Assembly (NCBI RefSeq): GCF_001956585.1 | Contig: NZ_MSRR01000004.1 | Span: 1 to 64,000 of the forward strand | DNA: 64,000 bases | Direction of reading: 5' to 3' | Source of the DNA: Actinomyces naeslundii | GTDB lineage: Bacteria; Actinomycetota; Actinomycetes; Actinomycetales; Actinomycetaceae | In this document: positions 1 to 64,000 of the stretch, piece by piece | How positions within the stretch are numbered: the stretch's first letter is position 1 | How the letters are laid out: every line of letters starts with the position of its first letter | Program-made: the position numbers and the translations under genes | The notes under the pieces: generated by a model | Database searches by the model: none | Told to the model about the DNA's origin: nothing | What the model saw: the letters and a program-made list of their open reading frames with translations, nothing else

Positions 1-1693
1 CCGTCAGGATCCCACCACGCAGGGTCACGGCTCCCGGGGCAGTCGACGACGCCGAACTACCGTCGATCTGTGTCTGCGCGATGGTGCGGATGGTGCCGAG
101 CTTGGAGTAGCCGACGTTCCCGGGGCAGGTGGTGTAGCCGACATCCCGGTGCCCCAGGATCCGGGGCATCGAGATGGTGGATCCGGCCTGGTAGCGCTCA
201 GTGGTCCACACGTGCAGGCCCGCACGGCCGTTGGCGTCCGCGATGCCGGCACGCTTGAGGAACCATCCGGCCATCCTTCCCACCGAGCTCAGCTGGGCAT
301 CCGAGGGGCTGACGCTGCTGTAGTCACCCATCATGGACAGGCCCATGGTGCCGGTGTTGACGCCACGGGCGTGCGCCCCGACGCTCATCTCACCGGCGGG
401 AGCAGCCACAGAGCCGGAGCGTCCTTCGAAGACGGTGCCGTACTTGTCGATGAGGAAGTTGTAGCCGATGTCGCCCCAGTCGAGGGTGACCGCGTGGTAG
501 TAGTAGATGCCCCGCACGATGGAGGCGGACTGCCCGGCGGAGTAGTTGTTGGTACCGGCAGTGTGGTGGACGACGACGTGGCCGGCGCTCTCGTAGTCGG
601 GGTCCCAGCTCATGTAGGAGGCGTTGGCGCCCCACTCGGCGCGGGTGGTGACCGGCACCGGCAGCCCGTTGGCAGTCGTCCCAGCCGGCACAGCAGCCGG
701 AACTGAGACCGGCACAGTGCTCGGGGACAGACCCGTCGTGGTCGACACCGCAGACGTGGTGAGCGGCGTCGTCAGCTCCGGAGCCGACGGAACAGCCGAC
801 CCACCGATACTCCCCGACGTCCCGGCCCGACCGGTTCCGGGCTGCCAGGCGGCTGCCTCCTCGACGACCGGTGTCGGCGCGGCCTCGGTGGTCGAGACGT
901 CACCCGAGTCCAGGACCTCCTCGCCCTGGGGCTGGGAGGGGACGAGGACGAGCTTGAGCCCAGCGGGCAGGGAGCTCCCGACGACGGAGGCCTGGACGGC
1001 GTCAGCCCCACCGGTGACGAACTCACCGGTGCCGGCGGTCTCACGGTCGTCGCGACCGGAGTCAGCCGCCTCATTGAGGTACCAGGGAGACCAGGTGCCG
1101 TTCTCACGAACGCGCAGGTAGATGCGCACGCCCTCGGGAAGGTCCGCGCCGCCGGCCCAGGTGAAGCCCGCAACGAGGAAGCGGTCGACCTGAAGCGGAT
1201 CAGTCAGGAGGACGGCGTCGGCCTGCGGGTCGGTCGCAGCGGGCAGGACGGAGGGGACCCGGCCGCCGATCGCCAGTGCCGGGAGCGCCGAGACGCCGTT
1301 GCCGCCACCCGAAACACTAGCTCCCTTGGCCGACGGCGTCGACGCCCCCGAACCGTGCGGGGCGTCGTCAGTGGTACCCGCCCCAGCGTCAGGGCGGACG
1401 TCATTACTGGCACCCTTCCCAGCATCAGGCCGGGCGTCATCGAGACCCGACTGGGCGATATCGGTGGCCTGACCGCCGGAGGTAGTCAGGTCGAGGATCT
1501 GCACCGGGGCGGGACTGTCGGCCTGGCCGGCGGAGCCGGCACCATGACCGGAGCTGCTGCCCGAGCCACCAGGATCACCGACCTCAGGTGCGGCAACGGC
1601 CACGGGGACCAGGCCGGACAGAAGGAGCGGGGCCAGAGCGGCCAGCCCGACAGCACGGTAAACGGTGCGGACACGAGGACGAGGGACTTTCAT
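1..1693 (-). CDS. Secreted N-acetylmuramoyl-L-alanine amidase, PGRP/amidase_2 type (3' end beyond window)
   Basis: The frame is open from an ATG at 1693 to the left edge, so at least 564 residues are seen and the C-terminus is missing. Residues 1 to about 33 form a signal peptide (basic start, hydrophobic core, AVAAP cleavage region). A low-complexity Ser/Gly/Ala/Asp linker follows, then a domain around 180-240 with WSPWYLNE, then the amidase domain from about 348. The zinc ligands of this fold are visible: His377 in HHTAG, His515 in GHRDVGYTTCPG and Cys523, with the 8-residue His-to-Cys spacing of T7 lysozyme. It should cleave the amide bond between MurNAc and the stem peptide outside the cell. 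The start is supported by AAAGGAAC just upstream. It is divergent from the RmlB gene. Confidence 0.9.
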   Translation of the reverse strand, partial: MKVPRPRVRTVYRAVGLAALAPLLLSGLVPVAVAAPEVGDPGGSGSSSGHGAGSAGQADSPAPVQILDLTTSGGQATDIAQSGLDDARPDAGKGASNDVRPDAGAGTTDDAPHGSGASTPSAKGASVSGGGNGVSALPALAIGGRVPSVLPAATDPQADAVLLTDPLQVDRFLVAGFTWAGGADLPEGVRIYLRVRENGTWSPWYLNEAADSGRDDRETAGTGEFVTGGADAVQASVVGSSLPAGLKLVLVPSQPQGEEVLDSGDVSTTEAAPTPVVEEAAAWQPGTGRAGTSGSIGGSAVPSAPELTTPLTTSAVSTTTGLSPSTVPVSVPAAVPAGTTANGLPVPVTTRAEWGANASYMSWDPDYESAGHVVVHHTAGTNNYSAGQSASIVRGIYYYHAVTLDWGDIGYNFLIDKYGTVFEGRSGSVAAPAGEMSVGAHARGVNTGTMGLSMMGDYSSVSPSDAQLSSVGRMAGWFLKRAGIADANGRAGLHVWTTERYQAGSTISMPRILGHRDVGYTTCPGNVGYSKLGTIRTIAQTQIDGSSASSTAPGAVTLRGGILT

Positions 1694-3097
<1,404 letters not shown>

Positions 3098-3130
3098 CCG
3101 GGCAGCCTCGTCGCCCGACGGCTCATGATG

Positions 3131-3157
3131 TGTGGGGTCCCTTGCAGGGACCCCGCA
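3131..3157. terminator. Hairpin between convergent genes
   Basis: GGGGTCCC and GGGACCCC form a perfect 8-bp stem around the loop TTGCA, extended by three more pairs including one G-U. There is no T tract. It sits between the ends of rfbB and the minus-strand glycosyltransferase and could serve both. Confidence 0.65.
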
Positions 3158-3208
3158 CTCGTCTCCGACGCCAGCCCCGGAGCGCGGCCCGGATCGTCAG
3201 GCAGGCCT

Positions 3209-4147
3209 CTACGGACGCGAGACGGCCGGGTAGGCGAGGTAGGACAGGCGGGCGGCGTTGGCCCGCGAGTGCCGCAGCCCCGCCTGGATGACCCCTAGCA
3301 TCATCCACAGGAAACCCAGCGTCACCAGTCCAACGCTCAGGAAGAAGGTGGGGAAGCGGGGAACGTTGCCGAACTCCAGGAAGTGCCCGACGACCGGGAC
3401 GCCCAGGACGAAGGCGACGACCCAGGTGAGGAACCCCAGGGTGCCGTAGAAGAGGATAGGGCGCTCATCGCGCACAAGACGAGCAATGAGCCCCAGGATC
3501 TTGAATCCATCGGAGAAGGTGTTGAGCTTGGACTCCGTGCCGGCGGCGCGCTCCTTGAAGCCGACCGGCACCTCGACCTGGGGCACGCGAAGGGTGGCGG
3601 CATGAACCGTCAGCTCGGTCTCGATCTCGAACTCCCGGCTCATGGCGGGGAAGGACTTGACGAACCGGCGCGAGAAGACGCGGTAGCCGGAGAGCATATC
3701 GGTGACGTGGGTCCCGAAGACCCGGGACGTCAGGCGGTTGAAGGCCTTGTTACCGGCCTCGTGGCCGGGGCGGTAGGAGCTCTTCTCCTGCACGTCACGG
3801 CGAACGCCCAGGACATGGTCGTAGGGCCCCTCCAGGAGGGCCGCGATCATGTCGGGCAGGGCGGCGGCGTCATAGGTGTCATCGCCGTCGATCATGACGT
3901 AGATATCGGCCTCGACATCGGCGAAGGCCCGACGGACCACGTTGCCCTTGCCCTTGCGCTCCTCACGGCGAACGATGGCACCGGCGGCGGCCGCGACCTC
4001 GGCGGTGCGGTCGGTTGAGCAGTTGTCATAGACGAAGACGCGCATCGTGGGAACGGCCGCCAGGAGGTCGGCGACGACCTTTGCGATCGCGCCCTCCTCG
4101 TTGTGGCACGGGACGATCGCTGCGATATCGAGCTTGGAGAGATCCAC
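3209..4147 (-). CDS. GT2 glycosyltransferase with C-terminal membrane segments (polyprenyl-phosphate sugar synthase-like)
   Basis: The 312-residue product begins with a GT-A fold: IVPCHNEEGAI at residues 11-21, DNCSTD for nucleotide binding and DGDDTYD as the metal-binding DXD region. The organisation (GT2 domain to about residue 225, then two hydrophobic segments near 232-255 and 268-295) matches DPM1/GtrB-like enzymes that load a sugar onto undecaprenyl phosphate. It should act at the inner face of the membrane and feed a GT-C enzyme. The start codon is GTG. The gene is convergent with rfbB and divergent from the membrane protein at 4278. The sugar cannot be read from sequence. Confidence 0.85.
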   Translation of the reverse strand: MDLSKLDIAAIVPCHNEEGAIAKVVADLLAAVPTMRVFVYDNCSTDRTAEVAAAAGAIVRREERKGKGNVVRRAFADVEADIYVMIDGDDTYDAAALPDMIAALLEGPYDHVLGVRRDVQEKSSYRPGHEAGNKAFNRLTSRVFGTHVTDMLSGYRVFSRRFVKSFPAMSREFEIETELTVHAATLRVPQVEVPVGFKERAAGTESKLNTFSDGFKILGLIARLVRDERPILFYGTLGFLTWVVAFVLGVPVVGHFLEFGNVPRFPTFFLSVGLVTLGFLWMMLGVIQAGLRHSRANAARLSYLAYPAVSRP

Positions 4148-4277
4148 CTGGTTCCAATCAGGACGAGTGCTGAGTAGGGGCTATTCTAGCGGCACCCGCT
4201 GCGAGCCCGGCGATCGTGTGAATGATGCCGGCGCTGAGGCGCTTTCCCATGTGCCCCCGGACTGGAGATCAACGCCC

Positions 4278-6038
4278 GTGCCACTGTGCCTACCGCCCCT
4301 GTTTCGCTCCGCCTCCCGATCCGACCGGTCCGAGGACCTGAAGGAGGGGGGAAACCGTCGTCTGCGGCGTCGGGCAGCGGCCTCGGCTCTCTTCGCGACG
4401 GCCTTCACAGCGGTGGACGCCGCCTCACAAGTGGTGGGGCGGGTACAACGGGCCACCGGCCTGCTCCAGGAGGGCTCCCTCAACCCGGTGCGTCTCCTGG
4501 TGGCGCTGGTTCTCAGCGGCGCCGCGTGCTGGGGGCTCCTGGCGCTGGTGGATCTGGCCGCGCGGCGCAGGGGCCGCGATTCGCAGGAGGCCGGCGCGCA
4601 GCCCGGGGCGGGGTGGAGGGACCGTCGTCGGCTGGCACTGCTGGCGTTCCTGATTCCGCTGATCTGTTGGTCCCTCCTGTACGCACACCTGTGGCCGATG
4701 GCCTCGATGAACGACACGGCCTGGATCCTGAGGGATCCGATCGGGGCGGGGGCCCAGCACCCGATCACCTACGGGCTTTCGATCGGGGTCCTGTTCCGTC
4801 TGGGACGCCTGGTCGGGGGCGACCTGACCGGTGTCGTGCTGCTGTCGGTGGGGCAGATGCTGCTGTGGGCGGCCTGCGTGAGTGGCGTCGCGGTCTTCCT
4901 GGATCGCAAGGGAGCCTCGCACCGAGTGACCGGGCTTCTCATCGCCTACTGCGCGCTCATGCCGCTGGTGGCCGACTACTCCTTCGCCGTGGTCAAGGAC
5001 GCGGCCTTCTCCCTGTTCACCACCCTGCTCATCCCGGTGCTGCTGGTGGTGCGCGCCAGCGCCGGGCAGGTGCTGCTGAGCAGGCGCGGCATCGCGGTGG
5101 TGGTGGCGGCACCGGCGGGGTTCGCACTCATGCGCAACAACGCCCTGCCGGTGGTTCTGGTGATCCTGGCGCTGATAGTGTGGTGGTCGCGAGCGCACCT
5201 GCGCCGAGCGCTGGTGGTCAGCGCCGTCACCCTGGTCATCATCGTCGTTCCCACGGCTGCGACGGCACAGTCCCAGCACGCCAAGGAGGCCCTGGGGATC
5301 CCACTGCAGATGATCGGCTACACACTGGTCCACGATGCCGACTGCCTGCCACCGGCAAGCCGGCAGGTCTTCGACAACGTCCTGGAGCCCGAGGTCTGGA
5401 AGCAGGTCTACCGACCCGCCAGCGTCGACCCGACCAAGGACTCTCCGACCTTCAACAACACCTACCTCGACACGCACCGCGGCCAGTTCCTCTCCGCGTG
5501 GGGGCGGGCCCTGGTGGCGTGCCCCCGTCCCTTCGTCACAGGATTCCTCGTGCATACCGCCAACCTGTGGCGCTTCGACGCCGACCCGATCAGCACCGAT
5601 GGTCAGTCCCGCTTCATCTCGGCGGTCTCGAACTACCCGGCCGGCCGGGACCAGCTGATTCGGGACTACGCCAACGCCGGCGTCGTCAACCACTCGCTCC
5701 TGCCGCAGCCGGTGCAGCCGGTGGCAGGCACCGCCGTGCGGGTCATGGAGGCCACGCCGGGTCCAGGAACCTGGATGTGGGTGATGGCACTGAGCGTGGT
5801 CGGGTTCATCTACGCCGGGCGGCGAGAGTGGGTGGCGATTTACGCACCCGTGATCCTGCTGTGGGCGACGCTCCTGATCGCGGCGCCCACCGTCACACCG
5901 TTCCGCTACATGGTGCCCGTCATCATGGTGGTGCCGATCGGCCTCGCCGTCCTGCTGGGCACCGACCGAGCCACCTGGGAGCCGGCACGGTTGAACAGTG
6001 CGCGTTCCCGCAAGAGTCCCAGTCCTGAATCCGTGTGA
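4278..6038 (+). CDS. Polytopic membrane protein, GT-C/DUF6020-like
   Basis: A protein of about 586 residues with roughly ten or more hydrophobic segments and a large polar loop in the C-terminal half. I recall similar proteins as the DUF6020 family; this was not searched. A charged juxtamembrane part is followed by LLAFLIPLICWSLLYAHLW and a motif-rich loop (SMNDTAWIL), a layout common in GT-C-like enzymes that use lipid-linked sugars outside the membrane. The start is uncertain: GTG 4278 has GGAG ten bases upstream, while the open frame extends back to 4047, overlapping the divergent glycosyltransferase, which is unlikely. A small monooxygenase-like gene follows after ten bases. Confidence 0.7.
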   Translation: MPLCLPPLFRSASRSDRSEDLKEGGNRRLRRRAAASALFATAFTAVDAASQVVGRVQRATGLLQEGSLNPVRLLVALVLSGAACWGLLALVDLAARRRGRDSQEAGAQPGAGWRDRRRLALLAFLIPLICWSLLYAHLWPMASMNDTAWILRDPIGAGAQHPITYGLSIGVLFRLGRLVGGDLTGVVLLSVGQMLLWAACVSGVAVFLDRKGASHRVTGLLIAYCALMPLVADYSFAVVKDAAFSLFTTLLIPVLLVVRASAGQVLLSRRGIAVVVAAPAGFALMRNNALPVVLVILALIVWWSRAHLRRALVVSAVTLVIIVVPTAATAQSQHAKEALGIPLQMIGYTLVHDADCLPPASRQVFDNVLEPEVWKQVYRPASVDPTKDSPTFNNTYLDTHRGQFLSAWGRALVACPRPFVTGFLVHTANLWRFDADPISTDGQSRFISAVSNYPAGRDQLIRDYANAGVVNHSLLPQPVQPVAGTAVRVMEATPGPGTWMWVMALSVVGFIYAGRREWVAIYAPVILLWATLLIAAPTVTPFRYMVPVIMVVPIGLAVLLGTDRATWEPARLNSARSRKSPSPESV

Positions 6039-6048
6039 GGAGAACCCC

Positions 6049-6333
6049 GTGATCCGTATCATCGCCACGTTCCGTGTCCGTTCCGACGCCGTCAAGGAGT
6101 TCCGCGCACTTGCCGGCGAGCTCGTGGAGGGCTCACGGGCCGAGGACGGCAATCTCGCCTACGACCTGTGCGTGGCCAGGGACGACGCCGCCTCTTTCGT
6201 CGTGCTCGAGACCTGGCGCGACGACGCCGCGATCGAGGCCCACAACGCCTCAGCGCACTTCACCACCCTCGTGCCTCGGATGGTCGACCTCTGCGCCGAG
6301 CCGGCGTCAGTGGTCCAGTACACCGAGGCCTGA
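6049..6333 (+). CDS. Antibiotic biosynthesis monooxygenase (ABM/YgiN)-domain protein
   Basis: The 94-residue product has the ferredoxin-like ABM pattern: IRIIATFRVR at the start, a central VVLETWRDDAAIEAHNAS and a terminal strand VVQYTEA. Such proteins act as small dimers, often as quinol or heme-related monooxygenases, but many have no assigned substrate. GTG 6049 is chosen because GAGGAG lies eight bases upstream; the gene begins ten bases after the preceding stop and is probably co-transcribed. Its link to glycan synthesis is unclear. Confidence 0.85.
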   Translation: MIRIIATFRVRSDAVKEFRALAGELVEGSRAEDGNLAYDLCVARDDAASFVVLETWRDDAAIEAHNASAHFTTLVPRMVDLCAEPASVVQYTEA

Positions 6334-6353
6334 ACGCAGAACGCCTGGGCCCG

Positions 6354-8420
6354 TCAGTCGCAGGCGGTGATGCGCCACAAGGAGGCGCTGCCCTCGGAGT
6401 CGACGAGCTCGAGCCCCTCGCTGGGAACCTGGGTCAGACGCGAGTCCCAACGCAGGGGGGCGGCACCTGTCACGGAGCCGGAGGCCGTGGCGCCCGAGCT
6501 GCTGTAGAAGTAGCGCACGCCCAGCCGGTTGAGGAGTGTGCAGGTCTGGGAGCCCTTCTGCCCCAGGGTGGGCCAGGCAGAGGCGAGGGCGGCCCCCGGG
6601 GTTCCCGGTGCAGTCTTGTCACGCGTCGGGTAGACGACGTGGAGACCGCCCAGGGACCACAGGTGGGCGGCCCCTCTCGATGGCGCTCCGAGGACGACCG
6701 CGTCGTCGGGCAGCTCGCTCCGCGAGCGCCGAATGAGCGCGATGGAGTCCTTGGTCAGCAGGGTCCCGTACTGGATGCGCTGCGGGTCGTAGACGGAGGC
6801 GGCGAGGTTGCGCTCCAGGGGGGTCCTCGCCGCCACCGGCAGGAGCACGAGCGCTACCAGCATGGCGGCCACCGCCCGCTCCGGCCGCACCACGCCGACC
6901 CGTGAGGCCGCCCGGTGCAGCACCTCCCACAGTCGTCGTCCGGGCTTCCCGGCACCTGCCTGCACCAGGAGGACGAACGCAGGCAGGATGGCGAGCGGGA
7001 GGATCCGGGCCTTCTGGAGGTACCAGGGAGCTCCGAGCTGACGGCCGGCCCACTGGGGTCCTCCCACCAGGACCAGGAGGAGCAGCGCCAGCAGCCACAT
7101 GATGAGCCAAGGGCGCTGATCTCGCCGCGAGCGTGCCGACCATGCGGCTGCCAGGGTGAGCAGGCCGATCACGATGCCGATGGGCACGGTGGCCCCCGGG
7201 ACCGCCCCGTACATCGGCAGGTCGATGATCGCCTGCCCCAGGGTTGCCACGGCACCGGCCACTCCCCCGGCAGGACGCCGGTAGCCCAGGACGGAGGCCA
7301 GGGAGCCGCGCATGAACCAGGTCCCCGCAGCCAGGACCAGCATGGCGGCGACCGCCACCGCTGCAAGGAGGGCTCGACCGCCCCGTCTGGTGGCGCTGCG
7401 ACGCCACAGGGAGACGACGGCATCGGCCAGGAAGGGCGGGGTCAGGACGGCGAGGTTGAACAGGCCGGTGCCGTGCGCGGCCACCACGCCGCCGGCCGCG
7501 GCCAGGGCGAGGAGGACCAGCACCAGGCGGAGGCGCCGTGAGGCGGTTCCCCGACGCAGCAGGTCGTAGAGCACGAGGACGCCGGGAAGCCCCAGAACGC
7601 TCAGGGCGTAGGGCCACACTGCCAGGGACGTCATAGGAAGCAGCGGAAACCCCACCACTGCAGCACTGAGCGCGAGCACCGCAGCGACCGCGCAGGTCTG
7701 CTGTCGCCGGCGGGCTCCTTCCGCCTCCGGCTCCCAGGGGGTGTCAAGCCCGGCCGCTCGGGCGAGCAGCCCCAGCAGGCTCAGCGGCCAGGCCACCGCG
7801 GTCAGGGCCAGGACCCCCGCGGTGCTGACCGGGACCGGACCGCCCGGCGCCAGAGCCAGAGCCCCGTGCCAGACGGTGGGGTAGTAGACGGCGCGACCGG
7901 AGTAGAGGGCGGAGAGTCCCCCCAGCATTGAGGCGTTGCCCCCCTCGCGGATGGCCGCCACCGCGTTGAGGTGGAAGGTGGCGTCGAAGGCCTGGGCGGG
8001 GTAGGCGGGTCCGGGAAGGACGGACAGAATCGCCCCTGCCGGCACGACGACGGCCACGATCAGACCACCGGCCAGGATCGTCCGCTCGGCCCAGCCCTGC
8101 GGCGCCGTTCGTCGCGCACGCTCCGGCGGTGAGCCGGCGATCAGGCGCGCCATCAGTGCCGAGACGGCCGTCAGGGCAGCGATGACCGCCCACCCCCAGG
8201 GGCGCCAGGGCAGCGCAAGGGCGTGGGCGAGAATCTCCGCCGCCCCGATGTTCGCCGAGCCGAGCGCGGGTGCCACAGCCAGCGACGGCAGCGCTCCCAG
8301 GTGCGCCGAGCGCCCCACGATCCAGCCGGGCACCAGCAGCAGACCGGCCACGACGAGCGTGGCAGCCGCCAGGGTCCAGCCGGAGTCGCCGACCATCCCC
8401 GCTGCCGCGCTCGCGCTCAT
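6354..8420 (-). CDS. Large polytopic membrane protein, DUF6541-like (GT-C/polymerase candidate)
   Basis: The 688-residue product has more than a dozen hydrophobic segments up to about residue 530, then an extracytoplasmic C-terminal domain. It is a paralogue of the protein at 11816-13924: both carry a conserved DDAVV(L/I)G element, a Y-F-Y element and end in GSASLWRI followed by a cysteine. I recall this as DUF6541, found in actinobacterial glycan clusters; not searched. It starts 30 bases after the nucleotide-sugar dehydrogenase stop, so the two are likely one operon. A role as a GT-C glycosyltransferase or polymerase is inferred from topology and context. Confidence 0.75.
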   Translation of the reverse strand: MSASAAAGMVGDSGWTLAAATLVVAGLLLVPGWIVGRSAHLGALPSLAVAPALGSANIGAAEILAHALALPWRPWGWAVIAALTAVSALMARLIAGSPPERARRTAPQGWAERTILAGGLIVAVVVPAGAILSVLPGPAYPAQAFDATFHLNAVAAIREGGNASMLGGLSALYSGRAVYYPTVWHGALALAPGGPVPVSTAGVLALTAVAWPLSLLGLLARAAGLDTPWEPEAEGARRRQQTCAVAAVLALSAAVVGFPLLPMTSLAVWPYALSVLGLPGVLVLYDLLRRGTASRRLRLVLVLLALAAAGGVVAAHGTGLFNLAVLTPPFLADAVVSLWRRSATRRGGRALLAAVAVAAMLVLAAGTWFMRGSLASVLGYRRPAGGVAGAVATLGQAIIDLPMYGAVPGATVPIGIVIGLLTLAAAWSARSRRDQRPWLIMWLLALLLLVLVGGPQWAGRQLGAPWYLQKARILPLAILPAFVLLVQAGAGKPGRRLWEVLHRAASRVGVVRPERAVAAMLVALVLLPVAARTPLERNLAASVYDPQRIQYGTLLTKDSIALIRRSRSELPDDAVVLGAPSRGAAHLWSLGGLHVVYPTRDKTAPGTPGAALASAWPTLGQKGSQTCTLLNRLGVRYFYSSSGATASGSVTGAAPLRWDSRLTQVPSEGLELVDSEGSASLWRITACD

Positions 8421-8450
8421 CCCTGCTGCCGACCTCGGGGCGCCCCTGGG

Positions 8451-9755
8451 CTACTCGCCTCCGCCGATGGTCAGGCGGGGCACACCGGTCCACTTGGCGG
8501 CGTCGGTGGCGCGGCGTCCGTCCAGGAGGAGGCGCAGCCCGGGCAGGTCGGCAGCGGTGAGCTCGCGGTACTCGGGGTGGTCGGCCTGGACGATGGCGAC
8601 GTCGACCTGCTCCCCCAGGTGGTAGGGGTCCCAGCCGAAGCCGGCCAGCTCGTCGTCGGTGTACATGGGGTCGTGGACGAGGACCTCGGCACCGGCCTCG
8701 CGCAGGGCCTCAACCGTGGGGAAGACGCCGGAGAAGGCGGTCTCCTTGACCTTGCCACGGTAGGAGGCGCCCAGCACGACGACGCGCAGGCCCTTCAGCG
8801 AGCCGAGGACCTCAGTGGCCCGCCCCACCACGTAGGCGGGCATGGTGGCGTTGAAGGTACGGGCGGTGCGCACCACCGAGGCGTCGGGGTCGGTGGACAG
8901 GTACAGGCGCGGGTAGACCGGGATGCAGTGACCGCCCACCGCGATGCCGGGGCGGTGGATGTGGGAGTAGGGCTGGGAGTTGCAGGCCTCGATGACGCGC
9001 TCGATGTCGAAGCCGGCCTTGTCCGCGTAGACGGCGAACTGGTTGGCCAGGCCGATATTGACATCGCGATAGGTGGTCTCGGCGAGCTTGGCCATCTCTG
9101 CCGCCTCGGCGGTGCCCATGTCCCACACGCCGTTGGGGCGGGGCAGGTCGTCGCGCTCGTCGAAGTCGAGGACGGACTCGTAGAAGGCGATGCCGGCCTG
9201 GGTACCGGCCTCGTCCAGGCCGCCCACGAGCTTGGGGTAGCGGCGCAGGTCGGCGAAGACGCGACCGGTGAGGACCCGCTCGGGGCTGAAGACGAGGTGG
9301 AAGTCGGTGCCCTCCTTCAAGCCGCTGATCTCCTCGATCATGGGCTTGAAGCGGCCCCGCAGGGTACCCACGGGCAGGGTGGTCTCGTAGGAGATGAGGG
9401 TGTTCGGGGTCAGGTGGGCGGCCAGGGAGCGGGTGGCGTCATCCATCCAGGCGAAGTCCGGCTCCCAGGTGGCGTCGTCGACGAACAGCGGCACGACCAG
9501 CACGATCGCGTCGGCGTCGGGGATCGCCTCGGCGTAGTCGGTGGTGGCTCGTAGGGCGCCGTTACCGGTGGCGGGACTCAGCGCGGCGAGCTTCTCGGCC
9601 AGGTGGGCCTCGCCGGGGAAGGGCTCGGTCCCGGCGTTGACGGCCTCGACGACGGCGGGGTTGACGTCGACCCCAATGACCTCATGGCCCTTGTCTGCGT
9701 ACTGGACGGCCAGAGGCAGTCCGATCTTGCCCAGGGCGACGACGGCGATGCGCAT
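8451..9755 (-). CDS. Nucleotide-sugar 6-dehydrogenase (WbpA/WecC/UDP-glucose dehydrogenase family)
   Basis: The 434-residue product should oxidise the C6 hydroxyl of a UDP-N-acetylhexosamine to a uronic acid in two NAD-dependent steps. The N-terminal Rossmann motif reads VALGKIGLP, with Lys where most members have Tyr. The middle domain has the AKLAETTYRDVNIGLAN helix, and the catalytic cysteine is Cys277 in GGHCIPVYP. The C-terminal domain begins near LKGLRVVVLGASYRG. ATG 9755 is chosen because GGAAGGA precedes it and MRIAVV is the normal beginning. With the WbpB/E/D-like genes at 21678-24539 and the epimerase at 16814 it completes a di-N-acetylated uronic acid route; UDP-ManNAc oxidation is the alternative. 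Confidence 0.9.
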   Translation of the reverse strand: MRIAVVALGKIGLPLAVQYADKGHEVIGVDVNPAVVEAVNAGTEPFPGEAHLAEKLAALSPATGNGALRATTDYAEAIPDADAIVLVVPLFVDDATWEPDFAWMDDATRSLAAHLTPNTLISYETTLPVGTLRGRFKPMIEEISGLKEGTDFHLVFSPERVLTGRVFADLRRYPKLVGGLDEAGTQAGIAFYESVLDFDERDDLPRPNGVWDMGTAEAAEMAKLAETTYRDVNIGLANQFAVYADKAGFDIERVIEACNSQPYSHIHRPGIAVGGHCIPVYPRLYLSTDPDASVVRTARTFNATMPAYVVGRATEVLGSLKGLRVVVLGASYRGKVKETAFSGVFPTVEALREAGAEVLVHDPMYTDDELAGFGWDPYHLGEQVDVAIVQADHPEYRELTAADLPGLRLLLDGRRATDAAKWTGVPRLTIGGGE

Positions 9756-9845
9756 GCGGGTTGGTCCTTCCGACGGGTCAGGCTGAGACTCAGGTTGATG
9801 CTCAGATGGCGGCTCGGTGAGCAGCCCTCCGTATGATACGGCGCT

Positions 9846-9851
9846 TACCAT
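9846..9851 (+). promoter_or_regulatory. Putative -10 TACCAT for leaderless start at 9858
   Basis: TACCAT lies six bases before ATG 9858. A second candidate, TATGAT at 9832-9837, is better matched but would leave a 14-base leader. Confidence 0.35.
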
Positions 9852-9857
9852 GACCAC

Positions 9858-11537
9858 ATGCACGACTTGGACCACACGGACCACACAGACCGCACGGACA
9901 CGTCCGTTTCCGAATACCGGCTTCACCTGACGTCTCCGACGTGGACCCACGGGTCCACGAGCACCCGGTCGCCCAATCAGCCGTCAGCGGAGCAGTGCCA
10001 TCTGTGGCGGCCGTTGGCGCCGAAGGCCGACGATGTTGAGGCCGTACGCCAGCAGCAGCCCGAGCGGCGAGCAGGCGCCTGGACACTCGTTGAGGAGAGC
10101 GACGGCGTTCTGCGCCTGACCACGGACCGCACCCGCTCCCACCACCTCGTCTTCACCCGTGCGGGCGGCACCTGGGTCGTCAGCGACGACCCTCAGGAGC
10201 TGCGTCGACACGTTCCCACCTGGGTTCGCGACGAGCAGGCCGCCGAGGTCTTCCTGCACGCGGGCTTCACGCCGGGGGCGCGGACGCTGGCCCGTGAGGT
10301 GTACGCCACTGCCCCGGGGACCGTCGTGGAGCTGAGGCCCGACGGCACCTGGAGCAGCCGGCCGTGGGAGACTTATCACTACGACCCCGAGCCGGTCACC
10401 TCACCGCAGGAGTTCTCCGACGTCCTTCGCACCGCCCTCGACGTCGTCGTCGAGCGTCTTCTTCAGGACACCGGCGATCGTCAACTCCTCGTCCCCCTCT
10501 CCGGCGGGCTGGACTCGCGGCTGCTGGCCGTCTGGCTGAAGCGCCACGGCGCCCGCAACGTCGTGGCCTTCACCTACGGGGTGCCGGGCAGCGCCGAGGT
10601 CGCCATCTCCCGGGGCGTCGCCGAGGCGCTCAAGATGGACTGGTTCACGGTCGACCTGGACCCCACCGAGGTGGCTCGTACCTGGGCCGGGCCCGACGGC
10701 GTCGAGTTCCAGGAACGCACCTGGGGCCTGACCTCTCTTCCGCACGTTCAGGACTGGTACGCCCTGCTCCAGATGCGCCGTCACGCCCTGGTGGATACGG
10801 ACGCGGTCTTCCTGCCCGGCCACACGATCGTCGGGAACATGCATGACGAGCACCTGCTCGAGAGCCGGCCGTCACGCGAGGACGTGCTCACTGCGATAGC
10901 CCGGCACCACTCGCTGCTCCAGGGGGATCACAAGGCATGGCGCCACCTGCCCCTGCTGCGTCGCGCAGTCCTCCAAGGCGCCGAGGAGCTCTCCTTCCCG
11001 ACCGGCCAGGACGAGATGAACGGAAGCGGGCGCGCCATCCAGGAGCTCCTGGAGTGGGTGAACCTCCAGGAGCGTCAGAGCAAGTACATCAACGGATCGT
11101 TCAAGGCATACGAGGCCTTCGGCTACGGCTGGGCGCTACCCATGCTCGACACCGAGATGTGGGGCGCCTGGCTGCGGGGCTCCGAGGAGCTGACCGCGAC
11201 TCGCGACTGGTACGCGCAGTTCACGGCGGAGGCCTTCGCCGAGGCCACGGGCACCGCCTCGCGGCTCTTCGAGGCGCCGGCCGAGCGGATCCCCGCCGGA
11301 GCGCGGCGACTGCTCATGACGGCACTGACCGTCACCGGCACCCGCACGGCCATGTCACGAGCTGTCTCCATGCGCACCAAGCTGCACCATCCCATGGCAT
11401 TCGAGGCGTTCAACGCCCCCATGCCCCGTTCCGAGCAGATCCTGCGCATGGCTCGTGGGGCCACCTCGACGGGACTGTGGGCACAGCTGTTCCTGGACGG
11501 GACCTGGGGCGCTCACCCCGTCGCTCCCATGGGCTAA
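9858..11537 (+). CDS. Asparagine synthase-like protein in glycan cluster
   Basis: The 559-residue product carries an ATP-pyrophosphatase (asparagine synthase) domain with the PP-loop SGGLDS at 215-220. The N-terminal third resembles a degenerate glutaminase fold (TAPGTVVELRPDG near 151-163), but there is no Met-Cys N-terminus, so glutamine cannot be the nitrogen source in the usual way. Such proteins occur in capsule and O-antigen clusters, where they may amidate uronic acids; here uronic-acid genes are nearby, which makes that an attractive inference. A TACCAT box six bases upstream supports the start. The gene is divergent from the dehydrogenase and convergent with the DUF6541-like gene at 11816. 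Confidence 0.8.
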   Translation: MHDLDHTDHTDRTDTSVSEYRLHLTSPTWTHGSTSTRSPNQPSAEQCHLWRPLAPKADDVEAVRQQQPERRAGAWTLVEESDGVLRLTTDRTRSHHLVFTRAGGTWVVSDDPQELRRHVPTWVRDEQAAEVFLHAGFTPGARTLAREVYATAPGTVVELRPDGTWSSRPWETYHYDPEPVTSPQEFSDVLRTALDVVVERLLQDTGDRQLLVPLSGGLDSRLLAVWLKRHGARNVVAFTYGVPGSAEVAISRGVAEALKMDWFTVDLDPTEVARTWAGPDGVEFQERTWGLTSLPHVQDWYALLQMRRHALVDTDAVFLPGHTIVGNMHDEHLLESRPSREDVLTAIARHHSLLQGDHKAWRHLPLLRRAVLQGAEELSFPTGQDEMNGSGRAIQELLEWVNLQERQSKYINGSFKAYEAFGYGWALPMLDTEMWGAWLRGSEELTATRDWYAQFTAEAFAEATGTASRLFEAPAERIPAGARRLLMTALTVTGTRTAMSRAVSMRTKLHHPMAFEAFNAPMPRSEQILRMARGATSTGLWAQLFLDGTWGAHPVAPMG

Positions 11538-11615
11538 GAGCTCGTATCGGTCGCTACCCGGACAGCGGGTGGGGCACGGTCCTGATCTGGTCCTGATCGG
11601 GAACGCACCTATCGA

Positions 11616-11686
11616 TCGAGAACTGCGCCCTCCCGCAGACAGCTGTGGCCCGGCCGCGGTCGTCTGCGGGAGAGGTACGTTCTCGA
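11616..11686. terminator. Nested hairpin between convergent genes
   Basis: An outer 8-bp stem (TCGAGAAC with GTTCTCGA) encloses a perfect 11-bp stem (CTCCCGCAGAC at 11630-11640 with GTCTGCGGGAG at 11662-11672). It follows the asparagine synthase-like gene by about 80 bases. There is no T tract. Confidence 0.55.
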
Positions 11687-11759
11687 GGGAGATCGCAGTC
11701 CCCGATGCAGACACCGGGCCGCCCTGTTCGCAGGGATGCCGTTCATAAGCAGCACCCGT

Positions 11760-11793
11760 CGCCGTCGGCCTCCATAGGTGGTGGCCGACGGCG
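11760..11793 (-). terminator. Hairpin downstream of DUF6541-like gene
   Basis: A perfect 11-bp inverted repeat (CGCCGTCGGCC and GGCCGACGGCG) with a 12-base loop lies 23 bases beyond the stop codon at 11816. Confidence 0.6.
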
Positions 11794-11815
11794 CCGTCAA
11801 AGCGTCAGCAGACCG

Positions 11816-13924
11816 TCAGCCGTTGCAGACGTCGATGCGCCACAGTGAGGCCGACCCGCCGGAGTCGATGAGGGTGAAACCGTAAGAGGTGTCGACCTTG
11901 TAGAGGCCGGGGCGGATCTTGCTGAGCTGGGAGTTGTTGAAGCGGATGTCCTTGTCAGCGTAGAAGTACTTGATCCCGTGATGCTGGAGGATCTCGCACA
12001 CGTGGGGGTCGGTGTGGATCTGGTTGAAGTACTCGCGCAGATAGATTCCGTCCTCGTCGTCTGCCGCCTGACCGGGGAAGACCCACACGCTGCGCATACC
12101 GGTGAGGATGGGGATGTAGCCCGCTCCGGCCACCGGGTCACCGATCACGACGGCGTCATCCGGCAGCTCGTCGGGCAGGCGACGGATCATCGCGAGCTCG
12201 GCCTCGTCGGCGATGAAGCGGGTGTCTCCGAGTACCGGCTGGTAGCCCTCGCGCACGTCGGAGGCGATGGCCTGGCTTCCGACCACCATAGCGGGCGTGC
12301 ACAGGATGACAACGACGACGGCGGCCGCCACCCGGGTCACCATCGAGATCACCGAGTCCGCAAGGCCGGTACGGGCCAAGGCGCCGCGCAGGCCTGAACA
12401 GATCCGCGCGGCCACCGGGGCGAGCCACGTGCGCAGGGTGTCCAGGGCGATGACGACGAGGAGCACGGCCAGGACGGCGGTCATCGCCTTGAGCCGGTGA
12501 GGGTTGCGGTAGAACAGGCCGGTGATCGATGAGAGCACCGGGATGGGGGCGATGGCGGCCAGGATGAGGGACATGCTGAAGACCCATGCCACCACGAGCT
12601 CCCAGGCCCGCCGCCGCCACAGGCAGACCGCGGCACCCAAGAGGCTCAGGATCGTCAAAGGTATCTCAACCCACTCGATGGCCCAGCCGCCGAAGTAGTT
12701 CAGAGCGACGGGGATGAGGAGCTTGGTCGCCAGGTTGCTCCAGTCCAGCTCGGTGTACCTGCCGAAGTGGTGCTGCTGGGGACCGGGGAGGTAGACGAAG
12801 ACGACCACGGCGACCACGGCGAGCAGAGCGCCGATCCACCGGGCCGCAGCCTGACCGCGTCGCTCGGAGCGCCAGCTCCTCACCCCTGAACGCACCGCGT
12901 AGCACAGGATGATGCCGAACAGCGGCCACAGGAGCATTGCCGCCGCCGAGGTGTGAATGAGGCAGGATCCGACGAAGAACGGGATGATGGCGCACAAAGC
13001 CATGGCTGCACGGCCCAGGGCGCCCCGATGGGATGCGCTCTGGTCGCGGGCGGCCACCACCAGGAGGGTGCGGGCACGGCGCCAGCACTCGATCGACATG
13101 GCGATGACCGCGGGGCAGGTAGCCACTGCCATGCAGTAGGGCCACAGCGCGGCACCGTAGGTGAGCCGCCAGGGGAACACCGGAGCCAGAAGCGAGGCGG
13201 CCAGCGCCAGGTAGGGGGCCTGACGGACCTTCGGCAGCGCAGTGCGGGCCAGATAGACCAGTCCGAGGTACCACACGAGCGCCACCGCCAGCAGCAGGAC
13301 ATTGTTGGCGATGAGCGTCTCTCGCCAGCTCCACGCTCCCAGGCTGGCGACCTGGTGCCACACGATCGGGTAGAAGCCCGCGTGACTCGTCAGCCCGAAC
13401 ATGCCGGCGTTCGGGTTGAACATCGAGGCGTAGTCCTCACGCTCGATGATGGCGACCTGCATGTAGTGGTAGAGGGCGTCACCACTCTGGGAGACGGCAT
13501 TCGGCGGGATCGTGAGGATGACGGGCAGGGCAGTGAAGGCCCAGAACCCCAGCACCGTCAGGAAGAGCCGGCGCTCGGCGCGTCCGCCGTCGGTGCGCAT
13601 GGTCATGCCCTCTCGCTGATCCTCGGGCATGAGGAGGATCCCCGGGTCCCAGCGGTCGATGAGACGCTTCATCGTGTGCGCGGCAAGAGCCAGGATCGCG
13701 GTCGTCACCATCACGGGGATCCAGCCCCAGGGCTTGCCGACGGCCGCCTGGAAGAGCCCGTCGACAGTCAGGATGAGAGCGCTGACGGTCGGAGCCAGGG
13801 CGACGGGCCGGATCCCTCTCATCCCGGCGGCACGCAGCACGACCCACCCGACTCCGAAGAGCGCCGACAGAAGCAGGACAGCGGTCGGCAGGGTGTTGAA
13901 CCAGTCGACCAGGCTGTTGGTCAC
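11816..13924 (-). CDS. Large polytopic membrane protein, second DUF6541-like paralogue
   Basis: About 702 residues with many hydrophobic segments and a C-terminal extracytoplasmic domain that ends in GSASLWRIDVC, matching the protein at 6354-8420. Conserved shared pieces include DDAVVIGDPVAGAG and KYFYADKD. I place the start at GTG 13924, which forms a GTGA overlap with the stop of the upstream glycosyltransferase and has GAGGA nine bases upstream; TTG 13927 is an alternative. It is the last gene of a three-gene operon (glycosyltransferase, glycosyltransferase, membrane protein). It is a candidate polymerase or GT-C enzyme for the surface glycan; the reaction is unknown. Confidence 0.75.
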   Translation of the reverse strand: MTNSLVDWFNTLPTAVLLLSALFGVGWVVLRAAGMRGIRPVALAPTVSALILTVDGLFQAAVGKPWGWIPVMVTTAILALAAHTMKRLIDRWDPGILLMPEDQREGMTMRTDGGRAERRLFLTVLGFWAFTALPVILTIPPNAVSQSGDALYHYMQVAIIEREDYASMFNPNAGMFGLTSHAGFYPIVWHQVASLGAWSWRETLIANNVLLLAVALVWYLGLVYLARTALPKVRQAPYLALAASLLAPVFPWRLTYGAALWPYCMAVATCPAVIAMSIECWRRARTLLVVAARDQSASHRGALGRAAMALCAIIPFFVGSCLIHTSAAAMLLWPLFGIILCYAVRSGVRSWRSERRGQAAARWIGALLAVVAVVVFVYLPGPQQHHFGRYTELDWSNLATKLLIPVALNYFGGWAIEWVEIPLTILSLLGAAVCLWRRRAWELVVAWVFSMSLILAAIAPIPVLSSITGLFYRNPHRLKAMTAVLAVLLVVIALDTLRTWLAPVAARICSGLRGALARTGLADSVISMVTRVAAAVVVVILCTPAMVVGSQAIASDVREGYQPVLGDTRFIADEAELAMIRRLPDELPDDAVVIGDPVAGAGYIPILTGMRSVWVFPGQAADDEDGIYLREYFNQIHTDPHVCEILQHHGIKYFYADKDIRFNNSQLSKIRPGLYKVDTSYGFTLIDSGGSASLWRIDVCNG

Positions 13925-15339
13925 CAACGTTGTTCCTCACTCACTCGACGTACGTCGTCGACCTCGTCGACCTCGTTGTGCTCGCCGCCCTCGGCAACGA
14001 CCTCCTGCACGATACTTGCTGCGGACTCACCCGTTGCGCGCAGCGAGCGGTGGTCCTCGACCCAGTCGTGGAAGCGCTGTGCTGTCGCGGCGCGGGCGCC
14101 GGAGGCGGTTTCGGCCTCGTAGACATCCAGCGCCGCACGCATGGCCTCGGCGACCGCAGCAGCATCGTGCTCGGCCGCCCATCCCAGGTCGAAGTCGCGC
14201 ACATCCGAGGCCACCGGCCCGTTACCGGCGAAGAGCACCGGCGTTCCGCATCCCAGGGCGGAGAGAACCTTGGTGGGGTAGGCGAAGTCGTAGCCCTGCC
14301 CCGGTTTGATCGACACCAGGGCCGCCACGGCGCCCCGCTGCCACACGGCGGCCTCGGCCGCCGGGACCGCCGGGTGCATGATGACGGCGGGAGCGCCGTC
14401 GACCCCCGCGGGCAGCTGGGAGGCCGCCTGGGTGATCTCCTGCCAGGCCGACCCCCGTCCCAGGAAGAGAAGCTGGGCGCTGGGGTGGGTGCGGCGCACC
14501 TGGGCCAGGGCATGGACGAAGACGTCGGCGCCCTGCCACTCCGAAGCCGTTCCGGCGTAGACGAAGTACGGTCCGCTCAGCCCGATCTCCGCGCGAGCCT
14601 GCTCTGAGGCGGACGGGCCGTGGGCATCGAAGACGGCGGTGTCGATCCCATTGGGCACGACTCGTATCCGCTGCGCCCAGGCGTCGTCGTCCTCCGCGGC
14701 GTTCACGAGCTCGGCCACGGACCGGGCGACGCCGTCGTTCACGGCGATGACGCGGGCGGCCCCGCCGACGGCGAAGGCCTCAAGCCTTCTGACGGCCTTG
14801 ACCACGATGTCCGCGGCACCGGTGGAGGCAGCCGCCGCCGACCACACGTCCGCCGCGTACCACACGTAGGGGATCCGACGCACGGCCGTCACCACCCGGA
14901 CAACGGCTCCGGTTGTCGGGGGCGGCTCAACGAGGACCGCCTCCGGCCGAGGCGCCGTCAGCAGCCTCAGAGCCAGGGGCAGATCGAAGGAGAGATAGGG
15001 CACGTAACCGCGCAGGTAGCCCGAGGAGTCCCGCAGAACCGGCCAGCGGGAGACCTGGACCCCGGCGGGATCGGGGTCGCCCTGCGGCGCGTCGGCCGGG
15101 GCGCGGCTGGTGAGGACCCGCACGGGCACCCCGTCGGCCACGAGCGCCTGCTCCACGCTGTCGAGCCGGAAGGACGCAGCAGCCGCCTCCGGCAGGTGGA
15201 TGCGGGTTGCCACCAGGACCCCGCCTCGCCGGCTCGAACGGGCGCGCCGTCGTGATGCCACCGCTCCCGCCAGCGCAGCCGCCGCGCCACCGACGGCCAG
15301 AGCACCAAGAGACGCCCGGAAGATGCCTCGTGCACTCAT
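13921..15339 (-). CDS. GT4-like (GT-B) glycosyltransferase with N-terminal membrane anchor
   Basis: A 472-residue protein with a hydrophobic, Ala-rich N-terminal segment at about 8-28 followed by Arg residues, then two Rossmann-like domains. The C-terminal domain shows VVPNGIDTAVF, PYFVYAGTASEWQGADVF and the family element GYDFAYPTKVLSALGCGTPV near 350, where the donor nucleotide binds. It should transfer a sugar from an NDP or lipid-linked donor at the cytoplasmic face. ATG 15339 overlaps the preceding stop as ATGA, and its own stop overlaps the next gene as GTGA, so the three genes are translationally coupled. The acidic C-terminal tail is unusual. Confidence 0.85.
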   Translation of the reverse strand: MSARGIFRASLGALAVGGAAAALAGAVASRRRARSSRRGGVLVATRIHLPEAAAASFRLDSVEQALVADGVPVRVLTSRAPADAPQGDPDPAGVQVSRWPVLRDSSGYLRGYVPYLSFDLPLALRLLTAPRPEAVLVEPPPTTGAVVRVVTAVRRIPYVWYAADVWSAAAASTGAADIVVKAVRRLEAFAVGGAARVIAVNDGVARSVAELVNAAEDDDAWAQRIRVVPNGIDTAVFDAHGPSASEQARAEIGLSGPYFVYAGTASEWQGADVFVHALAQVRRTHPSAQLLFLGRGSAWQEITQAASQLPAGVDGAPAVIMHPAVPAAEAAVWQRGAVAALVSIKPGQGYDFAYPTKVLSALGCGTPVLFAGNGPVASDVRDFDLGWAAEHDAAAVAEAMRAALDVYEAETASGARAATAQRFHDWVEDHRSLRATGESAASIVQEVVAEGGEHNEVDEVDDVRRVSEEQRW

Positions 15340-16490
15340 CGGGTTCCTCCTGCTCGCAGCGTACGGGCCCGGGGGAGCTCACCGGCCCGAACCGCCTGCA
15401 TGTCGTCGGCGACCACGCGAGCCCGGCTGAGCCACGTGTGCTCCTCGCGTGCTCCTTGGGCCCGGTGAGCGGCCTGGGCGATCTCATGGGGCTGTTCAAG
15501 AAGCCGACGCAGCAACTCGGCGAGCTCGCTCGCGTCGTAGGGGAGGGTCCAGCCGGCGTCGGCGGCGCCCACGACCTCGGCGGCAAGGGTCCCCTGAGAG
15601 GCGATGACCGGCTTCCCACGTCCGAGGTACTCATAGAGCTTGACCGGGGAGGCGAACTCCCGATACGGGTCCGGCTCGACGAACAGGACACAGGCGTCCG
15701 CGCGCTCGTAGAGGGCAGTCAGCTCCTCCCCGGAACGGTGAACGACGTCGATCCGGCCGCCGGCCGCCTCCACCATGGCGGCGTACTGGTCGCCGGCCGA
15801 CTCCCACTGGTCAGGACGGGTGCAGATGGTCAGGCTGGCACCGGGGACGTCAACGACGGCACGAAGGCACTCCTGGAGCCGGTAGTGACCGCCCAGCCCG
15901 CCGATGTAGAGCAGGTGGAGTCCGCCGTCGGCCCGGGATGAGGGGGCCTCGTCGACGATCTCGCAGCCCGGAGGCAACGGGGCCATCCGGTCCTCGGGGA
16001 ACCCGGGGACGTAGGCGCCCATACGCGCCGACGGCAGGTAGAGGCGGTCGATGTAACGGGCGTACCAGGCCAGGTCGTAGCGGTAGACGCATCCCATGGC
16101 CGCCGCCATCGCGGTCCCGACTCGTTCGCGGTAGTCGGGGAAGGCCCAGTAGATGTCCCGGTAGAACAGGGACGTGGGCACGCCATGGCGGTGCATCAGG
16201 CGCATGAGCGCCGGATCCACGAAGGGGTGGGGCGGCAGGTGACGCGGCTCGGTCAGCATGGTGGGGATGGTCGCGCACTCGGAGTAGAGGAACTCAATAC
16301 GCTCCCCGCCCTGGAGGCGGTCCCTCAGGGCGCGCAGGCGACGGGAGCGCTCTCGCGCCGAGCCGGTGACGTCCAGAACGGTGTAACCGAGCTCCCGGAA
16401 GGCATCAAGCATACGTACGGGGCGAATACCGGAAGCCGACGACGCCTCCCGATCCAGGGGAAAGGGGGCGTGGTAGACGATCGCAGCCAT
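15336..16490 (-). CDS. Glycosyltransferase, GT-B fold
   Basis: The 384-residue product starts MAAIVYHAPFPLD, a typical GT4-like beginning with a loop after the first strand, and has LHLLYIGGLGGHY at the start of the C-terminal domain and KLYEYLGRGKPVIAS, the donor-binding element with the conserved glutamate. The start at 16490 is chosen by AAAGGAGG upstream and by family length; the frame is open further upstream without similarity. It heads the operon 16490-11816. The 323 bases upstream are shared with the divergent UDP-GlcNAc 2-epimerase gene. Confidence 0.82.
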   Translation of the reverse strand: MAAIVYHAPFPLDREASSASGIRPVRMLDAFRELGYTVLDVTGSARERSRRLRALRDRLQGGERIEFLYSECATIPTMLTEPRHLPPHPFVDPALMRLMHRHGVPTSLFYRDIYWAFPDYRERVGTAMAAAMGCVYRYDLAWYARYIDRLYLPSARMGAYVPGFPEDRMAPLPPGCEIVDEAPSSRADGGLHLLYIGGLGGHYRLQECLRAVVDVPGASLTICTRPDQWESAGDQYAAMVEAAGGRIDVVHRSGEELTALYERADACVLFVEPDPYREFASPVKLYEYLGRGKPVIASQGTLAAEVVGAADAGWTLPYDASELAELLRRLLEQPHEIAQAAHRAQGAREEHTWLSRARVVADDMQAVRAGELPRARTLRAGGTR

Positions 16491-16667
16491 ACGGTGCCTC
16501 GCCTCCTTTTGGGGGTATCTCAGGGACCAGGCGCGACCGCACCAGGCAGGCAGATTCAAGTGCGCATGATAGTACCATCGGCTGATCACAGTTATGACAC
16601 GACGTCGGTGGGTAGGAACCATCCAATCGGCTCATGCGGGCCGGACCCGGCGCCTGCGACTCAACGT

Positions 16668-16711
16668 CATTTAAGTGCCATTTTAGTGTCGTTTCAGTTT
16701 CATTTCAGTGT
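16668..16711. repeat. Four tandem 11-bp direct repeats, consensus CATTTYAGTGT
   Basis: The units are CATTTAAGTGC, CATTTTAGTGT, CGTTTCAGTTT and CATTTCAGTGT, with no gap between them. The 11-base period puts every unit on the same face of the helix, which is how PhoB/OmpR-type and SARP-type winged-helix regulators bind. The block is about 100 bases upstream of the epimerase start. Confidence 0.75.
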
Positions 16712-16800
16712 CAGCCAAGACCCGGAGGAGAGGTCTCCGCGCTCTGGGCGCGCTGGAGAACGGTGGTGGCCCGGAGGCGCCCGAGCCATCGCAGTCACGG

Positions 16801-16806
16801 TAGAGT
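16801..16806 (+). promoter_or_regulatory. Putative -10 TAGAGT, leaderless start of epimerase gene
   Basis: TAGAGT is seven bases before ATG 16814, and no Shine-Dalgarno match lies between. Confidence 0.5.
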
Positions 16807-16813
16807 CTCGGGT

Positions 16814-17896
16814 ATGCGTGTCATGTCAGTAGTGGGCGCCCGGCCCCAGTTCGTCAAGCTAGCCCCGATCGATGCCGCCTTCCGTGAGACCGGGATCGAG
16901 CATGTGATTGTTCACACCGGGCAGCACTATGACCCGATGCTCTCCGATGTCTTCTTCAGCGACCTGGGAATCTCGGCCCCGGACGTCCACCTCGGGGTCG
17001 GCTCGGGATCGCACGGCGTGCAGACCGGAACGATGCTCGCGGCCATGGACGAGACCATCGAGACCCACTCTCCCGACTGGGTCCTGGTCTACGGGGACAC
17101 GAACTCCACGCTGGCCGGGGCCCTGTCGGCAGTCAAGCTCCATGTGCCCATCGCGCACCTGGAGGCGGGCCTGCGGTCCTTCAACCGGGCCATGCCCGAG
17201 GAGATCAACCGGATCCTGACCGACCACGCCGCCGACCTGCTGCTGGCACCGACCGAGGTGGGCGCCGCCCATCTGGCCGACGAGGGGCTGGCCGATCGGA
17301 CCGTCGTCGTGGGCGACGTGATGACCGACATCCTGTTCTCGGTGCGAGACTCCGTCGTCGACACCCCCTCCCCCGTCATGACCGAGCTGGATCTGCCCGA
17401 GGGCGGATACTCGCTGGCCACCATCCACCGGGCGGAGAACACCGACGATCCCGAGCGTCTGCGCTCCATCCTGGAGTCGCTGGCAGCGGTCGACCACCCC
17501 GTGGTCCTCCTGGCCCACCCGCGCCTGGTGGCCAAGTGCGCCGAGCACGGCATCGCTCTGGGTGACTCGGGCAACCTGCGGATGCACCCGCCCCTGGCCT
17601 ATCCCGAGCTCGTCGCCTCGACCCTGCACGCCCGTGGTGTGGTCACCGATTCCGGCGGCCTGCAGAAGGAGGCCTTCCTCCTGCGGGCGCCGTGCACCAC
17701 GGTGCGTCCTCAGACCGAGTGGGTCGAGACCGTCAACCTGGGTTGGAACGTCCTGGTCGAGCCCGGCCAGGCCCTGGTGCGCGCCGCCTCACGCCCACGG
17801 CCGACCGAGCCCGCCGAGGCCGAGGCCCACCCCTACGGAGACGGCAACGCCGCTCACCGGGTGGTTCAGGCCCTCACCGACCACCTGCCCGGCTGA
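16814..17896 (+). CDS. wecB: UDP-N-acetylglucosamine 2-epimerase (WecB/WbpI family)
   Basis: The 360-residue product has the full 2-epimerase layout: VVGARPQFVKLAP at 5-17, TGQHYD near 37, HLEAGLRS in the middle, TIHRAENTDD and the C-terminal GGLQKEAFLLRAPC. It interconverts UDP-GlcNAc and UDP-ManNAc, or the corresponding 3-acetamido uronic acids if it is a WbpI-type enzyme; the sequence alone does not decide, but the WbpB/E/D-like genes nearby favour the latter. ATG 16814 begins the canonical N-terminus and is preceded by a leaderless-type box. A glycosyltransferase gene follows after 30 bases. Confidence 0.92.
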   Translation: MRVMSVVGARPQFVKLAPIDAAFRETGIEHVIVHTGQHYDPMLSDVFFSDLGISAPDVHLGVGSGSHGVQTGTMLAAMDETIETHSPDWVLVYGDTNSTLAGALSAVKLHVPIAHLEAGLRSFNRAMPEEINRILTDHAADLLLAPTEVGAAHLADEGLADRTVVVGDVMTDILFSVRDSVVDTPSPVMTELDLPEGGYSLATIHRAENTDDPERLRSILESLAAVDHPVVLLAHPRLVAKCAEHGIALGDSGNLRMHPPLAYPELVASTLHARGVVTDSGGLQKEAFLLRAPCTTVRPQTEWVETVNLGWNVLVEPGQALVRAASRPRPTEPAEAEAHPYGDGNAAHRVVQALTDHLPG

Positions 17897-17926
17897 TCGC
17901 CCCGCACCGGCTCGGGCAGCGACATC

Positions 17927-19048
17927 ATGCGCGTCACCATCGTCACCACCTGGTTCCCCACGGGCCGCTCACCGGGTCTCGGGGTCTTCGTGGCACGCCA
18001 CGCCGCCTCCATGGCGGCCGCCGGCCACGACATTCGCGTCGTCCACCTCGCCTCGGCCTCCGTCGATGACGGCGTACGGCACGATCGAGTCATGGGTCTG
18101 CCCATCGTGCGTCTGCCCATGACGCTGTCCCGGCCGCACGAGCTGCTCACGGCCAGGCGGAAGCTGACAGCCCTTACTGAGGGCAGCGACGTCGTCCACA
18201 CCCACGCGGTCTCCACCCTCCTGCCCTACGCCCTGGGCCGGCCCCGCCAACCGTGGCTCCACACGGAGCACTGGTCGGGGATCACCCAGCGCGGCGCCGA
18301 GCTCGGCTCCCTGGCGCGGGCGGGCGCTCAGGTGGTCCTGCGCCTGGAGCGCCGGCCCGACGTCGTCACCACCGTCTCCGACCAGCTCGCCGCCGACCTG
18401 CGGGCCTACCGCCCCCGCGGAGAGATCCTGACGGTTCCCAACGAGGTCACCATGCCTGAGGAGCCGGCACCGCGCCGGGACGTCGAGCTGGGACGTGACA
18501 CGCTGCGCATTGTCGGCGTCGGGGGGCTCATCGAGCGCAAGCGCCCGGACCTTGCCGTCCGGGTGGTCGCGGCGCTGGCGGAGCGGGGCGTGCCGGCCCG
18601 GCTGACCTGGGTGGGTGGCGGACCGTTGGCCGATCACTGCACCGACCTCGCTGAGAGCCTGGGCGTCGACCTGGAGCTGACCGGTCAGCTCCCGGGCGAT
18701 CGGGTCCAGCAGATCCTGGCCGACAGCGACCTCTTCCTCGTTCCCACGCTCGCCGAGACCTTCTTCCTGGGCGCTGCCGAGGCGGTCGCCGCCGGCCGGC
18801 CGGTGGTCACCAGTGACCGGGGGGCGCACACCAGCTTCCTGGATCCCTCGGTGACCGCGATCGTCAGTCAGGACGACCCGGCGACGTGGGCCGGGGCGGT
18901 GGTCGACGTCATGCAGCGCTGCGAGGGCCTGACGGCTCGCGACATCCAGGACACGCTGCCCCGGGCCTTCTCCCCCGCGGAGGTGGCACGCGCCTACAGC
19001 CACGCCTACGAGACCGCCATCACTGAGTGCTCTCGGCGCTCCCGGTGA
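17927..19048 (+). CDS. GT4 glycosyltransferase
   Basis: The 373-residue product is a GT-B enzyme: VTIVTTWFPTGRSPGLGVFV with the N-terminal glycine loop, HTEHWSGITQRG in the middle, VPNEV then RIVGVGGLIERKRPDL at the start of the C-terminal domain, and LVPTLAETFFLGAAEAVAAGRPVV, the EX7E donor-binding motif. It is downstream of the epimerase gene in a two-gene operon. Its last 29 bases overlap the end of the convergent glycosyltransferase on the other strand. Confidence 0.88.
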   Translation: MRVTIVTTWFPTGRSPGLGVFVARHAASMAAAGHDIRVVHLASASVDDGVRHDRVMGLPIVRLPMTLSRPHELLTARRKLTALTEGSDVVHTHAVSTLLPYALGRPRQPWLHTEHWSGITQRGAELGSLARAGAQVVLRLERRPDVVTTVSDQLAADLRAYRPRGEILTVPNEVTMPEEPAPRRDVELGRDTLRIVGVGGLIERKRPDLAVRVVAALAERGVPARLTWVGGGPLADHCTDLAESLGVDLELTGQLPGDRVQQILADSDLFLVPTLAETFFLGAAEAVAAGRPVVTSDRGAHTSFLDPSVTAIVSQDDPATWAGAVVDVMQRCEGLTARDIQDTLPRAFSPAEVARAYSHAYETAITECSRRSR

Positions 19049-20288
19049 TCGCGTTGCACGCCTGCTCGTAGAGCTCTCGGCAGGCCGTGACGAAGGTCGC
19101 CTCCCCGAAACGCTGCCGGGCCCGCGACCGGATCGCCTCGGGGAGGTAGCCCCCGGCCCGGATGGAGTCAGTCACCTGGGCAAGCGCCTCGGTCAGGGAG
19201 GCGACCAGGGCGTCATCATCTCGCTGGGCCGCCGTGGGCAGGACGACGCCGGTCTCGGGCTCGACCATGAAGCGTCCCGCCCAGGTGGGCGTGGCGACGC
19301 AGGCCAGCCCCAGCGCCTGGGCCTCGGCCAGGACGGTGCCCCCGGCCTCGACCTCGCTGGCCAGGACGAAGACGTCGCTGGCGGCCATGAGTCCGGCGAC
19401 CTCATCATGAGGCACCCGACCGGTGAAGGTGGAGGTCTGCTCGATGCCTTCGGCCCGGGCCAGCTCTCTTAAGGGCTCGATCTCGTGGGACTCCCCTCCG
19501 ACGAGGAGCAGCCGGGTGGGCTCCCGCCCAGCGGCGAGATCAGCTCGCGCCAATCGGGCGACGGCGCGGATGGTCTCCTCAGGGCGCTTGTTGCGACCCA
19601 GGTGGGAGACATGGCAGACGGTCAGCGGCCTCTCGGTCTCGCCTCGACGATCCTGGTCCGCGGGCCTGGGGACGTCGAAGACCTCGTCGTTGACCGGCAG
19701 GGCGATGCTCGTCCACGCACCGAGCCGCCAGTAGTCGCGCAGGGCCTCGGCGAAGGGGGTGGAAACGACGGCGCGACCACCGGCCCGTTTCAGGTCTCGC
19801 CGCAGTGCCCGATACCTCCATCCGTACACGCTGCGGTCCGTCGAGCTGGGGCGGTGCTCGGTGATGGCCAGGCCGGCCCCCCAGTGCTCGGCGGCGTAGC
19901 GGCCGACGTGGATGCCGGTGAACACCGAGTGCGCGTGGACGACGTCGGGAGCCGCCTGTCCCCCGCCGTTACCGGAAGACCCGGGCAGGCTGCGGATCGT
20001 CTCCTCGTAGAGCCGCACCGCACGGGCCGCCACGGCGCGAGCCGATATCCGGTCCCCGGGCAGGGCCCCCTTGGGGACTGTGGGCACCGTGCCCCGCACG
20101 ACGACGATCCCGTCCTCGACATCCGCCGTCAGCTCACGGCGCGCCTGCCACAAGGAGACCGGTTCCAGGGCGATGACACCCACTCGCATCCCGCCGCGCT
20201 GAAGCATGCGCGCCTGGTCGCGGAAGAAGGACCCGTTGTGGGGGCGGTGCCGGTCCGGGTACCACGAGGGAGTCAGGACGACGTGCAC
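19020..20288 (-). CDS. GT4 glycosyltransferase
   Basis: A 422-residue GT-B enzyme. The N-terminus VVLTPSWYPDRHRPHNGSF is the glycine-loop region of this subfamily; HAHSVFTGIH, CHVSHLGRNKRPEE and VLASEVEAGGTVLAEAQALG (donor motif) follow in order. GTG 20288 is chosen because it lies one base after the flippase stop and the string GAGGAGGAG sits just upstream; ATG 20303 would overlap the flippase by 14 bases and add five non-conserved residues. It is the last gene of the operon 24539-19020. Confidence 0.85.
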   Translation of the reverse strand: MHVVLTPSWYPDRHRPHNGSFFRDQARMLQRGGMRVGVIALEPVSLWQARRELTADVEDGIVVVRGTVPTVPKGALPGDRISARAVAARAVRLYEETIRSLPGSSGNGGGQAAPDVVHAHSVFTGIHVGRYAAEHWGAGLAITEHRPSSTDRSVYGWRYRALRRDLKRAGGRAVVSTPFAEALRDYWRLGAWTSIALPVNDEVFDVPRPADQDRRGETERPLTVCHVSHLGRNKRPEETIRAVARLARADLAAGREPTRLLLVGGESHEIEPLRELARAEGIEQTSTFTGRVPHDEVAGLMAASDVFVLASEVEAGGTVLAEAQALGLACVATPTWAGRFMVEPETGVVLPTAAQRDDDALVASLTEALAQVTDSIRAGGYLPEAIRSRARQRFGEATFVTACRELYEQACNAITGSAESTQ

Positions 20289-20289
20289 C

Positions 20290-21651
20290 TCACTCCTCCT
20301 CATCGTGAGGAGCGGTCATGCGGGTGGAGGGCTCGGACTCGCCGGCGGCCTCGTAGTGCCCCTCATTGGCCTCCGACGCCGGTGGGCGGGCGTCGAAGCC
20401 CCGTGCAGCGGCGTCGGCCATGAGGATCTGTCCCACGAGGATGACGCACATGATGGCGCCCAGGACGTAGGTGGTCGTCAGCAGCGAGTACGGACTGAGC
20501 CAGAGCCAGGCCAGGGGGACGGCGGCGTAGACCACCGAGAAGATCAGCATCCAGTCCTGGTTCTCGGTGACCACGAAGAGATTCGACAGGGGCGAGGTGA
20601 CCAGCAGGATGAACAGCCAGGGGGTCAGGGCCCGGGCGAAGTCGCCCGACTCGCCCCAGTGGCTGCCGAAGAGCAGGGGGAAGAGCCACGGCGACAGGAT
20701 GAAGAGCAGGGCGAAAGGGCCGGTCCCGAATATCAGGACCCGCTTGATGACCTGACGGACCAGTGGGCGCATCTGTCCGGGCTGCAGCGTGGCGAGCTTG
20801 TGGAAGAAGACCTGGCCGACCGCGGCGTTGATGAGGGCCATCGGGACCTCCAGGCAGCGCCAGGCCAGATTGAACTGGCCCAGGCTGGCCACCGAGTAGG
20901 AACCCACGAGCAGGTTGATGCCGTTGAGCCGCACGGCGTCGACGAAGGCGTTGAGACCGTTGAGCAGGGGCATGCGCCGGTAACGGCGGGCGACCTGCCA
21001 CAGACTGGGTGCCTCGGGCGGCAACGGCCGGCGCAGCGGCTTGGCCTTGCGCCCCAGGTTGACGAAGGCCCACACCTGCCCGATCGTCTGACCGAGCAGC
21101 AGGCCTCCGACACTGACCATTCCCGCCATTCCCAGGACGAGCTGGCCCAGGGACTGGCCGACCTGCTGCTCGACCCGGTTGACCGAGATCGTCCGATAGT
21201 CCGACTGGCGGTTGTACCAGAACTGGAGGAGCTGGACCGTCGACAGCAGCAGCGTGGTCACGCCCAGCAGCGGCAGCCAGACGGCGATATCGGCCCCCCA
21301 CTGCCGGGCGATCAGCGGCTTGAGGAGGAAGGCCACGACACTCGTGACGACCGAGACCACGACGATGCACACCATTCCCAGCCGGGCGCAGGCCAGGGCC
21401 CAGGCGTCCTTCTTGGGCAGCATGATCGTCATGTCGTAGCGCAGGGCCGCCACGGCCGTGATGATCGAGACCACCGAGGTGTAACGCGCCAGCTGACCGA
21501 GGTCCTCGTCGGAGAAGATGCGGGTGAGGACCATCGTCATGCCGAAGACGATGGCCTGGGCGGTGGCCGTCCCGCTGACCAGCGTCAGGACGTGGCGCAG
21601 GAACGGGGAGGACTCCATGACCGAGCGGACCCGGGCGAGTACCCCCGCCAC
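20290..21651 (-). CDS. Wzx-type polysaccharide flippase
   Basis: The 453-residue product has about twelve transmembrane segments and the MATE/oligosaccharide-flippase pattern: an N-terminal segment around ATAQAIVFGMTMVLTRIFSDEDLG with the acidic pair after helix 1, then LRYDMTIMLP. Such proteins move lipid-linked repeat units across the membrane. It sits within the uronic-acid operon, so it probably flips the glycan made here. The start is GTG 21651, or ATG 21618 which would remove eleven residues; neither has a clear ribosome site. The C-terminal 40 residues are polar and acidic. Confidence 0.85.
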   Translation of the reverse strand: MAGVLARVRSVMESSPFLRHVLTLVSGTATAQAIVFGMTMVLTRIFSDEDLGQLARYTSVVSIITAVAALRYDMTIMLPKKDAWALACARLGMVCIVVVSVVTSVVAFLLKPLIARQWGADIAVWLPLLGVTTLLLSTVQLLQFWYNRQSDYRTISVNRVEQQVGQSLGQLVLGMAGMVSVGGLLLGQTIGQVWAFVNLGRKAKPLRRPLPPEAPSLWQVARRYRRMPLLNGLNAFVDAVRLNGINLLVGSYSVASLGQFNLAWRCLEVPMALINAAVGQVFFHKLATLQPGQMRPLVRQVIKRVLIFGTGPFALLFILSPWLFPLLFGSHWGESGDFARALTPWLFILLVTSPLSNLFVVTENQDWMLIFSVVYAAVPLAWLWLSPYSLLTTTYVLGAIMCVILVGQILMADAAARGFDARPPASEANEGHYEAAGESEPSTRMTAPHDEEE

Positions 21652-21677
21652 GGGTCCACTCGATGCGGCTGACCGGT

Positions 21678-22748
21678 TCAGAGCTCGACCGTCCGGTTCT
21701 CGCTCGCCGAGGTCAGCACCGCCTCGACGACGTCGAGCGTGGCCACGCCCTCCGCCATGGTGACGTGGCGCTGGGCCACCCCGCGCACGGCGTCACGGAA
21801 GTTCTCCTGCTCCAGGGCCAGCGGCTCGCGCTTGGGGATCGCGTAGCGGATGACGTCGCCCTCGCTGACTCCCCGGAAGGCGGCGACCTGGTCCCAGGTG
21901 GAGGCCACGGTGCCGTTGGCGTGGAAGGTGAGGTCCCCTGTGAGGGTGTCCGCCACGAAGGAGCCCTTCTCGCCGGTGACGATCGTGACGCGCTCCTTGA
22001 AGGGCGTGAGCCAGTTGACCTGGTGGCCGACGATGATGCCGCCCTCCAGCAGGCCGGTGGCCACCATCATGTCCTCGGTCTGGCGGCCGGAGCGGTGCGT
22101 GACCTGCGCGGCCACGGAGGTGTAGCGAGCACCTGCCACCCAGGCGGTCAGGTCGATGTCGTGGGTGGCCAGGTCCTTGACGACGCCGACGTCGCTGATG
22201 CGTGCCGGGAAGGGACCCTGTCGGCGAGTGAGGACCTGGTAGACCTCGCCGAGCTCACCGGCGTCGAGACGCTCACGCAGGGCCCGCAGCGCCGGGTTGC
22301 AGCGCTCCACGTAGCCGACGGCGCCCACGAGGCCCCGGTCGGCGAAGGCGGCGGCCACGCGGCGACCCGCGGCGGCGTCATGAGCGATGGGCTTCTCCAC
22401 CATGGTGTGCACACCAGCCTCGGCAAGGGCCAGGGCGACATCCTCGTGGTAGACGGTCGGGACGGCCACCATGGCGGTGTCGAGCCCGGCGTCGATGAGG
22501 GCGTGGACGTCGGGAAGGACCGGCAGCTCGCCGGCCACACCGAAGCGGTCACCACCGGGGTCCGCCACGGCCACGAGCTCCATGCCCTCGGTGGCGCGGA
22601 TGACCCGGGCGTGGTGGCGTCCCATGGAGCCCAGGCCGATGAGGCCCACGCGCAGGGGGTTGTCCGCCGTGCCCTTGTCAGGCAGGTGATGGGCACCGGA
22701 CGGATCGGTGGTCGTGGCCAGGCCGTCGAGGGCGACGTTCTCGCACAT
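21678..22748 (-). CDS. Gfo/Idh/MocA oxidoreductase, WbpB-like
   Basis: The 356-residue product shows a Rossmann domain (LRVGLIGLGSMGRHHARVI) and the EKPIAHDAAAGR motif with the catalytic lysine, followed by the alpha/beta C-terminal domain. In the Wbp pathway the enzyme oxidises C3 of UDP-GlcNAc uronic acid before amination. ATG 22748 follows the aminotransferase stop by one base. About 36 residues precede the Rossmann motif, longer than usual, so an internal start remains possible. The gene order acetyltransferase, aminotransferase, oxidoreductase is typical for 3-amino sugar synthesis. Confidence 0.88.
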   Translation of the reverse strand: MCENVALDGLATTTDPSGAHHLPDKGTADNPLRVGLIGLGSMGRHHARVIRATEGMELVAVADPGGDRFGVAGELPVLPDVHALIDAGLDTAMVAVPTVYHEDVALALAEAGVHTMVEKPIAHDAAAGRRVAAAFADRGLVGAVGYVERCNPALRALRERLDAGELGEVYQVLTRRQGPFPARISDVGVVKDLATHDIDLTAWVAGARYTSVAAQVTHRSGRQTEDMMVATGLLEGGIIVGHQVNWLTPFKERVTIVTGEKGSFVADTLTGDLTFHANGTVASTWDQVAAFRGVSEGDVIRYAIPKREPLALEQENFRDAVRGVAQRHVTMAEGVATLDVVEAVLTSASENRTVEL

Positions 22749-22749
22749 G

Positions 22750-23883
22750 TCAGGCACCTGCCTTGACGGTGGCGGCCACGGCCTGGCCGATGCGCTCCAG
22801 GTCGGCCTCACTCAGGGAGGGGTGGACCGGCAGGGAAAGGCACTCACGGGCGGCCTTCTCGGTTCCGGGCAGCTCGAGCCCCTCGGCGTAGTGGGCCAGG
22901 GAGGCCAGGCGGTGGTTGGGAATCGGGTAGTAGACACCGCTGCCCACCTGCCACTCCTCGCGCAGGGCGGCCTGAACGGCATCGCGCTCGGTGCCCGTGG
23001 CCCCCTCGAGGCGGATCGTGTACTGGTGGTAGACGTGCGTGTAGCCCTCGGGGACGTAGGGGGTGACGACGCCGTCGACGCCCGCCAGCAGTTCGTTGAG
23101 GCGGGCGGCGTTGGCCTGGCGGACGGCGGTCCAGCCGGCCAGCTTGCCCAGCTGGACGCGGCCGACTGCGGCGGCCACGTCCGTCATGCGGTTGTTGAGC
23201 CCCACCAGCTCGTTGGCATACTGCTGCTCCATTCCCTGGTTGCGGATGAGGCGGCAGCGGCGGGCCAGCTCGGCGTCGGCCGTCGTGATCATGCCGCCTT
23301 CGAGGCTGGTCATGTTCTTGGTGGGGTAGAAGGAGAAGGAGCCCCAGGCACCGAAGGCGCCCACGGGCTTGCCCTCGATGGCGGCGCCGTGGGCCTGGGC
23401 GCAGTCCTCGAAGACGGCCAGACCATGGCGCTCGGCTATGGCGAGGATCTCAGGCATGTTGGCCGGCAGACCGTAGAGATGGACCACCTCGATGGCCACC
23501 GTGCGCTCGGTGATGGAGGCCTCGACGCTGGCGGGGTCCAAGGTGAAGGTCACCGGGTCGATATCGGCGAAGACCGGGACGGCTCCGCTGATGGCCACCG
23601 AGTTGCCGGTGGCGGCGAAGGTGAAGGAGGGGACGATCACCTCCGGGGCGCCCCCTTCGCGCTCCCGGAGCTCACTGGCCAGGGTGGCCACGTGCTGGGC
23701 CGAGGTGCCGGAGTTGACGGCCACGCAGTGGACGCCATCAACGACCTGGGCGGAGAACTCCTCCTCGAAGGCCTTGACCTGGGGGCCCTGGACGACCATG
23801 CCGGAGGCGAGGACGGCGTCGACGGCGTCGCGCTCCTCCTGCCCGATGATCGGCTTCGCTGCTGGGATGAACTCGCGTGACAT
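22750..23883 (-). CDS. DegT/DnrJ/EryC1/StrS aminotransferase, WbpE-like
   Basis: The 377-residue product is a PLP-dependent sugar aminotransferase. The PLP lysine is Lys189 in FYPTKNMTSLEGGM; NSGTSAQHVA binds phosphate and EDCAQAHGA carries the ring-stacking and nitrogen-binding residues. WbpE homologues transaminate the 3-keto uronic acid with glutamate. The start ATG shares one base with the upstream stop (TGATG), so the genes are coupled. Length and motif spacing are normal. Confidence 0.92.
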   Translation of the reverse strand: MSREFIPAAKPIIGQEERDAVDAVLASGMVVQGPQVKAFEEEFSAQVVDGVHCVAVNSGTSAQHVATLASELREREGGAPEVIVPSFTFAATGNSVAISGAVPVFADIDPVTFTLDPASVEASITERTVAIEVVHLYGLPANMPEILAIAERHGLAVFEDCAQAHGAAIEGKPVGAFGAWGSFSFYPTKNMTSLEGGMITTADAELARRCRLIRNQGMEQQYANELVGLNNRMTDVAAAVGRVQLGKLAGWTAVRQANAARLNELLAGVDGVVTPYVPEGYTHVYHQYTIRLEGATGTERDAVQAALREEWQVGSGVYYPIPNHRLASLAHYAEGLELPGTEKAARECLSLPVHPSLSEADLERIGQAVAATVKAGA

Positions 23884-24539
23884 CAGTGGGTGACCTCTCG
23901 GATGGTGATGGAATCGGGATATGACTGCGCATCGGCCCCGGCACCGGATTCAGTGCCGAGCTCCTGGTACAGGGTCCCGGTGACGGGACAGCGCCAGCGC
24001 GCCGAGCCGTCAGAACCGGGATCGGCGGGGACGAGGGGCTCGCCGGCCCGCCCGACCCAGCCGATGCGGCGGGCGGGGACCCCGGCGACCAGGGCGTGGG
24101 CCGGCACGTCCTTGGTGACGACGGCGCCGGCGGCCACCGTGGCCCAGGCCCCCACGTGCACCGGAGCGACGCACACGGCCCGAGCCCCGATCGAGGCTCC
24201 CTCGTCGATGGTGACCCCCACGGGCTCCCAGTCGGCGGCGGCCTTGAGCGAACCATCGGGGTTGACGGCCCGGGGGAAGTGATCGTTGGTCAGCGTGACC
24301 GCCGGGCCGATGAAGACGCCGTCGGCCAGGCGGGCCGGTTCGTACACAAGGGCGTAGTTCTGCACCTTGCAGCTGTTCCCCATGACGACGCCCTCGCCGA
24401 TGTAGGCGCCTCGGCCCACGATGCAGTCCCGTCCGAGGACGGCGTGCTCACGGACCTGGGCAAGGTGCCAGATGCTGGTGCCGTCTCCGAGGACGGCGTC
24501 CTCGGAGACATCAGCGGACGGGGCGATTCGGTTAGCCAC
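23883..24539 (-). CDS. Hexapeptide-repeat N-acetyltransferase, WbpD-like
   Basis: The 218-residue product is a left-handed beta-helix acyltransferase. Isoleucine-patch repeats run from about residue 5 to 150, with GTSIWHLAQVREHAVLG, FIGPAVTLTNDHFPRA and TKDVPAHALVAGVPARRIG, all close to the WbpD pattern. It would acetylate the 3-amino group of a UDP-uronic acid with acetyl-CoA. GTG 24539 is supported by AGGAG upstream and by the family start. The C-terminal 50 residues (containing RCPVTGTLY) extend beyond the helix. It is the first gene of a five-gene operon. Confidence 0.88.
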   Translation of the reverse strand: MANRIAPSADVSEDAVLGDGTSIWHLAQVREHAVLGRDCIVGRGAYIGEGVVMGNSCKVQNYALVYEPARLADGVFIGPAVTLTNDHFPRAVNPDGSLKAAADWEPVGVTIDEGASIGARAVCVAPVHVGAWATVAAGAVVTKDVPAHALVAGVPARRIGWVGRAGEPLVPADPGSDGSARWRCPVTGTLYQELGTESGAGADAQSYPDSITIREVTH

Positions 24540-24805
24540 GGCGACTCCTGTGCGGGCGGCCTCAGGCCGCCCTGACGTTCGAGTAAGACCGGTCAACCTG
24601 GCGGCTGCCGGGGCCGTGCCGCTCCAGTCACCGAGGCGGCGGGCTCTGCACGACCTGCACCATCCTAGGGGACTCATCCGCGCTAGACGACGCCTGGACA
24701 CGACCCGAACGAGACCTACCCCACCAGGGACCACCGACTCGGCGCCCGCAAGAGGCCGGACACTGCGTCATCGCGTGCGAGAATGCGGAGGTGACTACCT
24801 CCAAC

Positions 24806-25510
24806 GTGACGCAAGCCGGAGCGCCTGATTCGGTGCCTCAGGTCACTGATGCCTGGCTCGTCATCCCCCTGTACAACGAGGCCACCGTCGTGCGCGAGGT
24901 CATCTCCCAGGCCCGCGAGACCTTCCCCTACATCGTCGTCGTCGACGACGGCTCCAAGGACGACTCGGCCCGCCAAGCCGCTGCCGCAGGCGCCATCGTC
25001 GTACGCCATCCGGTCAACCTCGGCCAGGGCGCGGCGCTGCAGACGGGCTTCTCCTACATCCTGGAGAAGACGAACGCCAACTATGTCGTCACCTTCGACG
25101 CCGACGGCCAGCACTCCACCACGGATGCCGCCGCCATGGTCGCCGCGGCGCGCGAGGAGGAGCTCGCCGTCATCCTCGGGTCGCGTTTTCTTCAGGGGCC
25201 CTCGCCGGTAGGCCGGCTCAAGCGGCTCGTCCTACGCACGGCCGCGGCCGTCAGCTCACGCACCTCCGGCATGCATCTGACCGACGCCCACAACGGCCTG
25301 CGGGTGATCCGCCGCGACGTGCTGGTGCAGCTCAACCTCAAGCAGAACCGGATGGCGCACGCCAGCGAGATCATCCGCAAGATCGGCGCGACCGGCCTGC
25401 CCTGGCGCGAGTTCCCGGTGCACATCGTCTACACCGACTACTCCCGCTCCAAGGGCCAGTCGCTGTGGAACTCGGTCAACATCCTGGTCGACCTGCTCTT
25501 CTCCGAGTGA
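24806..25510 (+). CDS. GT2 glycosyltransferase
   Basis: The product of about 234 residues has a GT-A fold: WLVIPLYNEATVVREVI, VVDDGSKD, the DXD element FDADGQH and GSRFLQG. It resembles the polyprenyl-phosphate or rhamnan-type GT2 proteins that are paired with DUF2304 membrane proteins, and indeed such a gene follows 22 bases later. GTG 24806 is preceded by a perfect GGAGGTGA 11 bases upstream; GTG 24791 is the alternative and would add five residues. It is divergent from the acetyltransferase operon. Confidence 0.85.
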   Translation: MTQAGAPDSVPQVTDAWLVIPLYNEATVVREVISQARETFPYIVVVDDGSKDDSARQAAAAGAIVVRHPVNLGQGAALQTGFSYILEKTNANYVVTFDADGQHSTTDAAAMVAAAREEELAVILGSRFLQGPSPVGRLKRLVLRTAAAVSSRTSGMHLTDAHNGLRVIRRDVLVQLNLKQNRMAHASEIIRKIGATGLPWREFPVHIVYTDYSRSKGQSLWNSVNILVDLLFSE

Positions 25511-25532
25511 CGGAACGGAAGACACACAGCCC

Positions 25533-25946
25533 ATGATTCATCAGATCACCACCCAGATCGCTCCGATCACGAACCACCAGTTCTACATCCAGGCCGCCCT
25601 GATCCTGGCAGTGATAGCTGCCGGCTGGATGATGCTGCGCACCCCCGGCGGAGCCCGCCATCAGGCCGCCCGGCGGCTGGCGACCCTGGCCTTCGTGGTC
25701 TTCGCCATTGTCGCGATCGCCTTCCCCTCGGTGATGACGGCCATCGCGCACCGACTAGGGGTCGGACGAGGCACGGACCTGCTGCTGTACGCCATGGTCG
25801 TCGCCTTCCTGGCTCAGATCCTGTCCTCCTTCCGCCGCAACGGCGCACGCGAGCGGCAGATCACGCAGCTGGCACGGCGCATCGCCCTGGACAACGCGCC
25901 CGAGCCGCCCGCTGCGACAAGGCTCACCAGCACGACTCACGACTGA
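25533..25946 (+). CDS. DUF2304 small membrane protein
   Basis: The 137-residue product has three predicted membrane segments (about 18-36, 48-70 and 80-98) and the FRRNGARERQITQLARRIAL element with a basic amphipathic helix that marks DUF2304. These proteins almost always follow a GT2 gene, as here, and may anchor the enzyme at the membrane. Its biochemical role is not established. Confidence 0.85.
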   Translation: MIHQITTQIAPITNHQFYIQAALILAVIAAGWMMLRTPGGARHQAARRLATLAFVVFAIVAIAFPSVMTAIAHRLGVGRGTDLLLYAMVVAFLAQILSSFRRNGARERQITQLARRIALDNAPEPPAATRLTSTTHD

Positions 25947-25985
25947 GCGATGAGGGCCCCGGCGAGCACCCGGCAAGCCACCCGA

Positions 25986-26038
25986 CCGACGCTGAGTCCT
26001 CATCCCTCATCTATCCCTCAGCTATCCCTCAGCGTCGG
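25986..26038. terminator. Inverted repeat with tandem 11-bp repeats in the loop
   Basis: CCGACGCTGAG (25986-25996) and CTCAGCGTCGG (26028-26038) are perfect 11-bp arms. The loop and right arm contain two exact copies of CTATCCCTCAG (26011-26032). The right arm covers the stop codon of the minus-strand glycosyltransferase. It lies between convergent genes and may end both. Confidence 0.5.
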
Positions 26039-26940
26039 GAGGCGCGGACCTCGAGCTCCTCGCGCAGGCGCAGCCCACTGGAGAGCAGCCAGCGCACCGG
26101 CGCCTGCCACGGGGCGTCGTAGACCCCGGAGAGATAACGCCGGGCCGAGGCGTGGTGGGCGCGGATCATCTTCTCCGGACGCGCCTTCCAGCTGGCCCCC
26201 TGCTCATGGATGACGACTGAGTCGTAGACCTGCACGTTGAGCCAGCCGGCCCGCCCGACCCGTTCCCCCAGATCCACGTCCTCGAAGAACATGAAGTAGT
26301 CGTCATCGAATCCCCCCAGGCGCCTCCAGGCGGCCGCGGGCAGCAGCAGGCAGGCCCCGGAGAGCCAGCCCACCGTCCGCGACCCGTCCGAGCCGCCCCG
26401 GTCAGCGGTGTGGTAGGCCGCGGAGAAGGGATTGCTCGGCCAGACCCTGCCCAGGACGGCATGTCCGGCGCCCTTGACCAGGGAGGGCAAGGCCCGCCCA
26501 GAGGGGTAGACGGTGCCGTCGGGGTTGAGCAGCAGCGGCCCCAGGCAGCCGGCAGCCGGGTCGGCCAGGCCCGCGTCGATGAGCGCATCAAGACTGCCCG
26601 GCTCCCAGACGAGGTCGGGGTTGGCCACCACGACCCAGTCCTCCTCCAGGCCCGCGGCCGCCAGGTTGGCTCCGGCCCCGTAGCCGAGGTTGGTCCCGTC
26701 ACCGACGACACGGGCCCCGTGGCGCCGGGCGGCGGCAGTGACGACGTCGTGCTCAGTGCCGTTGTCCGCGATGACGACCGCGAGGCGGCGCGCCGTCGCC
26801 GTCTCGAGCGAAACCAGGAAGCGCTCCAGCTCCTCACCCGGGTTGAAGGCCACCGTCACCACACGCACGCTCTGCTCGTCGGGGGGGTTGAGGGGGGCGG
26901 GCAAGGCACTGGTTGGCGTCGGTTCCACAACATTGGTCAC
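26029..26940 (-). CDS. GT2 glycosyltransferase, rhamnosyltransferase (WbbL)-like
   Basis: The 303-residue product has the GT2 pattern of WbbL-type rhamnosyltransferases: VRVVTVAFNPGEELERFL, NLGYGAGAN, VVANPDLVWEPGSLD as the metal site region, and DDDYFMFFEDVDLGERVG with the catalytic acidic residues. In mycobacteria WbbL adds rhamnose to the GlcNAc-lipid primer; a similar linker role here would fit the RmlB and LCP genes. The GTG start at 26940 is six bases after TAGGCT. The divergent neighbour is an LCP gene. Confidence 0.85.
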   Translation of the reverse strand: MTNVVEPTPTSALPAPLNPPDEQSVRVVTVAFNPGEELERFLVSLETATARRLAVVIADNGTEHDVVTAAARRHGARVVGDGTNLGYGAGANLAAAGLEEDWVVVANPDLVWEPGSLDALIDAGLADPAAGCLGPLLLNPDGTVYPSGRALPSLVKGAGHAVLGRVWPSNPFSAAYHTADRGGSDGSRTVGWLSGACLLLPAAAWRRLGGFDDDYFMFFEDVDLGERVGRAGWLNVQVYDSVVIHEQGASWKARPEKMIRAHHASARRYLSGVYDAPWQAPVRWLLSSGLRLREELEVRASRR

Positions 26941-26946
26941 GGAAAG

Positions 26947-26952
26947 AGCCTA
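26947..26952 (-). promoter_or_regulatory. Putative -10 TAGGCT, leaderless start at 26940
   Basis: The hexamer, read on the minus strand, is six bases before GTG 26940 of the WbbL-like gene. Confidence 0.5.
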
Positions 26953-27046
26953 GCGCCGTGACCCACGTGAGCGGGTTCACCCCCACCAGGGCGAATTTCA
27001 TGCGTCAGGTGTAGGAAGACCCATATGGATCTCATCGATGATTCCC

Positions 27047-27052
27047 TATCAT
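27047..27052 (+). promoter_or_regulatory. Putative -10 TATCAT, leaderless start at 27060
   Basis: TATCAT is seven bases before GTG 27060 of the first LCP gene and is the best -10 match in this gap. Confidence 0.5.
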
Positions 27053-27059
27053 CGCTTCC

Positions 27060-28325
27060 GTGCCTCAGTTCAGTAAGCCGCGTGCGCGGCACTCCTCCAA
27101 AGAACTCGGACGCCGCCTGGCCCGTCGAGCGGGGTTCAGCCTGCTCGCAGTGACGGTCTTCGTCGTCTCCGCCGCGGGCTTCGCATGGCACAACATCCAG
27201 TCACGCATCACGTGGTTCGACATCGACAGCATCCTGTCCGAGAACGACCGCCCCGGCACCAAGCCGCCGGACAGCTATAACGGCCGGGCCGTCAACCTGC
27301 TCGTGCTGGGCACCGACTCCCGTGCGGGGGACAACAACGTTGACGGATCACAGGGTGACGACGAGGTATCCGTGGCCCGCTCCGACACGGCGCTGGTCGT
27401 GCACATCTCCGCAGACCGCAAGCGCATTGACGCAGTATCCATCCCCCGCGACACCCTGGTGGACATCCCCTCGTGCAAGACTCTCGACGGCGACAGCACC
27501 GGTGCCGAGGAGGACGGCCAGTTCAACTCCGCCTTCGCCAACGGAGCCGGCAGCGGCAGCGACAAGAAGGCCGTTGCCTCGGGAGCCGCCTGCACCCTCA
27601 AGACCGTGGAGAAGATGACGAACATCCGTATCGATGACTTCATCGTCATCGACTTCAACGGCCTGTCCAAGGTGGTCGACTCCCTCGGAGGAGTCCACGT
27701 GCAGGTGGACGAGGCCATCGATGACCCCGACTACACGGGCTTCAAGCTTGACGAGGGCTGCCAGAAACTGGACGGGCAGGCCGCCCTGCAGTACGCCCGC
27801 GTCCGTCACGGCGTCGGCGACGGCTCGGACATCTCCCGCATCTCCCGCCAGCAGAAGCTCATGAGTGCCATGGCCTCCAAGGCCCTGTCCAGCAACGTCC
27901 TCACCCAGTCCGGCTTCCTGACCAGCACCCTGGAGACACTCACCACCTCGGAGCGCATCGGTCAGATCGGCAACCTGTCAGGGCTGGCCTACTCCGTCCA
28001 GGGCGTCGGCATCGACAAGATCAACTTCATCACCATGCCCAATGAGGCTGCAGCCGACGAGAACCGGGTCATCCCCACCGAGGGCGCCAAGAAGGTCTGG
28101 AAGGCGCTCGAGCAGGACAAGCCCGTCTCCGCAGACGCCGCGGCGCCGGCGACGACAGACGCACCTGCGACGGCGGACGACTCCGCCACCTCGGAGGAGC
28201 AGAACGCTGAGAACGCCGGGGTGGAGCCGACCGCAACGCAGGCGCCTGCGACCCAGTCCCCGAAGGCGGGGGCCTCTCCCCAGCAACCCGCCACGAAGCC
28301 GACCGCCTCAGCGTGCCCCGCCTAA
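27060..28325 (+). CDS. LytR-CpsA-Psr (LCP) glycopolymer transferase
   Basis: The 421-residue protein has a short cytoplasmic start, one membrane segment at about 25-43 and an extracellular LCP domain. The conserved elements are NLLVLGTDSRAG, RSDTALVVHISADRKRI with acidic metal and basic phosphate-binding residues, SIPRDTLVDIPSC and ALQYARVRHGVGDGSDISR. LCP enzymes move a glycan from undecaprenyl diphosphate to peptidoglycan or, in Actinomyces oris, to the surface protein GspA. Four cysteines are visible in the extracellular part, so disulfides are possible. The C-terminal 70 residues are an Ala/Thr/Pro-rich tail. A second LCP gene starts 15 bases later. Confidence 0.93.
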   Translation: MPQFSKPRARHSSKELGRRLARRAGFSLLAVTVFVVSAAGFAWHNIQSRITWFDIDSILSENDRPGTKPPDSYNGRAVNLLVLGTDSRAGDNNVDGSQGDDEVSVARSDTALVVHISADRKRIDAVSIPRDTLVDIPSCKTLDGDSTGAEEDGQFNSAFANGAGSGSDKKAVASGAACTLKTVEKMTNIRIDDFIVIDFNGLSKVVDSLGGVHVQVDEAIDDPDYTGFKLDEGCQKLDGQAALQYARVRHGVGDGSDISRISRQQKLMSAMASKALSSNVLTQSGFLTSTLETLTTSERIGQIGNLSGLAYSVQGVGIDKINFITMPNEAAADENRVIPTEGAKKVWKALEQDKPVSADAAAPATTDAPATADDSATSEEQNAENAGVEPTATQAPATQSPKAGASPQQPATKPTASACPA

Positions 28326-28340
28326 GGCAGAATCACTGGC

Positions 28341-29855
28341 GTGACTCCGACAGACGACTCGCTCCCGCCCTCGATCACCCCTGGCTCCGGGGGAGGTAGG
28401 TCTCCGCGTCGGCAGCGCCCTATCGACGCCGTCAACCAGCGCAGCCGCGAGCGCGCCGAGACGCCCGGCGGCGAGGTCAGCAGCAACCCCGCCGACCCCG
28501 CAGGCGGATCCCCGCGGCGCCCGGCCTCGCCGGCTCCCGGCCCATCATCAGCCTCCACCGGCCGGCCGCAGCGACACTCGGTCCTGGGCCGACAGGACAC
28601 GGACGAGCCTCACCCCGCGCAAGAGGCCTCGCAGGCGGCCCAGTCACCTCCTTCAATTCAACCTCGTCGGGCCTCCGCTGCGTCTCAACGCGGCAGCCAC
28701 GCCCGGGCCGGGTCGAGTGCGGTACCACTGGAGCCGAGCGGCGACGGTCGCGGAACCACGGCCGGGCCCGAACGCACTCAGGCGATGCCCGTACGACGCG
28801 GCACCTACCCTGTCGGCACCCAGGGTCACCAGTCCCCGGAGGAGCCGGCACCGGGCAGGCCGACGTTCGAGCCCGAGCAGTCACGCGAGCCGAAGCGCCC
28901 CCGGCCGAGCTGGCGCCGGATCCTGCGCTGGACGGTCATCGCCATTGTCGTCGTCCTGGCCCTCATCGCGGCCCGGGTCGCCTGGCTGTGGAACGACGTC
29001 TCCTCCCAGCTCCACCGCGTCGACGCCCTGTCCGGGGCGGCGGACACGCCGGGCGAGACCTGGCTCATCGTGGGGTCGGACGCGCGCGGAGGCGTCATCC
29101 AGGACGACACCGAGGGCGCCCGTGCCGACTCAGTCATGCTGCTGCACAAGGCGGAGAACGGGCAGACGAGCCTGACCTCCCTGCCGCGCGACACCTTCGT
29201 GGACATCCCCGAGTACGGGGGGAACAAGATCAACGCCGCCTACTCCTTCGAAGGCCCCAAGCTGCTGGTGCAGACCGTGGAGAAGCTCTCCGGTCTGACG
29301 GTGGACCACTATGTGGAGGTCGGCATGACCGGCGTCTCGCAGATGGTCGACGCCGTCGGCGGGGTCGACGTCTGCCTGGACTACGACGTCGCCGATGAGG
29401 ACTCGGGGCTGGTCTGGGACACCTCCCACGGCAAGTGTCAGACAGTGGACGGAACGAAGGCCCTGGCCTACTCCCGGATGCGCAAGTCGGACCCGACTGG
29501 CGACGTCGGGCGTGGTCAGCGGCAGCGCGCGGTCATCTCCGCAGTGGTGTCCAAGGCGGCCTCACCGACCACGATCATCTCCTTCTCCCGCCAGGACGCC
29601 CTGGTCGACGCCGGGACGAACGCACTCACGGTGGATAAGAGCGCCGGCACCATGAGCATCGCACGGATGGTGCTGGCCTTCCGCTCGGCCTCCGGCGGTG
29701 GCCTGACCGGCGCTCCCCCCATCGAGGACACGGCTTACAGCCCCGAGGACGCCGATATCGGTGAGGCGGTGCTGCTGCGGGACATGACTGCGCCGGACTT
29801 CTTCTCCAAGCTGCGCAACGGGACGCTGACGACAGCCGACTTCAACCAGTCCTGA
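28341..29855 (+). CDS. Second LCP-family protein with long proline-rich cytoplasmic region
   Basis: The 504-residue product has about 190 mostly polar residues (Pro, Ser, Arg, Gly) before one membrane segment at about 193-215, then an LCP domain: TWLIVGSDARGG, ADSVMLLHKAENGQ, SLPRDTFVDIPEYGGNKIN and ALAYSRMRKSDPTGDVGR. All are close to functional LCP motifs, so it is probably active. The long cytoplasmic part is unusual among LCP proteins and could be a phosphorylation or scaffold region. GTG 28341 is 15 bases after the first LCP stop, so the pair is likely co-transcribed. Confidence 0.9.
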   Translation: MTPTDDSLPPSITPGSGGGRSPRRQRPIDAVNQRSRERAETPGGEVSSNPADPAGGSPRRPASPAPGPSSASTGRPQRHSVLGRQDTDEPHPAQEASQAAQSPPSIQPRRASAASQRGSHARAGSSAVPLEPSGDGRGTTAGPERTQAMPVRRGTYPVGTQGHQSPEEPAPGRPTFEPEQSREPKRPRPSWRRILRWTVIAIVVVLALIAARVAWLWNDVSSQLHRVDALSGAADTPGETWLIVGSDARGGVIQDDTEGARADSVMLLHKAENGQTSLTSLPRDTFVDIPEYGGNKINAAYSFEGPKLLVQTVEKLSGLTVDHYVEVGMTGVSQMVDAVGGVDVCLDYDVADEDSGLVWDTSHGKCQTVDGTKALAYSRMRKSDPTGDVGRGQRQRAVISAVVSKAASPTTIISFSRQDALVDAGTNALTVDKSAGTMSIARMVLAFRSASGGGLTGAPPIEDTAYSPEDADIGEAVLLRDMTAPDFFSKLRNGTLTTADFNQS

Positions 29856-29877
29856 CGCACGGGATCCGTGTCGTACG

Positions 29878-29919
29878 CGGGCGGGCCGGCACCTCGATCG
29901 TGAGGTGCCGGCCCGCCCG
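29878..29919. terminator. Strong hairpin between LCP and galE genes
   Basis: A perfect 18-bp stem (29878-29895 with 29902-29919) encloses a six-base loop; a G-U and two further pairs can extend it. It lies between two convergent genes and is the strongest hairpin I found. Confidence 0.85.
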
Positions 29920-29947
29920 TGTGGGTCCACTCCGGTCAGAGAGCCGC

Positions 29948-30937
29948 TCAGCCGAAGTGGGGACGGTTGGGGTCCGCCTGCCAGGAGGTGTAGGAGGAGG
30001 TGACGATGTCATCCAGGTCGTGCTCGGCCTTCCAGCCCAGGACCTCTCCGATGCGGGTGGCATTGCCGATGAGCTGGGGCGGGTCTCCCGCGCGGCGGGC
30101 GAGCTCCTCGGGCTCCAGGTCCAGTCCCGTGGAGGCGATGACCTTGGAGACCACCTCGCGTACCGAAGCCCCTTGGCCGGTGCCCACGTTGAAGATGTGC
30201 TCGGCCATGTCCTGACCACCGGCCAGGTAGTCCAGGGCGGCGATATGAGCACCGGCGAGGTCCTTGACGTGGATGTAGTCACGCACGCAGGTGCCGTCCG
30301 GAGTCGGGTAGTCGGTGCCGAAGATCTTGGGGGTCTCACCCTTGGAGAGCCGGTCGAGCACCATGGGGATGAGGTTGAGGGTGGCCATGTCCCCCAGGTC
30401 GTCCCAGCCGGCGCCGGCGACGTTGAAGTAGCGTAGGCCGGCCCAGCGCAGCCCCCAGGCCTTCTCGGCGTCGGCCATCATCCACTCCCCGATGAGCTTG
30501 GTCTCGCCGTAGGGGTTGATGGGGCGGCATTCGATGTCCTCGTCCACGATCTCCACCGGGGGCATGCCGTAGACGGCGGCCGAGGAGGAGAAGATCATCT
30601 GGTCGACACCGGCCGTCTCCATGGCCAGCAGCATGTTCGCCAGGCCGCCCACGTTCTGCTGGTAGTACCAGGCGGGACGCTCCACGGACTCGCCCACCTG
30701 CTTGCGGGCGGCGAAGTGGATGACGGCGGTGACGCCGCGCGAGCTCATGACCTCGGTGAGGGCCTCGGTGGCCTGGCCGCTGGCGACGTCGAGCTCGACC
30801 ACATCAGCGCCCTTGACTCGCTCAGGAGTCCCGTAGGAGAGGTCATCGACGACGACGACCTCCTCCCCGCGCTCGAGGAGAAGTCGGACCACGTGCGCGC
30901 CGATGTAGCCGGCGCCTCCTGCAACGAGAATGCTCAT
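29948..30937 (-). CDS. galE: UDP-glucose 4-epimerase (GalE)
   Basis: The 329-residue product has GGAGYIGAHVV at 6-16, HFAARKQVGESV, the SSSAAVYG stretch, YGETK with the catalytic Tyr and Lys, and LRYFNVAGAG. It interconverts UDP-glucose and UDP-galactose, possibly also the N-acetyl forms, and would supply galactose units for the nearby glycan. ATG 30937 is six bases after TAGACT, a leaderless layout. It is convergent with the LCP genes. Confidence 0.95.
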   Translation of the reverse strand: MSILVAGGAGYIGAHVVRLLLERGEEVVVVDDLSYGTPERVKGADVVELDVASGQATEALTEVMSSRGVTAVIHFAARKQVGESVERPAWYYQQNVGGLANMLLAMETAGVDQMIFSSSAAVYGMPPVEIVDEDIECRPINPYGETKLIGEWMMADAEKAWGLRWAGLRYFNVAGAGWDDLGDMATLNLIPMVLDRLSKGETPKIFGTDYPTPDGTCVRDYIHVKDLAGAHIAALDYLAGGQDMAEHIFNVGTGQGASVREVVSKVIASTGLDLEPEELARRAGDPPQLIGNATRIGEVLGWKAEHDLDDIVTSSYTSWQADPNRPHFG

Positions 30938-30943
30938 GCCCCC

Positions 30944-30949
30944 AGTCTA
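30944..30949 (-). promoter_or_regulatory. Putative -10 TAGACT, leaderless start of galE
   Basis: The minus-strand hexamer lies six bases before ATG 30937. Confidence 0.5.
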
Positions 30950-31045
30950 CACACACTCGCCCAGAAACGAACAGAAACGAACGTGAGATCAACGTGTCAG
31001 TGAGTTCCTCATCCAGGCTCCCGCATGCCCGTGTACACTGGCACC

Positions 31046-31099
31046 ACAACACCCCCCAGGCCTCTTACTCACCAGAGCACGCCCAAATCGGGGGGTTTT
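31046..31099 (+). ncRNA. Candidate small structured RNA upstream of the Abi gene
   Basis: A run of six C (31052-31057) can pair with six G (31090-31095), which are followed by TTTT, so the 3' end looks like an intrinsic terminator. A smaller stem (CTCT 31062-31065 with AGAG 31074-31077) fits inside. TACACT at 31034-31039 could be the -10 box, though no -35 match is obvious. AbiF-family genes are known to carry a conserved noncoding RNA immediately upstream; placement and compactness fit that, but I could not compare it with the Rfam model. Confidence 0.45.
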
Positions 31100-31113
31100 A
31101 CATGCCAACACCC

Positions 31114-31119
31114 TACAAT
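31114..31119 (+). promoter_or_regulatory. Putative -10 TACAAT of the Abi gene
   Basis: TACAAT is six bases before ATG 31126, the leaderless layout seen elsewhere in the window. That ATG is in frame with the typical Abi N-terminus but reaches a TAA after five codons (31141-31143). Confidence 0.5.
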
Positions 31120-31180
31120 TAGAGGATGATCCCTCCGGCCTAACATTACGATAAACCGGCGCTCAACGAGAACGATCTCA

Positions 31181-32137
31181 TTGAGCGCTACATTGAACAT
31201 TGAACGTGGCCTCACCATCACGGACCAGAACCGCACCGTCAGATACCTCCGACATATCGGATACTATCGGCTCTCCCCCTACACAATCCCCTTCCAGGTC
31301 GATCGAACCACCCAATCCTTCAGCCCGGGAACCACCTTCGATGGCATTCTCTATGTCTATGTATTTGATCGACAACTGCGTCTCCTGACAATCGACGCCC
31401 TTGAGCGCGTCGAGGTCGCTGTGCGCGCCGCACTGTCCAACACGATGTCAACACACGGCGAAGGCGGAGCCTTCTGGTACCAAAACGCCTCCAACTATCA
31501 AAGCCGCAAAGGATACTCCACAACGATTGAACGCATCGAAGCCCTGACAGGACGCGAACGGCAGCGCACTCCCTCAGATCGCAGTGAACAGGTGGATCGC
31601 CTCCACTACCCCGATGCTCTCTCGCACTACCTCGACACCTACTCATCTCCAGCGACACCGCCGTCCTGGCTAGTCATCGAGCTACTCACCGCTGGCGAGC
31701 TTCAGCATCTTTACGCCAGCCTGGCCCCCAAGTATCGCAAAACAATTGCGCGAGAGCTCAATCTCCCTGACCAGGTGCTGCAATCTTGGTTCAAGACCTA
31801 CGTGAGGGTGCGCAACATCTGTGCCCATCACGGACGCCTCTGGAACAGATTCCTTGGCGTATATCCAGTAATCCCAAAAAGCAGAACAGTCCGCTGGCTC
31901 AACGAACGCAGCGTCTTCGATACCAGCAACCCAAGAGCCTTGGAACGAAAGAGGCTCTACCCTGTTCTCGTCTCTCTTCAGTCAATCTTGTTCACCATCA
32001 GCCCGCACTCAACGTGGGCTCTGAGACTGCACAGTCTTTTAGGGAAGTACCAGCGCATCCCACTGAATGCCCTGGGAATGAAAGCCAACTGGGACACCGA
32101 CGAGTTCTGGCAAGAAGCTTTCGAGGCTGGCTCGTGA
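31181..32137 (+). CDS. Abi family (Abi_2, AbiD/AbiF-like) HEPN protein, 5' end disrupted
   Basis: The open frame from TTG 31181 gives 318 residues with Abi_2 motifs: YLRHIGYYRLSPY near 22-34, FDRQLRLLTIDALERVEVAVR, and RNICAHHGRLWNR with the HEPN RNase signature R-x4-H at Arg211 and His216. Abi_2 proteins are HEPN toxins in phage defence; AbiF relatives are reported as toxin-antitoxin systems with an RNA antitoxin and as possible ancestors of Cas13. The normal N-terminus is encoded in another frame (31144-31197: HYDKPALNENDLIERYIE), separated from the rest by a duplicated 7-mer. It follows a TAA and has no start codon of its own, so the original protein is probably not made; a version starting at TTG might be. 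GC content is clearly lower than in the neighbours, suggesting transfer. Confidence 0.8.
   Translation: MSATLNIERGLTITDQNRTVRYLRHIGYYRLSPYTIPFQVDRTTQSFSPGTTFDGILYVYVFDRQLRLLTIDALERVEVAVRAALSNTMSTHGEGGAFWYQNASNYQSRKGYSTTIERIEALTGRERQRTPSDRSEQVDRLHYPDALSHYLDTYSSPATPPSWLVIELLTAGELQHLYASLAPKYRKTIARELNLPDQVLQSWFKTYVRVRNICAHHGRLWNRFLGVYPVIPKSRTVRWLNERSVFDTSNPRALERKRLYPVLVSLQSILFTISPHSTWALRLHSLLGKYQRIPLNALGMKANWDTDEFWQEAFEAGS
31192..31205. repeat. 7-bp tandem duplication ATTGAAC x2 causing a frameshift
   Basis: Removing one copy joins the two frames into a continuous Abi-like N-terminus (LIERYIERGLTITDQ), so the second copy looks like a recent slippage event. Confidence 0.8.
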
Positions 32138-32180
32138 CATGGTCAACGACCATCGCACACTTCGCGCGGTCGGTTGATCG

Positions 32181-32246
32181 TCAATTCTGCAGCCGCTCGC
32201 GCAGGGCAGCGCCCTTGGCGTGGGCGACCTCGCCGAGGTCCTTCTG
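32181..32246 (-). repeat. Duplicated purE 3' end (displaced copy)
   Basis: Bases 32200-32246 are identical to 32975-33021 inside purE, and the similarity continues with mismatches to about 32187. Read on the minus strand it encodes the PurE C-terminus from [13 protein letters not shown] to RERLQN followed by its own stop at 32181-32183. It is the remnant of a purE end, now separated from purE by a protease gene. Confidence 0.85.
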
Positions 32247-32303
32247 GGACAACTTCGGCCGGCACCGAGCGCAGACTCCCGCCCGATCAGCACAGGTGGC
32301 AAG

Positions 32304-32309
32304 TAGGCT
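32304..32309 (+). promoter_or_regulatory. Putative -10 TAGGCT, leaderless start at 32316
   Basis: TAGGCT is six bases before ATG 32316 of the CPBP protease gene. Confidence 0.45.
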
Positions 32310-32315
32310 GGCTCA

Positions 32316-32867
32316 ATGGCTGAACTCGTCCTGCTCTGTTTGCCGACCATCGTGTATCTCATCGCACAGTCACGTGGACAGGATCGCAGGTCAGGCTTCA
32401 GAGCCGCGTTGGCTCGCGCGGGAGTTTCCTGGGGCTCTCCTGCAGGCTACGGCTGGGCGCTGCTCGTACTGCTCCTGCTGATGCTGACAGCCTGGCTCCC
32501 TCTTGCCCTCATACCCGCCGACGTGCAGGACAAGCTCGGCCTATCCATTGCTCGACTCACCTCAGTAGGAACGGCCATCGGAATCACGCTTCGGGCCGTC
32601 GGTGAGGAGGTCTTCTTTCGTGGGCTGCTCGGCGGAGTGCTCATGAGGCGGCTCAGCTTCAGATGGGGCAACCTCCTCCAAGCCACCATCTTCCTCGTAC
32701 CGCACGTGGCCCTGCTGCTGCTCGACGTACGACTGTGGCCGCTCCTCCCCGCGCAGTTCGCCGCAGGATGGCTGCTGGGATGGCTGCGCCACAAGACCGA
32801 CACGTTCGTTCCCGGTGCAGTGTTGCATGTCATTATCAACATCACGGTCGGACTCCTCACCGCTTGA
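32316..32867 (+). CDS. CPBP family intramembrane glutamic endopeptidase
   Basis: The 183-residue membrane protein carries the CPBP (CAAX protease/bacteriocin-processing, 'Abi') motifs: Glu97-Glu98 with Arg102 in EEVFFRG, His130 in FLVPH and a third histidine in HVIINI. Five or six hydrophobic segments surround them. Such proteins process peptides or confer bacteriocin immunity. It is shorter than many relatives, lacking some N-terminal helices. It lies between the two copies of the purE 3' end, so it looks like cargo of a small integrated cassette; no integrase gene is present. Confidence 0.88.
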   Translation: MAELVLLCLPTIVYLIAQSRGQDRRSGFRAALARAGVSWGSPAGYGWALLVLLLLMLTAWLPLALIPADVQDKLGLSIARLTSVGTAIGITLRAVGEEVFFRGLLGGVLMRRLSFRWGNLLQATIFLVPHVALLLLDVRLWPLLPAQFAAGWLLGWLRHKTDTFVPGAVLHVIINITVGLLTA

Positions 32868-32955
32868 CGGCGCCTCAGGGCGGAGGCGGACGCACGACTC
32901 CGTCCGGCCACGGACTGAGACGCTCCAGTTCCGCGATCGCAGGAACGACCTTGTA

Positions 32956-33498
32956 TCAGCCCTGAACGCGCTCCCGCAGGGCAGCGCCCTTGGCGTGGGC
33001 GACCTCGCCGAGGTCCTTCTGAAAGGCTCGCATGGCGGCGGCCAGGCGGGTGGCCTCCTGGCTCTCACCGGAAGCGAGGATGCGCACCGCGAGCAACCCG
33101 GCGTTGCGGGCCCCGCCGATGGAGACCGTGGCCACCGGCACCCCGGCGGGCATCTGCACGATGGACAGCAGTGAGTCCATGCCGTCGAGGTACTTCAGCG
33201 GCACCGGCACCCCGATGACCGGCAGCTCGGTGACGGCCGCCAGCATCCCGGGCAGGTGGGCCGCTCCCCCGGCGCCGGCGATGATGACACGCAGTCCCCT
33301 CTCGGCCGCAACGCGCCCGTAGTCGATCATCTCGGTGGGCATCCGATGGGCGGAGACGACGTCGGCCTCATAGGCCACGCCGAACTCGTCGAGGACCTCG
33401 GCGGCGGCCCCCATGACCGGCCAGTCCGAGTCCGAGCCCATCACGATGCCAACCACTGGACGGGTCCTGTCCGTCGCCGTTCCGCTGACCCCACTCAT
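32956..33498 (-). CDS. purE: 5-(carboxyamino)imidazole ribonucleotide mutase (PurE)
   Basis: The 180-residue product shows the class I PurE motifs: [13 protein letters not shown] at 17-29, SAHRMP and [15 protein letters not shown]. It moves the carboxyl group of N5-CAIR to give CAIR in purine synthesis, after PurK. Its 3' end is duplicated at 32181-32246, and the current last codons (VQG) differ from the displaced copy (LQN), so the end of the gene was probably supplied by the inserted cassette. It lies 50 bases downstream of purK. Confidence 0.95.
32962..33021 (-). repeat. Duplicated purE 3' end (copy within purE)
   Basis: This is the partner of 32187-32246: 47 bases are identical and the flanking 13 are similar. 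Together they bound about 775 bases containing the CPBP gene. Confidence 0.85.
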
Positions 33499-33548
33499 GC
33501 TGTCTCCCTGTCTCTATGTCGTGCGTTCCGCGCTCTGATACGTCCGGC

Positions 33549-34844
33549 TCAGGCGTCCCCGCGCAGGATGGCGATGACCTCGCGTGCCTGCTCGACGACC
33601 TCGGCGACCTCCTGATCCGGGCCGACCGTCATATTGACGTGCCCGAGCTTGCGCCCGGGTCGCCACTGCTTGCCGTAGAGGTGGATCCGGGCCTCGGGCT
33701 GGGCGGCCATGGCCCTCGCCAACGCGTTGGCGGCGGGCTGTCTCTGACCGCCGATGAGGTTGACCATGACGGTGGTGGGCGCCGTCGCGTCAGTGGCACC
33801 CAGCGGCAGGTCGAGAACCGCCCGAAGGTGCTGGGCGAACTGACTGGTGACGGCGCCGTCCTGGGTCCAGTGGCCGGAGTTGTGGGGCCGCATCGCCAGC
33901 TCATTGACGTACAGCCGCGTGGGCTCCCCGAAGGTCTCGACGGCGAAGAGCTCGACGGCGAGCACCCCGGTCACCCCGGCACGCTCCGCCACCGCGCGTC
34001 CGATGAGCTCGGCCTCCTCAACCGCGGCCGAGTCGAGACCGGGCGCCGGCGCCAGGACCTCGGCACACATGCCGTCCTCCTGAACTGTCTGAGCCACCGG
34101 CCACACTGCGATCTGCCCGCTGGGGCTACGTGCCAGCAGGACGGCCAGCTCGCGGGTGAAGGGGATGGCCTGCTCCACCAGGAGGCTGGTCACCGCCGCC
34201 CCGCCGAGGCTGCCTCCCCCGCCGGCTCCACGGCCGTCGCCCTGACCGGCGCGGGCACGGGCCACCGAGGCGATCCACTCGGCGGCCTCACCCTCGCGCA
34301 GGGACTCGGCGCTGCGCACCAGCAGGACCCCGTGGCCGTCATAGCCGCCGCGCGGCGTCTTGAGCACCACGGGCCAGCCGTGCTCGTCGGCGAAGGCCTC
34401 GACGGCGTCGGTCATCTGCTCGGCTGTCTCCTGCTGCGAGCCGCCGATCTCGTCCCAGGCGGGCTGCGGGAGCCCTGCCCGACTCATCATCCGTCGCATG
34501 GCCAGCTTGTCACGTGCCAGCGTCAGGGCCTGCGGGGTGGGCTGGACGCTGACCCCCTCGGCCTGGAGCCGCTCCAGCAGGCCCGATTCCTGGTGCTCGT
34601 GCTCGAAGGTGAGGACCGCAGCCGGTTCCCCTCCGAGCCCTTGAGTACCATCTCCGGCGACGACGGCGCGCACGGCGGCCTCGTCGTCGGCGGCTCCAAC
34701 GGGGGCGTCCGGGGTCACCTGGCCGGTGGACCCGTCAGCGGCCTCCACCAGGGCCCTCAGGCGAATGCCCAGGGCACTGGCCTCCTCCTGCATCATGCGG
34801 GCCAGCTGCCCGCCTCCGATCACGGCGACGATGGGTGCGCTCAC
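33549..34844 (-). CDS. purK: N5-carboxyaminoimidazole ribonucleotide synthase (PurK)
   Basis: The 431-residue ATP-grasp enzyme makes N5-CAIR from AIR, bicarbonate and ATP. Visible are VAVIGGGQLARMM at 7-19, TFEHEH, PVVLKTPRGGYDGHGV for ATP binding and NELAMRPHNSGHWT. Two Gly/Ala-rich inserts (about 40-60 and 198-212) make it longer than the usual 370-390 residues. The GTG start at 34844 follows TAGCCT by six bases. The neighbouring GT-C-like gene diverges from the same short gap. Confidence 0.94.
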   Translation of the reverse strand: MSAPIVAVIGGGQLARMMQEEASALGIRLRALVEAADGSTGQVTPDAPVGAADDEAAVRAVVAGDGTQGLGGEPAAVLTFEHEHQESGLLERLQAEGVSVQPTPQALTLARDKLAMRRMMSRAGLPQPAWDEIGGSQQETAEQMTDAVEAFADEHGWPVVLKTPRGGYDGHGVLLVRSAESLREGEAAEWIASVARARAGQGDGRGAGGGGSLGGAAVTSLLVEQAIPFTRELAVLLARSPSGQIAVWPVAQTVQEDGMCAEVLAPAPGLDSAAVEEAELIGRAVAERAGVTGVLAVELFAVETFGEPTRLYVNELAMRPHNSGHWTQDGAVTSQFAQHLRAVLDLPLGATDATAPTTVMVNLIGGQRQPAANALARAMAAQPEARIHLYGKQWRPGRKLGHVNMTVGPDQEVAEVVEQAREVIAILRGDA

Positions 34845-34850
34845 ACCCCA

Positions 34851-34856
34851 AGGCTA
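34851..34856 (-). promoter_or_regulatory. Putative -10 TAGCCT, leaderless start of purK
   Basis: The minus-strand hexamer is six bases before GTG 34844. Confidence 0.5.
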
Positions 34857-34899
34857 CCCGCCCGCCGCTCGTCCTCACCGCATGCGGGGTCCCAGACCG

Positions 34900-34905
34900 T
34901 AGGGT
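34900..34905 (+). promoter_or_regulatory. Putative -10 TAGGGT, leaderless start at 34913
   Basis: TAGGGT is seven bases before GTG 34913. GGAGG also lies here but only two bases from the start, too close for a normal Shine-Dalgarno. Confidence 0.5.
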
Positions 34906-34912
34906 GGAGGCC

Positions 34913-36211
34913 GTGACGCCACCCGCCGCAGAGTCCTCCACCACCCAGCAGACCCCGTCCTCGCGCACCGCCCCACCGTTGTCCTCACCGTCATCCTCTC
35001 CTCGGGCGCGCAGCGCGTTCTCAGGTCCGCCCCACTCGCTCCAGGTCCTGGCGGTCTGGGCCGCGGCGAGCGCCCTGACCTTCGTCATCCTGCGGCTGGG
35101 CGCCCAGGACACGCCCACTACCCCGTGGGCCGGCGCCGCACCGTCCTGGGAGGAGCACATGCGCTTCTGGGACGCCGGCTGGTACCACCGGATCGTTGAG
35201 GAGGGTTACCCGGATCGACTGCCCGTGGATGCCAACGGACGGGTCACCCAGAACGCCTGGGCCTTCATGCCGCTGCTGAGCGGCCTGGCCACCTTGCTCG
35301 GCTGGACCGGCTGGTCCTTCTACGCACGCGCCGCGATCGTGTCGATCCTGGCCTCGGCGGGAGCGGCGGTCGTCATGGACCGCTGGCTCTCACCGCTGAC
35401 GGGGCGGCGCACCTCCCTGTGGGCGGTGGCCCTGGTCTGGTCCTCGCCGTGCGCGGCGGTTCTCCAGGTCCCCTACGCCGAGTCCCTGGGGCTGGCACTG
35501 GTGGGGCTGACGCTGTGGCTGGCGAGCCGCGGGCGGGCGCTGACAGCGATTCCCCTCGCGCTGGCCGCCTGCTTCGCCCGCCCTGTCGGGGTTCCCCTGG
35601 GGGCGGCACTGGGGCTGTGGTGGGCCTGGGAGGTGGCCTGCGCCCGAGGCTGGATCACGCCCTCCTGGTTCCCACGTCTTCTGCCCGGCCACGCCCCTCA
35701 GGCGCCGAGCGCACGATGGCGGCTGCTGGCGCTGACACTGGTCACCTGCTCGGCGGCTCTGACCTGGCCGGCCATCGCCTGGCTGGTCACAGGCCGGCAG
35801 GACGCCTACACAGCCACCGAGACCTCCTGGCGCGGCGCCGACCTGGCACCCTTCGTGCAGTGGGCGACCCGGTTGGGCGACTGGGTGGGCCCGCATCTGG
35901 GGCTGGTCCTGCTCGCTGTCGTGCTGGTCACGGTGACCCTGCTGCTGAGCGCCCCGGGCCTGCGCACCCTGGGACCCGCGGCCTGGTTCTGGTGCCTGGG
36001 CTACCTGCTCTACCTCCTGGCCTTCTTCGACCCGACGACGTCGGTACTGCGTCTCCTGCTTCCCCTGGCCCCAGTGGGCTGGGTGCTGGCCGCCGCGGCC
36101 TGCACCACCCGCAGGCGAATGGCACTACTGGCGGCCTGCGTCGCCGGTCAGCTGGTGTGGGTCTCGTGGGTCTGGGACTTCGGCAGCGTCAGTGTTCACT
36201 GGGTACCGTGA
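34913..36211 (+). CDS. GT-C membrane glycosyltransferase, PIG-V/mannosyltransferase-like
   Basis: The 432-residue protein has a Ser/Pro/Thr-rich start of about 40 residues and then about ten membrane segments. The first periplasmic loop has WDAGWYHRIVEEGYP, the pattern of PIG-V-like mannosyltransferases in which the acidic residue is catalytic. It should use a polyprenyl-phosphate sugar outside the membrane, perhaps to modify a glycan or a protein. The start GTG 34913 is supported by a leaderless -10. A GtrA gene follows after 49 bases, which suits a lipid-linked sugar role. Confidence 0.82.
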   Translation: MTPPAAESSTTQQTPSSRTAPPLSSPSSSPRARSAFSGPPHSLQVLAVWAAASALTFVILRLGAQDTPTTPWAGAAPSWEEHMRFWDAGWYHRIVEEGYPDRLPVDANGRVTQNAWAFMPLLSGLATLLGWTGWSFYARAAIVSILASAGAAVVMDRWLSPLTGRRTSLWAVALVWSSPCAAVLQVPYAESLGLALVGLTLWLASRGRALTAIPLALAACFARPVGVPLGAALGLWWAWEVACARGWITPSWFPRLLPGHAPQAPSARWRLLALTLVTCSAALTWPAIAWLVTGRQDAYTATETSWRGADLAPFVQWATRLGDWVGPHLGLVLLAVVLVTVTLLLSAPGLRTLGPAAWFWCLGYLLYLLAFFDPTTSVLRLLLPLAPVGWVLAAAACTTRRRMALLAACVAGQLVWVSWVWDFGSVSVHWVP

Positions 36212-36247
36212 CCGGCTTCAGCTTGCGTCATCCGGCGGCAACCGGCA

Positions 36248-36253
36248 TAGGAT
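36248..36253 (+). promoter_or_regulatory. Putative -10 TAGGAT, leaderless start at 36261
   Basis: TAGGAT is seven bases before ATG 36261 of the GtrA gene. Confidence 0.45.
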
Positions 36254-36260
36254 GCCAATC

Positions 36261-36767
36261 ATGACGCGTTCCTCCAACAATTCCTTGGCACAGCGGCTCA
36301 TTGCCCTTATCAAGGAATTCATGCAGTTCGGCATGGTGGGCGCGCTTGCCTACGTGATCGACGTCGGCCTTTTCAACCTGTTCCAGCACGGGCCCGTAGG
36401 GTTCCTCTCCGGCCACCCGAACTCGGCCCAGCTTCTGGCCTCCTCGATCGCCACCGTCTTCTCCTGGCTGGCGAACCGCTACTGGACCTACCGGGGTCGA
36501 ACCCAGAAGAACGTCGCTCGGGAGGCCGTCCTGTTCATCCTGGCCAATCTGGGCGGGATCGTCATCACGCAGCTCTGCCTGCTCTTCACCCACCACGTGC
36601 TGGGACTGACCTCACCGCTGGCGGACAACATCGCGGCCTACGTCGTCGGCTTCGGCCTGGGAACCGCGTTCCGGTTCGTCTTCTACCACTACATCGTCTT
36701 CACCGGGCACAAGGACCGCGGCGCCGGCGACGACGTCGAGCCCCAGCCCACTGCCATTCATCCCTGA
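36261..36767 (+). CDS. GtrA family membrane protein
   Basis: The 168-residue product has four membrane segments and the GtrA signatures FGMVGALAYVIDVGLFNL in helix 1 and FSWLANRYWTYRGR between helices 2 and 3. GtrA-like proteins are thought to flip polyprenyl-phosphate sugars or assist GT-C enzymes. The start at 36261 gives the normal length and follows a leaderless -10; longer frames start inside the previous gene. The position after the PIG-V-like gene suggests they work together. Confidence 0.88.
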   Translation: MTRSSNNSLAQRLIALIKEFMQFGMVGALAYVIDVGLFNLFQHGPVGFLSGHPNSAQLLASSIATVFSWLANRYWTYRGRTQKNVAREAVLFILANLGGIVITQLCLLFTHHVLGLTSPLADNIAAYVVGFGLGTAFRFVFYHYIVFTGHKDRGAGDDVEPQPTAIHP

Positions 36768-36866
36768 GCCGGCCCCGGACCGCCACGCCCTGACCACCGG
36801 ACAAGGGTGCCCGATTCCACAGTCCGGAGAGGACCACCCTCACGGCGTGGCAGCGAGGGAACCGCT

Positions 36867-36872
36867 TAGCCT
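36867..36872 (+). promoter_or_regulatory. Putative -10 TAGCCT, leaderless start at 36879
   Basis: TAGCCT is six bases before GTG 36879 of the DedA gene. Confidence 0.45.
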
Positions 36873-36878
36873 TACCCG

Positions 36879-37604
36879 GTGACTGCTCTGACCGCCATGG
36901 CCCCAGCGCTCGATCTGCCCGCCACCCATCTTGCGTCCCTCCCCGCCGCCCACGCCCCGATGCTCGGCCCCAAGTGGCTCGATGCCGCCAACCTCATCAC
37001 GACGATCGTCGAGTGGTTCGGCCCCTGGGCCATTGTCGGCGTCATGCTCGTCATCTTCGCCGAGACCGGCTTACTCATCGGCTTCTTCCTGCCGGGCGAC
37101 TCCTTGCTCTTCACCCTGGGGATGTTCGTGGGCACCGGTCACGTCGGCGTACACATCTGGGCGGCGGCGCCCCTCGTGTGGCTTGCCGCCATCGCCGGCA
37201 ACCAGACCGGCTACCTCATCGGTCGCAAGGCGGGACCTGCGATCTTCAACCGGCCGGACTCCCGTCTCTTCAAGCAGGAGCATGTCGATCGCACCTCGGA
37301 CTTCTTCGAGCGCCACGGGGGCAAGGCCGTCACCCTGGCCCAGTTCGTGCCGATCGTGCGCACCTTCACCCCGGTCATCGCCGGCGTCGGCAAGATGCAC
37401 TACCGCCACTTCATCACCTTCAACGTCCTGGGCGCCACCTTCTGGGCCTTCGGCATCACCTGGCTGGGATACTTCCTGGGCTCCTTCGAGTGGATCCGGG
37501 AGAACATCGACGCGATGATCCTCGTGATCGTCTTCATCTCGGTGGCGCCGATGCTCGCTTCCGCGATCTCGAAGTTCATCAGGTCCCGCCGTCAGAAGTC
37601 CTGA
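36879..37604 (+). CDS. DedA family membrane protein
   Basis: The 241-residue product has the DedA (SNARE-associated/VTT) layout: a re-entrant region with ETGLLIGFFLPGDSLLF near 65-81, the GxxxGYxxGR-like element GNQTGYLIGRKAGPAIF, and FVPIVRTFTPVIAGVG with the conserved arginine. DedA proteins recycle undecaprenyl phosphate or phospholipids across the membrane, which suits a chromosome region rich in lipid-carrier enzymes. It has its own putative promoter. Confidence 0.92.
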   Translation: MTALTAMAPALDLPATHLASLPAAHAPMLGPKWLDAANLITTIVEWFGPWAIVGVMLVIFAETGLLIGFFLPGDSLLFTLGMFVGTGHVGVHIWAAAPLVWLAAIAGNQTGYLIGRKAGPAIFNRPDSRLFKQEHVDRTSDFFERHGGKAVTLAQFVPIVRTFTPVIAGVGKMHYRHFITFNVLGATFWAFGITWLGYFLGSFEWIRENIDAMILVIVFISVAPMLASAISKFIRSRRQKS

Positions 37605-37624
37605 CGCACCTCCCCTCCCGTCAC

Positions 37625-37639
37625 CTCGCGTTGCGCGAG
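37625..37639. terminator. Short hairpin between DedA gene and histidine kinase gene
   Basis: CTCGCG and CGCGAG form a 6-bp stem with loop TTG, in the 49-base gap between convergent genes. Confidence 0.35.
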
Positions 37640-37653
37640 CAGCCGGCGGCGGT

Positions 37654-38730
37654 TCAGAAACGACGGCGTCGGCCCACGGAGACCAGCGCGCCTTGCGGCA
37701 GGACGTTATTGGGGTCCAGGGACTTGGGGACGGCGTTGAGCAGGATCGAGAAGACGGCCGGCTTGCGCTGGGACAGCTCGATCCGGCCGCCGTCGGCCTC
37801 GACGAGATCCTTGGCCAGCGCCAGTCCCACACCGGTGGAGCCGTATCCGGAGACATGCCGCTCGAAGACATGCGGGGCGATGTCCTCGGCCACGCCCTCG
37901 CCCTCGTCGGCGACGTCGATGAAGACCGCGTGTCCACCGTTGGCACTGCGCACACTCACCGTGGTTGTTCCCGCCCCGTAGCGCAGGGAGTTCTCAACGA
38001 CGGTGGCCAGAACCTGGGCCAGCGACCCGGGTGTGGCCAGGACCGGGTGCCTGATCTCATCGCTGAAGGTGATGGTGCGCCCGGCCTGCTCGAAGGCCGG
38101 CTCCCACTCCTCTCTCTGCTGGGCGAAGATGTCCTTGAGATGGAGGGCCTCCGTGGTCCCGCCTCCGGTTCGGCGTGAGACCTTGAGCAGGTCCTGGACG
38201 ACACCGGTGAGCCGCTCGACCTGCTCCAGGCAGGCATGGGCCTCGGCGCGCACCTCCTCCTCGCCGGCAAGCAGCTCAATCTCCTCAAGGCGCAGGGACA
38301 GGCTCGTCAGTGGGGTGCGCAGCTGGTGCGAGGCGTCGGAGGCGAACTGCCGCTCGGCGGCGATCCGCCCGGCCACTCGCTCCGCCGAACGCACGAGCTC
38401 GGCCTGGACCAGGTCGATCTCCTCGATCCCCGAGGATCGCAGACGCGGCCGAACCTGACCGCTGCCGAGCTGTTCGGCCTCGGCCGCCAGGTAGATGAGG
38501 GGCGCGGAGATGCGCCGGGCAACCCGGGAGGCCACGACGGAGGCCGCTGTGAGCGCAGTACCGGTGAGAACCAGGACCGTGAGGATGACCGTGCCGATAA
38601 TGGTGACCCGGTCCCCGCCTCCGGAGGTACGCAACGCGCTGGCGATCCAGGCGCCCCCCAGTGGCAGTCCCAGCAGGAGGACAGCCACGGACACCGCCGA
38701 CATCGTCATCGTCATGGCGTAGCGACGCAT
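37654..38730 (-). CDS. Sensor histidine kinase (OmpR-type system)
   Basis: The 358-residue product has two N-terminal membrane segments (about 10-32 and 43-66), a HAMP-like linker (RISAPLIYLAAEAEQL), a dimerisation domain with phospho-acceptor His135 in DASHQLRTPLTSL, and an ATPase domain with VVENSLRYGAG, DEGEGVAED and GSTGVGLALAKDLVEADGG. The extracellular loop is only about 10 residues, so it probably senses within or near the membrane. The SD GAAGGAGGG precedes ATG 38730. It is downstream of its regulator with 82 bases between. Confidence 0.92.
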   Translation of the reverse strand: MRRYAMTMTMSAVSVAVLLLGLPLGGAWIASALRTSGGGDRVTIIGTVILTVLVLTGTALTAASVVASRVARRISAPLIYLAAEAEQLGSGQVRPRLRSSGIEEIDLVQAELVRSAERVAGRIAAERQFASDASHQLRTPLTSLSLRLEEIELLAGEEEVRAEAHACLEQVERLTGVVQDLLKVSRRTGGGTTEALHLKDIFAQQREEWEPAFEQAGRTITFSDEIRHPVLATPGSLAQVLATVVENSLRYGAGTTTVSVRSANGGHAVFIDVADEGEGVAEDIAPHVFERHVSGYGSTGVGLALAKDLVEADGGRIELSQRKPAVFSILLNAVPKSLDPNNVLPQGALVSVGRRRRF

Positions 38731-38812
38731 GGCTGCCCTCCTTCAGACGCGATCAGTTCTCCGAGGCGGCCCCAGGGCTCAACGGCGTCTGAGAACCGTC
38801 CCGGTCAGTGAC

Positions 38813-39484
38813 TCAGCCGATGGCCAGGCGGTAGCCGTCCTCCTGAGCCAGCAGGAGGGCGGGCCGCTCCTCGTCGTCACCGAGCTTGCGGCGCAACCAT
38901 GTCACGTGCATCTGCAGGGTCTGCGGGTTGCCGGTGGGATCCTCACCCCAGACCTCCTTGAGAATGTCCTCGCCCGAGGCGACCTCGCCTCCAGCACGCA
39001 CCAGGACTCGCAACAGCTCGAACTCTCGCGTCGTCAGCTGCAGCTCCCGTGAGCCGACGAAGGCCCGGTGGGCAGCGACGTCGACCCGAATGTCTCCAAC
39101 GATCAGCTCGTCCTCCGTGGCCTCCCCCGAGGCGCGGCGAACCTGAGCCCGCACCCGGGCCAGCAGCTCCGCCAGGCGGAAGGGCTTGGTGACGTAGTCG
39201 TCGGCCCCGGCGTCCAGGCCGACGACGAGGTCGGAGTCCTCGCTGCGCGCAGTGAGCATGAGGATCGGGATGGTCAGGCCCTGGGCGCGCACCTGACGGG
39301 CCACGTCCAGGCCGTCGATGTCTGGCAGTCCCAGGTCCAGAACGATGATGTCAGCGGCCGAGACCTCCTCGAGGGCGCCTTTGCCAGTGCCGTGAGTAAG
39401 GACCTCATAGCCCTCGCGTCCAAAGGCACGGGCGAGGGGCTCGGAGATAGCGGGGTCGTCTTCGACGAGCAGAACAGTTGTCAC
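38813..39484 (-). CDS. OmpR/PhoB family response regulator
   Basis: The 223-residue product has a receiver domain (Asp9, Asp10, phospho-acceptor Asp50 in VLDLGLPD, Lys in TKPF) and a winged-helix domain (ELQLTTREFELLRVL, LQMHVTWLRRKLGDD). It is the partner of the kinase at 37654. OmpR-type regulators bind direct repeats with 10-11 bp period, which makes the repeats at 16668 one possible target class; no evidence links them. GTG 39484 is seven bases after TAACAT. Confidence 0.94.
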   Translation of the reverse strand: MTTVLLVEDDPAISEPLARAFGREGYEVLTHGTGKGALEEVSAADIIVLDLGLPDIDGLDVARQVRAQGLTIPILMLTARSEDSDLVVGLDAGADDYVTKPFRLAELLARVRAQVRRASGEATEDELIVGDIRVDVAAHRAFVGSRELQLTTREFELLRVLVRAGGEVASGEDILKEVWGEDPTGNPQTLQMHVTWLRRKLGDDEERPALLLAQEDGYRLAIG

Positions 39485-39491
39485 ATCCGCG

Positions 39492-39497
39492 ATGTTA
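39492..39497 (-). promoter_or_regulatory. Putative -10 TAACAT, leaderless start at 39484
   Basis: The minus-strand hexamer lies seven bases before GTG 39484. Confidence 0.45.
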
Positions 39498-39711
39498 GGC
39501 GACGACGCAACGACCCGCCATCATCCCAGGGGTGGAGAAGATGCCAATACGAGACCCGAAACGAGCGGACCGGGCGCCCCACGCCCGCGGGGCAGAACGG
39601 GTTTCTCATGAGATACGGCGACAAACCGCGATCCCGATGTGACATGTCAACGGCCGGAGGACCAATGAATAACGAGATGGTAACGGACGTTTCAGGCCCT
39701 GTGGGGCACCC

Positions 39712-40866
39712 TCAGAGCCGGACTGGAGAAGTCCTCTCCAACGACCAGGGCACGATCTGCCCCAGCCCCTTGGCCACGACCTCATGACACTGCCCCACCC
39801 GGTACCTGCTGGCCTCAGGCGAGTGGAGGATGGCCATAGCAGTCGCCTCATCGAGACGGATGCCGCCGGGCTCGGCCGCATCCACGAGGCGCGAGGCCAG
39901 GTTGACGGTCGGGCCGAAGACGTCTCCTGAGCGAGAGATGACCCGCCCCTCAACAAGACTTGCCCTCACCCGGATCGCGTCCGGCCCCTTCTGGAGCTCA
40001 TCGACCAGGGCGGTGACGACATCGGCCGCGACCAGCAGGTCGTCGGAGATGTACATGACGGCGTCGCCGATCGTCTTGACCACCCGAGCCCCCCGCGAGG
40101 TGATGACGTCACGGGCCGTGTTCTCGAAGCCCTCGAGCATGTGGGTCAGGGCCGCCTTGCTCATGCCCTGAGCGCGCTGAGTGAAGGAGACGATGTCGAC
40201 AAACCCCAGGGAACGGATGAGCGGATAGAGATCGGGGCCGGTGTCCTCGCGCCCACGGGCGGAGACTTCTGCATCGGTACGCCCCAGGATCGAGGCCATG
40301 TGACGGCGCCAGACATAGTTCAGCTGACGCGACAGGAGGTCCACGAGGCTGTCGATGCGGTCGAGGGCCACCAGCCTCGCCGAGGTGTCGTCCAGGCTGA
40401 GACGTTCGCTGAGGTCGGTTACGAAGGTCTCCAGCTCCCACAGGACCAGGCGGTCCATCGTGTAGGACTGGGCTCTCAGGAGCTCGAGCACGCTGGCCGA
40501 GGCCAGGGCTGATTCGCTGGTCTCATCGAGCAGCGTCGCAGTGTCTTGCAGCGCGGCGACATCCTGCTCAGTGAAGTGGACCGCATCGGGAGTGACGTCG
40601 GCGAAGCCCATGGCGCGCCAGAACTTCTGCGCCGTCTCCAGGCTGGTCCCCGCCCTGCGGGCCAACTCGGTCAGGGTAAGGCTGGGGGCCTCCCCCAGCA
40701 GCAGGTGCTCGTGCCCCGCCAGGGTGGTCCGCTCCGCAGGCCCCGCCCCGACGGTGGTCTCACCTTCCACACGTTGGGTATCCGCGTGAGCCTTCTGCCG
40801 GGCGCCTTCCTGGACCCCGAGTGAGTCCGCTGCGCGCCCATTGCTCGCTTGGCTGTCTAATATCAC
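39712..40866 (-). CDS. Class III adenylate/guanylate cyclase with N-terminal regulatory domain
   Basis: The 384-residue soluble protein has a helical N-terminal part (about 60-200, beginning with the HTH-like LTLTELARRAGTSLETAQ) that resembles the regulatory domain of Rv1264-type cyclases, and a C-terminal catalytic domain. Asp224 in FVDIVSFT and the Asp of KTIGDAVMY are the metal ligands, and VNLASRL carries the Asn and Arg of the transition state, so it should be active. The product is probably cAMP. GTG 40866 is six bases after TACTCT, and upstream extension is not conserved in character. Confidence 0.88.
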   Translation of the reverse strand: MILDSQASNGRAADSLGVQEGARQKAHADTQRVEGETTVGAGPAERTTLAGHEHLLLGEAPSLTLTELARRAGTSLETAQKFWRAMGFADVTPDAVHFTEQDVAALQDTATLLDETSESALASASVLELLRAQSYTMDRLVLWELETFVTDLSERLSLDDTSARLVALDRIDSLVDLLSRQLNYVWRRHMASILGRTDAEVSARGREDTGPDLYPLIRSLGFVDIVSFTQRAQGMSKAALTHMLEGFENTARDVITSRGARVVKTIGDAVMYISDDLLVAADVVTALVDELQKGPDAIRVRASLVEGRVISRSGDVFGPTVNLASRLVDAAEPGGIRLDEATAMAILHSPEASRYRVGQCHEVVAKGLGQIVPWSLERTSPVRL

Positions 40867-40872
40867 CGTGTC

Positions 40873-40878
40873 AGAGTA
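40873..40878 (-). promoter_or_regulatory. Putative -10 TACTCT, leaderless start at 40866
   Basis: The minus-strand hexamer is six bases before GTG 40866. Confidence 0.45.
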
Positions 40879-40964
40879 GCGCAGATCACACGCCAATGCC
40901 TCCCGAGAGATTCTCTGCCCAGGACGGCAGCCCGTCCGCGCCACTCATTCCTCCTTTCGCAGGC

Positions 40965-41879
40965 TCAGCCTGTGACACGCACCAGCGTGACGTCGCCCGC
41001 ACGAACCTCGGTATCACCCGCCTGATTGCGCAGCACCAGGGCGGGGGTGACATCGACAGCCAACCCGCTGAGCTCACCGTCGGGAGCCTGAACACTGACG
41101 TGCTGTCCCAAGGTGGTCAGGGCCGCGCGCAGCTCGCGCCCAAGGGCCCCGTCCCCGGCGTCGACGTCGCCGCAGACCCCCTCCCACTGCTCCAGGCGCC
41201 GGGCCAGCTGGTGGCCGATCGCGTTGAGGGCGACCTCTGCGACAGCTGCGTGCGCAGAATCACCGTCCGCGTCGACTACGCCGAGAGTGCGCAATGAACC
41301 CGCCCATGCCACCGGCAGGTCGTCGACCTCCTGCCCGATATTGACGCCGATGCCGAGAATGACCATCGGGGCCTCATCGCGACCGGCGGGCCCCTCGTCG
41401 GCCACCGACAGCTGAGTGGTACGACCCTCGGAGGGCTCCGGAGTGACGAGCTCACTGAGCACGCCGGCGATCTTGCGGGTGCTGGCCCAGCCGGGCACCG
41501 GAGCGACCACCGTCGAGCTCTCGGGTACGGCAACGACGTCATTGGGCCACTTGGTACCCATCCTCCAGCCGCGCCCCCTCACGAAGGGCTCCAGCGCGTC
41601 GCGCACGGCCAGACCGGCCAGTAGCGGCACCCAGGTCAGCAGCCGTGCCGGAACGAGGGGCCGCAGGACCACCGAGACCAGGAGGGCGCCGTCATCGGGA
41701 GTGACCCACGCACGCCCGGATCGCCCCCTGCCCGCAGTCTGCCTCAGCGCACGAAGGGCTGACAGATGGGGCCAGGCCTCAGTCTCGGGGCCCCTCAGGG
41801 CGCTGCGCAGGTCGTCCTGGGTAGAGCCGGTGACGGGGACGGTGACAAGACGCGAGAAGGGACTGCCGCTTGTGCTCAT
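40965..41879 (-). CDS. birA: Biotin-[acetyl-CoA-carboxylase] ligase (BirA)
   Basis: The 304-residue product lacks the DNA-binding domain of Escherichia coli BirA and has the catalytic core: TGSTQDDL, TAGRGRSGRAW for biotinyl-AMP binding, KWPNDVV with the conserved Lys, and ILGIGVNIGQEV. The C-terminal SH3-like domain ends the protein. It attaches biotin to carboxylases. ATG 41879 is six bases after TAGGCT, back to back with the maf promoter; only 39 bases separate the two start codons. Confidence 0.92.
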   Translation of the reverse strand: MSTSGSPFSRLVTVPVTGSTQDDLRSALRGPETEAWPHLSALRALRQTAGRGRSGRAWVTPDDGALLVSVVLRPLVPARLLTWVPLLAGLAVRDALEPFVRGRGWRMGTKWPNDVVAVPESSTVVAPVPGWASTRKIAGVLSELVTPEPSEGRTTQLSVADEGPAGRDEAPMVILGIGVNIGQEVDDLPVAWAGSLRTLGVVDADGDSAHAAVAEVALNAIGHQLARRLEQWEGVCGDVDAGDGALGRELRAALTTLGQHVSVQAPDGELSGLAVDVTPALVLRNQAGDTEVRAGDVTLVRVTG

Positions 41880-41885
41880 GAACCG

Positions 41886-41891
41886 AGCCTA
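41886..41891 (-). promoter_or_regulatory. Putative -10 TAGGCT, leaderless start of birA
   Basis: The minus-strand hexamer is six bases before ATG 41879. Confidence 0.5.
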
Positions 41892-41906
41892 GCGGGCGGC
41901 GCCGTA

Positions 41907-41912
41907 TAGGGT
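41907..41912 (+). promoter_or_regulatory. Putative -10 TAGGGT, leaderless start of maf
   Basis: TAGGGT is six bases before GTG 41919. The two -10 boxes of birA and maf are only 15 bases apart, so their -35 regions must overlap the opposite promoter. Confidence 0.5.
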
Positions 41913-41918
41913 GACACC

Positions 41919-42572
41919 GTGATCCTCCTGGCATCCAAGTCATCCGGCCGCTTGGCCACCCTGCGAGCTGCCGGCGTCGAACCGCTGGTGCGAGCCTCCT
42001 CCGTCGACGAGGAGGCAGTACTTCACGAGCTGGCCCAGCGGCGTCGAACCACGGGTCTGGCAACCCCGAGCGCCGCCGAGCAGGTACAGGCCCTGGCTCG
42101 AGCCAAGGCGCTCGACGTCGCAACCTCCACCGACCCGCAGGATGCCGAGGTGATCGTGGGCTGCGACTCGATGCTGGAGATTGACGGCCACGTGGTCGGC
42201 AAGCCCATCAACGCCGCCGACGCCCGCGAGCGTTGGCGGACAATGAGCGGGAGCACCGGCACCCTGCACACGGGGCACTTCTTGGTGCGCACCGTCGACG
42301 GGGCCATCGCCGAGGGGGTCAGCTCGGCCACCATCCGCTTCGGCTCTCCTTCTCAGACCGAGATCAACGCCTACATCGCCAGCGGTGAACCGCTGGGATG
42401 CGCGGGAGCCTTCACCATTGACGGACTGGGTGGCGCCTTCATCGAGGGAATCGATGGCGATCCCCACGGGGTCGTCGGCATCTCTTTGCCGCTACTGCGC
42501 CGGCTGCTGGCAGATCTAGGGGTGCGCTGGACAGACCTGTGGGCGCCGCCGGTCGGCGGAGGAACCGACTGA
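41919..42572 (+). CDS. maf: Maf-like nucleoside triphosphate pyrophosphatase
   Basis: The 217-residue product begins ILLASKSSGRLATLRAAG, the usual Maf start with the Ser-Arg substrate motif (here SGRL), and has VIVGCDSMLEIDG with the metal-binding Asp, GKPINAADARERW and TGHFLV. It should hydrolyse modified or non-canonical NTPs and limits septation in Bacillus. The GTG start is supported by the leaderless -10. It is convergent with the MarR gene. Confidence 0.93.
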   Translation: MILLASKSSGRLATLRAAGVEPLVRASSVDEEAVLHELAQRRRTTGLATPSAAEQVQALARAKALDVATSTDPQDAEVIVGCDSMLEIDGHVVGKPINAADARERWRTMSGSTGTLHTGHFLVRTVDGAIAEGVSSATIRFGSPSQTEINAYIASGEPLGCAGAFTIDGLGGAFIEGIDGDPHGVVGISLPLLRRLLADLGVRWTDLWAPPVGGGTD

Positions 42573-42613
42573 CGACGCCCACCGATCCGCGGACAGTCGA
42601 TCGATGCGATGCG

Positions 42614-43324
42614 TCAGGATGCCGAGGACGCCGACACCGCCGACACCCCGGAGTCATCCGGAGCCTGAGCGACGACCTTCATGAGCTCAGCCAGAGCGAC
42701 CTGCTGCTCCCGACTGAGACGGTCAATGACGTGTCGACGCACGCCGTCGAGGTGCACCGGCGCAGCCCTGCGCAGGAAGTCGAGGCCTGCCGGAGTCAGC
42801 GCGCAGTTGACGCCACGACGATCCGAGTCGCAGGAGCTGCGCTCGACGTAGCCCACATTCTCCAGACGTCGAACCGTGTGGGTCAGCCGGGAGCGGGAGT
42901 GAGAGACGTGCTCGGCCAGAGTGGACATGCGCAGCGTCTGCTCCGGCGCCTCCGACAGACGCACCAGGATCTCGTACTCGTGCATGGAGATGCCGCAGCC
43001 GGCTTCGAGCTCCCGGTTGAGGCGGGCGGTGACAGAGGTCGAAGCCGCCAGGAAGGCGCGCCAGGCATCCATCTCGATCTCATCGAGCCGACGGAAGCCC
43101 CCCTGCGTCGACTGCTCGGAGGAGTCGTTCTGTCCGCAGGCCTCGGTAAGCACCTGCCCACAGGTACCGGCCGGCTCCTGGCCGCACTCGGCCCGGCCGG
43201 CGACCTCAGCCGACTCCTGGCTGTAGGTGGCTTCGACGGCTTCCTGATCGCTCTGGGTCCACTTCATCTCGACGTCCTCAGTATAGGCCGTCGGCTCCAC
43301 CATTGTCCGCTCTGCAGTAATCAC
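42614..43324 (-). CDS. MarR family transcriptional regulator with N-terminal extension
   Basis: The product of about 236 residues has a MarR winged helix in its C-terminal 150 residues: AGCGISMHEYEILVRLSEAP, LRMSTLAEHVSHSRSRLTHT as the recognition helix region and VERSSCDSDRRGVNCALT as the wing. The first 70 residues are polar with several Cys and Gln and have no domain I recognise. GTG 43324 is chosen because GAGAGGAG lies eight bases upstream; ATG 43303 and an internal ATG are alternatives. An inverted repeat upstream may be its own operator. Confidence 0.85.
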   Translation of the reverse strand: MITAERTMVEPTAYTEDVEMKWTQSDQEAVEATYSQESAEVAGRAECGQEPAGTCGQVLTEACGQNDSSEQSTQGGFRRLDEIEMDAWRAFLAASTSVTARLNRELEAGCGISMHEYEILVRLSEAPEQTLRMSTLAEHVSHSRSRLTHTVRRLENVGYVERSSCDSDRRGVNCALTPAGLDFLRRAAPVHLDGVRRHVIDRLSREQQVALAELMKVVAQAPDDSGVSAVSASSAS

Positions 43325-43377
43325 CTTATTGACTCCTCTCAGCACCGACCCGTATAGGCCGCGAACCCTCAAGCACT

Positions 43378-43411
43378 CACTTGTTGTCTGCCTTTGGCTT
43401 TCATACAAGTG
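43378..43411. promoter_or_regulatory. Inverted repeat CACTTGT-N20-ACAAGTG, possible MarR operator
   Basis: Two perfect 7-base arms lie 54-87 bases upstream of the MarR start codon, in the position of an autoregulatory site. The 20-base spacer is longer than in most MarR operators, so each half could instead be part of a separate site. Confidence 0.35.
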
Positions 43412-43456
43412 CAAGTCCGCTACTTTTTTATCACACTCGGTCAGAGCATCAGTATG

Positions 43457-43485
43457 TCGATACAGCCGCCCAGAAGATCGGACAA
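43457..43485 (-). promoter_or_regulatory. Possible promoter of the MarR gene
   Basis: On the minus strand TTGTCC (43485-43480) and TATCGA (43462-43457) are 17 bases apart, an acceptable -35/-10 pair. It would give a leader of about 125 bases. Confidence 0.35.
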
Positions 43486-43698
43486 CCTGTCCAGGACCAT
43501 CAACGTCAGCGACTTTCGGTTGATATAGCGGGAAACTCGGAGAGGTCCAGCCGTCCCGGAAAGAAATTCTCGCCCCGCCTTCACGCCACCCTGACATCCA
43601 TCAGATTGACAGTGTAATTACCCATCTTTGTCACGTTATCATCCCCACTGACCGATGATTGGAGGGGGTCTACAATTCATTTCAACCCTCTCATCTCG

Positions 43699-43781
43699 CG
43701 GGCACCTAGACAACACTGAATCGCCGTCAGAATTCTCTCCAGCGGGTAATCATTTTTTCCTCACGAAGTGATAGGTGCCCG
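43699..43781. other. Inverted repeat closing an 83-base structured stretch
   Basis: CGGGCACCTA (43699-43708) and TAGGTGCCCG (43772-43781) are perfect 10-bp arms. Inside are two short stems, CTGA/TCAG and TCAC-GAA-GTGA, the latter directly against the outer stem. On the plus strand CTGACC and TACAAT (43648-43676) are 17 bases apart and could drive it. On the minus strand it lies 46 bases past the stop of the dehydratase gene, so it may simply be a terminator or 3' UTR element. Confidence 0.4.
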
Positions 43782-43826
43782 ATCAGCCCCCACCGCCGCC
43801 GTGCCTCCAGATCCGGCCGGCCGTCG

Positions 43827-44648
43827 TCACCGTCGCCGCAGGACAGGGCGGCCCGCCTGGACGATGGCACCGGTGTCGAGGTCGACGACGAGAGTCGCAC
43901 CGGGTTCCCCATCTCCTCGAGGAGACGCCGGAACATCGGCTGAACCAATGAATTCCAAGCCAATGCGTCGATGAGACGAAGACTGGACGAGCGCGAGACT
44001 GAGCGCGCCGACGAGAAGCCCGTGAGCGACGACGTCATTCGTGCCGGCTCGCAGTCCGGCCTCGGCAGCCCTGCCGGGCAGGAGGTGGATGGGGTTGCGA
44101 TCTCCGGTGACCTCCGCCCAGGAGGCAATATCACCGGAGGTGAGCCAGCAGGACCTGGCGCCGGAGGACGGATCAATTCCGGCCCCGCCGTCCGTGATTT
44201 CCCACCCCCGGGATGCCCTCGGACGGGCCTCGGCGCGACGGGCGACCTCATGGGTCACGTGCCAGTCCCCCGTTCCCACCTCCACTCGAGTCGTCGCTCG
44301 AAGGAGCTCCCAACCCGCTCGACGGATCTGTCGGACCACCAGTCCGCCAGGATCGGCGGAGCTCACTACGGCCTCGGTGCTCAGATGAGCCGGAGTCATG
44401 CGGCAACGACGGTGCAGCAGACCATCCCAGGAGGCGCTGCCTCGATGCCCTCGTATCCACTCCTGGAGCTGTCGCATGGCCAGAACGGCGGGGAGAATCG
44501 CCGTCGCACCGCGCAGAGCAAGGCGGCCAGCCGTGGGACTGGACGGCCCAGGCGGCGCGGAGGGCTCGGCGGGTCCCGTGGCGAGAATGCCGGCGAGGAC
44601 CGCTGTAAGCCGCTCGACGACGTCGTCACAGGGACCAGCAGGGTTCAC
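43827..44648 (-). CDS. MaoC/hot-dog dehydratase-domain protein (HadB-like)
   Basis: The 273-residue product has a C-terminal MaoC hydratase domain with the D-x4-H catalytic motif in EVTGDRNPIHL and GTNDVVAHGLLVGALSLAL. The N-terminal 150 residues look like a degenerate second hot-dog. In mycobacteria rpmG is followed by the hadABC dehydratase genes of fatty-acid elongation, and here the gene follows tRNA-Thr, tRNA-Met and rpmG, so it is probably the counterpart. The GTG start is seven bases after TAGCAT. Confidence 0.82.
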   Translation of the reverse strand: MNPAGPCDDVVERLTAVLAGILATGPAEPSAPPGPSSPTAGRLALRGATAILPAVLAMRQLQEWIRGHRGSASWDGLLHRRCRMTPAHLSTEAVVSSADPGGLVVRQIRRAGWELLRATTRVEVGTGDWHVTHEVARRAEARPRASRGWEITDGGAGIDPSSGARSCWLTSGDIASWAEVTGDRNPIHLLPGRAAEAGLRAGTNDVVAHGLLVGALSLALVQSSSHRRIGLEFIGSADVPASPRGDGEPGATLVVDLDTGAIVQAGRPVLRRR

Positions 44649-44655
44649 GTCACCG

Positions 44656-44661
44656 ATGCTA
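44656..44661 (-). promoter_or_regulatory. Putative -10 TAGCAT, leaderless start at 44648
   Basis: The minus-strand hexamer is seven bases before GTG 44648. Confidence 0.45.
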
Positions 44662-44686
44662 GGCGGCAGCCGCCTCGGGCACGACG

Positions 44687-44717
44687 AAGCCCCGCCGACA
44701 TCATGCCGACGGGGCTT
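44687..44717 (-). terminator. Hairpin downstream of rpmG
   Basis: AAGCCCCG (44687-44694) and CGGGGCTT (44710-44717) form a perfect 8-bp stem with a 15-base loop, 48 bases past the rpmG stop and upstream of the next gene's promoter. Confidence 0.6.
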
Positions 44718-44764
44718 GATCCAGACGTCGCAGGTGGCTGCGACAGGGGCCGGAACGCGCTTGC

Positions 44765-44935
44765 TCAGCGGGTCTCGCGGTGCTCGGTGTGCTTACCGCA
44801 GCGAGCGCAGAACTTGGCGATGCTGAGACGGTCGGGGGTGTTCCGACGGTTCTTCTTGGTGATGTAGTTCCGCTCCTTGCACTCCGAGCAGGCCAGAGTG
44901 ATCTTGGGGCGAACGTCGGCGGACTTGCTGGCCAC
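44765..44935 (-). CDS. rpmG: 50S ribosomal protein L33
   Basis: The 56-residue product has the L33 pattern: [20 protein letters not shown]-like core (here ending NYITKKN), [12 protein letters not shown] and [12 protein letters not shown]. Two CxxC pairs are intact, so this is the zinc-binding form. GTG 44935 is preceded by GAGGAGAC. It lies directly downstream of tRNA-Met on the same strand. Confidence 0.96.
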
Positions 44936-44996
44936 GTTTGTCTCCTCGTGTCGATCCTCGAGCATGCGACGGGTGCGCTGTACTCGAAAGCTTGCG

Positions 44997-45070
44997 TAGC
45001 GGGGGAGGGACTCGAACCCTCGACCTCACGATTATGAGTCGTGCGCTCTAACCAGCTGAGCTACCTCGCC
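44997..45070 (-). tRNA. tRNA-Met (CAT)
   Basis: A 74-base cloverleaf with the anticodon CAT in the loop CTCATAA, D-arm TAGCTCAGCTGGTTAGAGC and T-loop TTCGAGT. It is the elongator type (long-stem G-C runs of the initiator are absent), though CAT can also be tRNA-Ile2. The 3' CCA is not encoded. The acceptor stem GGCGAGG/CCCCGCT has a G-U first pair and an A-C mismatch at 5:68. Confidence 0.93.
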
Positions 45071-45083
45071 ATATGACCACAAT

Positions 45084-45100
45084 GGGGGCCAGTGGCCCCC
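45084..45100. terminator. GC hairpin between tRNA-Thr and tRNA-Met
   Basis: GGGGGCC and GGCCCCC pair perfectly around the loop AGT. It lies between two tRNAs on the same strand and may be a terminator or processing signal. Confidence 0.45.
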
Positions 45101-45108
45101 GCTGCGAG

Positions 45109-45181
45109 AGCCCCGAAAGGGAATCGAACCCTTGACCTTCTCCTTACCATGGAGACGCTCTGCCGACTGAGCTATCGGGGC
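45109..45181 (-). tRNA. tRNA-Thr (GGT)
   Basis: A 73-base cloverleaf with acceptor stem GCCCCGA/TCGGGGC, anticodon GGT in the loop ATGGTAA between CTCC and GGAG, and T-loop TTCGATT. CCA is not encoded. Confidence 0.95.
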
Positions 45182-45293
45182 AACGAGCGGAATCCTAAGC
45201 AGATCCGAGCCTCTCCGGCAATTCGGTCCGCCGTGGCTTCGCTCACTGCGGTTCTCACCGCGAGGGTGAGGTGTGATCAACGAGTGATCAGCG

Positions 45294-45375
45294 TGGCGGG
45301 TGAGGGATTCGAACCCCCGTAGCATTACGCGGCTGATTTACAGTCAGCTCCCATTGGCCGCTCGGGCAACCCGCC
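45294..45375 (-). tRNA. tRNA-Tyr (GTA)
   Basis: An 82-base class II tRNA with acceptor GGCGGGT/ACCCGCC, anticodon GTA between CTGACT and AATCAG, a long variable arm (CCGCGTAATGCTACG region) and T-loop TTCGAAT. CCA is not encoded. Confidence 0.95.
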
Positions 45376-45534
45376 TTGACTCCATGCTCCGACCTCTCGG
45401 TCATCGCTTGGCGCCGTGGAAGAATAGCAAGGCGGCGGCGCGAAGCGCCAATCGCCCCTGTAGGACCCTCCTCACAGAACAACCCGCCTAGACTCGGGTC
45501 GACTGAAGTCCCGGCCCCGGAAAGGACTGCCGAC

Positions 45535-46032
45535 ATGGCCAACGACTCCTCCTTCGACGTCGTCTCCCGCCTCGACCGCCAGGAGGTGGACAACGCTGTC
45601 AACCAGTGCGCCAAGGAGATCTCCCAGCGCTACGACTTCCGCGGTGTCGACGCCTCCGTGAGCCTGTCCGGCGACACCATCACCCTGGAGGCCAACACGG
45701 CCGAACGGGTCCTGGCGATCCTGGACGTCCTGGAGTCCAAGCTCTTCCGCCGCGGCGTCTCCCTCAAGGCTCTGGACCTGGGAGACAAGGAGCCGCGCCC
45801 CTCAGGCAAGATCTACCGCCTGGTCTGCCCCCTGCGCGAGGGACTCACCCAGGAGGTGGCCAAGAGGATCACCAAGGCGATCCGCGACGAGGGGCCCAAG
45901 AGCGTCAAGGCCACGATCCAGGGCGATGAGGTGCGCGTGACCTCCAAGTCCCGCGACGACCTTCAGAGCGTCATCGCCCTGCTGAAGAACCTCGACGTCG
46001 ACGCCGCTCTCCAGTTCGTCAACTACCGCTAG
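45535..46032 (+). CDS. YajQ family nucleotide-binding protein
   Basis: The 165-residue product matches Yaj[19 protein letters not shown] start, [16 protein letters not shown], and [18 protein letters not shown] near the end. Members bind cyclic di-GMP or nucleotides and have two ferredoxin-like halves. ATG 45535 is preceded by GGAAAGGA. It stands alone, divergent from the tRNAs and convergent with the regulator at 46052. Confidence 0.94.
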
Positions 46033-46051
46033 GACCTCCACCGGCTCCGCT

Positions 46052-46696
46052 CTAGGCCGACAGCAGCGCCAGGACGGCCTTGACGCGGCGGTGGACGGCG
46101 GCGTCGGGCAGGAGCCCGAGCTTGGCGAAGATCCGCTGGGTGTGCTTCTCCACCGCCCCCTCGGTGACCACCATGATCTCGGCGATGCCGGCGTTGGTGC
46201 GCCCCTCGGCCATGAGGGCCAGGACCTCCCGCTCGCGGGGCGTGAGCTCGGTGAGCGGGTCGTCGCGCCGGCCTCGCTGGAGGACCTGGGAGACGACGTC
46301 GGGGTCCAGGACGAGCTCACCGCGCGCCACCCGCTCGACCGCGCCGAGGAAGGCGTCAATGTCACCAACCCGGTCCTTGAGGAGGTAGCCCAGGGCGCCA
46401 CCGCCATCGGCCAGGAGGTCGGGCAGGTAGCCGGCGACGACGTACTGGCTCAGCAGCAGGATGGGCGCACCCGGCCACTGGGCGCGGATACGGGTGGTGG
46501 CGCGCAGGCCCTCGTCGGTGTGGGAGGGCGGCATACGGATGTCGGCGACGACGACATCGGGCCGCAGCCGCAGGGCCTCGCTCACGAGGGTCTCACCGTC
46601 CCCCACTCCCCCGACGACCTCGTGGCCGCCGTCGGCCAGGATGAGGGCCAGTCCCTCGCGCAGAAGGACGGAGTCATCAGCGATCAGAACGCGCAC
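46052..46696 (-). CDS. LuxR/NarL family response regulator
   Basis: The 214-residue product has a receiver domain (Asp7, Asp8, phospho-acceptor Asp52 in VADIRMPP, Lys in YLLKDR) and a LuxR helix-turn-helix (LTPREREVLALMAEGRTNAG, then EKHTQRIFAKLGL). Its GTG start overlaps the kinase gene by 13 bases, so the pair is translationally coupled. It is a standard partner for a DesK-like kinase. Confidence 0.94.
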   Translation of the reverse strand: MRVLIADDSVLLREGLALILADGGHEVVGGVGDGETLVSEALRLRPDVVVADIRMPPSHTDEGLRATTRIRAQWPGAPILLLSQYVVAGYLPDLLADGGGALGYLLKDRVGDIDAFLGAVERVARGELVLDPDVVSQVLQRGRRDDPLTELTPREREVLALMAEGRTNAGIAEIMVVTEGAVEKHTQRIFAKLGLLPDAAVHRRVKAVLALLSA

Positions 46697-47952
46697 GGGA
46701 TCATCGCCTCCACTGTGGTCGGCCCGCCGGTCGGGGACGTGATCGTGAGCCTACCGTCGACACCGTTGAGGCGCTCCACCAGACCGGCCAGGCCGTGACC
46801 CTTGGCGGTCGAGGCCCCGCCGATGCCGTTGTCGCTGATCCTCACCTGCAGCGCGCCGTCGACGACGCGGGCCTCGACGCCGGCGGCCGTGGCCCCGGAG
46901 TGCTTGTTGAGGTTGGCCAGGGACTCGCTGACCACGAAGTAGGCTGCCTGGGAGACGTGATCGGGCAGCTCCGGCAGCTCAGTGCTCACGGTGACGGGTA
47001 CGGAGGAGCGGGTGGCAGCCTCGGTGATGGCGGCCGCCAGGCCACGGTCGACGAGGACCGGTGGAGCGATACCGCGGGAGAGCTGGCGCAGCTCGTCGAG
47101 GGTCTGCTGGGTCTGGTCCATGGCGCCCTGGATGATCGCCGAGGCCGCCACCGGGTCCTTCTCGGCCTGGCGCTGGGCACGGGCCAGGTCCATGCGTAGG
47201 CGCACGAGGCGCTGCTGGGGGCCGTCGTGGATGTCGCGCTCCAGGCGGCGGCGAGTGTCGGCCTCGGCGCGCTGGACGGAGGCCCGGGAGGTCTGGAGGC
47301 GGCTGACCTCGCTGCGCCAGGAGAGCATGGCGCGGATGAGACCCGTCTGCATGGCGGCCAGGCCCCGCAGGACGGCAGGGGCGGTCAGGGAGAAGACAAT
47401 GCCGCAGGTGAGGTTGAAACCGATGTCCCAGAGCAGCTCCGGCTGCAGGCCCAGAAGATGAGCCAGCCCCTGGCGCTGCTCTCCGATGGTCGGGTCGAGG
47501 ACCAGGTCAAGGGTGATGTCGGCAATGGGGGCCAGAAGACCTGCCACGGCCAGGGCCAGCCACACGACACTGATGATCCAGGTGATGAAGGAGACCGGGA
47601 AGTAGATGACAGCCCACAGCAGGTCCATCCAGCGCTGAGGGTCGCGCAGGCGCCGGAAGAGCCGACGGCGCGCGGAGGTTCCCGGCTCGGGCACGAGGTA
47701 GCCACCCGGTACCGGCTCGCGCCCGTCCACACGCGCCACGGCGAGGCGGGCAATGTTGGCGAAGCCCCCGGCGATGCTCAGGTCGATAATGAGCAGCAGC
47801 AGCCCCACCCAGATAATGGTGGTGACCACACCGAGGGCGGTCAGTGGCACAACCAGGTAGAAGGCGAGCAGGCTCAGTGGCCCGCTGAGGAGGAGGAAGG
47901 CGGCGTCCCTGCCGAGCTGGCGGTAGCGCGCGGCCCATGCTGATCGGTTCAT
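46684..47952 (-). CDS. DesK/NarX-type sensor histidine kinase
   Basis: The 422-residue product has an N-terminal membrane sensor of about four segments (about 20-62 and 113-145, then 175-195), a HisKA_3 dimerisation helix with phospho-acceptor His242 in ERDIHDGPQQRLVRL, and a HATPase domain (SESLANLNKHSGATA, ISDNGIGGA, GHGLAGLVERL). GAGGAGG precedes ATG 47952. Its first 219 residues and its upstream sequence are duplicated at 49893-50640. Confidence 0.93.
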   Translation of the reverse strand: MNRSAWAARYRQLGRDAAFLLLSGPLSLLAFYLVVPLTALGVVTTIIWVGLLLLIIDLSIAGGFANIARLAVARVDGREPVPGGYLVPEPGTSARRRLFRRLRDPQRWMDLLWAVIYFPVSFITWIISVVWLALAVAGLLAPIADITLDLVLDPTIGEQRQGLAHLLGLQPELLWDIGFNLTCGIVFSLTAPAVLRGLAAMQTGLIRAMLSWRSEVSRLQTSRASVQRAEADTRRRLERDIHDGPQQRLVRLRMDLARAQRQAEKDPVAASAIIQGAMDQTQQTLDELRQLSRGIAPPVLVDRGLAAAITEAATRSSVPVTVSTELPELPDHVSQAAYFVVSESLANLNKHSGATAAGVEARVVDGALQVRISDNGIGGASTAKGHGLAGLVERLNGVDGRLTITSPTGGPTTVEAMIPCAF

Positions 47953-48030
47953 GCCTCATATCCTCCTCAGGGCCGGAATCATGCCCAATCCTGCCACCTG
48001 GCGGGGCCGTGGTGGGGCTAGCCCGACACG

Positions 48031-48996
48031 TCAGTCTGCGAGCCGATCGGTCAGATTGCGGGCGATTTCATCAGCCCACATCCCGTAGCGAGCCTCGCCG
48101 GGGCGGCTGAGGCAGTACAGGAGGTTGCCCATGCGGTCGAGGAGCTCGTAAGCGTCACGGCGGGCGAGCAGCTGCTGCGGGTCGATGGCACCGGCGTGGC
48201 GAGAGTACCGCGAGTACTCCGTGACGAAGGCGGCGACGTCGTCGGGCGTCATGGGCAGGTACCAGGGCCCGCCGATCACCCGGCCACCGATGAGGGCCAA
48301 GTCCTTGGCTCTGTCGCCGGGGCCCGACCACTCGAAGTCGATGAGTCGTGGAACGCCGTCGGGGCTGAGGATGACGTTGGTGACGACGACGTCACCGTGG
48401 ATGAGCGGGTGGATAGGGACGGCCTCGAAAGCCGGGGCGAGTCGGGTGAGCTCGCGGCACCAGGCGGGTAGGAGTGCACTGACGCGTGGATCGGTGAGTG
48501 TCTCCGGGTGGTGCCTGCCCCACCAGGTCAGCAGCTCCTCCCCCTGCTCGCCGGCACTCGGCACAAACACGGCCGACGGTGCGGGACTGGTAGCAAGGGC
48601 CTCGTGCAGGCGGGCGATCTGGTGGGCGAGGGCGGTCGCGAGCCGCGGGTTCCAGTCGGTGGCGCGCAGGGCCCGACCGGAAACGTGGGTGGTCACCATG
48701 TAGGGGATGCCGAGCGGGTTATCGGTACCGGTCTCCAGGGCTATGGCACTGGTGCCGAGCTCGGGCGGGACGCGTCTGAGGGTCTCGAACTCGGCCGTCA
48801 TCGAGCGGGGCATCTCATGGGGCGAGCGCCGGGGAACACGCAGGACCCGCGCCTGGTCACCGGAGCCGATTCGCCAGGCAACGTAGCTCTCTCCGGCGCC
48901 GAGCAACGTGATCTCAGATGTCCCCGGCTCGGCCGGCAACCCGCGCAGCCGACCGGTGCTGACGGCGATCCGGATGCGCCGCAAGGCTGAGTCCAT
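48031..48996 (-). CDS. Aminoglycoside phosphotransferase (APH)/choline kinase-like protein
   Basis: The 321-residue product has a protein-kinase-like fold: an N-lobe with ARVLRVPRR (ATP lysine region replaced by Arg and Val), the catalytic HGDVVVTNVIL and the metal-binding IDFEW. The set is close to the choline/aminoglycoside kinase superfamily; the substrate is unknown and I see no evidence of resistance. It ends 50 bases or so upstream of the histidine kinase on the same strand. Confidence 0.85.
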   Translation of the reverse strand: MDSALRRIRIAVSTGRLRGLPAEPGTSEITLLGAGESYVAWRIGSGDQARVLRVPRRSPHEMPRSMTAEFETLRRVPPELGTSAIALETGTDNPLGIPYMVTTHVSGRALRATDWNPRLATALAHQIARLHEALATSPAPSAVFVPSAGEQGEELLTWWGRHHPETLTDPRVSALLPAWCRELTRLAPAFEAVPIHPLIHGDVVVTNVILSPDGVPRLIDFEWSGPGDRAKDLALIGGRVIGGPWYLPMTPDDVAAFVTEYSRYSRHAGAIDPQQLLARRDAYELLDRMGNLLYCLSRPGEARYGMWADEIARNLTDRLAD

Positions 48997-49097
48997 GGGG
49001 ATCGTTCCCTATCTCTGAGTCCATGCTTCACTGAGTACCCTCAAAGGGATCTGAGCGTGCCGATCAATCCTGCATACCGAGCTCTCGAGGCCACTTC

Positions 49098-49349
49098 ATG
49101 CACCTACCTTTGAGCAACCCGCTTCGTCACGTCGATCCGGTCACGGCGTGCGCCCCCTACAGACCGCTTCAGCCGTCACCGGATGAACACTCGCGCGGGC
49201 ACCGGACCATCATCACGACGATCGCCGTTATCGTTGCGATCCTGTCATTAGTTGCGTGGTTCTACGTCACCATATCGATCAGCGACTCCTCCGAGAAGGT
49301 ACGAGTCACTGAGACCGGCTCAGGCATGACCGACCCCAGCCCCAGGTAA
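49098..49349 (+). CDS. Small single-pass membrane protein (possible)
   Basis: The 83-residue frame has a Pro/His/Arg-rich first half and one hydrophobic segment at about 38-60 (IITTIAVIVAILSLVAWFYV). CGAGG lies seven bases before ATG 49098. The last 44 bases overlap the convergent kinase gene. I do not recognise it; the hydrophobic segment and start site make it plausible but not certain. Confidence 0.4.
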   Translation: MHLPLSNPLRHVDPVTACAPYRPLQPSPDEHSRGHRTIITTIAVIVAILSLVAWFYVTISISDSSEKVRVTETGSGMTDPSPR

Positions 49350-49872
49350 CCTCGTTGACGATGGCCTGGGCCGCCTCGACGGCAGTGAGTCGGGCGGTGT
49401 CCAGGTGGAGGTCGGCCTCGGGCCAGGGGGCGTAGTCGCGGCGGGTGATCTCCTTCCAGTCCGGCAGCTTGAGGCCCTCGATATCGCCGACCCGCTGCCG
49501 GGCACGGCGGCGGTGCTCGGTCGTATCCGAGCAGACGAGCTCGACGGCGAGGAACCGGCATCCCTGGGCCGAGGCGGTTTCCTCCCACAGACGGCGGGTG
49601 ATGGGCAGCGGGTTGACGCACTCGACCAGGACCTCACCGCCCGAGGCCAGGACATCTCGGGCGACGGCAGCAGCCACGTAGTAGCCAGCGCCTCCGGGCA
49701 TGCCGGGAAGCATCTCGCCACTGTCCCGCAGAGCCTGCTCAATAGTGTCAATGCGCAGCCAGGTCGGCGGCCGGCTCTGCGGCTGCGCCTCGGCCCGCAG
49801 GCGCAGGATCTCCCGGCAGACGGCGGTCTTGCCGACTGCCGGTAGTCCGCCGACGACGCACAGGGTTGCCAT
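49306..49872 (-). CDS. AAA family ATPase / small P-loop kinase
   Basis: The 188-residue product has a Walker A motif, GLPAVGKT, at 9-16, a substrate-binding WLRIDTIEQALRD and VECVNPLPITRRLWEE. This is the layout of AAA_33 or adenylylsulfate/zeta-like kinases that phosphorylate small molecules. The substrate is not evident. Its ATG shares one base with the stop of the chimeric sensor gene (TGATG), a coupling that was probably originally to htpX, whose 3' end is duplicated here. Confidence 0.8.
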   Translation of the reverse strand: MATLCVVGGLPAVGKTAVCREILRLRAEAQPQSRPPTWLRIDTIEQALRDSGEMLPGMPGGAGYYVAAAVARDVLASGGEVLVECVNPLPITRRLWEETASAQGCRFLAVELVCSDTTEHRRRARQRVGDIEGLKLPDWKEITRRDYAPWPEADLHLDTARLTAVEAAQAIVNEVTWGWGRSCLSRSQ

Positions 49873-49899
49873 CAGTACCTGGCCATCTGCTCGAGGCGG
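49872..49899 (-). repeat. 28-bp repeat of the htpX 3' end (distal copy)
   Basis: Bases 49872-49899 match 50675-50702 with two mismatches. Read on the minus strand both encode RLEQMA followed by R/G, Y and stop. The copies flank the duplicated sensor segment. Confidence 0.8.
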
Positions 49900-50549
49900 C
49901 TGACCTCGCTGCGCCAGGAGAGCATGCCGTGGATGAGCCCCGCCTGCATGGCGGCCAGTCCCCGCAGGACGAAGGGGGCGGTCAGGGAGAAGACGACGCC
50001 GGCGCTCAGGTGGATACCGATCTCCCAGAGCAGGGGCGGATACAGGCCCAGAAACTCGGCCAGACTCTGGCTCTGGTCTCCCACGGTCGCGTTAAGAATC
50101 AATTCAAGAATGACGTCGATAATGGGCGAGAGCAAGCCGCCCACGGCCAGGGCCAGCCACCCGACGCTGATGATCCAGGTGAAGAGGGACACCGGGAAGT
50201 AGACGATGACCCACAGCAGGTCCATCCAGCGCTGAGGGTCACGCAGACGCCGGAAGAGCCGACGACGCGCGGAGGCCCCCGGAACAGGAGACAGGTAAGC
50301 GCCAGGTCTGGGTTCACGTCCGTCCAGACGCGCCACACGCAGACGGGCCAGGTTGGCGAAGCCCCCGGAGATGCTCAACGCCAGGGTCAGGAGGAGGAAG
50401 CCGATCCCGACGATGACGGTTCCGGCACCGGCTGCGGTCAGCGGCAGGACGAGGCAGAAGGCGAGCAGGCTCAGTGGCCAGCTGAGGAAGAGGAAGGCGG
50501 CATCCCGGCCGAGTCGGCGGTAGCGCGCGGCCCATACTGATCGGTTCAT
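49872..50549 (-). CDS. Truncated chimeric paralogue of the DesK-like sensor (no kinase domain)
   Basis: The 225-residue product is closely similar to residues 1-219 of the kinase at 46684 (MNRSVWAARYR, SARRRLFRRLRDPQRWMDLLW, SWRSEVSRL) and then switches to EQMARY, the tail of HtpX. All residues from the phospho-acceptor histidine onward are absent, so it cannot signal by phosphorylation. The membrane sensor part is intact. ATG 50549 is chosen by homology; ATG 50672, two bases past the htpX stop, is in frame and would be coupled to htpX. It may be a pseudogene-like remnant or a decoy sensor. Confidence 0.75.
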   Translation of the reverse strand: MNRSVWAARYRRLGRDAAFLFLSWPLSLLAFCLVLPLTAAGAGTVIVGIGFLLLTLALSISGGFANLARLRVARLDGREPRPGAYLSPVPGASARRRLFRRLRDPQRWMDLLWVIVYFPVSLFTWIISVGWLALAVGGLLSPIIDVILELILNATVGDQSQSLAEFLGLYPPLLWEIGIHLSAGVVFSLTAPFVLRGLAAMQAGLIHGMLSWRSEVSRLEQMARY

Positions 50550-50674
50550 ACCCCCCATTTTTCTCAGGCCCGGAATCGCACCCAATCCTGCCACCTGGCG
50601 AGGCCATGGTGGGGCTAGCCCGACATGGCAGCGGGAAAGACGCGGCAGCCCGACGACGACGGTCGGGGTCATCG

Positions 50675-50702
50675 TCAGTACCCGGCCATCTGCTCAAGGC
50701 GG
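50675..50702 (-). repeat. 28-bp repeat of the htpX 3' end (copy within htpX)
   Basis: This is the partner of 49872-49899 and covers the last codons of htpX. Confidence 0.8.
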
Positions 50703-51544
50703 GCGATGCGCTCGTCCATGGGCGGGTGAGTGGAGAAGAGGTTGCGCAGGCTCCCGAAGGGATTGGCGATCATCATGGAGGAGACCGGTTCAAGGCGCGG
50801 GTCCTGCCCCATGGGCACGCGCGAGATGCCAAGCTCGAGCTTGCTGAGCGCGCTGGCCAGGGCGAGCGGGTCCTGAGTGAGCTCGGCGCCGTCGTGGTCG
50901 GCGTCGTACTCGCGAGTCCGGGAGATGGCGAACTGGGTGATGGCAGCGGCCAGGGGCGCCAGGAGGGAGAGCAGCAGGACGGCGATGATGTTGCCGCCGT
51001 CCCGGTCACGCCGGTTACCGCCGCCGAACCACAGGGCCATGGTGGCCACCGAGGAGATGACACCGGCGATGCCCGCGGCCACCGAGGAGGTGAGGATGTC
51101 GCGGTTGTAGACGTGGGAGAGCTCGTGGCCCAGGACCCCGCGCAGCTCGCGCTCGTTGAGGAGCTGGAGGATGCCCTGGGTGCAGCACACGGCGGCGTGC
51201 GAGGGGCTGCGCCCGGTGGCGAAGGCGTTGGGACTCATCGTGGGGGCCACGTAGAGGCGCGGCATGGGCTGATCGGCGGCGGCGGAGAGCTCGCGCACGA
51301 TGGCGTACATCTGGGGCTGCTGGTCCTCGGTGACCTCAATGGCACCCATGGAGCGCACCGCGATCTTGTCGGAGTTCCAGAAGCCGTAGGCGGTCTGTAC
51401 CAGGCCGAAGACCGGCGCGATGATCAGCCAGACGGCGGAGCCCGTGCCCCGGGCCAGGGCGTAGCCGAGAAGGAGAAGCAGGCTCCACATGCCGCCCAGG
51501 AGGACGGCGGTCTTGAGACCGTTGAAGTGGTGGGTCCTTGTCAT
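50675..51544 (-). CDS. htpX: Zinc metalloprotease HtpX (M48)
   Basis: The 289-residue product has two N-terminal membrane segments (about 12-32 and 36-56), the zinc motif HELSH (His140, Glu141, His144), two further segments (about 155-175 and 190-210) and the third ligand glutamate in REYDADHDGAEL. HtpX degrades damaged membrane proteins. ATG 51544 is six bases after TAGTCT. The 3' end is repeated 800 bases downstream. Confidence 0.94.
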   Translation of the reverse strand: MTRTHHFNGLKTAVLLGGMWSLLLLLGYALARGTGSAVWLIIAPVFGLVQTAYGFWNSDKIAVRSMGAIEVTEDQQPQMYAIVRELSAAADQPMPRLYVAPTMSPNAFATGRSPSHAAVCCTQGILQLLNERELRGVLGHELSHVYNRDILTSSVAAGIAGVISSVATMALWFGGGNRRDRDGGNIIAVLLLSLLAPLAAAITQFAISRTREYDADHDGAELTQDPLALASALSKLELGISRVPMGQDPRLEPVSSMMIANPFGSLRNLFSTHPPMDERIARLEQMAGY

Positions 51545-51550
51545 GGTGAG

Positions 51551-51556
51551 AGACTA
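51551..51556 (-). promoter_or_regulatory. Putative -10 TAGTCT, leaderless start of htpX
   Basis: The minus-strand hexamer is six bases before ATG 51544. Confidence 0.45.
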
Positions 51557-51656
51557 TGGGACGAACCTGTGTCTGACCTATGTCCATCGGCGCGTGCGAC
51601 CATTGGCGGATCGAGGAATAACGGCAAGGCTCCGCGCGGCTCAGACGGGAGCGGGC

Positions 51657-52235
51657 TCAGCCGCGCGGGACCACTCGCGCGGTGATGAGGCCGCACTCCA
51701 GGCAGCGCAGGGCATCGCGGAAGTCGTCGGGGTCGAAGGTGGTTCCCGGCGCCTCTCGCACGAGGGTCCAGTACTCCCCCGTCGAGTCCAGGACCGCGTA
51801 CCCGGTGTCGCGGAAGCCGGAGCGCTCGTAGAAGGAGAGCCGACGGCGTCGCTGCTCGGCGTTGTCGGCCTCGGCGATGACGGGCTCGATGTCCAGGACG
51901 ATGGCGCAGCCGGGGTGACGGCGCTCGAGCTCGGCCAGGAGGCGGGTGCCCACGCCGCGGCCGCGGGCAGCGTCGTCGACGGCGAGGTAGAAGAGGCAGA
52001 GCAGACGGGAGCCGGGGCGGCGCACGGTCCAGGTCAGGGCGACGGGGTCCGGCGAGGCCGCACGGGTCGGTCCGGCGGGCTGGTCCCACCAGGCGACGAG
52101 GTCGATGCCGCGCCGCAGGCTGAGCAGGTGGATGAGTGCCCAGGGAAGGCGCTCATCCTCGGGGAAGGCACGCAGGTAGAGGTCATGCGCCCAGCGGTTG
52201 GTTCCGCTGGCGAAGCGGACGCGGCGGGTTCTCAT
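51657..52235 (-). CDS. GNAT family N-acetyltransferase
   Basis: The 192-residue product has the GNAT acetyl-CoA motif (VDDAARGRGVGTRLLAELERR, the R-x-x-G-x-G signature) and the C-terminal YERSGFRDTGYAV. The acceptor substrate cannot be inferred. GGAAGAAG precedes ATG 52235. The last 20 residues contain two Cys close together (CLECG). Confidence 0.85.
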   Translation of the reverse strand: MRTRRVRFASGTNRWAHDLYLRAFPEDERLPWALIHLLSLRRGIDLVAWWDQPAGPTRAASPDPVALTWTVRRPGSRLLCLFYLAVDDAARGRGVGTRLLAELERRHPGCAIVLDIEPVIAEADNAEQRRRRLSFYERSGFRDTGYAVLDSTGEYWTLVREAPGTTFDPDDFRDALRCLECGLITARVVPRG

Positions 52236-52349
52236 CGGGCTTCTTCCTCTCCGTGTCGGTGACGACGCCCGTCCGGCACCGGCCGCGGGGACCGGTGCCG
52301 GACAGGTGATGCGATGTCGGCTGGGCCTGAGCCGTAGACCGTGCTCGGC

Positions 52350-53837
52350 TCAGTCGGCCAGGCGGTGGGCGACGCGCTCTGGAACGCGGTCCGCCTCGGG
52401 CTGGCCGATGAGGTCCTCGGGAACCTCGGTGGAGCGCGAGATCGCGGTCATGGCGTCGCGGGATACGACCTTGACGCGCTCGCGCTGCTTGGCGTCGCCT
52501 CCGGTCACGACGACCTCGCCGTAGTCCTCGCCGAGCTCACGCTCGTAGGCGTCCAGCAGCTCCCAGCCCTCCCAGTTGGTGAAGGGGATGCCACGGGACT
52601 CCAGCAGGGCGATGAGGGCGTCGTGGCCGACCTGGCTCTCGTCGTCGGTCTCGGCGTGCAGGAGGCCGGCGTTCGCGTCGGCAACGAGATTTGTGATCGT
52701 CTCCTGCGCGTCGGACTTGGTGGAGCCGATGAGGCCCACGGGGCCGCGGCGGATCCAGCCGGTGGCGTACAGGCCGGTCAGCGGTTTGCCGTCCTCGCCG
52801 AGCACGCGGCCGCCCTCGTTGGGGACGACGTGCCGCTCGGCGTCGAAGGGGAGGCCCTCGATGGCGCTGGAGGCGTATCCGACGGCGCGGTAGACGGCCT
52901 GGACGGGCCAGTCGCGGTACTCGCCGGTGCCGGTGACGTTGCCGTCTCCGGTCAAGCGGGTGCGCTCGGTACGCAGGCCGACGACGTGGCCGTCGTCGTC
53001 GGTGAGGACCTCGTGGGGGGCCGAGAAGAGATGGATGTGGATGCGGTGGGAGGCGGTGAGGTCCTCCGGCTCCTGCATCGCGTAGCCCTCGAGGGCCTTG
53101 ACGACCTGGCGCTGCTGGTTGGAGGCGGCCAGGGCCGCCTGGGAGCCCTCGTCGTACTCGAAGTCCTCCTCGTCGACGATGACGTCGACGTCGGCCTGCT
53201 TGCCGAGCTCGCGCAGCTCCAGCGGGGTGAACTTCACCTGGGCGGGGCCGCGGCGGCCGAAGACGTGCACGTCGGTGACCGGGGACTGCCGGAGGGTGGC
53301 GGCGACGTTCGCGGGGATCTCGGTGGTCATGAGGTCGTCAGCGTGCTTGGCCAGGACACGGGCGATGTCCAGGGCCACGTTGCCGACGCCGATGACGGCG
53401 ACCTCCTTGGCGCTCAGGTCCCAGGTGCGCGGGTGGTCGGGGTGACCGTCGTACCAGGAGACGAAGTCGGCACCGCCGTAGCACTCGGGGGCGTCGACGC
53501 CGGGGATGTCCAGAGGGGCGTCGGTGTCGGCGCCGGTGGAGAAGACGATGGCGTCGTAGTGCTCGTGGAGCTCGGCCACCGAGATGTCACGGCCGACCTC
53601 AACGTTGCCGATGAGGCGGATGTCCCCGCGCTGGAGGATCTTGTAGAGGGCCACGATGATCTGCTTGATGCGCGGGTGGTCGGGGGCAACGCCGTAGCGC
53701 ACCAGCCCGTAGGGCGCAGGAAGCCGCTCGAACAGGTCGATACAGACCTCCATGCCCGACTTCGAGAGGATGTCCGAGGCGTAGATGCCTGCGGGGCCTG
53801 CTCCGATGACGGCGACATTGAGAGGACGTGCGTTCAC
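52350..53837 (-). CDS. Ferredoxin/adrenodoxin-type NADP+ reductase (FprA-like)
   Basis: The 495-residue flavoprotein has the FAD motif VAVIGAGPAGIYASDIL at 8-24, FERLPAPYGLVRYGVAPDH typical of adrenodoxin reductase and FprA, the NADPH-binding VIGVGNVALDIARVL, and YATGWIRRGPVGLIGSTKSDA. It moves electrons between NADPH and ferredoxin. The C-terminal 40 residues are an extension beyond the usual 456. GTG 53837 begins the canonical N-terminus and has AGGAACGAAG upstream. Confidence 0.93.
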   Translation of the reverse strand: MNARPLNVAVIGAGPAGIYASDILSKSGMEVCIDLFERLPAPYGLVRYGVAPDHPRIKQIIVALYKILQRGDIRLIGNVEVGRDISVAELHEHYDAIVFSTGADTDAPLDIPGVDAPECYGGADFVSWYDGHPDHPRTWDLSAKEVAVIGVGNVALDIARVLAKHADDLMTTEIPANVAATLRQSPVTDVHVFGRRGPAQVKFTPLELRELGKQADVDVIVDEEDFEYDEGSQAALAASNQQRQVVKALEGYAMQEPEDLTASHRIHIHLFSAPHEVLTDDDGHVVGLRTERTRLTGDGNVTGTGEYRDWPVQAVYRAVGYASSAIEGLPFDAERHVVPNEGGRVLGEDGKPLTGLYATGWIRRGPVGLIGSTKSDAQETITNLVADANAGLLHAETDDESQVGHDALIALLESRGIPFTNWEGWELLDAYERELGEDYGEVVVTGGDAKQRERVKVVSRDAMTAISRSTEVPEDLIGQPEADRVPERVAHRLAD

Positions 53838-54108
53838 TGTTCTTCGTTCCTGATTCAGGGGACGTGGACGTGGTGCCTCGCGCCCGCAGCCATGACGGCC
53901 GGCTGGCCCGGACGTGGGACGAGAGCAACGACGGCGGGGCACCGCGGCACAGTCTATGGAGGAAGGGCGGCCCTCCCCCAGGGCGCGGGCAACATCGCCG
54001 CTTTGAGCCGCGTCACGTCGGAGAGGCATCGGCGGGACCGGGCGGTGAGTCCTCCACCGGGGAGCCGATCAGTACGGCACGGCCATGTCCGTCAGAGCAG
54101 ACGGGACG
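53838..54108. other. Intergenic region upstream of the reductase gene
   Basis: These 271 bases hold the promoter region of the reductase gene (minus) and the 3' flank of the OmpA-domain gene. I see no gene or strong repeat in it. Confidence 0.4.
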
Positions 54109-55695
54109 CTAGGCATTGACGACCGGGATATCGGTGAGGCGAGCAACAACTCGCTCTCTCGTATAAAGGTACTCACCTGCAGGCATATCAATCGTGATGC
54201 TGTCCTCGCCGACGTCGGGCCACACAACCGGGAGGGACTGGGAAGCCTCAGGATCAAGATCGTACACAAAACTATTCGCTAAAGGATATCTACTTCCATC
54301 GGAATACGCATAGTCGGCCTCCAGATGTCTCACCCCTCCGCTGAGGATGGTTATGCCACTCACGCCAAACACCCCAGACAGGCCACGCATCTCCATCATT
54401 CTTCCCGGCAAGGAGAAGGGAGCAACCGGCATGCTGACCTTATCGCTAGAGGTGACCACTACCGTTCCAACCAAGTAGTTACCGGCTCGAACCACATGGT
54501 CGATCACCATGTGCACGGTCTTACCGTCGATCTTCACATCAACACCCTCAGCTCCCTTGCCCACAGGGCCGGTGGCCTTTGGCATCGCGGTCGACGACGG
54601 CGCCGCACTCGCACTCGGCGGCGCACTGGCCTCGGAGGGCTTCGAGGGCGTCAGCGTGATCTCCACACGGCGATTGATCTGCCTGCGCTCGTCAGTGTCA
54701 TTCGGCACCCGCGGCGAGGACTCCCCCTTGCCCGAGACCGACTCCTTCCACTTGGACAGGTCCGTCAGCTTCTTGAGCCGATCCGACACCGCCCTGGCCC
54801 GCCGTTCCGACAGATCCTGGTTGTGCGCATCATCAGCCACATCATCAGTGTGCCCTGTGATCGTCAGATCCCCACCAGAGGGATACTTCTTGATCTGCTC
54901 CACCACACTCGCCAGCACACTGTCAGCCTGAGCCGACAGCTGATCGGAGTCGGTCGCGAACGTGACATCCCCAGCCACCGTTACCGTCGTCGACTTCTCA
55001 TCCTGCTTCGTATCCGACGAATCATCAGCAGCCAGCGACATGGTCTCGATCTTGAATGGCCCCGCCTCCGACTCGTCGAGCTTCGCCTTCGACACCACAT
55101 CCTTTACTGAGAAATCAGTCTCAGTGTCCTTCAGGACCGGAACTCCTGTAGCAATGCCCACATAAGGGAGGAGCAGATCCACGACGCCGACATCCTCGGG
55201 CGGCGCATGAAACACTGGGAATACTTCCAAAGGCTTATCTTTTTCAACACCATCATATAGATGACGTACTTCTTCGTCCAGTTCACGATACACCAAGCCC
55301 TTATCCAAAGATAGCATTCTGATCGCAACCATCGTCCCCGGGTGATACGCGGAGCCGAATGGCTGAGACAGGCCCACATTCTTTTTCGAGGTCGTCGATA
55401 ACACCAAGCGCACAACGGCATGCTTGCCGTTGACTGCGGCGGGACCCACCTCGACCGAGAGCGGAGCTCCTTGCCACTCCGCCTCCAGCATCACCCCACC
55501 ATGGGGGCCAGTCGCGGTCGCAGCAGCACGCGGGGACGCAGCGCCCGAGCTCTTCCCCGAGGAGGAGCCGCCCTTCGTGAGCACTCCGCAGCCTGCTAGG
55601 ACAGCCCCTGCACCGGCCAGGGCGGGCAGGGCCAGAACGCCACGTCGGGTCAGTCGGGCACAGGAATCAGGAGACAGCAGCGTAGAGGACGGCAT
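54109..55695 (-). CDS. OmpA-domain lipoprotein with Tat-like signal
   Basis: The 528-residue product begins with RLTRRGVLALPALAGAGAVLAGC, i.e. twin arginines, a hydrophobic core and a lipobox (positions about 14-36), so it is probably exported by Tat and lipid-anchored. A Ser/Ala linker follows, then a globular part, and at about 255-345 an OmpA/MotB peptidoglycan-binding domain: VTFATDSDQLSA, ITGHTDDVADDAHNQDLSERRARAV and DERRQINRRVEI, with the Asp and Arg that grip diaminopimelate-type peptidoglycan. A second globular region closes it. ATG 55695 has GAAAGG upstream; GTG 55725 is possible. Several stretches have lower GC content. OmpA domains are uncommon in Gram-positive lipoproteins. Confidence 0.85.
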   Translation of the reverse strand: MPSSTLLSPDSCARLTRRGVLALPALAGAGAVLAGCGVLTKGGSSSGKSSGAASPRAAATATGPHGGVMLEAEWQGAPLSVEVGPAAVNGKHAVVRLVLSTTSKKNVGLSQPFGSAYHPGTMVAIRMLSLDKGLVYRELDEEVRHLYDGVEKDKPLEVFPVFHAPPEDVGVVDLLLPYVGIATGVPVLKDTETDFSVKDVVSKAKLDESEAGPFKIETMSLAADDSSDTKQDEKSTTVTVAGDVTFATDSDQLSAQADSVLASVVEQIKKYPSGGDLTITGHTDDVADDAHNQDLSERRARAVSDRLKKLTDLSKWKESVSGKGESSPRVPNDTDERRQINRRVEITLTPSKPSEASAPPSASAAPSSTAMPKATGPVGKGAEGVDVKIDGKTVHMVIDHVVRAGNYLVGTVVVTSSDKVSMPVAPFSLPGRMMEMRGLSGVFGVSGITILSGGVRHLEADYAYSDGSRYPLANSFVYDLDPEASQSLPVVWPDVGEDSITIDMPAGEYLYTRERVVARLTDIPVVNA

Positions 55696-55762
55696 GTCGG
55701 GGACCTTTCGGCGCATCGGGAACACGTGCCTGGAACCCTATTCGCCGCTGTCCACGGCCCAC

Positions 55763-55814
55763 GATGGGGAGGTACCCGTCCCTCCCCATCAGCTCCCCAT
55801 CTCCCCATGGGGAG
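55763..55814 (-). terminator. Hairpin and adjacent palindrome downstream of the polyprenyl synthase gene
   Basis: GATGGGGAGG (55763-55772) pairs with CCTCCCCATC (55781-55790), a perfect 10-bp stem. Beside it CTCCCCATGGGGAG (55801-55814) is a perfect 14-base palindrome. CTCCCCAT occurs three times in 27 bases. They lie 45-96 bases past the stop at 55859. Confidence 0.65.
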
Positions 55815-55858
55815 TCTATGGGTAGTTGCGAGGCCTCGTCAGTCCTCGGACCGGTCTG

Positions 55859-56965
55859 TCAGGCGGCCCGGTCCACGAGGATGCGGGCGAAGTCCTCCAT
55901 GGCGGCGCGTACCTGCGCCACCCGCTCACCGGCGTCGGCCAGTGCGGCCACGGCGTCATCGCCCTCGATCCCGGCCTCGGCCAGACGCTGCCGGGTCCCG
56001 TCAAGAACGGCCTCCTCCAGGCCTTCCAGACCCTCGACCGCCTCGGCGGCCCAGGCCATGGCCATCTCGCGGGTACGGGCCAGGACCGGGTGCTCCCGCA
56101 GGCGGGCGACGACGTCGGCAAGGAAGGCGTCGTCGGACAGGTCACCGGTGGACAGGCGCGAGAGGATCGCCTGGCCCGCAGCGTCGAGCTCACCGGCCGC
56201 CAGGGCCTTGCGCAGAAGGAGGACCGGCATGGTGTCCACGCCCTCGCGCAGGTCGGTGCCGGGGGTCTTGCCGGTGGTGGCCGAGTCGCTCATGAGGTCG
56301 ATGACGTCGTCGGCCAGCTGGAAGGCCACGCCGATCTTCTCGCCGAACTCCTCGACGATCCGCTCGGTGCGTGCCCCGGCACCGGTGAGCATCGCCCCGT
56401 AACGGGCGGACACCGCGATGAGGGAGCCGGTCTTGTCCGCCAGGACCTGGATGTAGTGGTCCACCGGGTCCATGCGCGATGGGCGCGGCAGGGTCTCGTG
56501 AAGCTGGCCCATACACAGGCGCTCGAAGGTCTTGGCGTGGGCCATGACGGCCTCCGGGCCGAGCGCCGCCACCAGCTGGGAGGCGCGGGCCACGAGGACG
56601 TCGCCGGTGAGGATGGCGGCGGAGTTGCCCCAGACGATCTGAGCGCTCGGGGCGCCGCGGCGCAGCGGAGCCTCATCCATGACGTCGTCGTGGTAGAGCG
56701 TGGCGATATGAGTCAGCTCCACGGCCACGCCCGCGTCGCGGATCTGCTCGCCGGTGGCCAGGGCGGGGTCACCGAGCTGGGCGGTCAGCAGGGCCAGGAC
56801 CGGGCGCAGGCGCTTTCCCCCGGCCTCGGCCAGGTGCGAGGTCGGCGGGTTGATGGTCTCGTCGGCGCTGGTGACCACCTCCATGAGGCGGTCCTCGATG
56901 GCCTGGAGGGCGGGGACGATGCGCGACTCCAGCTGGGGCGCGCTCAGCGGCAGTGATCCGATCAC
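55859..56965 (-). CDS. Polyprenyl diphosphate synthase (GrcC/IspB-like)
   Basis: The 368-residue trans-prenyltransferase has both aspartate-rich motifs: DDVMD at 93-97 and DDVID at about 224-228, plus GGKRLRP and KTGSLIAVSARYGAML. The small residues before the first motif suit a long-chain product, as for a menaquinone side chain. Its start overlaps the nuoN stop by four bases (ATGA), so it belongs to the nuo operon, a common actinobacterial arrangement linking quinone side-chain synthesis to complex I. Confidence 0.93.
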   Translation of the reverse strand: MIGSLPLSAPQLESRIVPALQAIEDRLMEVVTSADETINPPTSHLAEAGGKRLRPVLALLTAQLGDPALATGEQIRDAGVAVELTHIATLYHDDVMDEAPLRRGAPSAQIVWGNSAAILTGDVLVARASQLVAALGPEAVMAHAKTFERLCMGQLHETLPRPSRMDPVDHYIQVLADKTGSLIAVSARYGAMLTGAGARTERIVEEFGEKIGVAFQLADDVIDLMSDSATTGKTPGTDLREGVDTMPVLLLRKALAAGELDAAGQAILSRLSTGDLSDDAFLADVVARLREHPVLARTREMAMAWAAEAVEGLEGLEEAVLDGTRQRLAEAGIEGDDAVAALADAGERVAQVRAAMEDFARILVDRAA

Positions 56966-58575
56966 GGAAGGAGCATAGCCGTCCGGTCGAACAGGTCGAA
57001 GGCGGCCTGCGGCAGAATCCCCAGGCCGATTGTGGCTATGACCGCAACGCCGACCGCCAGGGCGATCGGGCCGTTGCTGGCCACGACCACGGAGCGCTCG
57101 CCGTCGGGCTCATGGAAGAACATGAGGACGATGAGCCGCATGTAGAAGAAGGCGGTCACGGCCGAGCACACGACGGCGAGGACGACGAAGGGCACCCCGT
57201 TGCCGCTCAGGCCGGTGGCGAAGAGCCGGAACTTCGCCATGAAGCCGGCCGTCAGGGGCACGCCGGCGAAGGACAGCAGGAAGACGGTCATGGCGCCGGC
57301 CGCCCAGGGGCTGCGACGTCCCAGGCCCTTGAAGGCCTCCAGATCGCCGTCCTCGCCGCCCACCGAGCCGCCCCGGTTAGAGCGCACCAGGGTGATGATG
57401 GCGAAGGCTCCCACGGTGGCGATCCCGTAGGTCAGGGCGTAGAAGCTGAGCGCGGAGATCGCCGCCTTGGAGTAGGCCAGGATCCCGATGAGCATGAATC
57501 CGGCGTGGGCGATGGCGGAGTAGGCGAGCATGCGCTTGACGTCGCGCTGGACCACGCCGACGACGGTGCCCACGAGCATGGTCAGCGCCACCACGGCCCA
57601 CAGGGCGGGAGCCAGGTCCCAGCCCATGGCACCGGCGATGACATAGTAGAAGCGCACGAGGGCCAGGAAGGCGGCGGCCTTGACGCCGGCGGCCATGAAG
57701 CCGGTGACCGGGGTGGGAGCGCCCTGGTAGACGTCCGGGCTCCAGGCGTGGAAGGGCACGGCCGCCACCTTGAACAGCAGACCCACGATCACGAGCATGA
57801 GGCCTGCCAGAATGAGCCAGTCCTGGCCCTGTACGGTGCGTACGGCGGTGCCGATGCTCCGGTAGTCAACGGCACCGGCCACCCCGTAGAGCAGGGCGGA
57901 TCCCATGAGGAGGAAGGCGGAGGCGAAGGCGCCCAGTACGAAGTACTTCAGTGCCGCCTCCTGGCTGAGCAGCCGGCGGTGGCGGGCGGTGGCCGCCAGG
58001 ATGTACAGCGGCAGCGAGATCATCTCCAGGATGACGAACAGCGTGATGAGGTCGCTGCTGGCTCCGAAGAGCATCATGCCACCCAGGGAGAACAGGGTCA
58101 GGGGGAAGACCTCGGTGGTGGTCCACCCGGCCAGAAGGGACTCGGTCTCCTCGGCGCTGCCCGGCCGATCGGCGGCCTGGGCCGCGAAGGCGCCGTCACC
58201 GACGGCGGTGCGGTCGGCCATCACCAGGACGGCCAGAAACCCGATGACCAGGAGAACGCCCTGGGCGGCGATGGAGAAGGGGTCCTCGGTCAGGCCCGCC
58301 GACATGCGAGCGCCCGGGAGGAAGCCCTCGGGCAGCTGGAACTGAGGATCGGCCGCGGCGGCGGCCCCGGCGGCCTTGACCTCGCCCCAGCGCAGGAAGA
58401 GGGAGACACCGGAGGCCAGAATGGCCACGAGGCTCAGCGCAGCCTGCAAGGTCAGGCGGGCGGGGCGGGCGATGAATGCCTCCACGAGGACACCCAGGAC
58501 GCCGGCGCCCAGGATGATGAGTACCGGTGTCAGGGCGTCCCAGTTGACGATCGGGGCAGTGGCTGAGGGGCTCAC
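56962..58575 (-). CDS. nuoN: NADH-quinone oxidoreductase subunit N
   Basis: The 537-residue membrane protein has about 14 helices and the proton-antiporter pattern of NuoN (LFKVAAVPFHAWSPDVYQGA, with the conserved Lys and the PTPVTGFMA loop). It is one of three antiporter-like subunits that translocate protons in complex I. GTG 58575 overlaps the nuoM stop as GTGA. Length is slightly more than usual because of a charged loop near 120-150. Confidence 0.95.
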   Translation of the reverse strand: MSPSATAPIVNWDALTPVLIILGAGVLGVLVEAFIARPARLTLQAALSLVAILASGVSLFLRWGEVKAAGAAAAADPQFQLPEGFLPGARMSAGLTEDPFSIAAQGVLLVIGFLAVLVMADRTAVGDGAFAAQAADRPGSAEETESLLAGWTTTEVFPLTLFSLGGMMLFGASSDLITLFVILEMISLPLYILAATARHRRLLSQEAALKYFVLGAFASAFLLMGSALLYGVAGAVDYRSIGTAVRTVQGQDWLILAGLMLVIVGLLFKVAAVPFHAWSPDVYQGAPTPVTGFMAAGVKAAAFLALVRFYYVIAGAMGWDLAPALWAVVALTMLVGTVVGVVQRDVKRMLAYSAIAHAGFMLIGILAYSKAAISALSFYALTYGIATVGAFAIITLVRSNRGGSVGGEDGDLEAFKGLGRRSPWAAGAMTVFLLSFAGVPLTAGFMAKFRLFATGLSGNGVPFVVLAVVCSAVTAFFYMRLIVLMFFHEPDGERSVVVASNGPIALAVGVAVIATIGLGILPQAAFDLFDRTAMLLP

Positions 58576-60176
58576 TTGGTGTTCCCTTCCGTAGCGGTGG
58601 AGGCGGCGGGCGCATCAGTCGCACCGTCGGCATCGGAGCTGTCACCGGGGACGACGGCGGAGGCGGCGGCCTGCGGGGCCCGGCTCACCGTGAGCGTGAC
58701 CTGCCGGGCGACGTCGTCAAGCGCATGAGTGAGTACGGCCGGGGCCAGCCCGAGCGCGAGCATCGCGGCGACGATGGGGACCACGACGAGTCGCTCGCGC
58801 CCGTCGAGGTCGGGGCTGCCCACGCGCTCGGGCGCAGGCGCTCCGGTGAAGACCCGCTGGTAGGGCAGCAGCATGTAGACGGCGGCGATGACGACGCCGA
58901 CGACGGCCGCGGCGCCCAAGGCCAGCGAGACCGAGAAGGTGCCGGTGAGCACCATCCACTCGGGCACGAAGCCGCTCAGGCCCGGCAGGGCGATGGAGGC
59001 CAGGCCGCACACGAGGAAGGTGCCGGCCACCAGCGGCATGACCCGGGCGATGCCGCCGAGCTCGCTGATGGCGACCGTCCCGGTGCGCCGGGCCATGAAG
59101 CCGGTGACCAGGTACAGGCCGGCGATGGACAGCCCGTGGGCCACCATGTAGACCATGGCGCCGTTGGCGGCCACCTGGTTGCCGATGAAGATCCCCAGGA
59201 CCATGAAGCCGAAGTGGCTCACGGAGGTGTAGGAGATGAGCCGGTAGAGGTTGTCCTGGGCGATGGCGGCCAGGCCGCCGTAGATGATGGAGACGACCGC
59301 CAGAACCAGGATCACCGGGGCGGCCCAGCGGGAGGCCTCCGGGAAGATCGGCAGGACCAGGGTGATCATGCCGAAGGTGCCGATCTTGTCCAGGATGCCG
59401 ATGAGCAGCACCGAGGTGCCGGGGGTGGCCTGCTCAGCGGTGTCGGGCAGCCAGGTGTGGACCGGGACCAGGGGCGCCTTGATGGCGAAGGCGATGAAGA
59501 AGGTCAGGAAGATCCAGTGCCCGGCGGACGTGGAGACGTGCAGGTTGGCGGCCACCGAGTCGATGAGGAAGCTGGGGGCACCGTCCTTCATGGAGTGCAG
59601 GTAGACCGCGATGACGCCGATGAGCATGATGAGCCCGCCGGCCAGTGAGTACAGAAGGAACTTCAGAGCGGCGCGCTGGCGATTCTCCCCACCGAAGCAC
59701 CCGATGAGGAAGTACACCGGGATGAGCATCGCCTCGAAACACAGGTAGAACAGCAGCAGGTCACGGGCCGAGAAGATGACGACGACGAAGAACTCCAGGG
59801 CCAGGACGAGCCCGGTGAACAGCCCCTGCCGGTCGGCGGGGACCTCGCCCCAGGAGGCGAGCAGGACCAGGGGCGTGACGAAGGCGGCCAGGAGGACCAT
59901 GGCCAGACCCAGGCCGTTGACGCCCAGGGCCCAGGAGGCGCCGATGGCGGGGATCCACGCGCGGGTGTGAGCCAGCTGGACGACGCCGGCGTCGCCGAGG
60001 TCGAAGGCGCTCAGCGCCCACAGGCCCAGAGCGAGGACGGCCAGGGAGAACACGACGCCCACGGCGCGGGCGTGGAGCCGGCGCAGCGGTGGGACCAGCC
60101 ACAGCAAGAGCGCCCCGGCCAGTGGCACGATCGCCATGACGGTCAGGACGGGCAGCGATGCGGGAAGAGTCGGCAT
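58572..60176 (-). CDS. nuoM: NADH-quinone oxidoreductase subunit M
   Basis: The 534-residue protein has 14 membrane segments, with AFAIKAPLVPVHTWLPDTAEQ carrying the conserved Lys, and EAMLIPVYFLIG with the conserved Glu on helix 5. The C-terminal 40 residues are an Ala/Ser/Asp-rich tail. ATG 60176 follows the nuoL stop by 13 bases. Confidence 0.95.
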   Translation of the reverse strand: MPTLPASLPVLTVMAIVPLAGALLLWLVPPLRRLHARAVGVVFSLAVLALGLWALSAFDLGDAGVVQLAHTRAWIPAIGASWALGVNGLGLAMVLLAAFVTPLVLLASWGEVPADRQGLFTGLVLALEFFVVVIFSARDLLLFYLCFEAMLIPVYFLIGCFGGENRQRAALKFLLYSLAGGLIMLIGVIAVYLHSMKDGAPSFLIDSVAANLHVSTSAGHWIFLTFFIAFAIKAPLVPVHTWLPDTAEQATPGTSVLLIGILDKIGTFGMITLVLPIFPEASRWAAPVILVLAVVSIIYGGLAAIAQDNLYRLISYTSVSHFGFMVLGIFIGNQVAANGAMVYMVAHGLSIAGLYLVTGFMARRTGTVAISELGGIARVMPLVAGTFLVCGLASIALPGLSGFVPEWMVLTGTFSVSLALGAAAVVGVVIAAVYMLLPYQRVFTGAPAPERVGSPDLDGRERLVVVPIVAAMLALGLAPAVLTHALDDVARQVTLTVSRAPQAAASAVVPGDSSDADGATDAPAASTATEGNTK

Positions 60177-60189
60177 GTGTCGTGTCCTC

Positions 60190-62190
60190 TCAGAACCTGG
60201 CGGCCAGGACGGCGATGAGTACGAGGACCGTTCCGGCCAGCATGTAGCCGGCGTAGGAGCGCACGTACCCGGACTCGGTGCGGCGGGTCAGGCGCCCCAC
60301 GGCGCCAGTGCCCGCGGCGGTGCCCTCGACGGCGCCGTCGACGACGTAGCGCTCGACGGCGTCGGTGGCCAGGACCAGTCCCTGGCCGGTGCGCATGGCC
60401 AGGGCCTCGTTGACGGCGTCCTGGTACATGTCCTTGCGGGCGGCCTCCACCAGGGGGTTGGTGGGCTGCAGGACGACGGGCACCGGTCGGCGCACGTACA
60501 TCCACCAGGCCACGAGGACCCCGACAACGACCAGGGCGAGGGTGGCGCCCATGATGACGGTGGCCGGCAGGACCGGCTCGCCGTGCTCGGCGTGGCCGGT
60601 GACCGGCTCCAGCCAGGTGACGAACATGTTGTTGTAGGTCAGCAGCCCGCCCAGCCCGGCGGAGAACACGGACAGGATGATGAGCGGCAGCGTCATGAGC
60701 CAGCCGGACTCGTGGGGGTGGACCTCGCCCTCCAGGTCCTTGTCCGTGGTCCAGCGCTGCTTGCCGTGGAAGATCATGAAGAACAGGCGGGACATGTAGA
60801 AGGCGGTCAGGCCCGCGCCCAGCAGGGCGATGGTTCCCAGGATCCAGGGCTTGGCGCCCTCGCCGACGAAGGCTGCCTCGATGAGGCGGTCCTTGGACCA
60901 GAACCCGGAGAAGGGCGGCACCCCCAGGATGGCGAGCCAGCCGATGCCCATGGTGACCCAGGTGATCGTCATGGCGCTGCGCAGACCGCCGAAGCGGCGC
61001 ATGTTGACCTGGTCGCTCATGGCGTGCATGACCGAGCCGGCTCCCAGGAAGAGCTGGGCCTTGAAGAAGCCGTGGGTGAGCAGGTGGAAGATGGCGAAGG
61101 CGTAGCCGATCGGGCCGAGTCCGGCGCCGAGCATCATGTAGCCGATCTGGCTCATGGTGGAGGCGGCCAGGACCTTCTTCATGTCGTCCTTGGCGCTTCC
61201 GATGACGGCGCCCAGCAGCAGGGTGATGGCGCCGACGACGGCGACGGCCATCTGCGCGTCCGGGGCGCCCTCGAAGACGGCGGCGGAGCGGACCATGAGG
61301 TAGACGCCGGCGGTGACCATGGTGGCGGCGTGGATGAGGGCGGAGACCGGCGTGGGGCCCGCCATGGCGTCGCCCAGCCAGGCCTGGAGCGGGAACTGGG
61401 CGGACTTACCGCACGCCGCCAGGAGCAGGAAGAAGCCGATGGCGGTGAGCCAGCCGGTGGACACCGAGCCGTCGCCGGCGGCGGCGGAGACGGTGTCGAA
61501 GGAAACGGCACCGACCTGGCCGACCATCGTCATCATGGCCAGCAGGAGACCGACGTCGCCCACACGGTTCATGATGAAGGCCTTCTTGGCGGCGGCGGCG
61601 TTCTCGCGGCTGGTGACCTGCTCGCCCTGGGGGGCGTCGGCGTCGGCCGTGTTCCAGAAGCCGATGAGCAGGTAGGAGGCCAGTCCCACGCCCTCCCAGC
61701 CGACGAAGAGCACGATGTAGGAGTCACCCAGGACCAGGGTGAGCATCGCGGCGATGAAGAGGTTGAGGTAGGCGAAGAAGCGGCGCCGGTCCCGATCGTG
61801 GGCCATGTAGGCCACCGAGTACAGGTGGATGAGGAAGCCGACGCAGGTCACCAGGGTCACGAAGGTCAGCGACAGCGGGTCCAGCCGCAGGCCGACGTCG
61901 ATGCTCAGGTTGCCGGCGCTGAACCAGTGGTAGAGGGGAAGGCCGATGACGCGTTCCTCGGCGGGCAGGCCCAGGACCTGGAGCAGGATGCCCACGCCCA
62001 GGCAGGCGGTGGTCAGGGAGGCGGCCAGTCCCAACCAGTGGCCCCAGGCGTTGGAGCGGCGGCCGGCCAGCAGCAGGAGCGCCGCCGAGACCGCGGGAAC
62101 GGCGATGAGCAGCCAGGCCCAGGAGGCCAGGCCGGTGGCCTCGGCCACGGGCGTCACAACAGCGGGGGCGGTGACAGGAGCGGGAAGCAT
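60190..62190 (-). CDS. nuoL: NADH-quinone oxidoreductase subunit L
   Basis: The 666-residue product has about 16 helices including the long lateral-helix region at the end. The signatures are GWEGVGLASYLLIGFWNT, ACGKSAQFPLQAWLGDAM (conserved Lys) and GPTPVSALIHAATMVTAGVY. It is the most distal antiporter-like subunit of complex I. ATG 62190 lies 17 bases after the nuoK stop. Confidence 0.96.
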   Translation of the reverse strand: MLPAPVTAPAVVTPVAEATGLASWAWLLIAVPAVSAALLLLAGRRSNAWGHWLGLAASLTTACLGVGILLQVLGLPAEERVIGLPLYHWFSAGNLSIDVGLRLDPLSLTFVTLVTCVGFLIHLYSVAYMAHDRDRRRFFAYLNLFIAAMLTLVLGDSYIVLFVGWEGVGLASYLLIGFWNTADADAPQGEQVTSRENAAAAKKAFIMNRVGDVGLLLAMMTMVGQVGAVSFDTVSAAAGDGSVSTGWLTAIGFFLLLAACGKSAQFPLQAWLGDAMAGPTPVSALIHAATMVTAGVYLMVRSAAVFEGAPDAQMAVAVVGAITLLLGAVIGSAKDDMKKVLAASTMSQIGYMMLGAGLGPIGYAFAIFHLLTHGFFKAQLFLGAGSVMHAMSDQVNMRRFGGLRSAMTITWVTMGIGWLAILGVPPFSGFWSKDRLIEAAFVGEGAKPWILGTIALLGAGLTAFYMSRLFFMIFHGKQRWTTDKDLEGEVHPHESGWLMTLPLIILSVFSAGLGGLLTYNNMFVTWLEPVTGHAEHGEPVLPATVIMGATLALVVVGVLVAWWMYVRRPVPVVLQPTNPLVEAARKDMYQDAVNEALAMRTGQGLVLATDAVERYVVDGAVEGTAAGTGAVGRLTRRTESGYVRSYAGYMLAGTVLVLIAVLAARF

Positions 62191-62207
62191 GTCGGTGGTC
62201 TCTCCCC

Positions 62208-62513
62208 TCAGTTCTTGAGCAGGTTCTCGTCGTCGACCGACGTGGACCTGCGGGTGCGGAAGATGGATACGACGATGCTCAGGCCCACCACGACCTCGGC
62301 GGCGGCCACCACCATGACGAAGAAGGCAAAGACCTGGCCGGTGAGGTTGCCGTGGATCCGGGAGAAGGTCACCAGCACGAGGTTGACGGCATTGAGCATG
62401 AGCTCAACGCCCATGAGCTCGATGATGGCGTTGCGGCGCAGCAGCACCGTGAGCGCCCCCAGGGTGAACAGCACCCCGGCCAGCACGATGTAGACGGTGA
62501 TGGGGAGACTCAC
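62208..62513 (-). CDS. nuoK: NADH-quinone oxidoreductase subunit K
   Basis: The 101-residue product has three helices with the conserved glutamates in [15 protein letters not shown] and [13 protein letters not shown], needed for proton transfer. Its GTG start overlaps the nuoJ stop as GTGA. Confidence 0.95.
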
Positions 62514-63508
62514 TTCTCCTCCTTCTGCTCAGGGGCGGCCGAGTCGGCTGCATCGTCATCGCTGAGGACGGGCTGCTTGACGGCGGGCGCAGCGGCTCCG
62601 GGCATGGCCAGCATGCCGGAGCGGCCGGTGTCCTGGGAGCCGGTCGCGCCGACGCCGCCAACGCTGTCCTGGCGGGAGACGATCTGACCGGAGCGCTGGG
62701 CCAGTCCCATCTCCGGGGAGACGTCGGACAGCTCCAGGCCCTGGCCTCGGGCCCGCAGGACCCGGGGCACGGACTCCTCGACGGCCTCGCCGTCGGCACC
62801 CAGCGCGGGGGCGGCGGCGGAGTTGGTGGAGGCGTAGACGCCGGGCATCGGCTTCTGTCCGGGGTGAACACCCTTGGAGGCGTAGTCCCGCATCTTGTTC
62901 GCGGCGATGCGGCGCTGGCTGAGCCGGGCCCGGATCCGCTGACGGTGGGTGAGGGTCAGGGCTCCGACGGCGGCGACGATGAGCAGGATGGCGGTCAGCT
63001 CCATGGTGACGACGTGGTCGTTGTAGAGCGTGACGGCCAGAAGATCGGGGGCGGCCTTGGCGCCGTCACCGAGCCCGGCCGGCGTCGGGAAGACGGTGCG
63101 CCACACAGCGGCGGTCAGGACCCCGGCCAGGCCCAGTCCCAGCAGGATGAGGGCCGGCCATCGCATGACCGAGCCGGCCGCACCGACCGGCTCGTCACCG
63201 CCGACGCCCACGAGCATGATGACGAACAGCACGAGAGTCATGACAGCGCCGGTGTAGACCACGACCTGGGTGATGCCCATGAAGGGCGACTCGTTGACGA
63301 TGTAGAGGACGGCCAGCGAGATCATGATGCCGATCATGTTGATCGCGGCGGTCACGGCTCGCTTGGCGGTCAGGACGCCGATGCCGCAGGCCACGGTGAC
63401 CAGGGCGACGACGCCGAACACGATGGCCTCGCCCAGGCCCAGGTGGCCGTTTCCGGCCAGGGCCATGGGAACGGCAGAGACCTCACTGGGAAGCAGGAGG
63501 GCGTTCAT
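62510..63508 (-). CDS. nuoJ: NADH-quinone oxidoreductase subunit J
   Basis: The 332-residue product has five helices in the first 190 residues, with [20 protein letters not shown] and [19 protein letters not shown] typical of NuoJ. The remaining 130 residues are a polar, low-complexity cytoplasmic tail, so it is much longer than the 170-250 usual for the family. ATG 63508 overlaps the nuoI stop (ATGA). Confidence 0.93.
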
Positions 63509-64000
63509 CGCACGGCCCCCTTCACGGTCTGCTTGGCGCCCCAGCCGGAGGCGGTGGGGGTGGCCTTGGCGCGGGCGCCGGCCAGGCTGGGGTCGTCGGG
63601 CCGCTGGGCGCGCACCCAGTCGATCTGGGCCTGGGTGGAACCGGTGACTCGCCCGCGGTAGTAGTCGCCGTCCTCGGTGCCCTCGACCATGGGGTGGGGG
63701 GCGGCGACGGCGCCCTCGGGAACCGGGGCCAGGAGGTCCTCCTTCTCGTAGATGAGGCCCTCGCGACCGGGGCCGACGAGCTCATCGAAGTCTGTGGACA
63801 TCGTCAGGGCCCGGGTGGGGCAGGCCTCGATGCACATGCCGCAGAAGATGCAGCGCAGGTAGTTGATCTGGTAGACGCGCCCGTAGCGCTCGCCGGGCGA
63901 GTACTGGGCGCCGGGCTCGTTGGAGGCGGCCTCGACGTAGATCGCGTCGGCGGGGCAGGCCCAGGCGCACAGCTCGCAGCCGATGCACTTCTCCAGGCCG
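63505..64000 (-). CDS. nuoI: NADH-quinone oxidoreductase subunit I (5' end beyond window)
   Basis: The frame is open to the right edge. Two 4Fe-4S motifs are complete: [12 protein letters not shown] and [12 protein letters not shown], each C-x2-C-x2-C-x3-C-P. This is the peripheral-arm subunit that passes electrons to cluster N2. The C-terminal 100 residues after the second motif are longer than in many relatives and end in a basic segment ([13 protein letters not shown]). Confidence 0.95.

Follow-up and report, generated by a model that had tools for sequence, protein, structure and literature searches.

What remains of a toxin–antitoxin pair once its toxin gene is broken? This question is raised by a locus in a 64,000-nucleotide stretch of Actinomyces naeslundii DNA (the window; its genome is G000 in our set), where a gene of the AbiF family, a proposed ancestor of Cas13, stands behind a compact RNA element. 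The features of the locus are as follows.

29948..30937, minus strand: galE-like NAD-dependent epimerase gene (PF01370, 4e-53; galE is our own name for it), left border of the site
31034..31039, plus strand: putative -10-like hexamer TACACT upstream of the RNA, identical in three aligned relatives
31052..31096, plus strand: abiF RNA (antitoxin RNA), from Rfam RF03085 and stems that covary across relatives
31090..31099, plus strand: 3' arm of the RNA stem and T4, a probable built-in terminator, read from the sequence; the T-run is kept in three relatives
31126..31203, plus strand: disrupted 5' end of the abiF coding sequence (ATG at 31126, stop at 31141-31143, duplication at 31190-31203), from the sequence and its alignment with three intact relatives
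31181..32137, plus strand: what is still open of the AbiF toxin gene (Abi_2), 318 codons starting at TTG, from PF07751, 8vz6 and the ORF
31811..31828, plus strand: HEPN RNase motif R-N-I-C-A-H (R211, H216), aligned with the R-x4-H of PbAbiF
32956..33498, minus strand: purE (AIR carboxylase; PF00731, 5e-62), right border of the site

The identity of the protein was established by profile and structure matches. The 31181-32137 ORF matched the Abi_2 profile PF07751 over positions 1-184 of 184 with 168.8 bits, against a cut-off of 25.6 (E = 2.1e-49), and PDB entry 8vz6 ("Abi family protein") over query residues 7-311 (4.4e-49). The PADLOC model AbiD matched the protein as well (4e-56), while an NCBIfam search of it gave no match. 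As a result, the Abi_2/AbiF HEPN assignment made by a sequence-only reading of this DNA held up in the very HMM search that it had proposed; its R-x4-H at Arg211 and His216 was recovered in this ORF in alignment with PbAbiF, and the low GC content that it had remarked on amounts to 55.6% for the gene vs 68.4% for the window. Its statement that the gene stands alone is right for the locus, but the genome has a second Abi_2 gene on contig C42. As for another gene family, the ORF gave one weak Homeodomain match only, below the cut-off of that family.

The RNA was identified as well. The Rfam covariance check suggested by the same reading gave a match of RF03085 to 31052-31096, with 39.1 bits against the gathering score of 37 and with 37 of 37 model positions covered (E = 0.0014 across the window and 8.7e-6 across 401 bases); the compact C-run/G-run element with a T4 end seen there earlier is thus an abiF RNA, in which a C6/G6 stem is followed by T4. 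Two covariance models of our own scored it at 66.4 and 47.3 bits, with the window among the seeds of each, and the folding energy of 31047-31100 (-18.4 kcal/mol) was equalled by 2 of 200 shuffles. A chance match is ruled out by the Rfam cut-off, the shuffles and the covariation described below. The Abi_2 match starts 145 nt downstream on the same strand. Over its 45 nt, the RNA differs from the A. johnsonii copy at 2 positions and in T-run length, and from the A. oris P6N copy at 3. A generic sigma-70 promoter scan made no call at TACACT (31034-31039), and a generic terminator scan made none at the 3' stem and T4 (31090-31099). We also considered the solo RNA as a terminator for purE or galE and discarded this, as its stem and T-run face the plus strand and both genes lie on the minus strand (judged by eye).

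How an intact locus would work can be outlined from published relatives. In the accessible text of two papers, AbiF is an RNase-type toxin that acts as a dimer and is bound and neutralised by its RNA (PMC12373285; PMC12737573); the C. difficile toxin is neutralised by its RNA in cis and in trans (PMC12373285), and PbAbiF likewise by its own (review, PMC12737573). These sources, as far as they are accessible, cover toxicity, RNA neutralisation and termination ahead of the gene for relatives (PMC12373285; PMC12737573), in agreement with the earlier suggestion of an AbiF-family toxin with an RNA antitoxin. By analogy, a promoter directly upstream of intact copies would make a short RNA that would end at a terminator built from its own C/G stem, read-through past this terminator would make the toxin mRNA, and the RNA would bind the HEPN RNase dimer and block the RNase.

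We then compared the coding region with the loci closest to the window protein, those of A. johnsonii CCUG 34287 (93%; taken to be our G014), A. oris P6N (87-88%; taken to be G040) and G022 (81%); these nearest loci point to an oral Actinomyces from the oris/naeslundii/johnsonii group. All three have an intact frame of 334 residues with R-N-I-C-A-H, starting from the ATG that corresponds to window position 31126, 26 nt past the T-run. The comparison in related strains that had been proposed thus produced intact copies behind the same RNA in three relatives, and the suspected break of the 5' end was established against them: in the window, the frame from ATG 31126 meets an in-frame stop at 31141-31143 after five codons and, about 21 codons past the ATG, is shifted by a tandem duplication of 7 bp (31190-31196 / 31197-31203). 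The ORF from TTG 31181 is without 22 N-terminal residues present in the relatives. Through the stop and the duplication, the window copy lacks the intact toxin reading frame of a functional type III-like system, and full-length toxin would not be expected in this genome because the frame is broken twice.

Considering the Rfam, Pfam and PDB matches, the intact orthologues behind the same RNA and the two separate lesions, we regard the window locus, with a probability of roughly 0.85, as a known type III-like pair of AbiF and abiF RNA in which the toxin is broken and the RNA is intact. An alternative is that the TTG 31181 ORF still makes a working, N-terminally shortened AbiF and that the pair is functional: its 318 open codons hold the whole Abi_2 profile and R211/H216, and it has the same number of amino-acid changes relative to G040 (39 of 311 codons) as the intact G014 (39 of 311). 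We consider this unlikely, as 22 residues of the relatives are missing, the alignment with PbAbiF starts at residue 7 of the query and residue 22 of the chain, and the start at TTG 31181 is putative. That the lesions are sequencing or assembly errors is very improbable; the genome is indeed a draft of 47 contigs, but the two lesions within one gene are of different kinds, and RNA-only or remnant loci also occur in the one-contig genomes G004, G020, G026 and G029.

The site itself was found to be conserved. The galE-like gene is present in 49 of 49 genomes of the genus, purE adjoins it in 46 of 49, and the RNA and toxin of the three intact relatives occupy the galE-purE interval, as in the window. 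Between abiF and purE, the window also has a CAAX-protease-like gene (32188-32867; PF02517, 1e-13), preceded by an apparent copy of the purE 3' end; since it is missing in the three aligned relatives, it is probably an insertion with a duplicated border.

A search of the 49 genus genomes with our second RNA model gave 16 matches in 15 genomes, of which we counted 15, leaving out the match in G011 (26.6 bits; coding-like by eye); in a separate search, the weak matches L230 (18.5 bits, away from galE), the second of L190 (11.9) and L209 (11) were likewise left out before counting. The RNA precedes an intact toxin in three cases (G014, G022 and G040), a broken or remnant toxin in nine (G000, G006, G008, G015, G020, G021, G037 and two matches in G048), and no toxin match in three (G004, G026 and G029). 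Repeated toxin loss with the RNA kept is thereby established, and the decay in progress suspected earlier proves real and belongs to a wider pattern, with an intact toxin at only 3 of the 15 loci where this RNA class occurs in the genus. The G006 toxin has one frameshift, in a draft genome, and the G021 break lies close to a contig end, so that these two may be assembly faults. Behind the first RNA of G048, about ten toxin codons are left (by eye), and behind the second a stop falls within the Pfam match; G020 retains a toxin remnant of 39 residues. The RNA-bearing genomes G004, G020 and G026 gave no PF07751 match. By eye, G026 has a stretch like the last codons of the toxin beside purE. At the G008 site (L220), internal deletions have cut the toxin, leaving open a 166-codon frame without the R-N-I-C-A-H stretch, whose shortened product could be a bound but dead protein.

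At the galE-purE site of the 49 genomes, the RNA is present in 11, together with an intact toxin in 3, a broken one in 4, a remnant in 1 and none in 3. Our searches found neither RNA nor toxin at 36 of the 46 sites readable across, and the RNA is therefore not indispensable there; three sites are not readable across (G001, G021 and G047), although G021 still shows the RNA. Stricter filters applied to searches over 40 genomes. Six further RNA-bearing genomes were found in the family (213 genomes), with Abi_2 behind the RNA in G098, G149 and G189 and none behind it in G126, G148 and G173. The class (394 genomes) added six more, with Abi_2 in G301, G366, G525 and G580, a short remnant in G326 (by eye) and none in G376. 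Toxin-linked copies are thus commoner beyond the genus (7 of 12).

Is the RNA maintained without its toxin? For three pairs of broken or toxin-less loci, RNA identity is 34/37, 43/43 and 39/41 (gap columns left out), whereas the four-fold-site identity of the neighbouring genes is 0.63, 0.82 and 0.69 (binomial 7e-5, 2e-4 and 5e-5), a comparison that also fits an RNA conserved only until each recent toxin loss. A fourth pair, G020/G021, has an RNA identity of 40/45, without a four-fold value for comparison. These comparisons argue against erosion of the RNA but leave the toxin losses undated. In the window, four-fold-site identity to A. johnsonii is 0.91 for the toxin vs 0.73 for the neighbouring genes; because the toxin exceeds its neighbours, this suggests an exchange of the abiF cassette between lineages and a recent break, and the window RNA would therefore have had little time for decay.

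This recency is what the main rival for the bacterial loci builds on, namely that the toxin died recently by chance, that the RNA is merely uneroded and that bacterial solo RNAs have no function. Some relatives have also lost everything; at the G035 site (L198), only the stretch around the -10-like element is left (by eye), and both RNA and toxin are gone. We hold such a passive relic to be a serious possibility, if one with somewhat less than an even chance, since three toxin-less rows keep the RNA with diverged flanks and need three changes on a purE/purK/galE tree of 46 genomes (2,136 columns from three genes beside the site, not whole genomes). It also leaves unexplained the covarying stems of toxin-less RNAs and the solo RNAs in 53 viral contigs of 28 flank groups. 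The chance that the solo RNA functions as a free-standing antitoxin we put only just short of even. In the window, the RNA and the -10-like element are intact, and the RNA would presumably still be made, as a solo RNA.

The RNA could instead serve another AbiF of the same genome in trans, in keeping with the second Abi_2 gene of the window genome and with Abi_2 matches elsewhere in G029, G148 and G173. We judge this improbable: the C42 gene is accompanied by an RNA of its own with a different build, and G004, G020 and G026 have the RNA but no PF07751 match. The C42 gene (C42:5783-6583, L033) is apparently open and, by eye, is preceded by a compact C/G-stem RNA-like element of the CCGGCCAGGCCT...AGGCCGGGGCC type; similar forms also precede Abi_2 in G022, G030 and G042, and the element before the C42 gene was absent from the Rfam results for the genome. 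Such variant forms, at C42 and at several other Actinomyces Abi_2 loci, are missed or weakly scored by our models, which catch one abiF RNA class, and our counts refer to that class.

We next turned to the RNA family as a whole. The first model, built from 11 seeds, found the RNA (E <= 0.01) at 64 of 80 loci fetched for the protein, 9 of the 80 being seeds. One identical 36-nt RNA sequence was present at 19 of the 60 loci read out, in 15 genera of Actinomycetota, and the proteins of these 19 loci are 46-52% identical to that of the window. In an alignment of 46 sequences, broken-toxin loci included, both partners vary in 5 of 9 pairs, and pairing holds in 95.4% of cells, vs 33-66% with the partners slid. 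These covarying stems support the published view of a structured RNA partner of AbiF. Similarly, among 58 toxin-less or remnant RNAs (50 phage or viral and 8 bacterial), both partners vary in 5 of 9 pairs and 97.6% of cells pair, with none of the slid controls above 51%; this alignment had been fitted to the model and is thereby biased towards the structure. Their conserved loop letters resemble those of the 46-sequence set. Of six RNAs folded against shuffles, L087 was no more stable than its shuffles (48 of 200 as good).

Furthermore, the RNA occurs alone in phages. Three pattern scans of IMG/VR, with exact patterns that select certain RNA forms, gave 68 contigs with abiF RNA. A profile built from 71 Abi_2 proteins placed Abi_2 within 2.5 kb downstream of the RNA in 4 of them and found none there in 53; the other 11 are too short (under 900 nt). 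The 53 toxin-less contigs fall into 28 groups by flank similarity (largest, 12 contigs), and 4 of them have a tRNA gene within 600 nt of the RNA. The RNA model found all 41 of the 53 loci given to it, the 12 omitted being mostly near copies, and 10 of 11 IMG/VR loci submitted passed the Rfam cut-off, L248 falling below. The L248 RNA shares its flanks with that of the bacterial genome G376; by eye, it is flanked by a tail-like gene on one side and, on the other, by a small gene preceding a tape-measure-like gene of 1200 codons. We also observed one near-identical solo RNA with similar upstream sequence in L267, L276, L294, L311 and other IMG/VR contigs and, on one viral contig fragment, a DUF3800-VIII RNA (Rfam; L273:66-140) with a solo abiF RNA about 4 kb away.

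A 48-nt query run against INPHARED (E <= 10) matched 72 of 50,697 records, 53 of them Mycobacterium phages, and 21 of the 72 matches cover at least 80% of the query. When the window's own RNA was searched against phage records there was no match, and an actinobacterial RNA gave 5, none above 80% of the RNA length. We examined nine records, namely the Aeromonas phages PZL-Ah8 and T7-Ah, Acinetobacter phage Acj61, mycobacteriophages Baka and Bromden, Arthrobacter phage Mimi, cyanophages S-CREM1 and S-SZBM1, and Salicola phage CGphi29. Eight of these nine RNAs passed the Rfam cut-off, with Mimi below. The RNA lies between connector and scaffold genes in PZL-Ah8 and T7-Ah, overlaps the beginning of a gene annotated as hypothetical in Baka, and stands between tRNA genes in 4 of the 9 (Mimi, S-CREM1, Bromden and S-SZBM1; L319, L320, L321 and L323). 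Among the nine records viewed, only that of S-CREM1 annotates the RNA. PF07751 matched none of 25 sequences (the nine records and 16 whole viral contigs, which may be fragments). Solo RNAs in phages are thus established, in that the phage records carry abiF RNA without Abi_2, as a decoy would; this requirement does not apply to the window.

Since several related bacteria and many phages have the RNA but not its toxin, the RNA may be useful alone as a shield against the toxin. A phage making abiF RNA would neutralise the AbiF of its host, and a toxin-less bacterium keeping the RNA would be protected when plasmids or prophages bring in AbiF. We give even odds to the broader reading that abiF RNA is widespread as a toxin-less gene, acting as an anti-AbiF decoy in phages of several families (T7-like Aeromonas phages, T4-like Acj61, cyanophages, and mycobacteriophages Baka and Bromden) and as an anti-addiction or immunity RNA in bacteria such as Actinomyces, with the window as a fresh case. 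If abiF RNA is indeed spread alone by phages, AbiF would be under phage pressure in nature, abiF RNAs would be natural AbiF inhibitors ready for use, and the part of the RNA in the path from AbiF to Cas13 could be studied apart from the toxin. The locus offers a clean test of the fate of an antitoxin after toxin loss. In the accessible portions of the open-licence literature searched (including PMC9964418, PMC12197685, PMC12165695, PMC12737573, PMC12804078 and PMC12948488), we found no proposal of solo abiF RNAs as anti-AbiF agents.

Finally, the locus can be set beside known systems, as described in the available parts of the respective papers. AbiF/RCd22 of the C. difficile prophage phi027 (PMC12373285) likewise combines an Abi_2 HEPN toxin with an upstream abiF-motif RNA that ends in a terminator and that can neutralise the toxin both in cis and in trans; RCd22, however, has two abiF motifs and a full length of 132 nt, whereas the window has one motif of about 50 nt and a broken toxin. 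PbAbiF-AbiFr (PDB 8VZ6; Zilberzwige-Tal 2025, via PMC12373285 and PMC12737573) shares the aligned protein, the matched R-x4-H and one RNA per monomer but, unlike the window, is a functional pair and not a solo RNA. On the phage side, the lytic cyanophage S-CREM1 has an abiF RNA between tRNA genes (PMC9964418) and no Abi_2 match in its record; its authors, in the text available, name no specific role for the RNA (PMC9964418), and its role is called unconfirmed in PMC12197685. A precedent for the proposed decoy is the pseudo-ToxI RNA by which phage PhiTE escapes the type III system ToxIN (PMC3475682). There, too, a phage-encoded RNA imitates a type III antitoxin and so overcomes a suicide system of the bacterium, but it consists of ToxI repeats and concerns the ToxN toxin, whereas the phage abiF RNAs, as putative decoys, are single structured motifs of another family.
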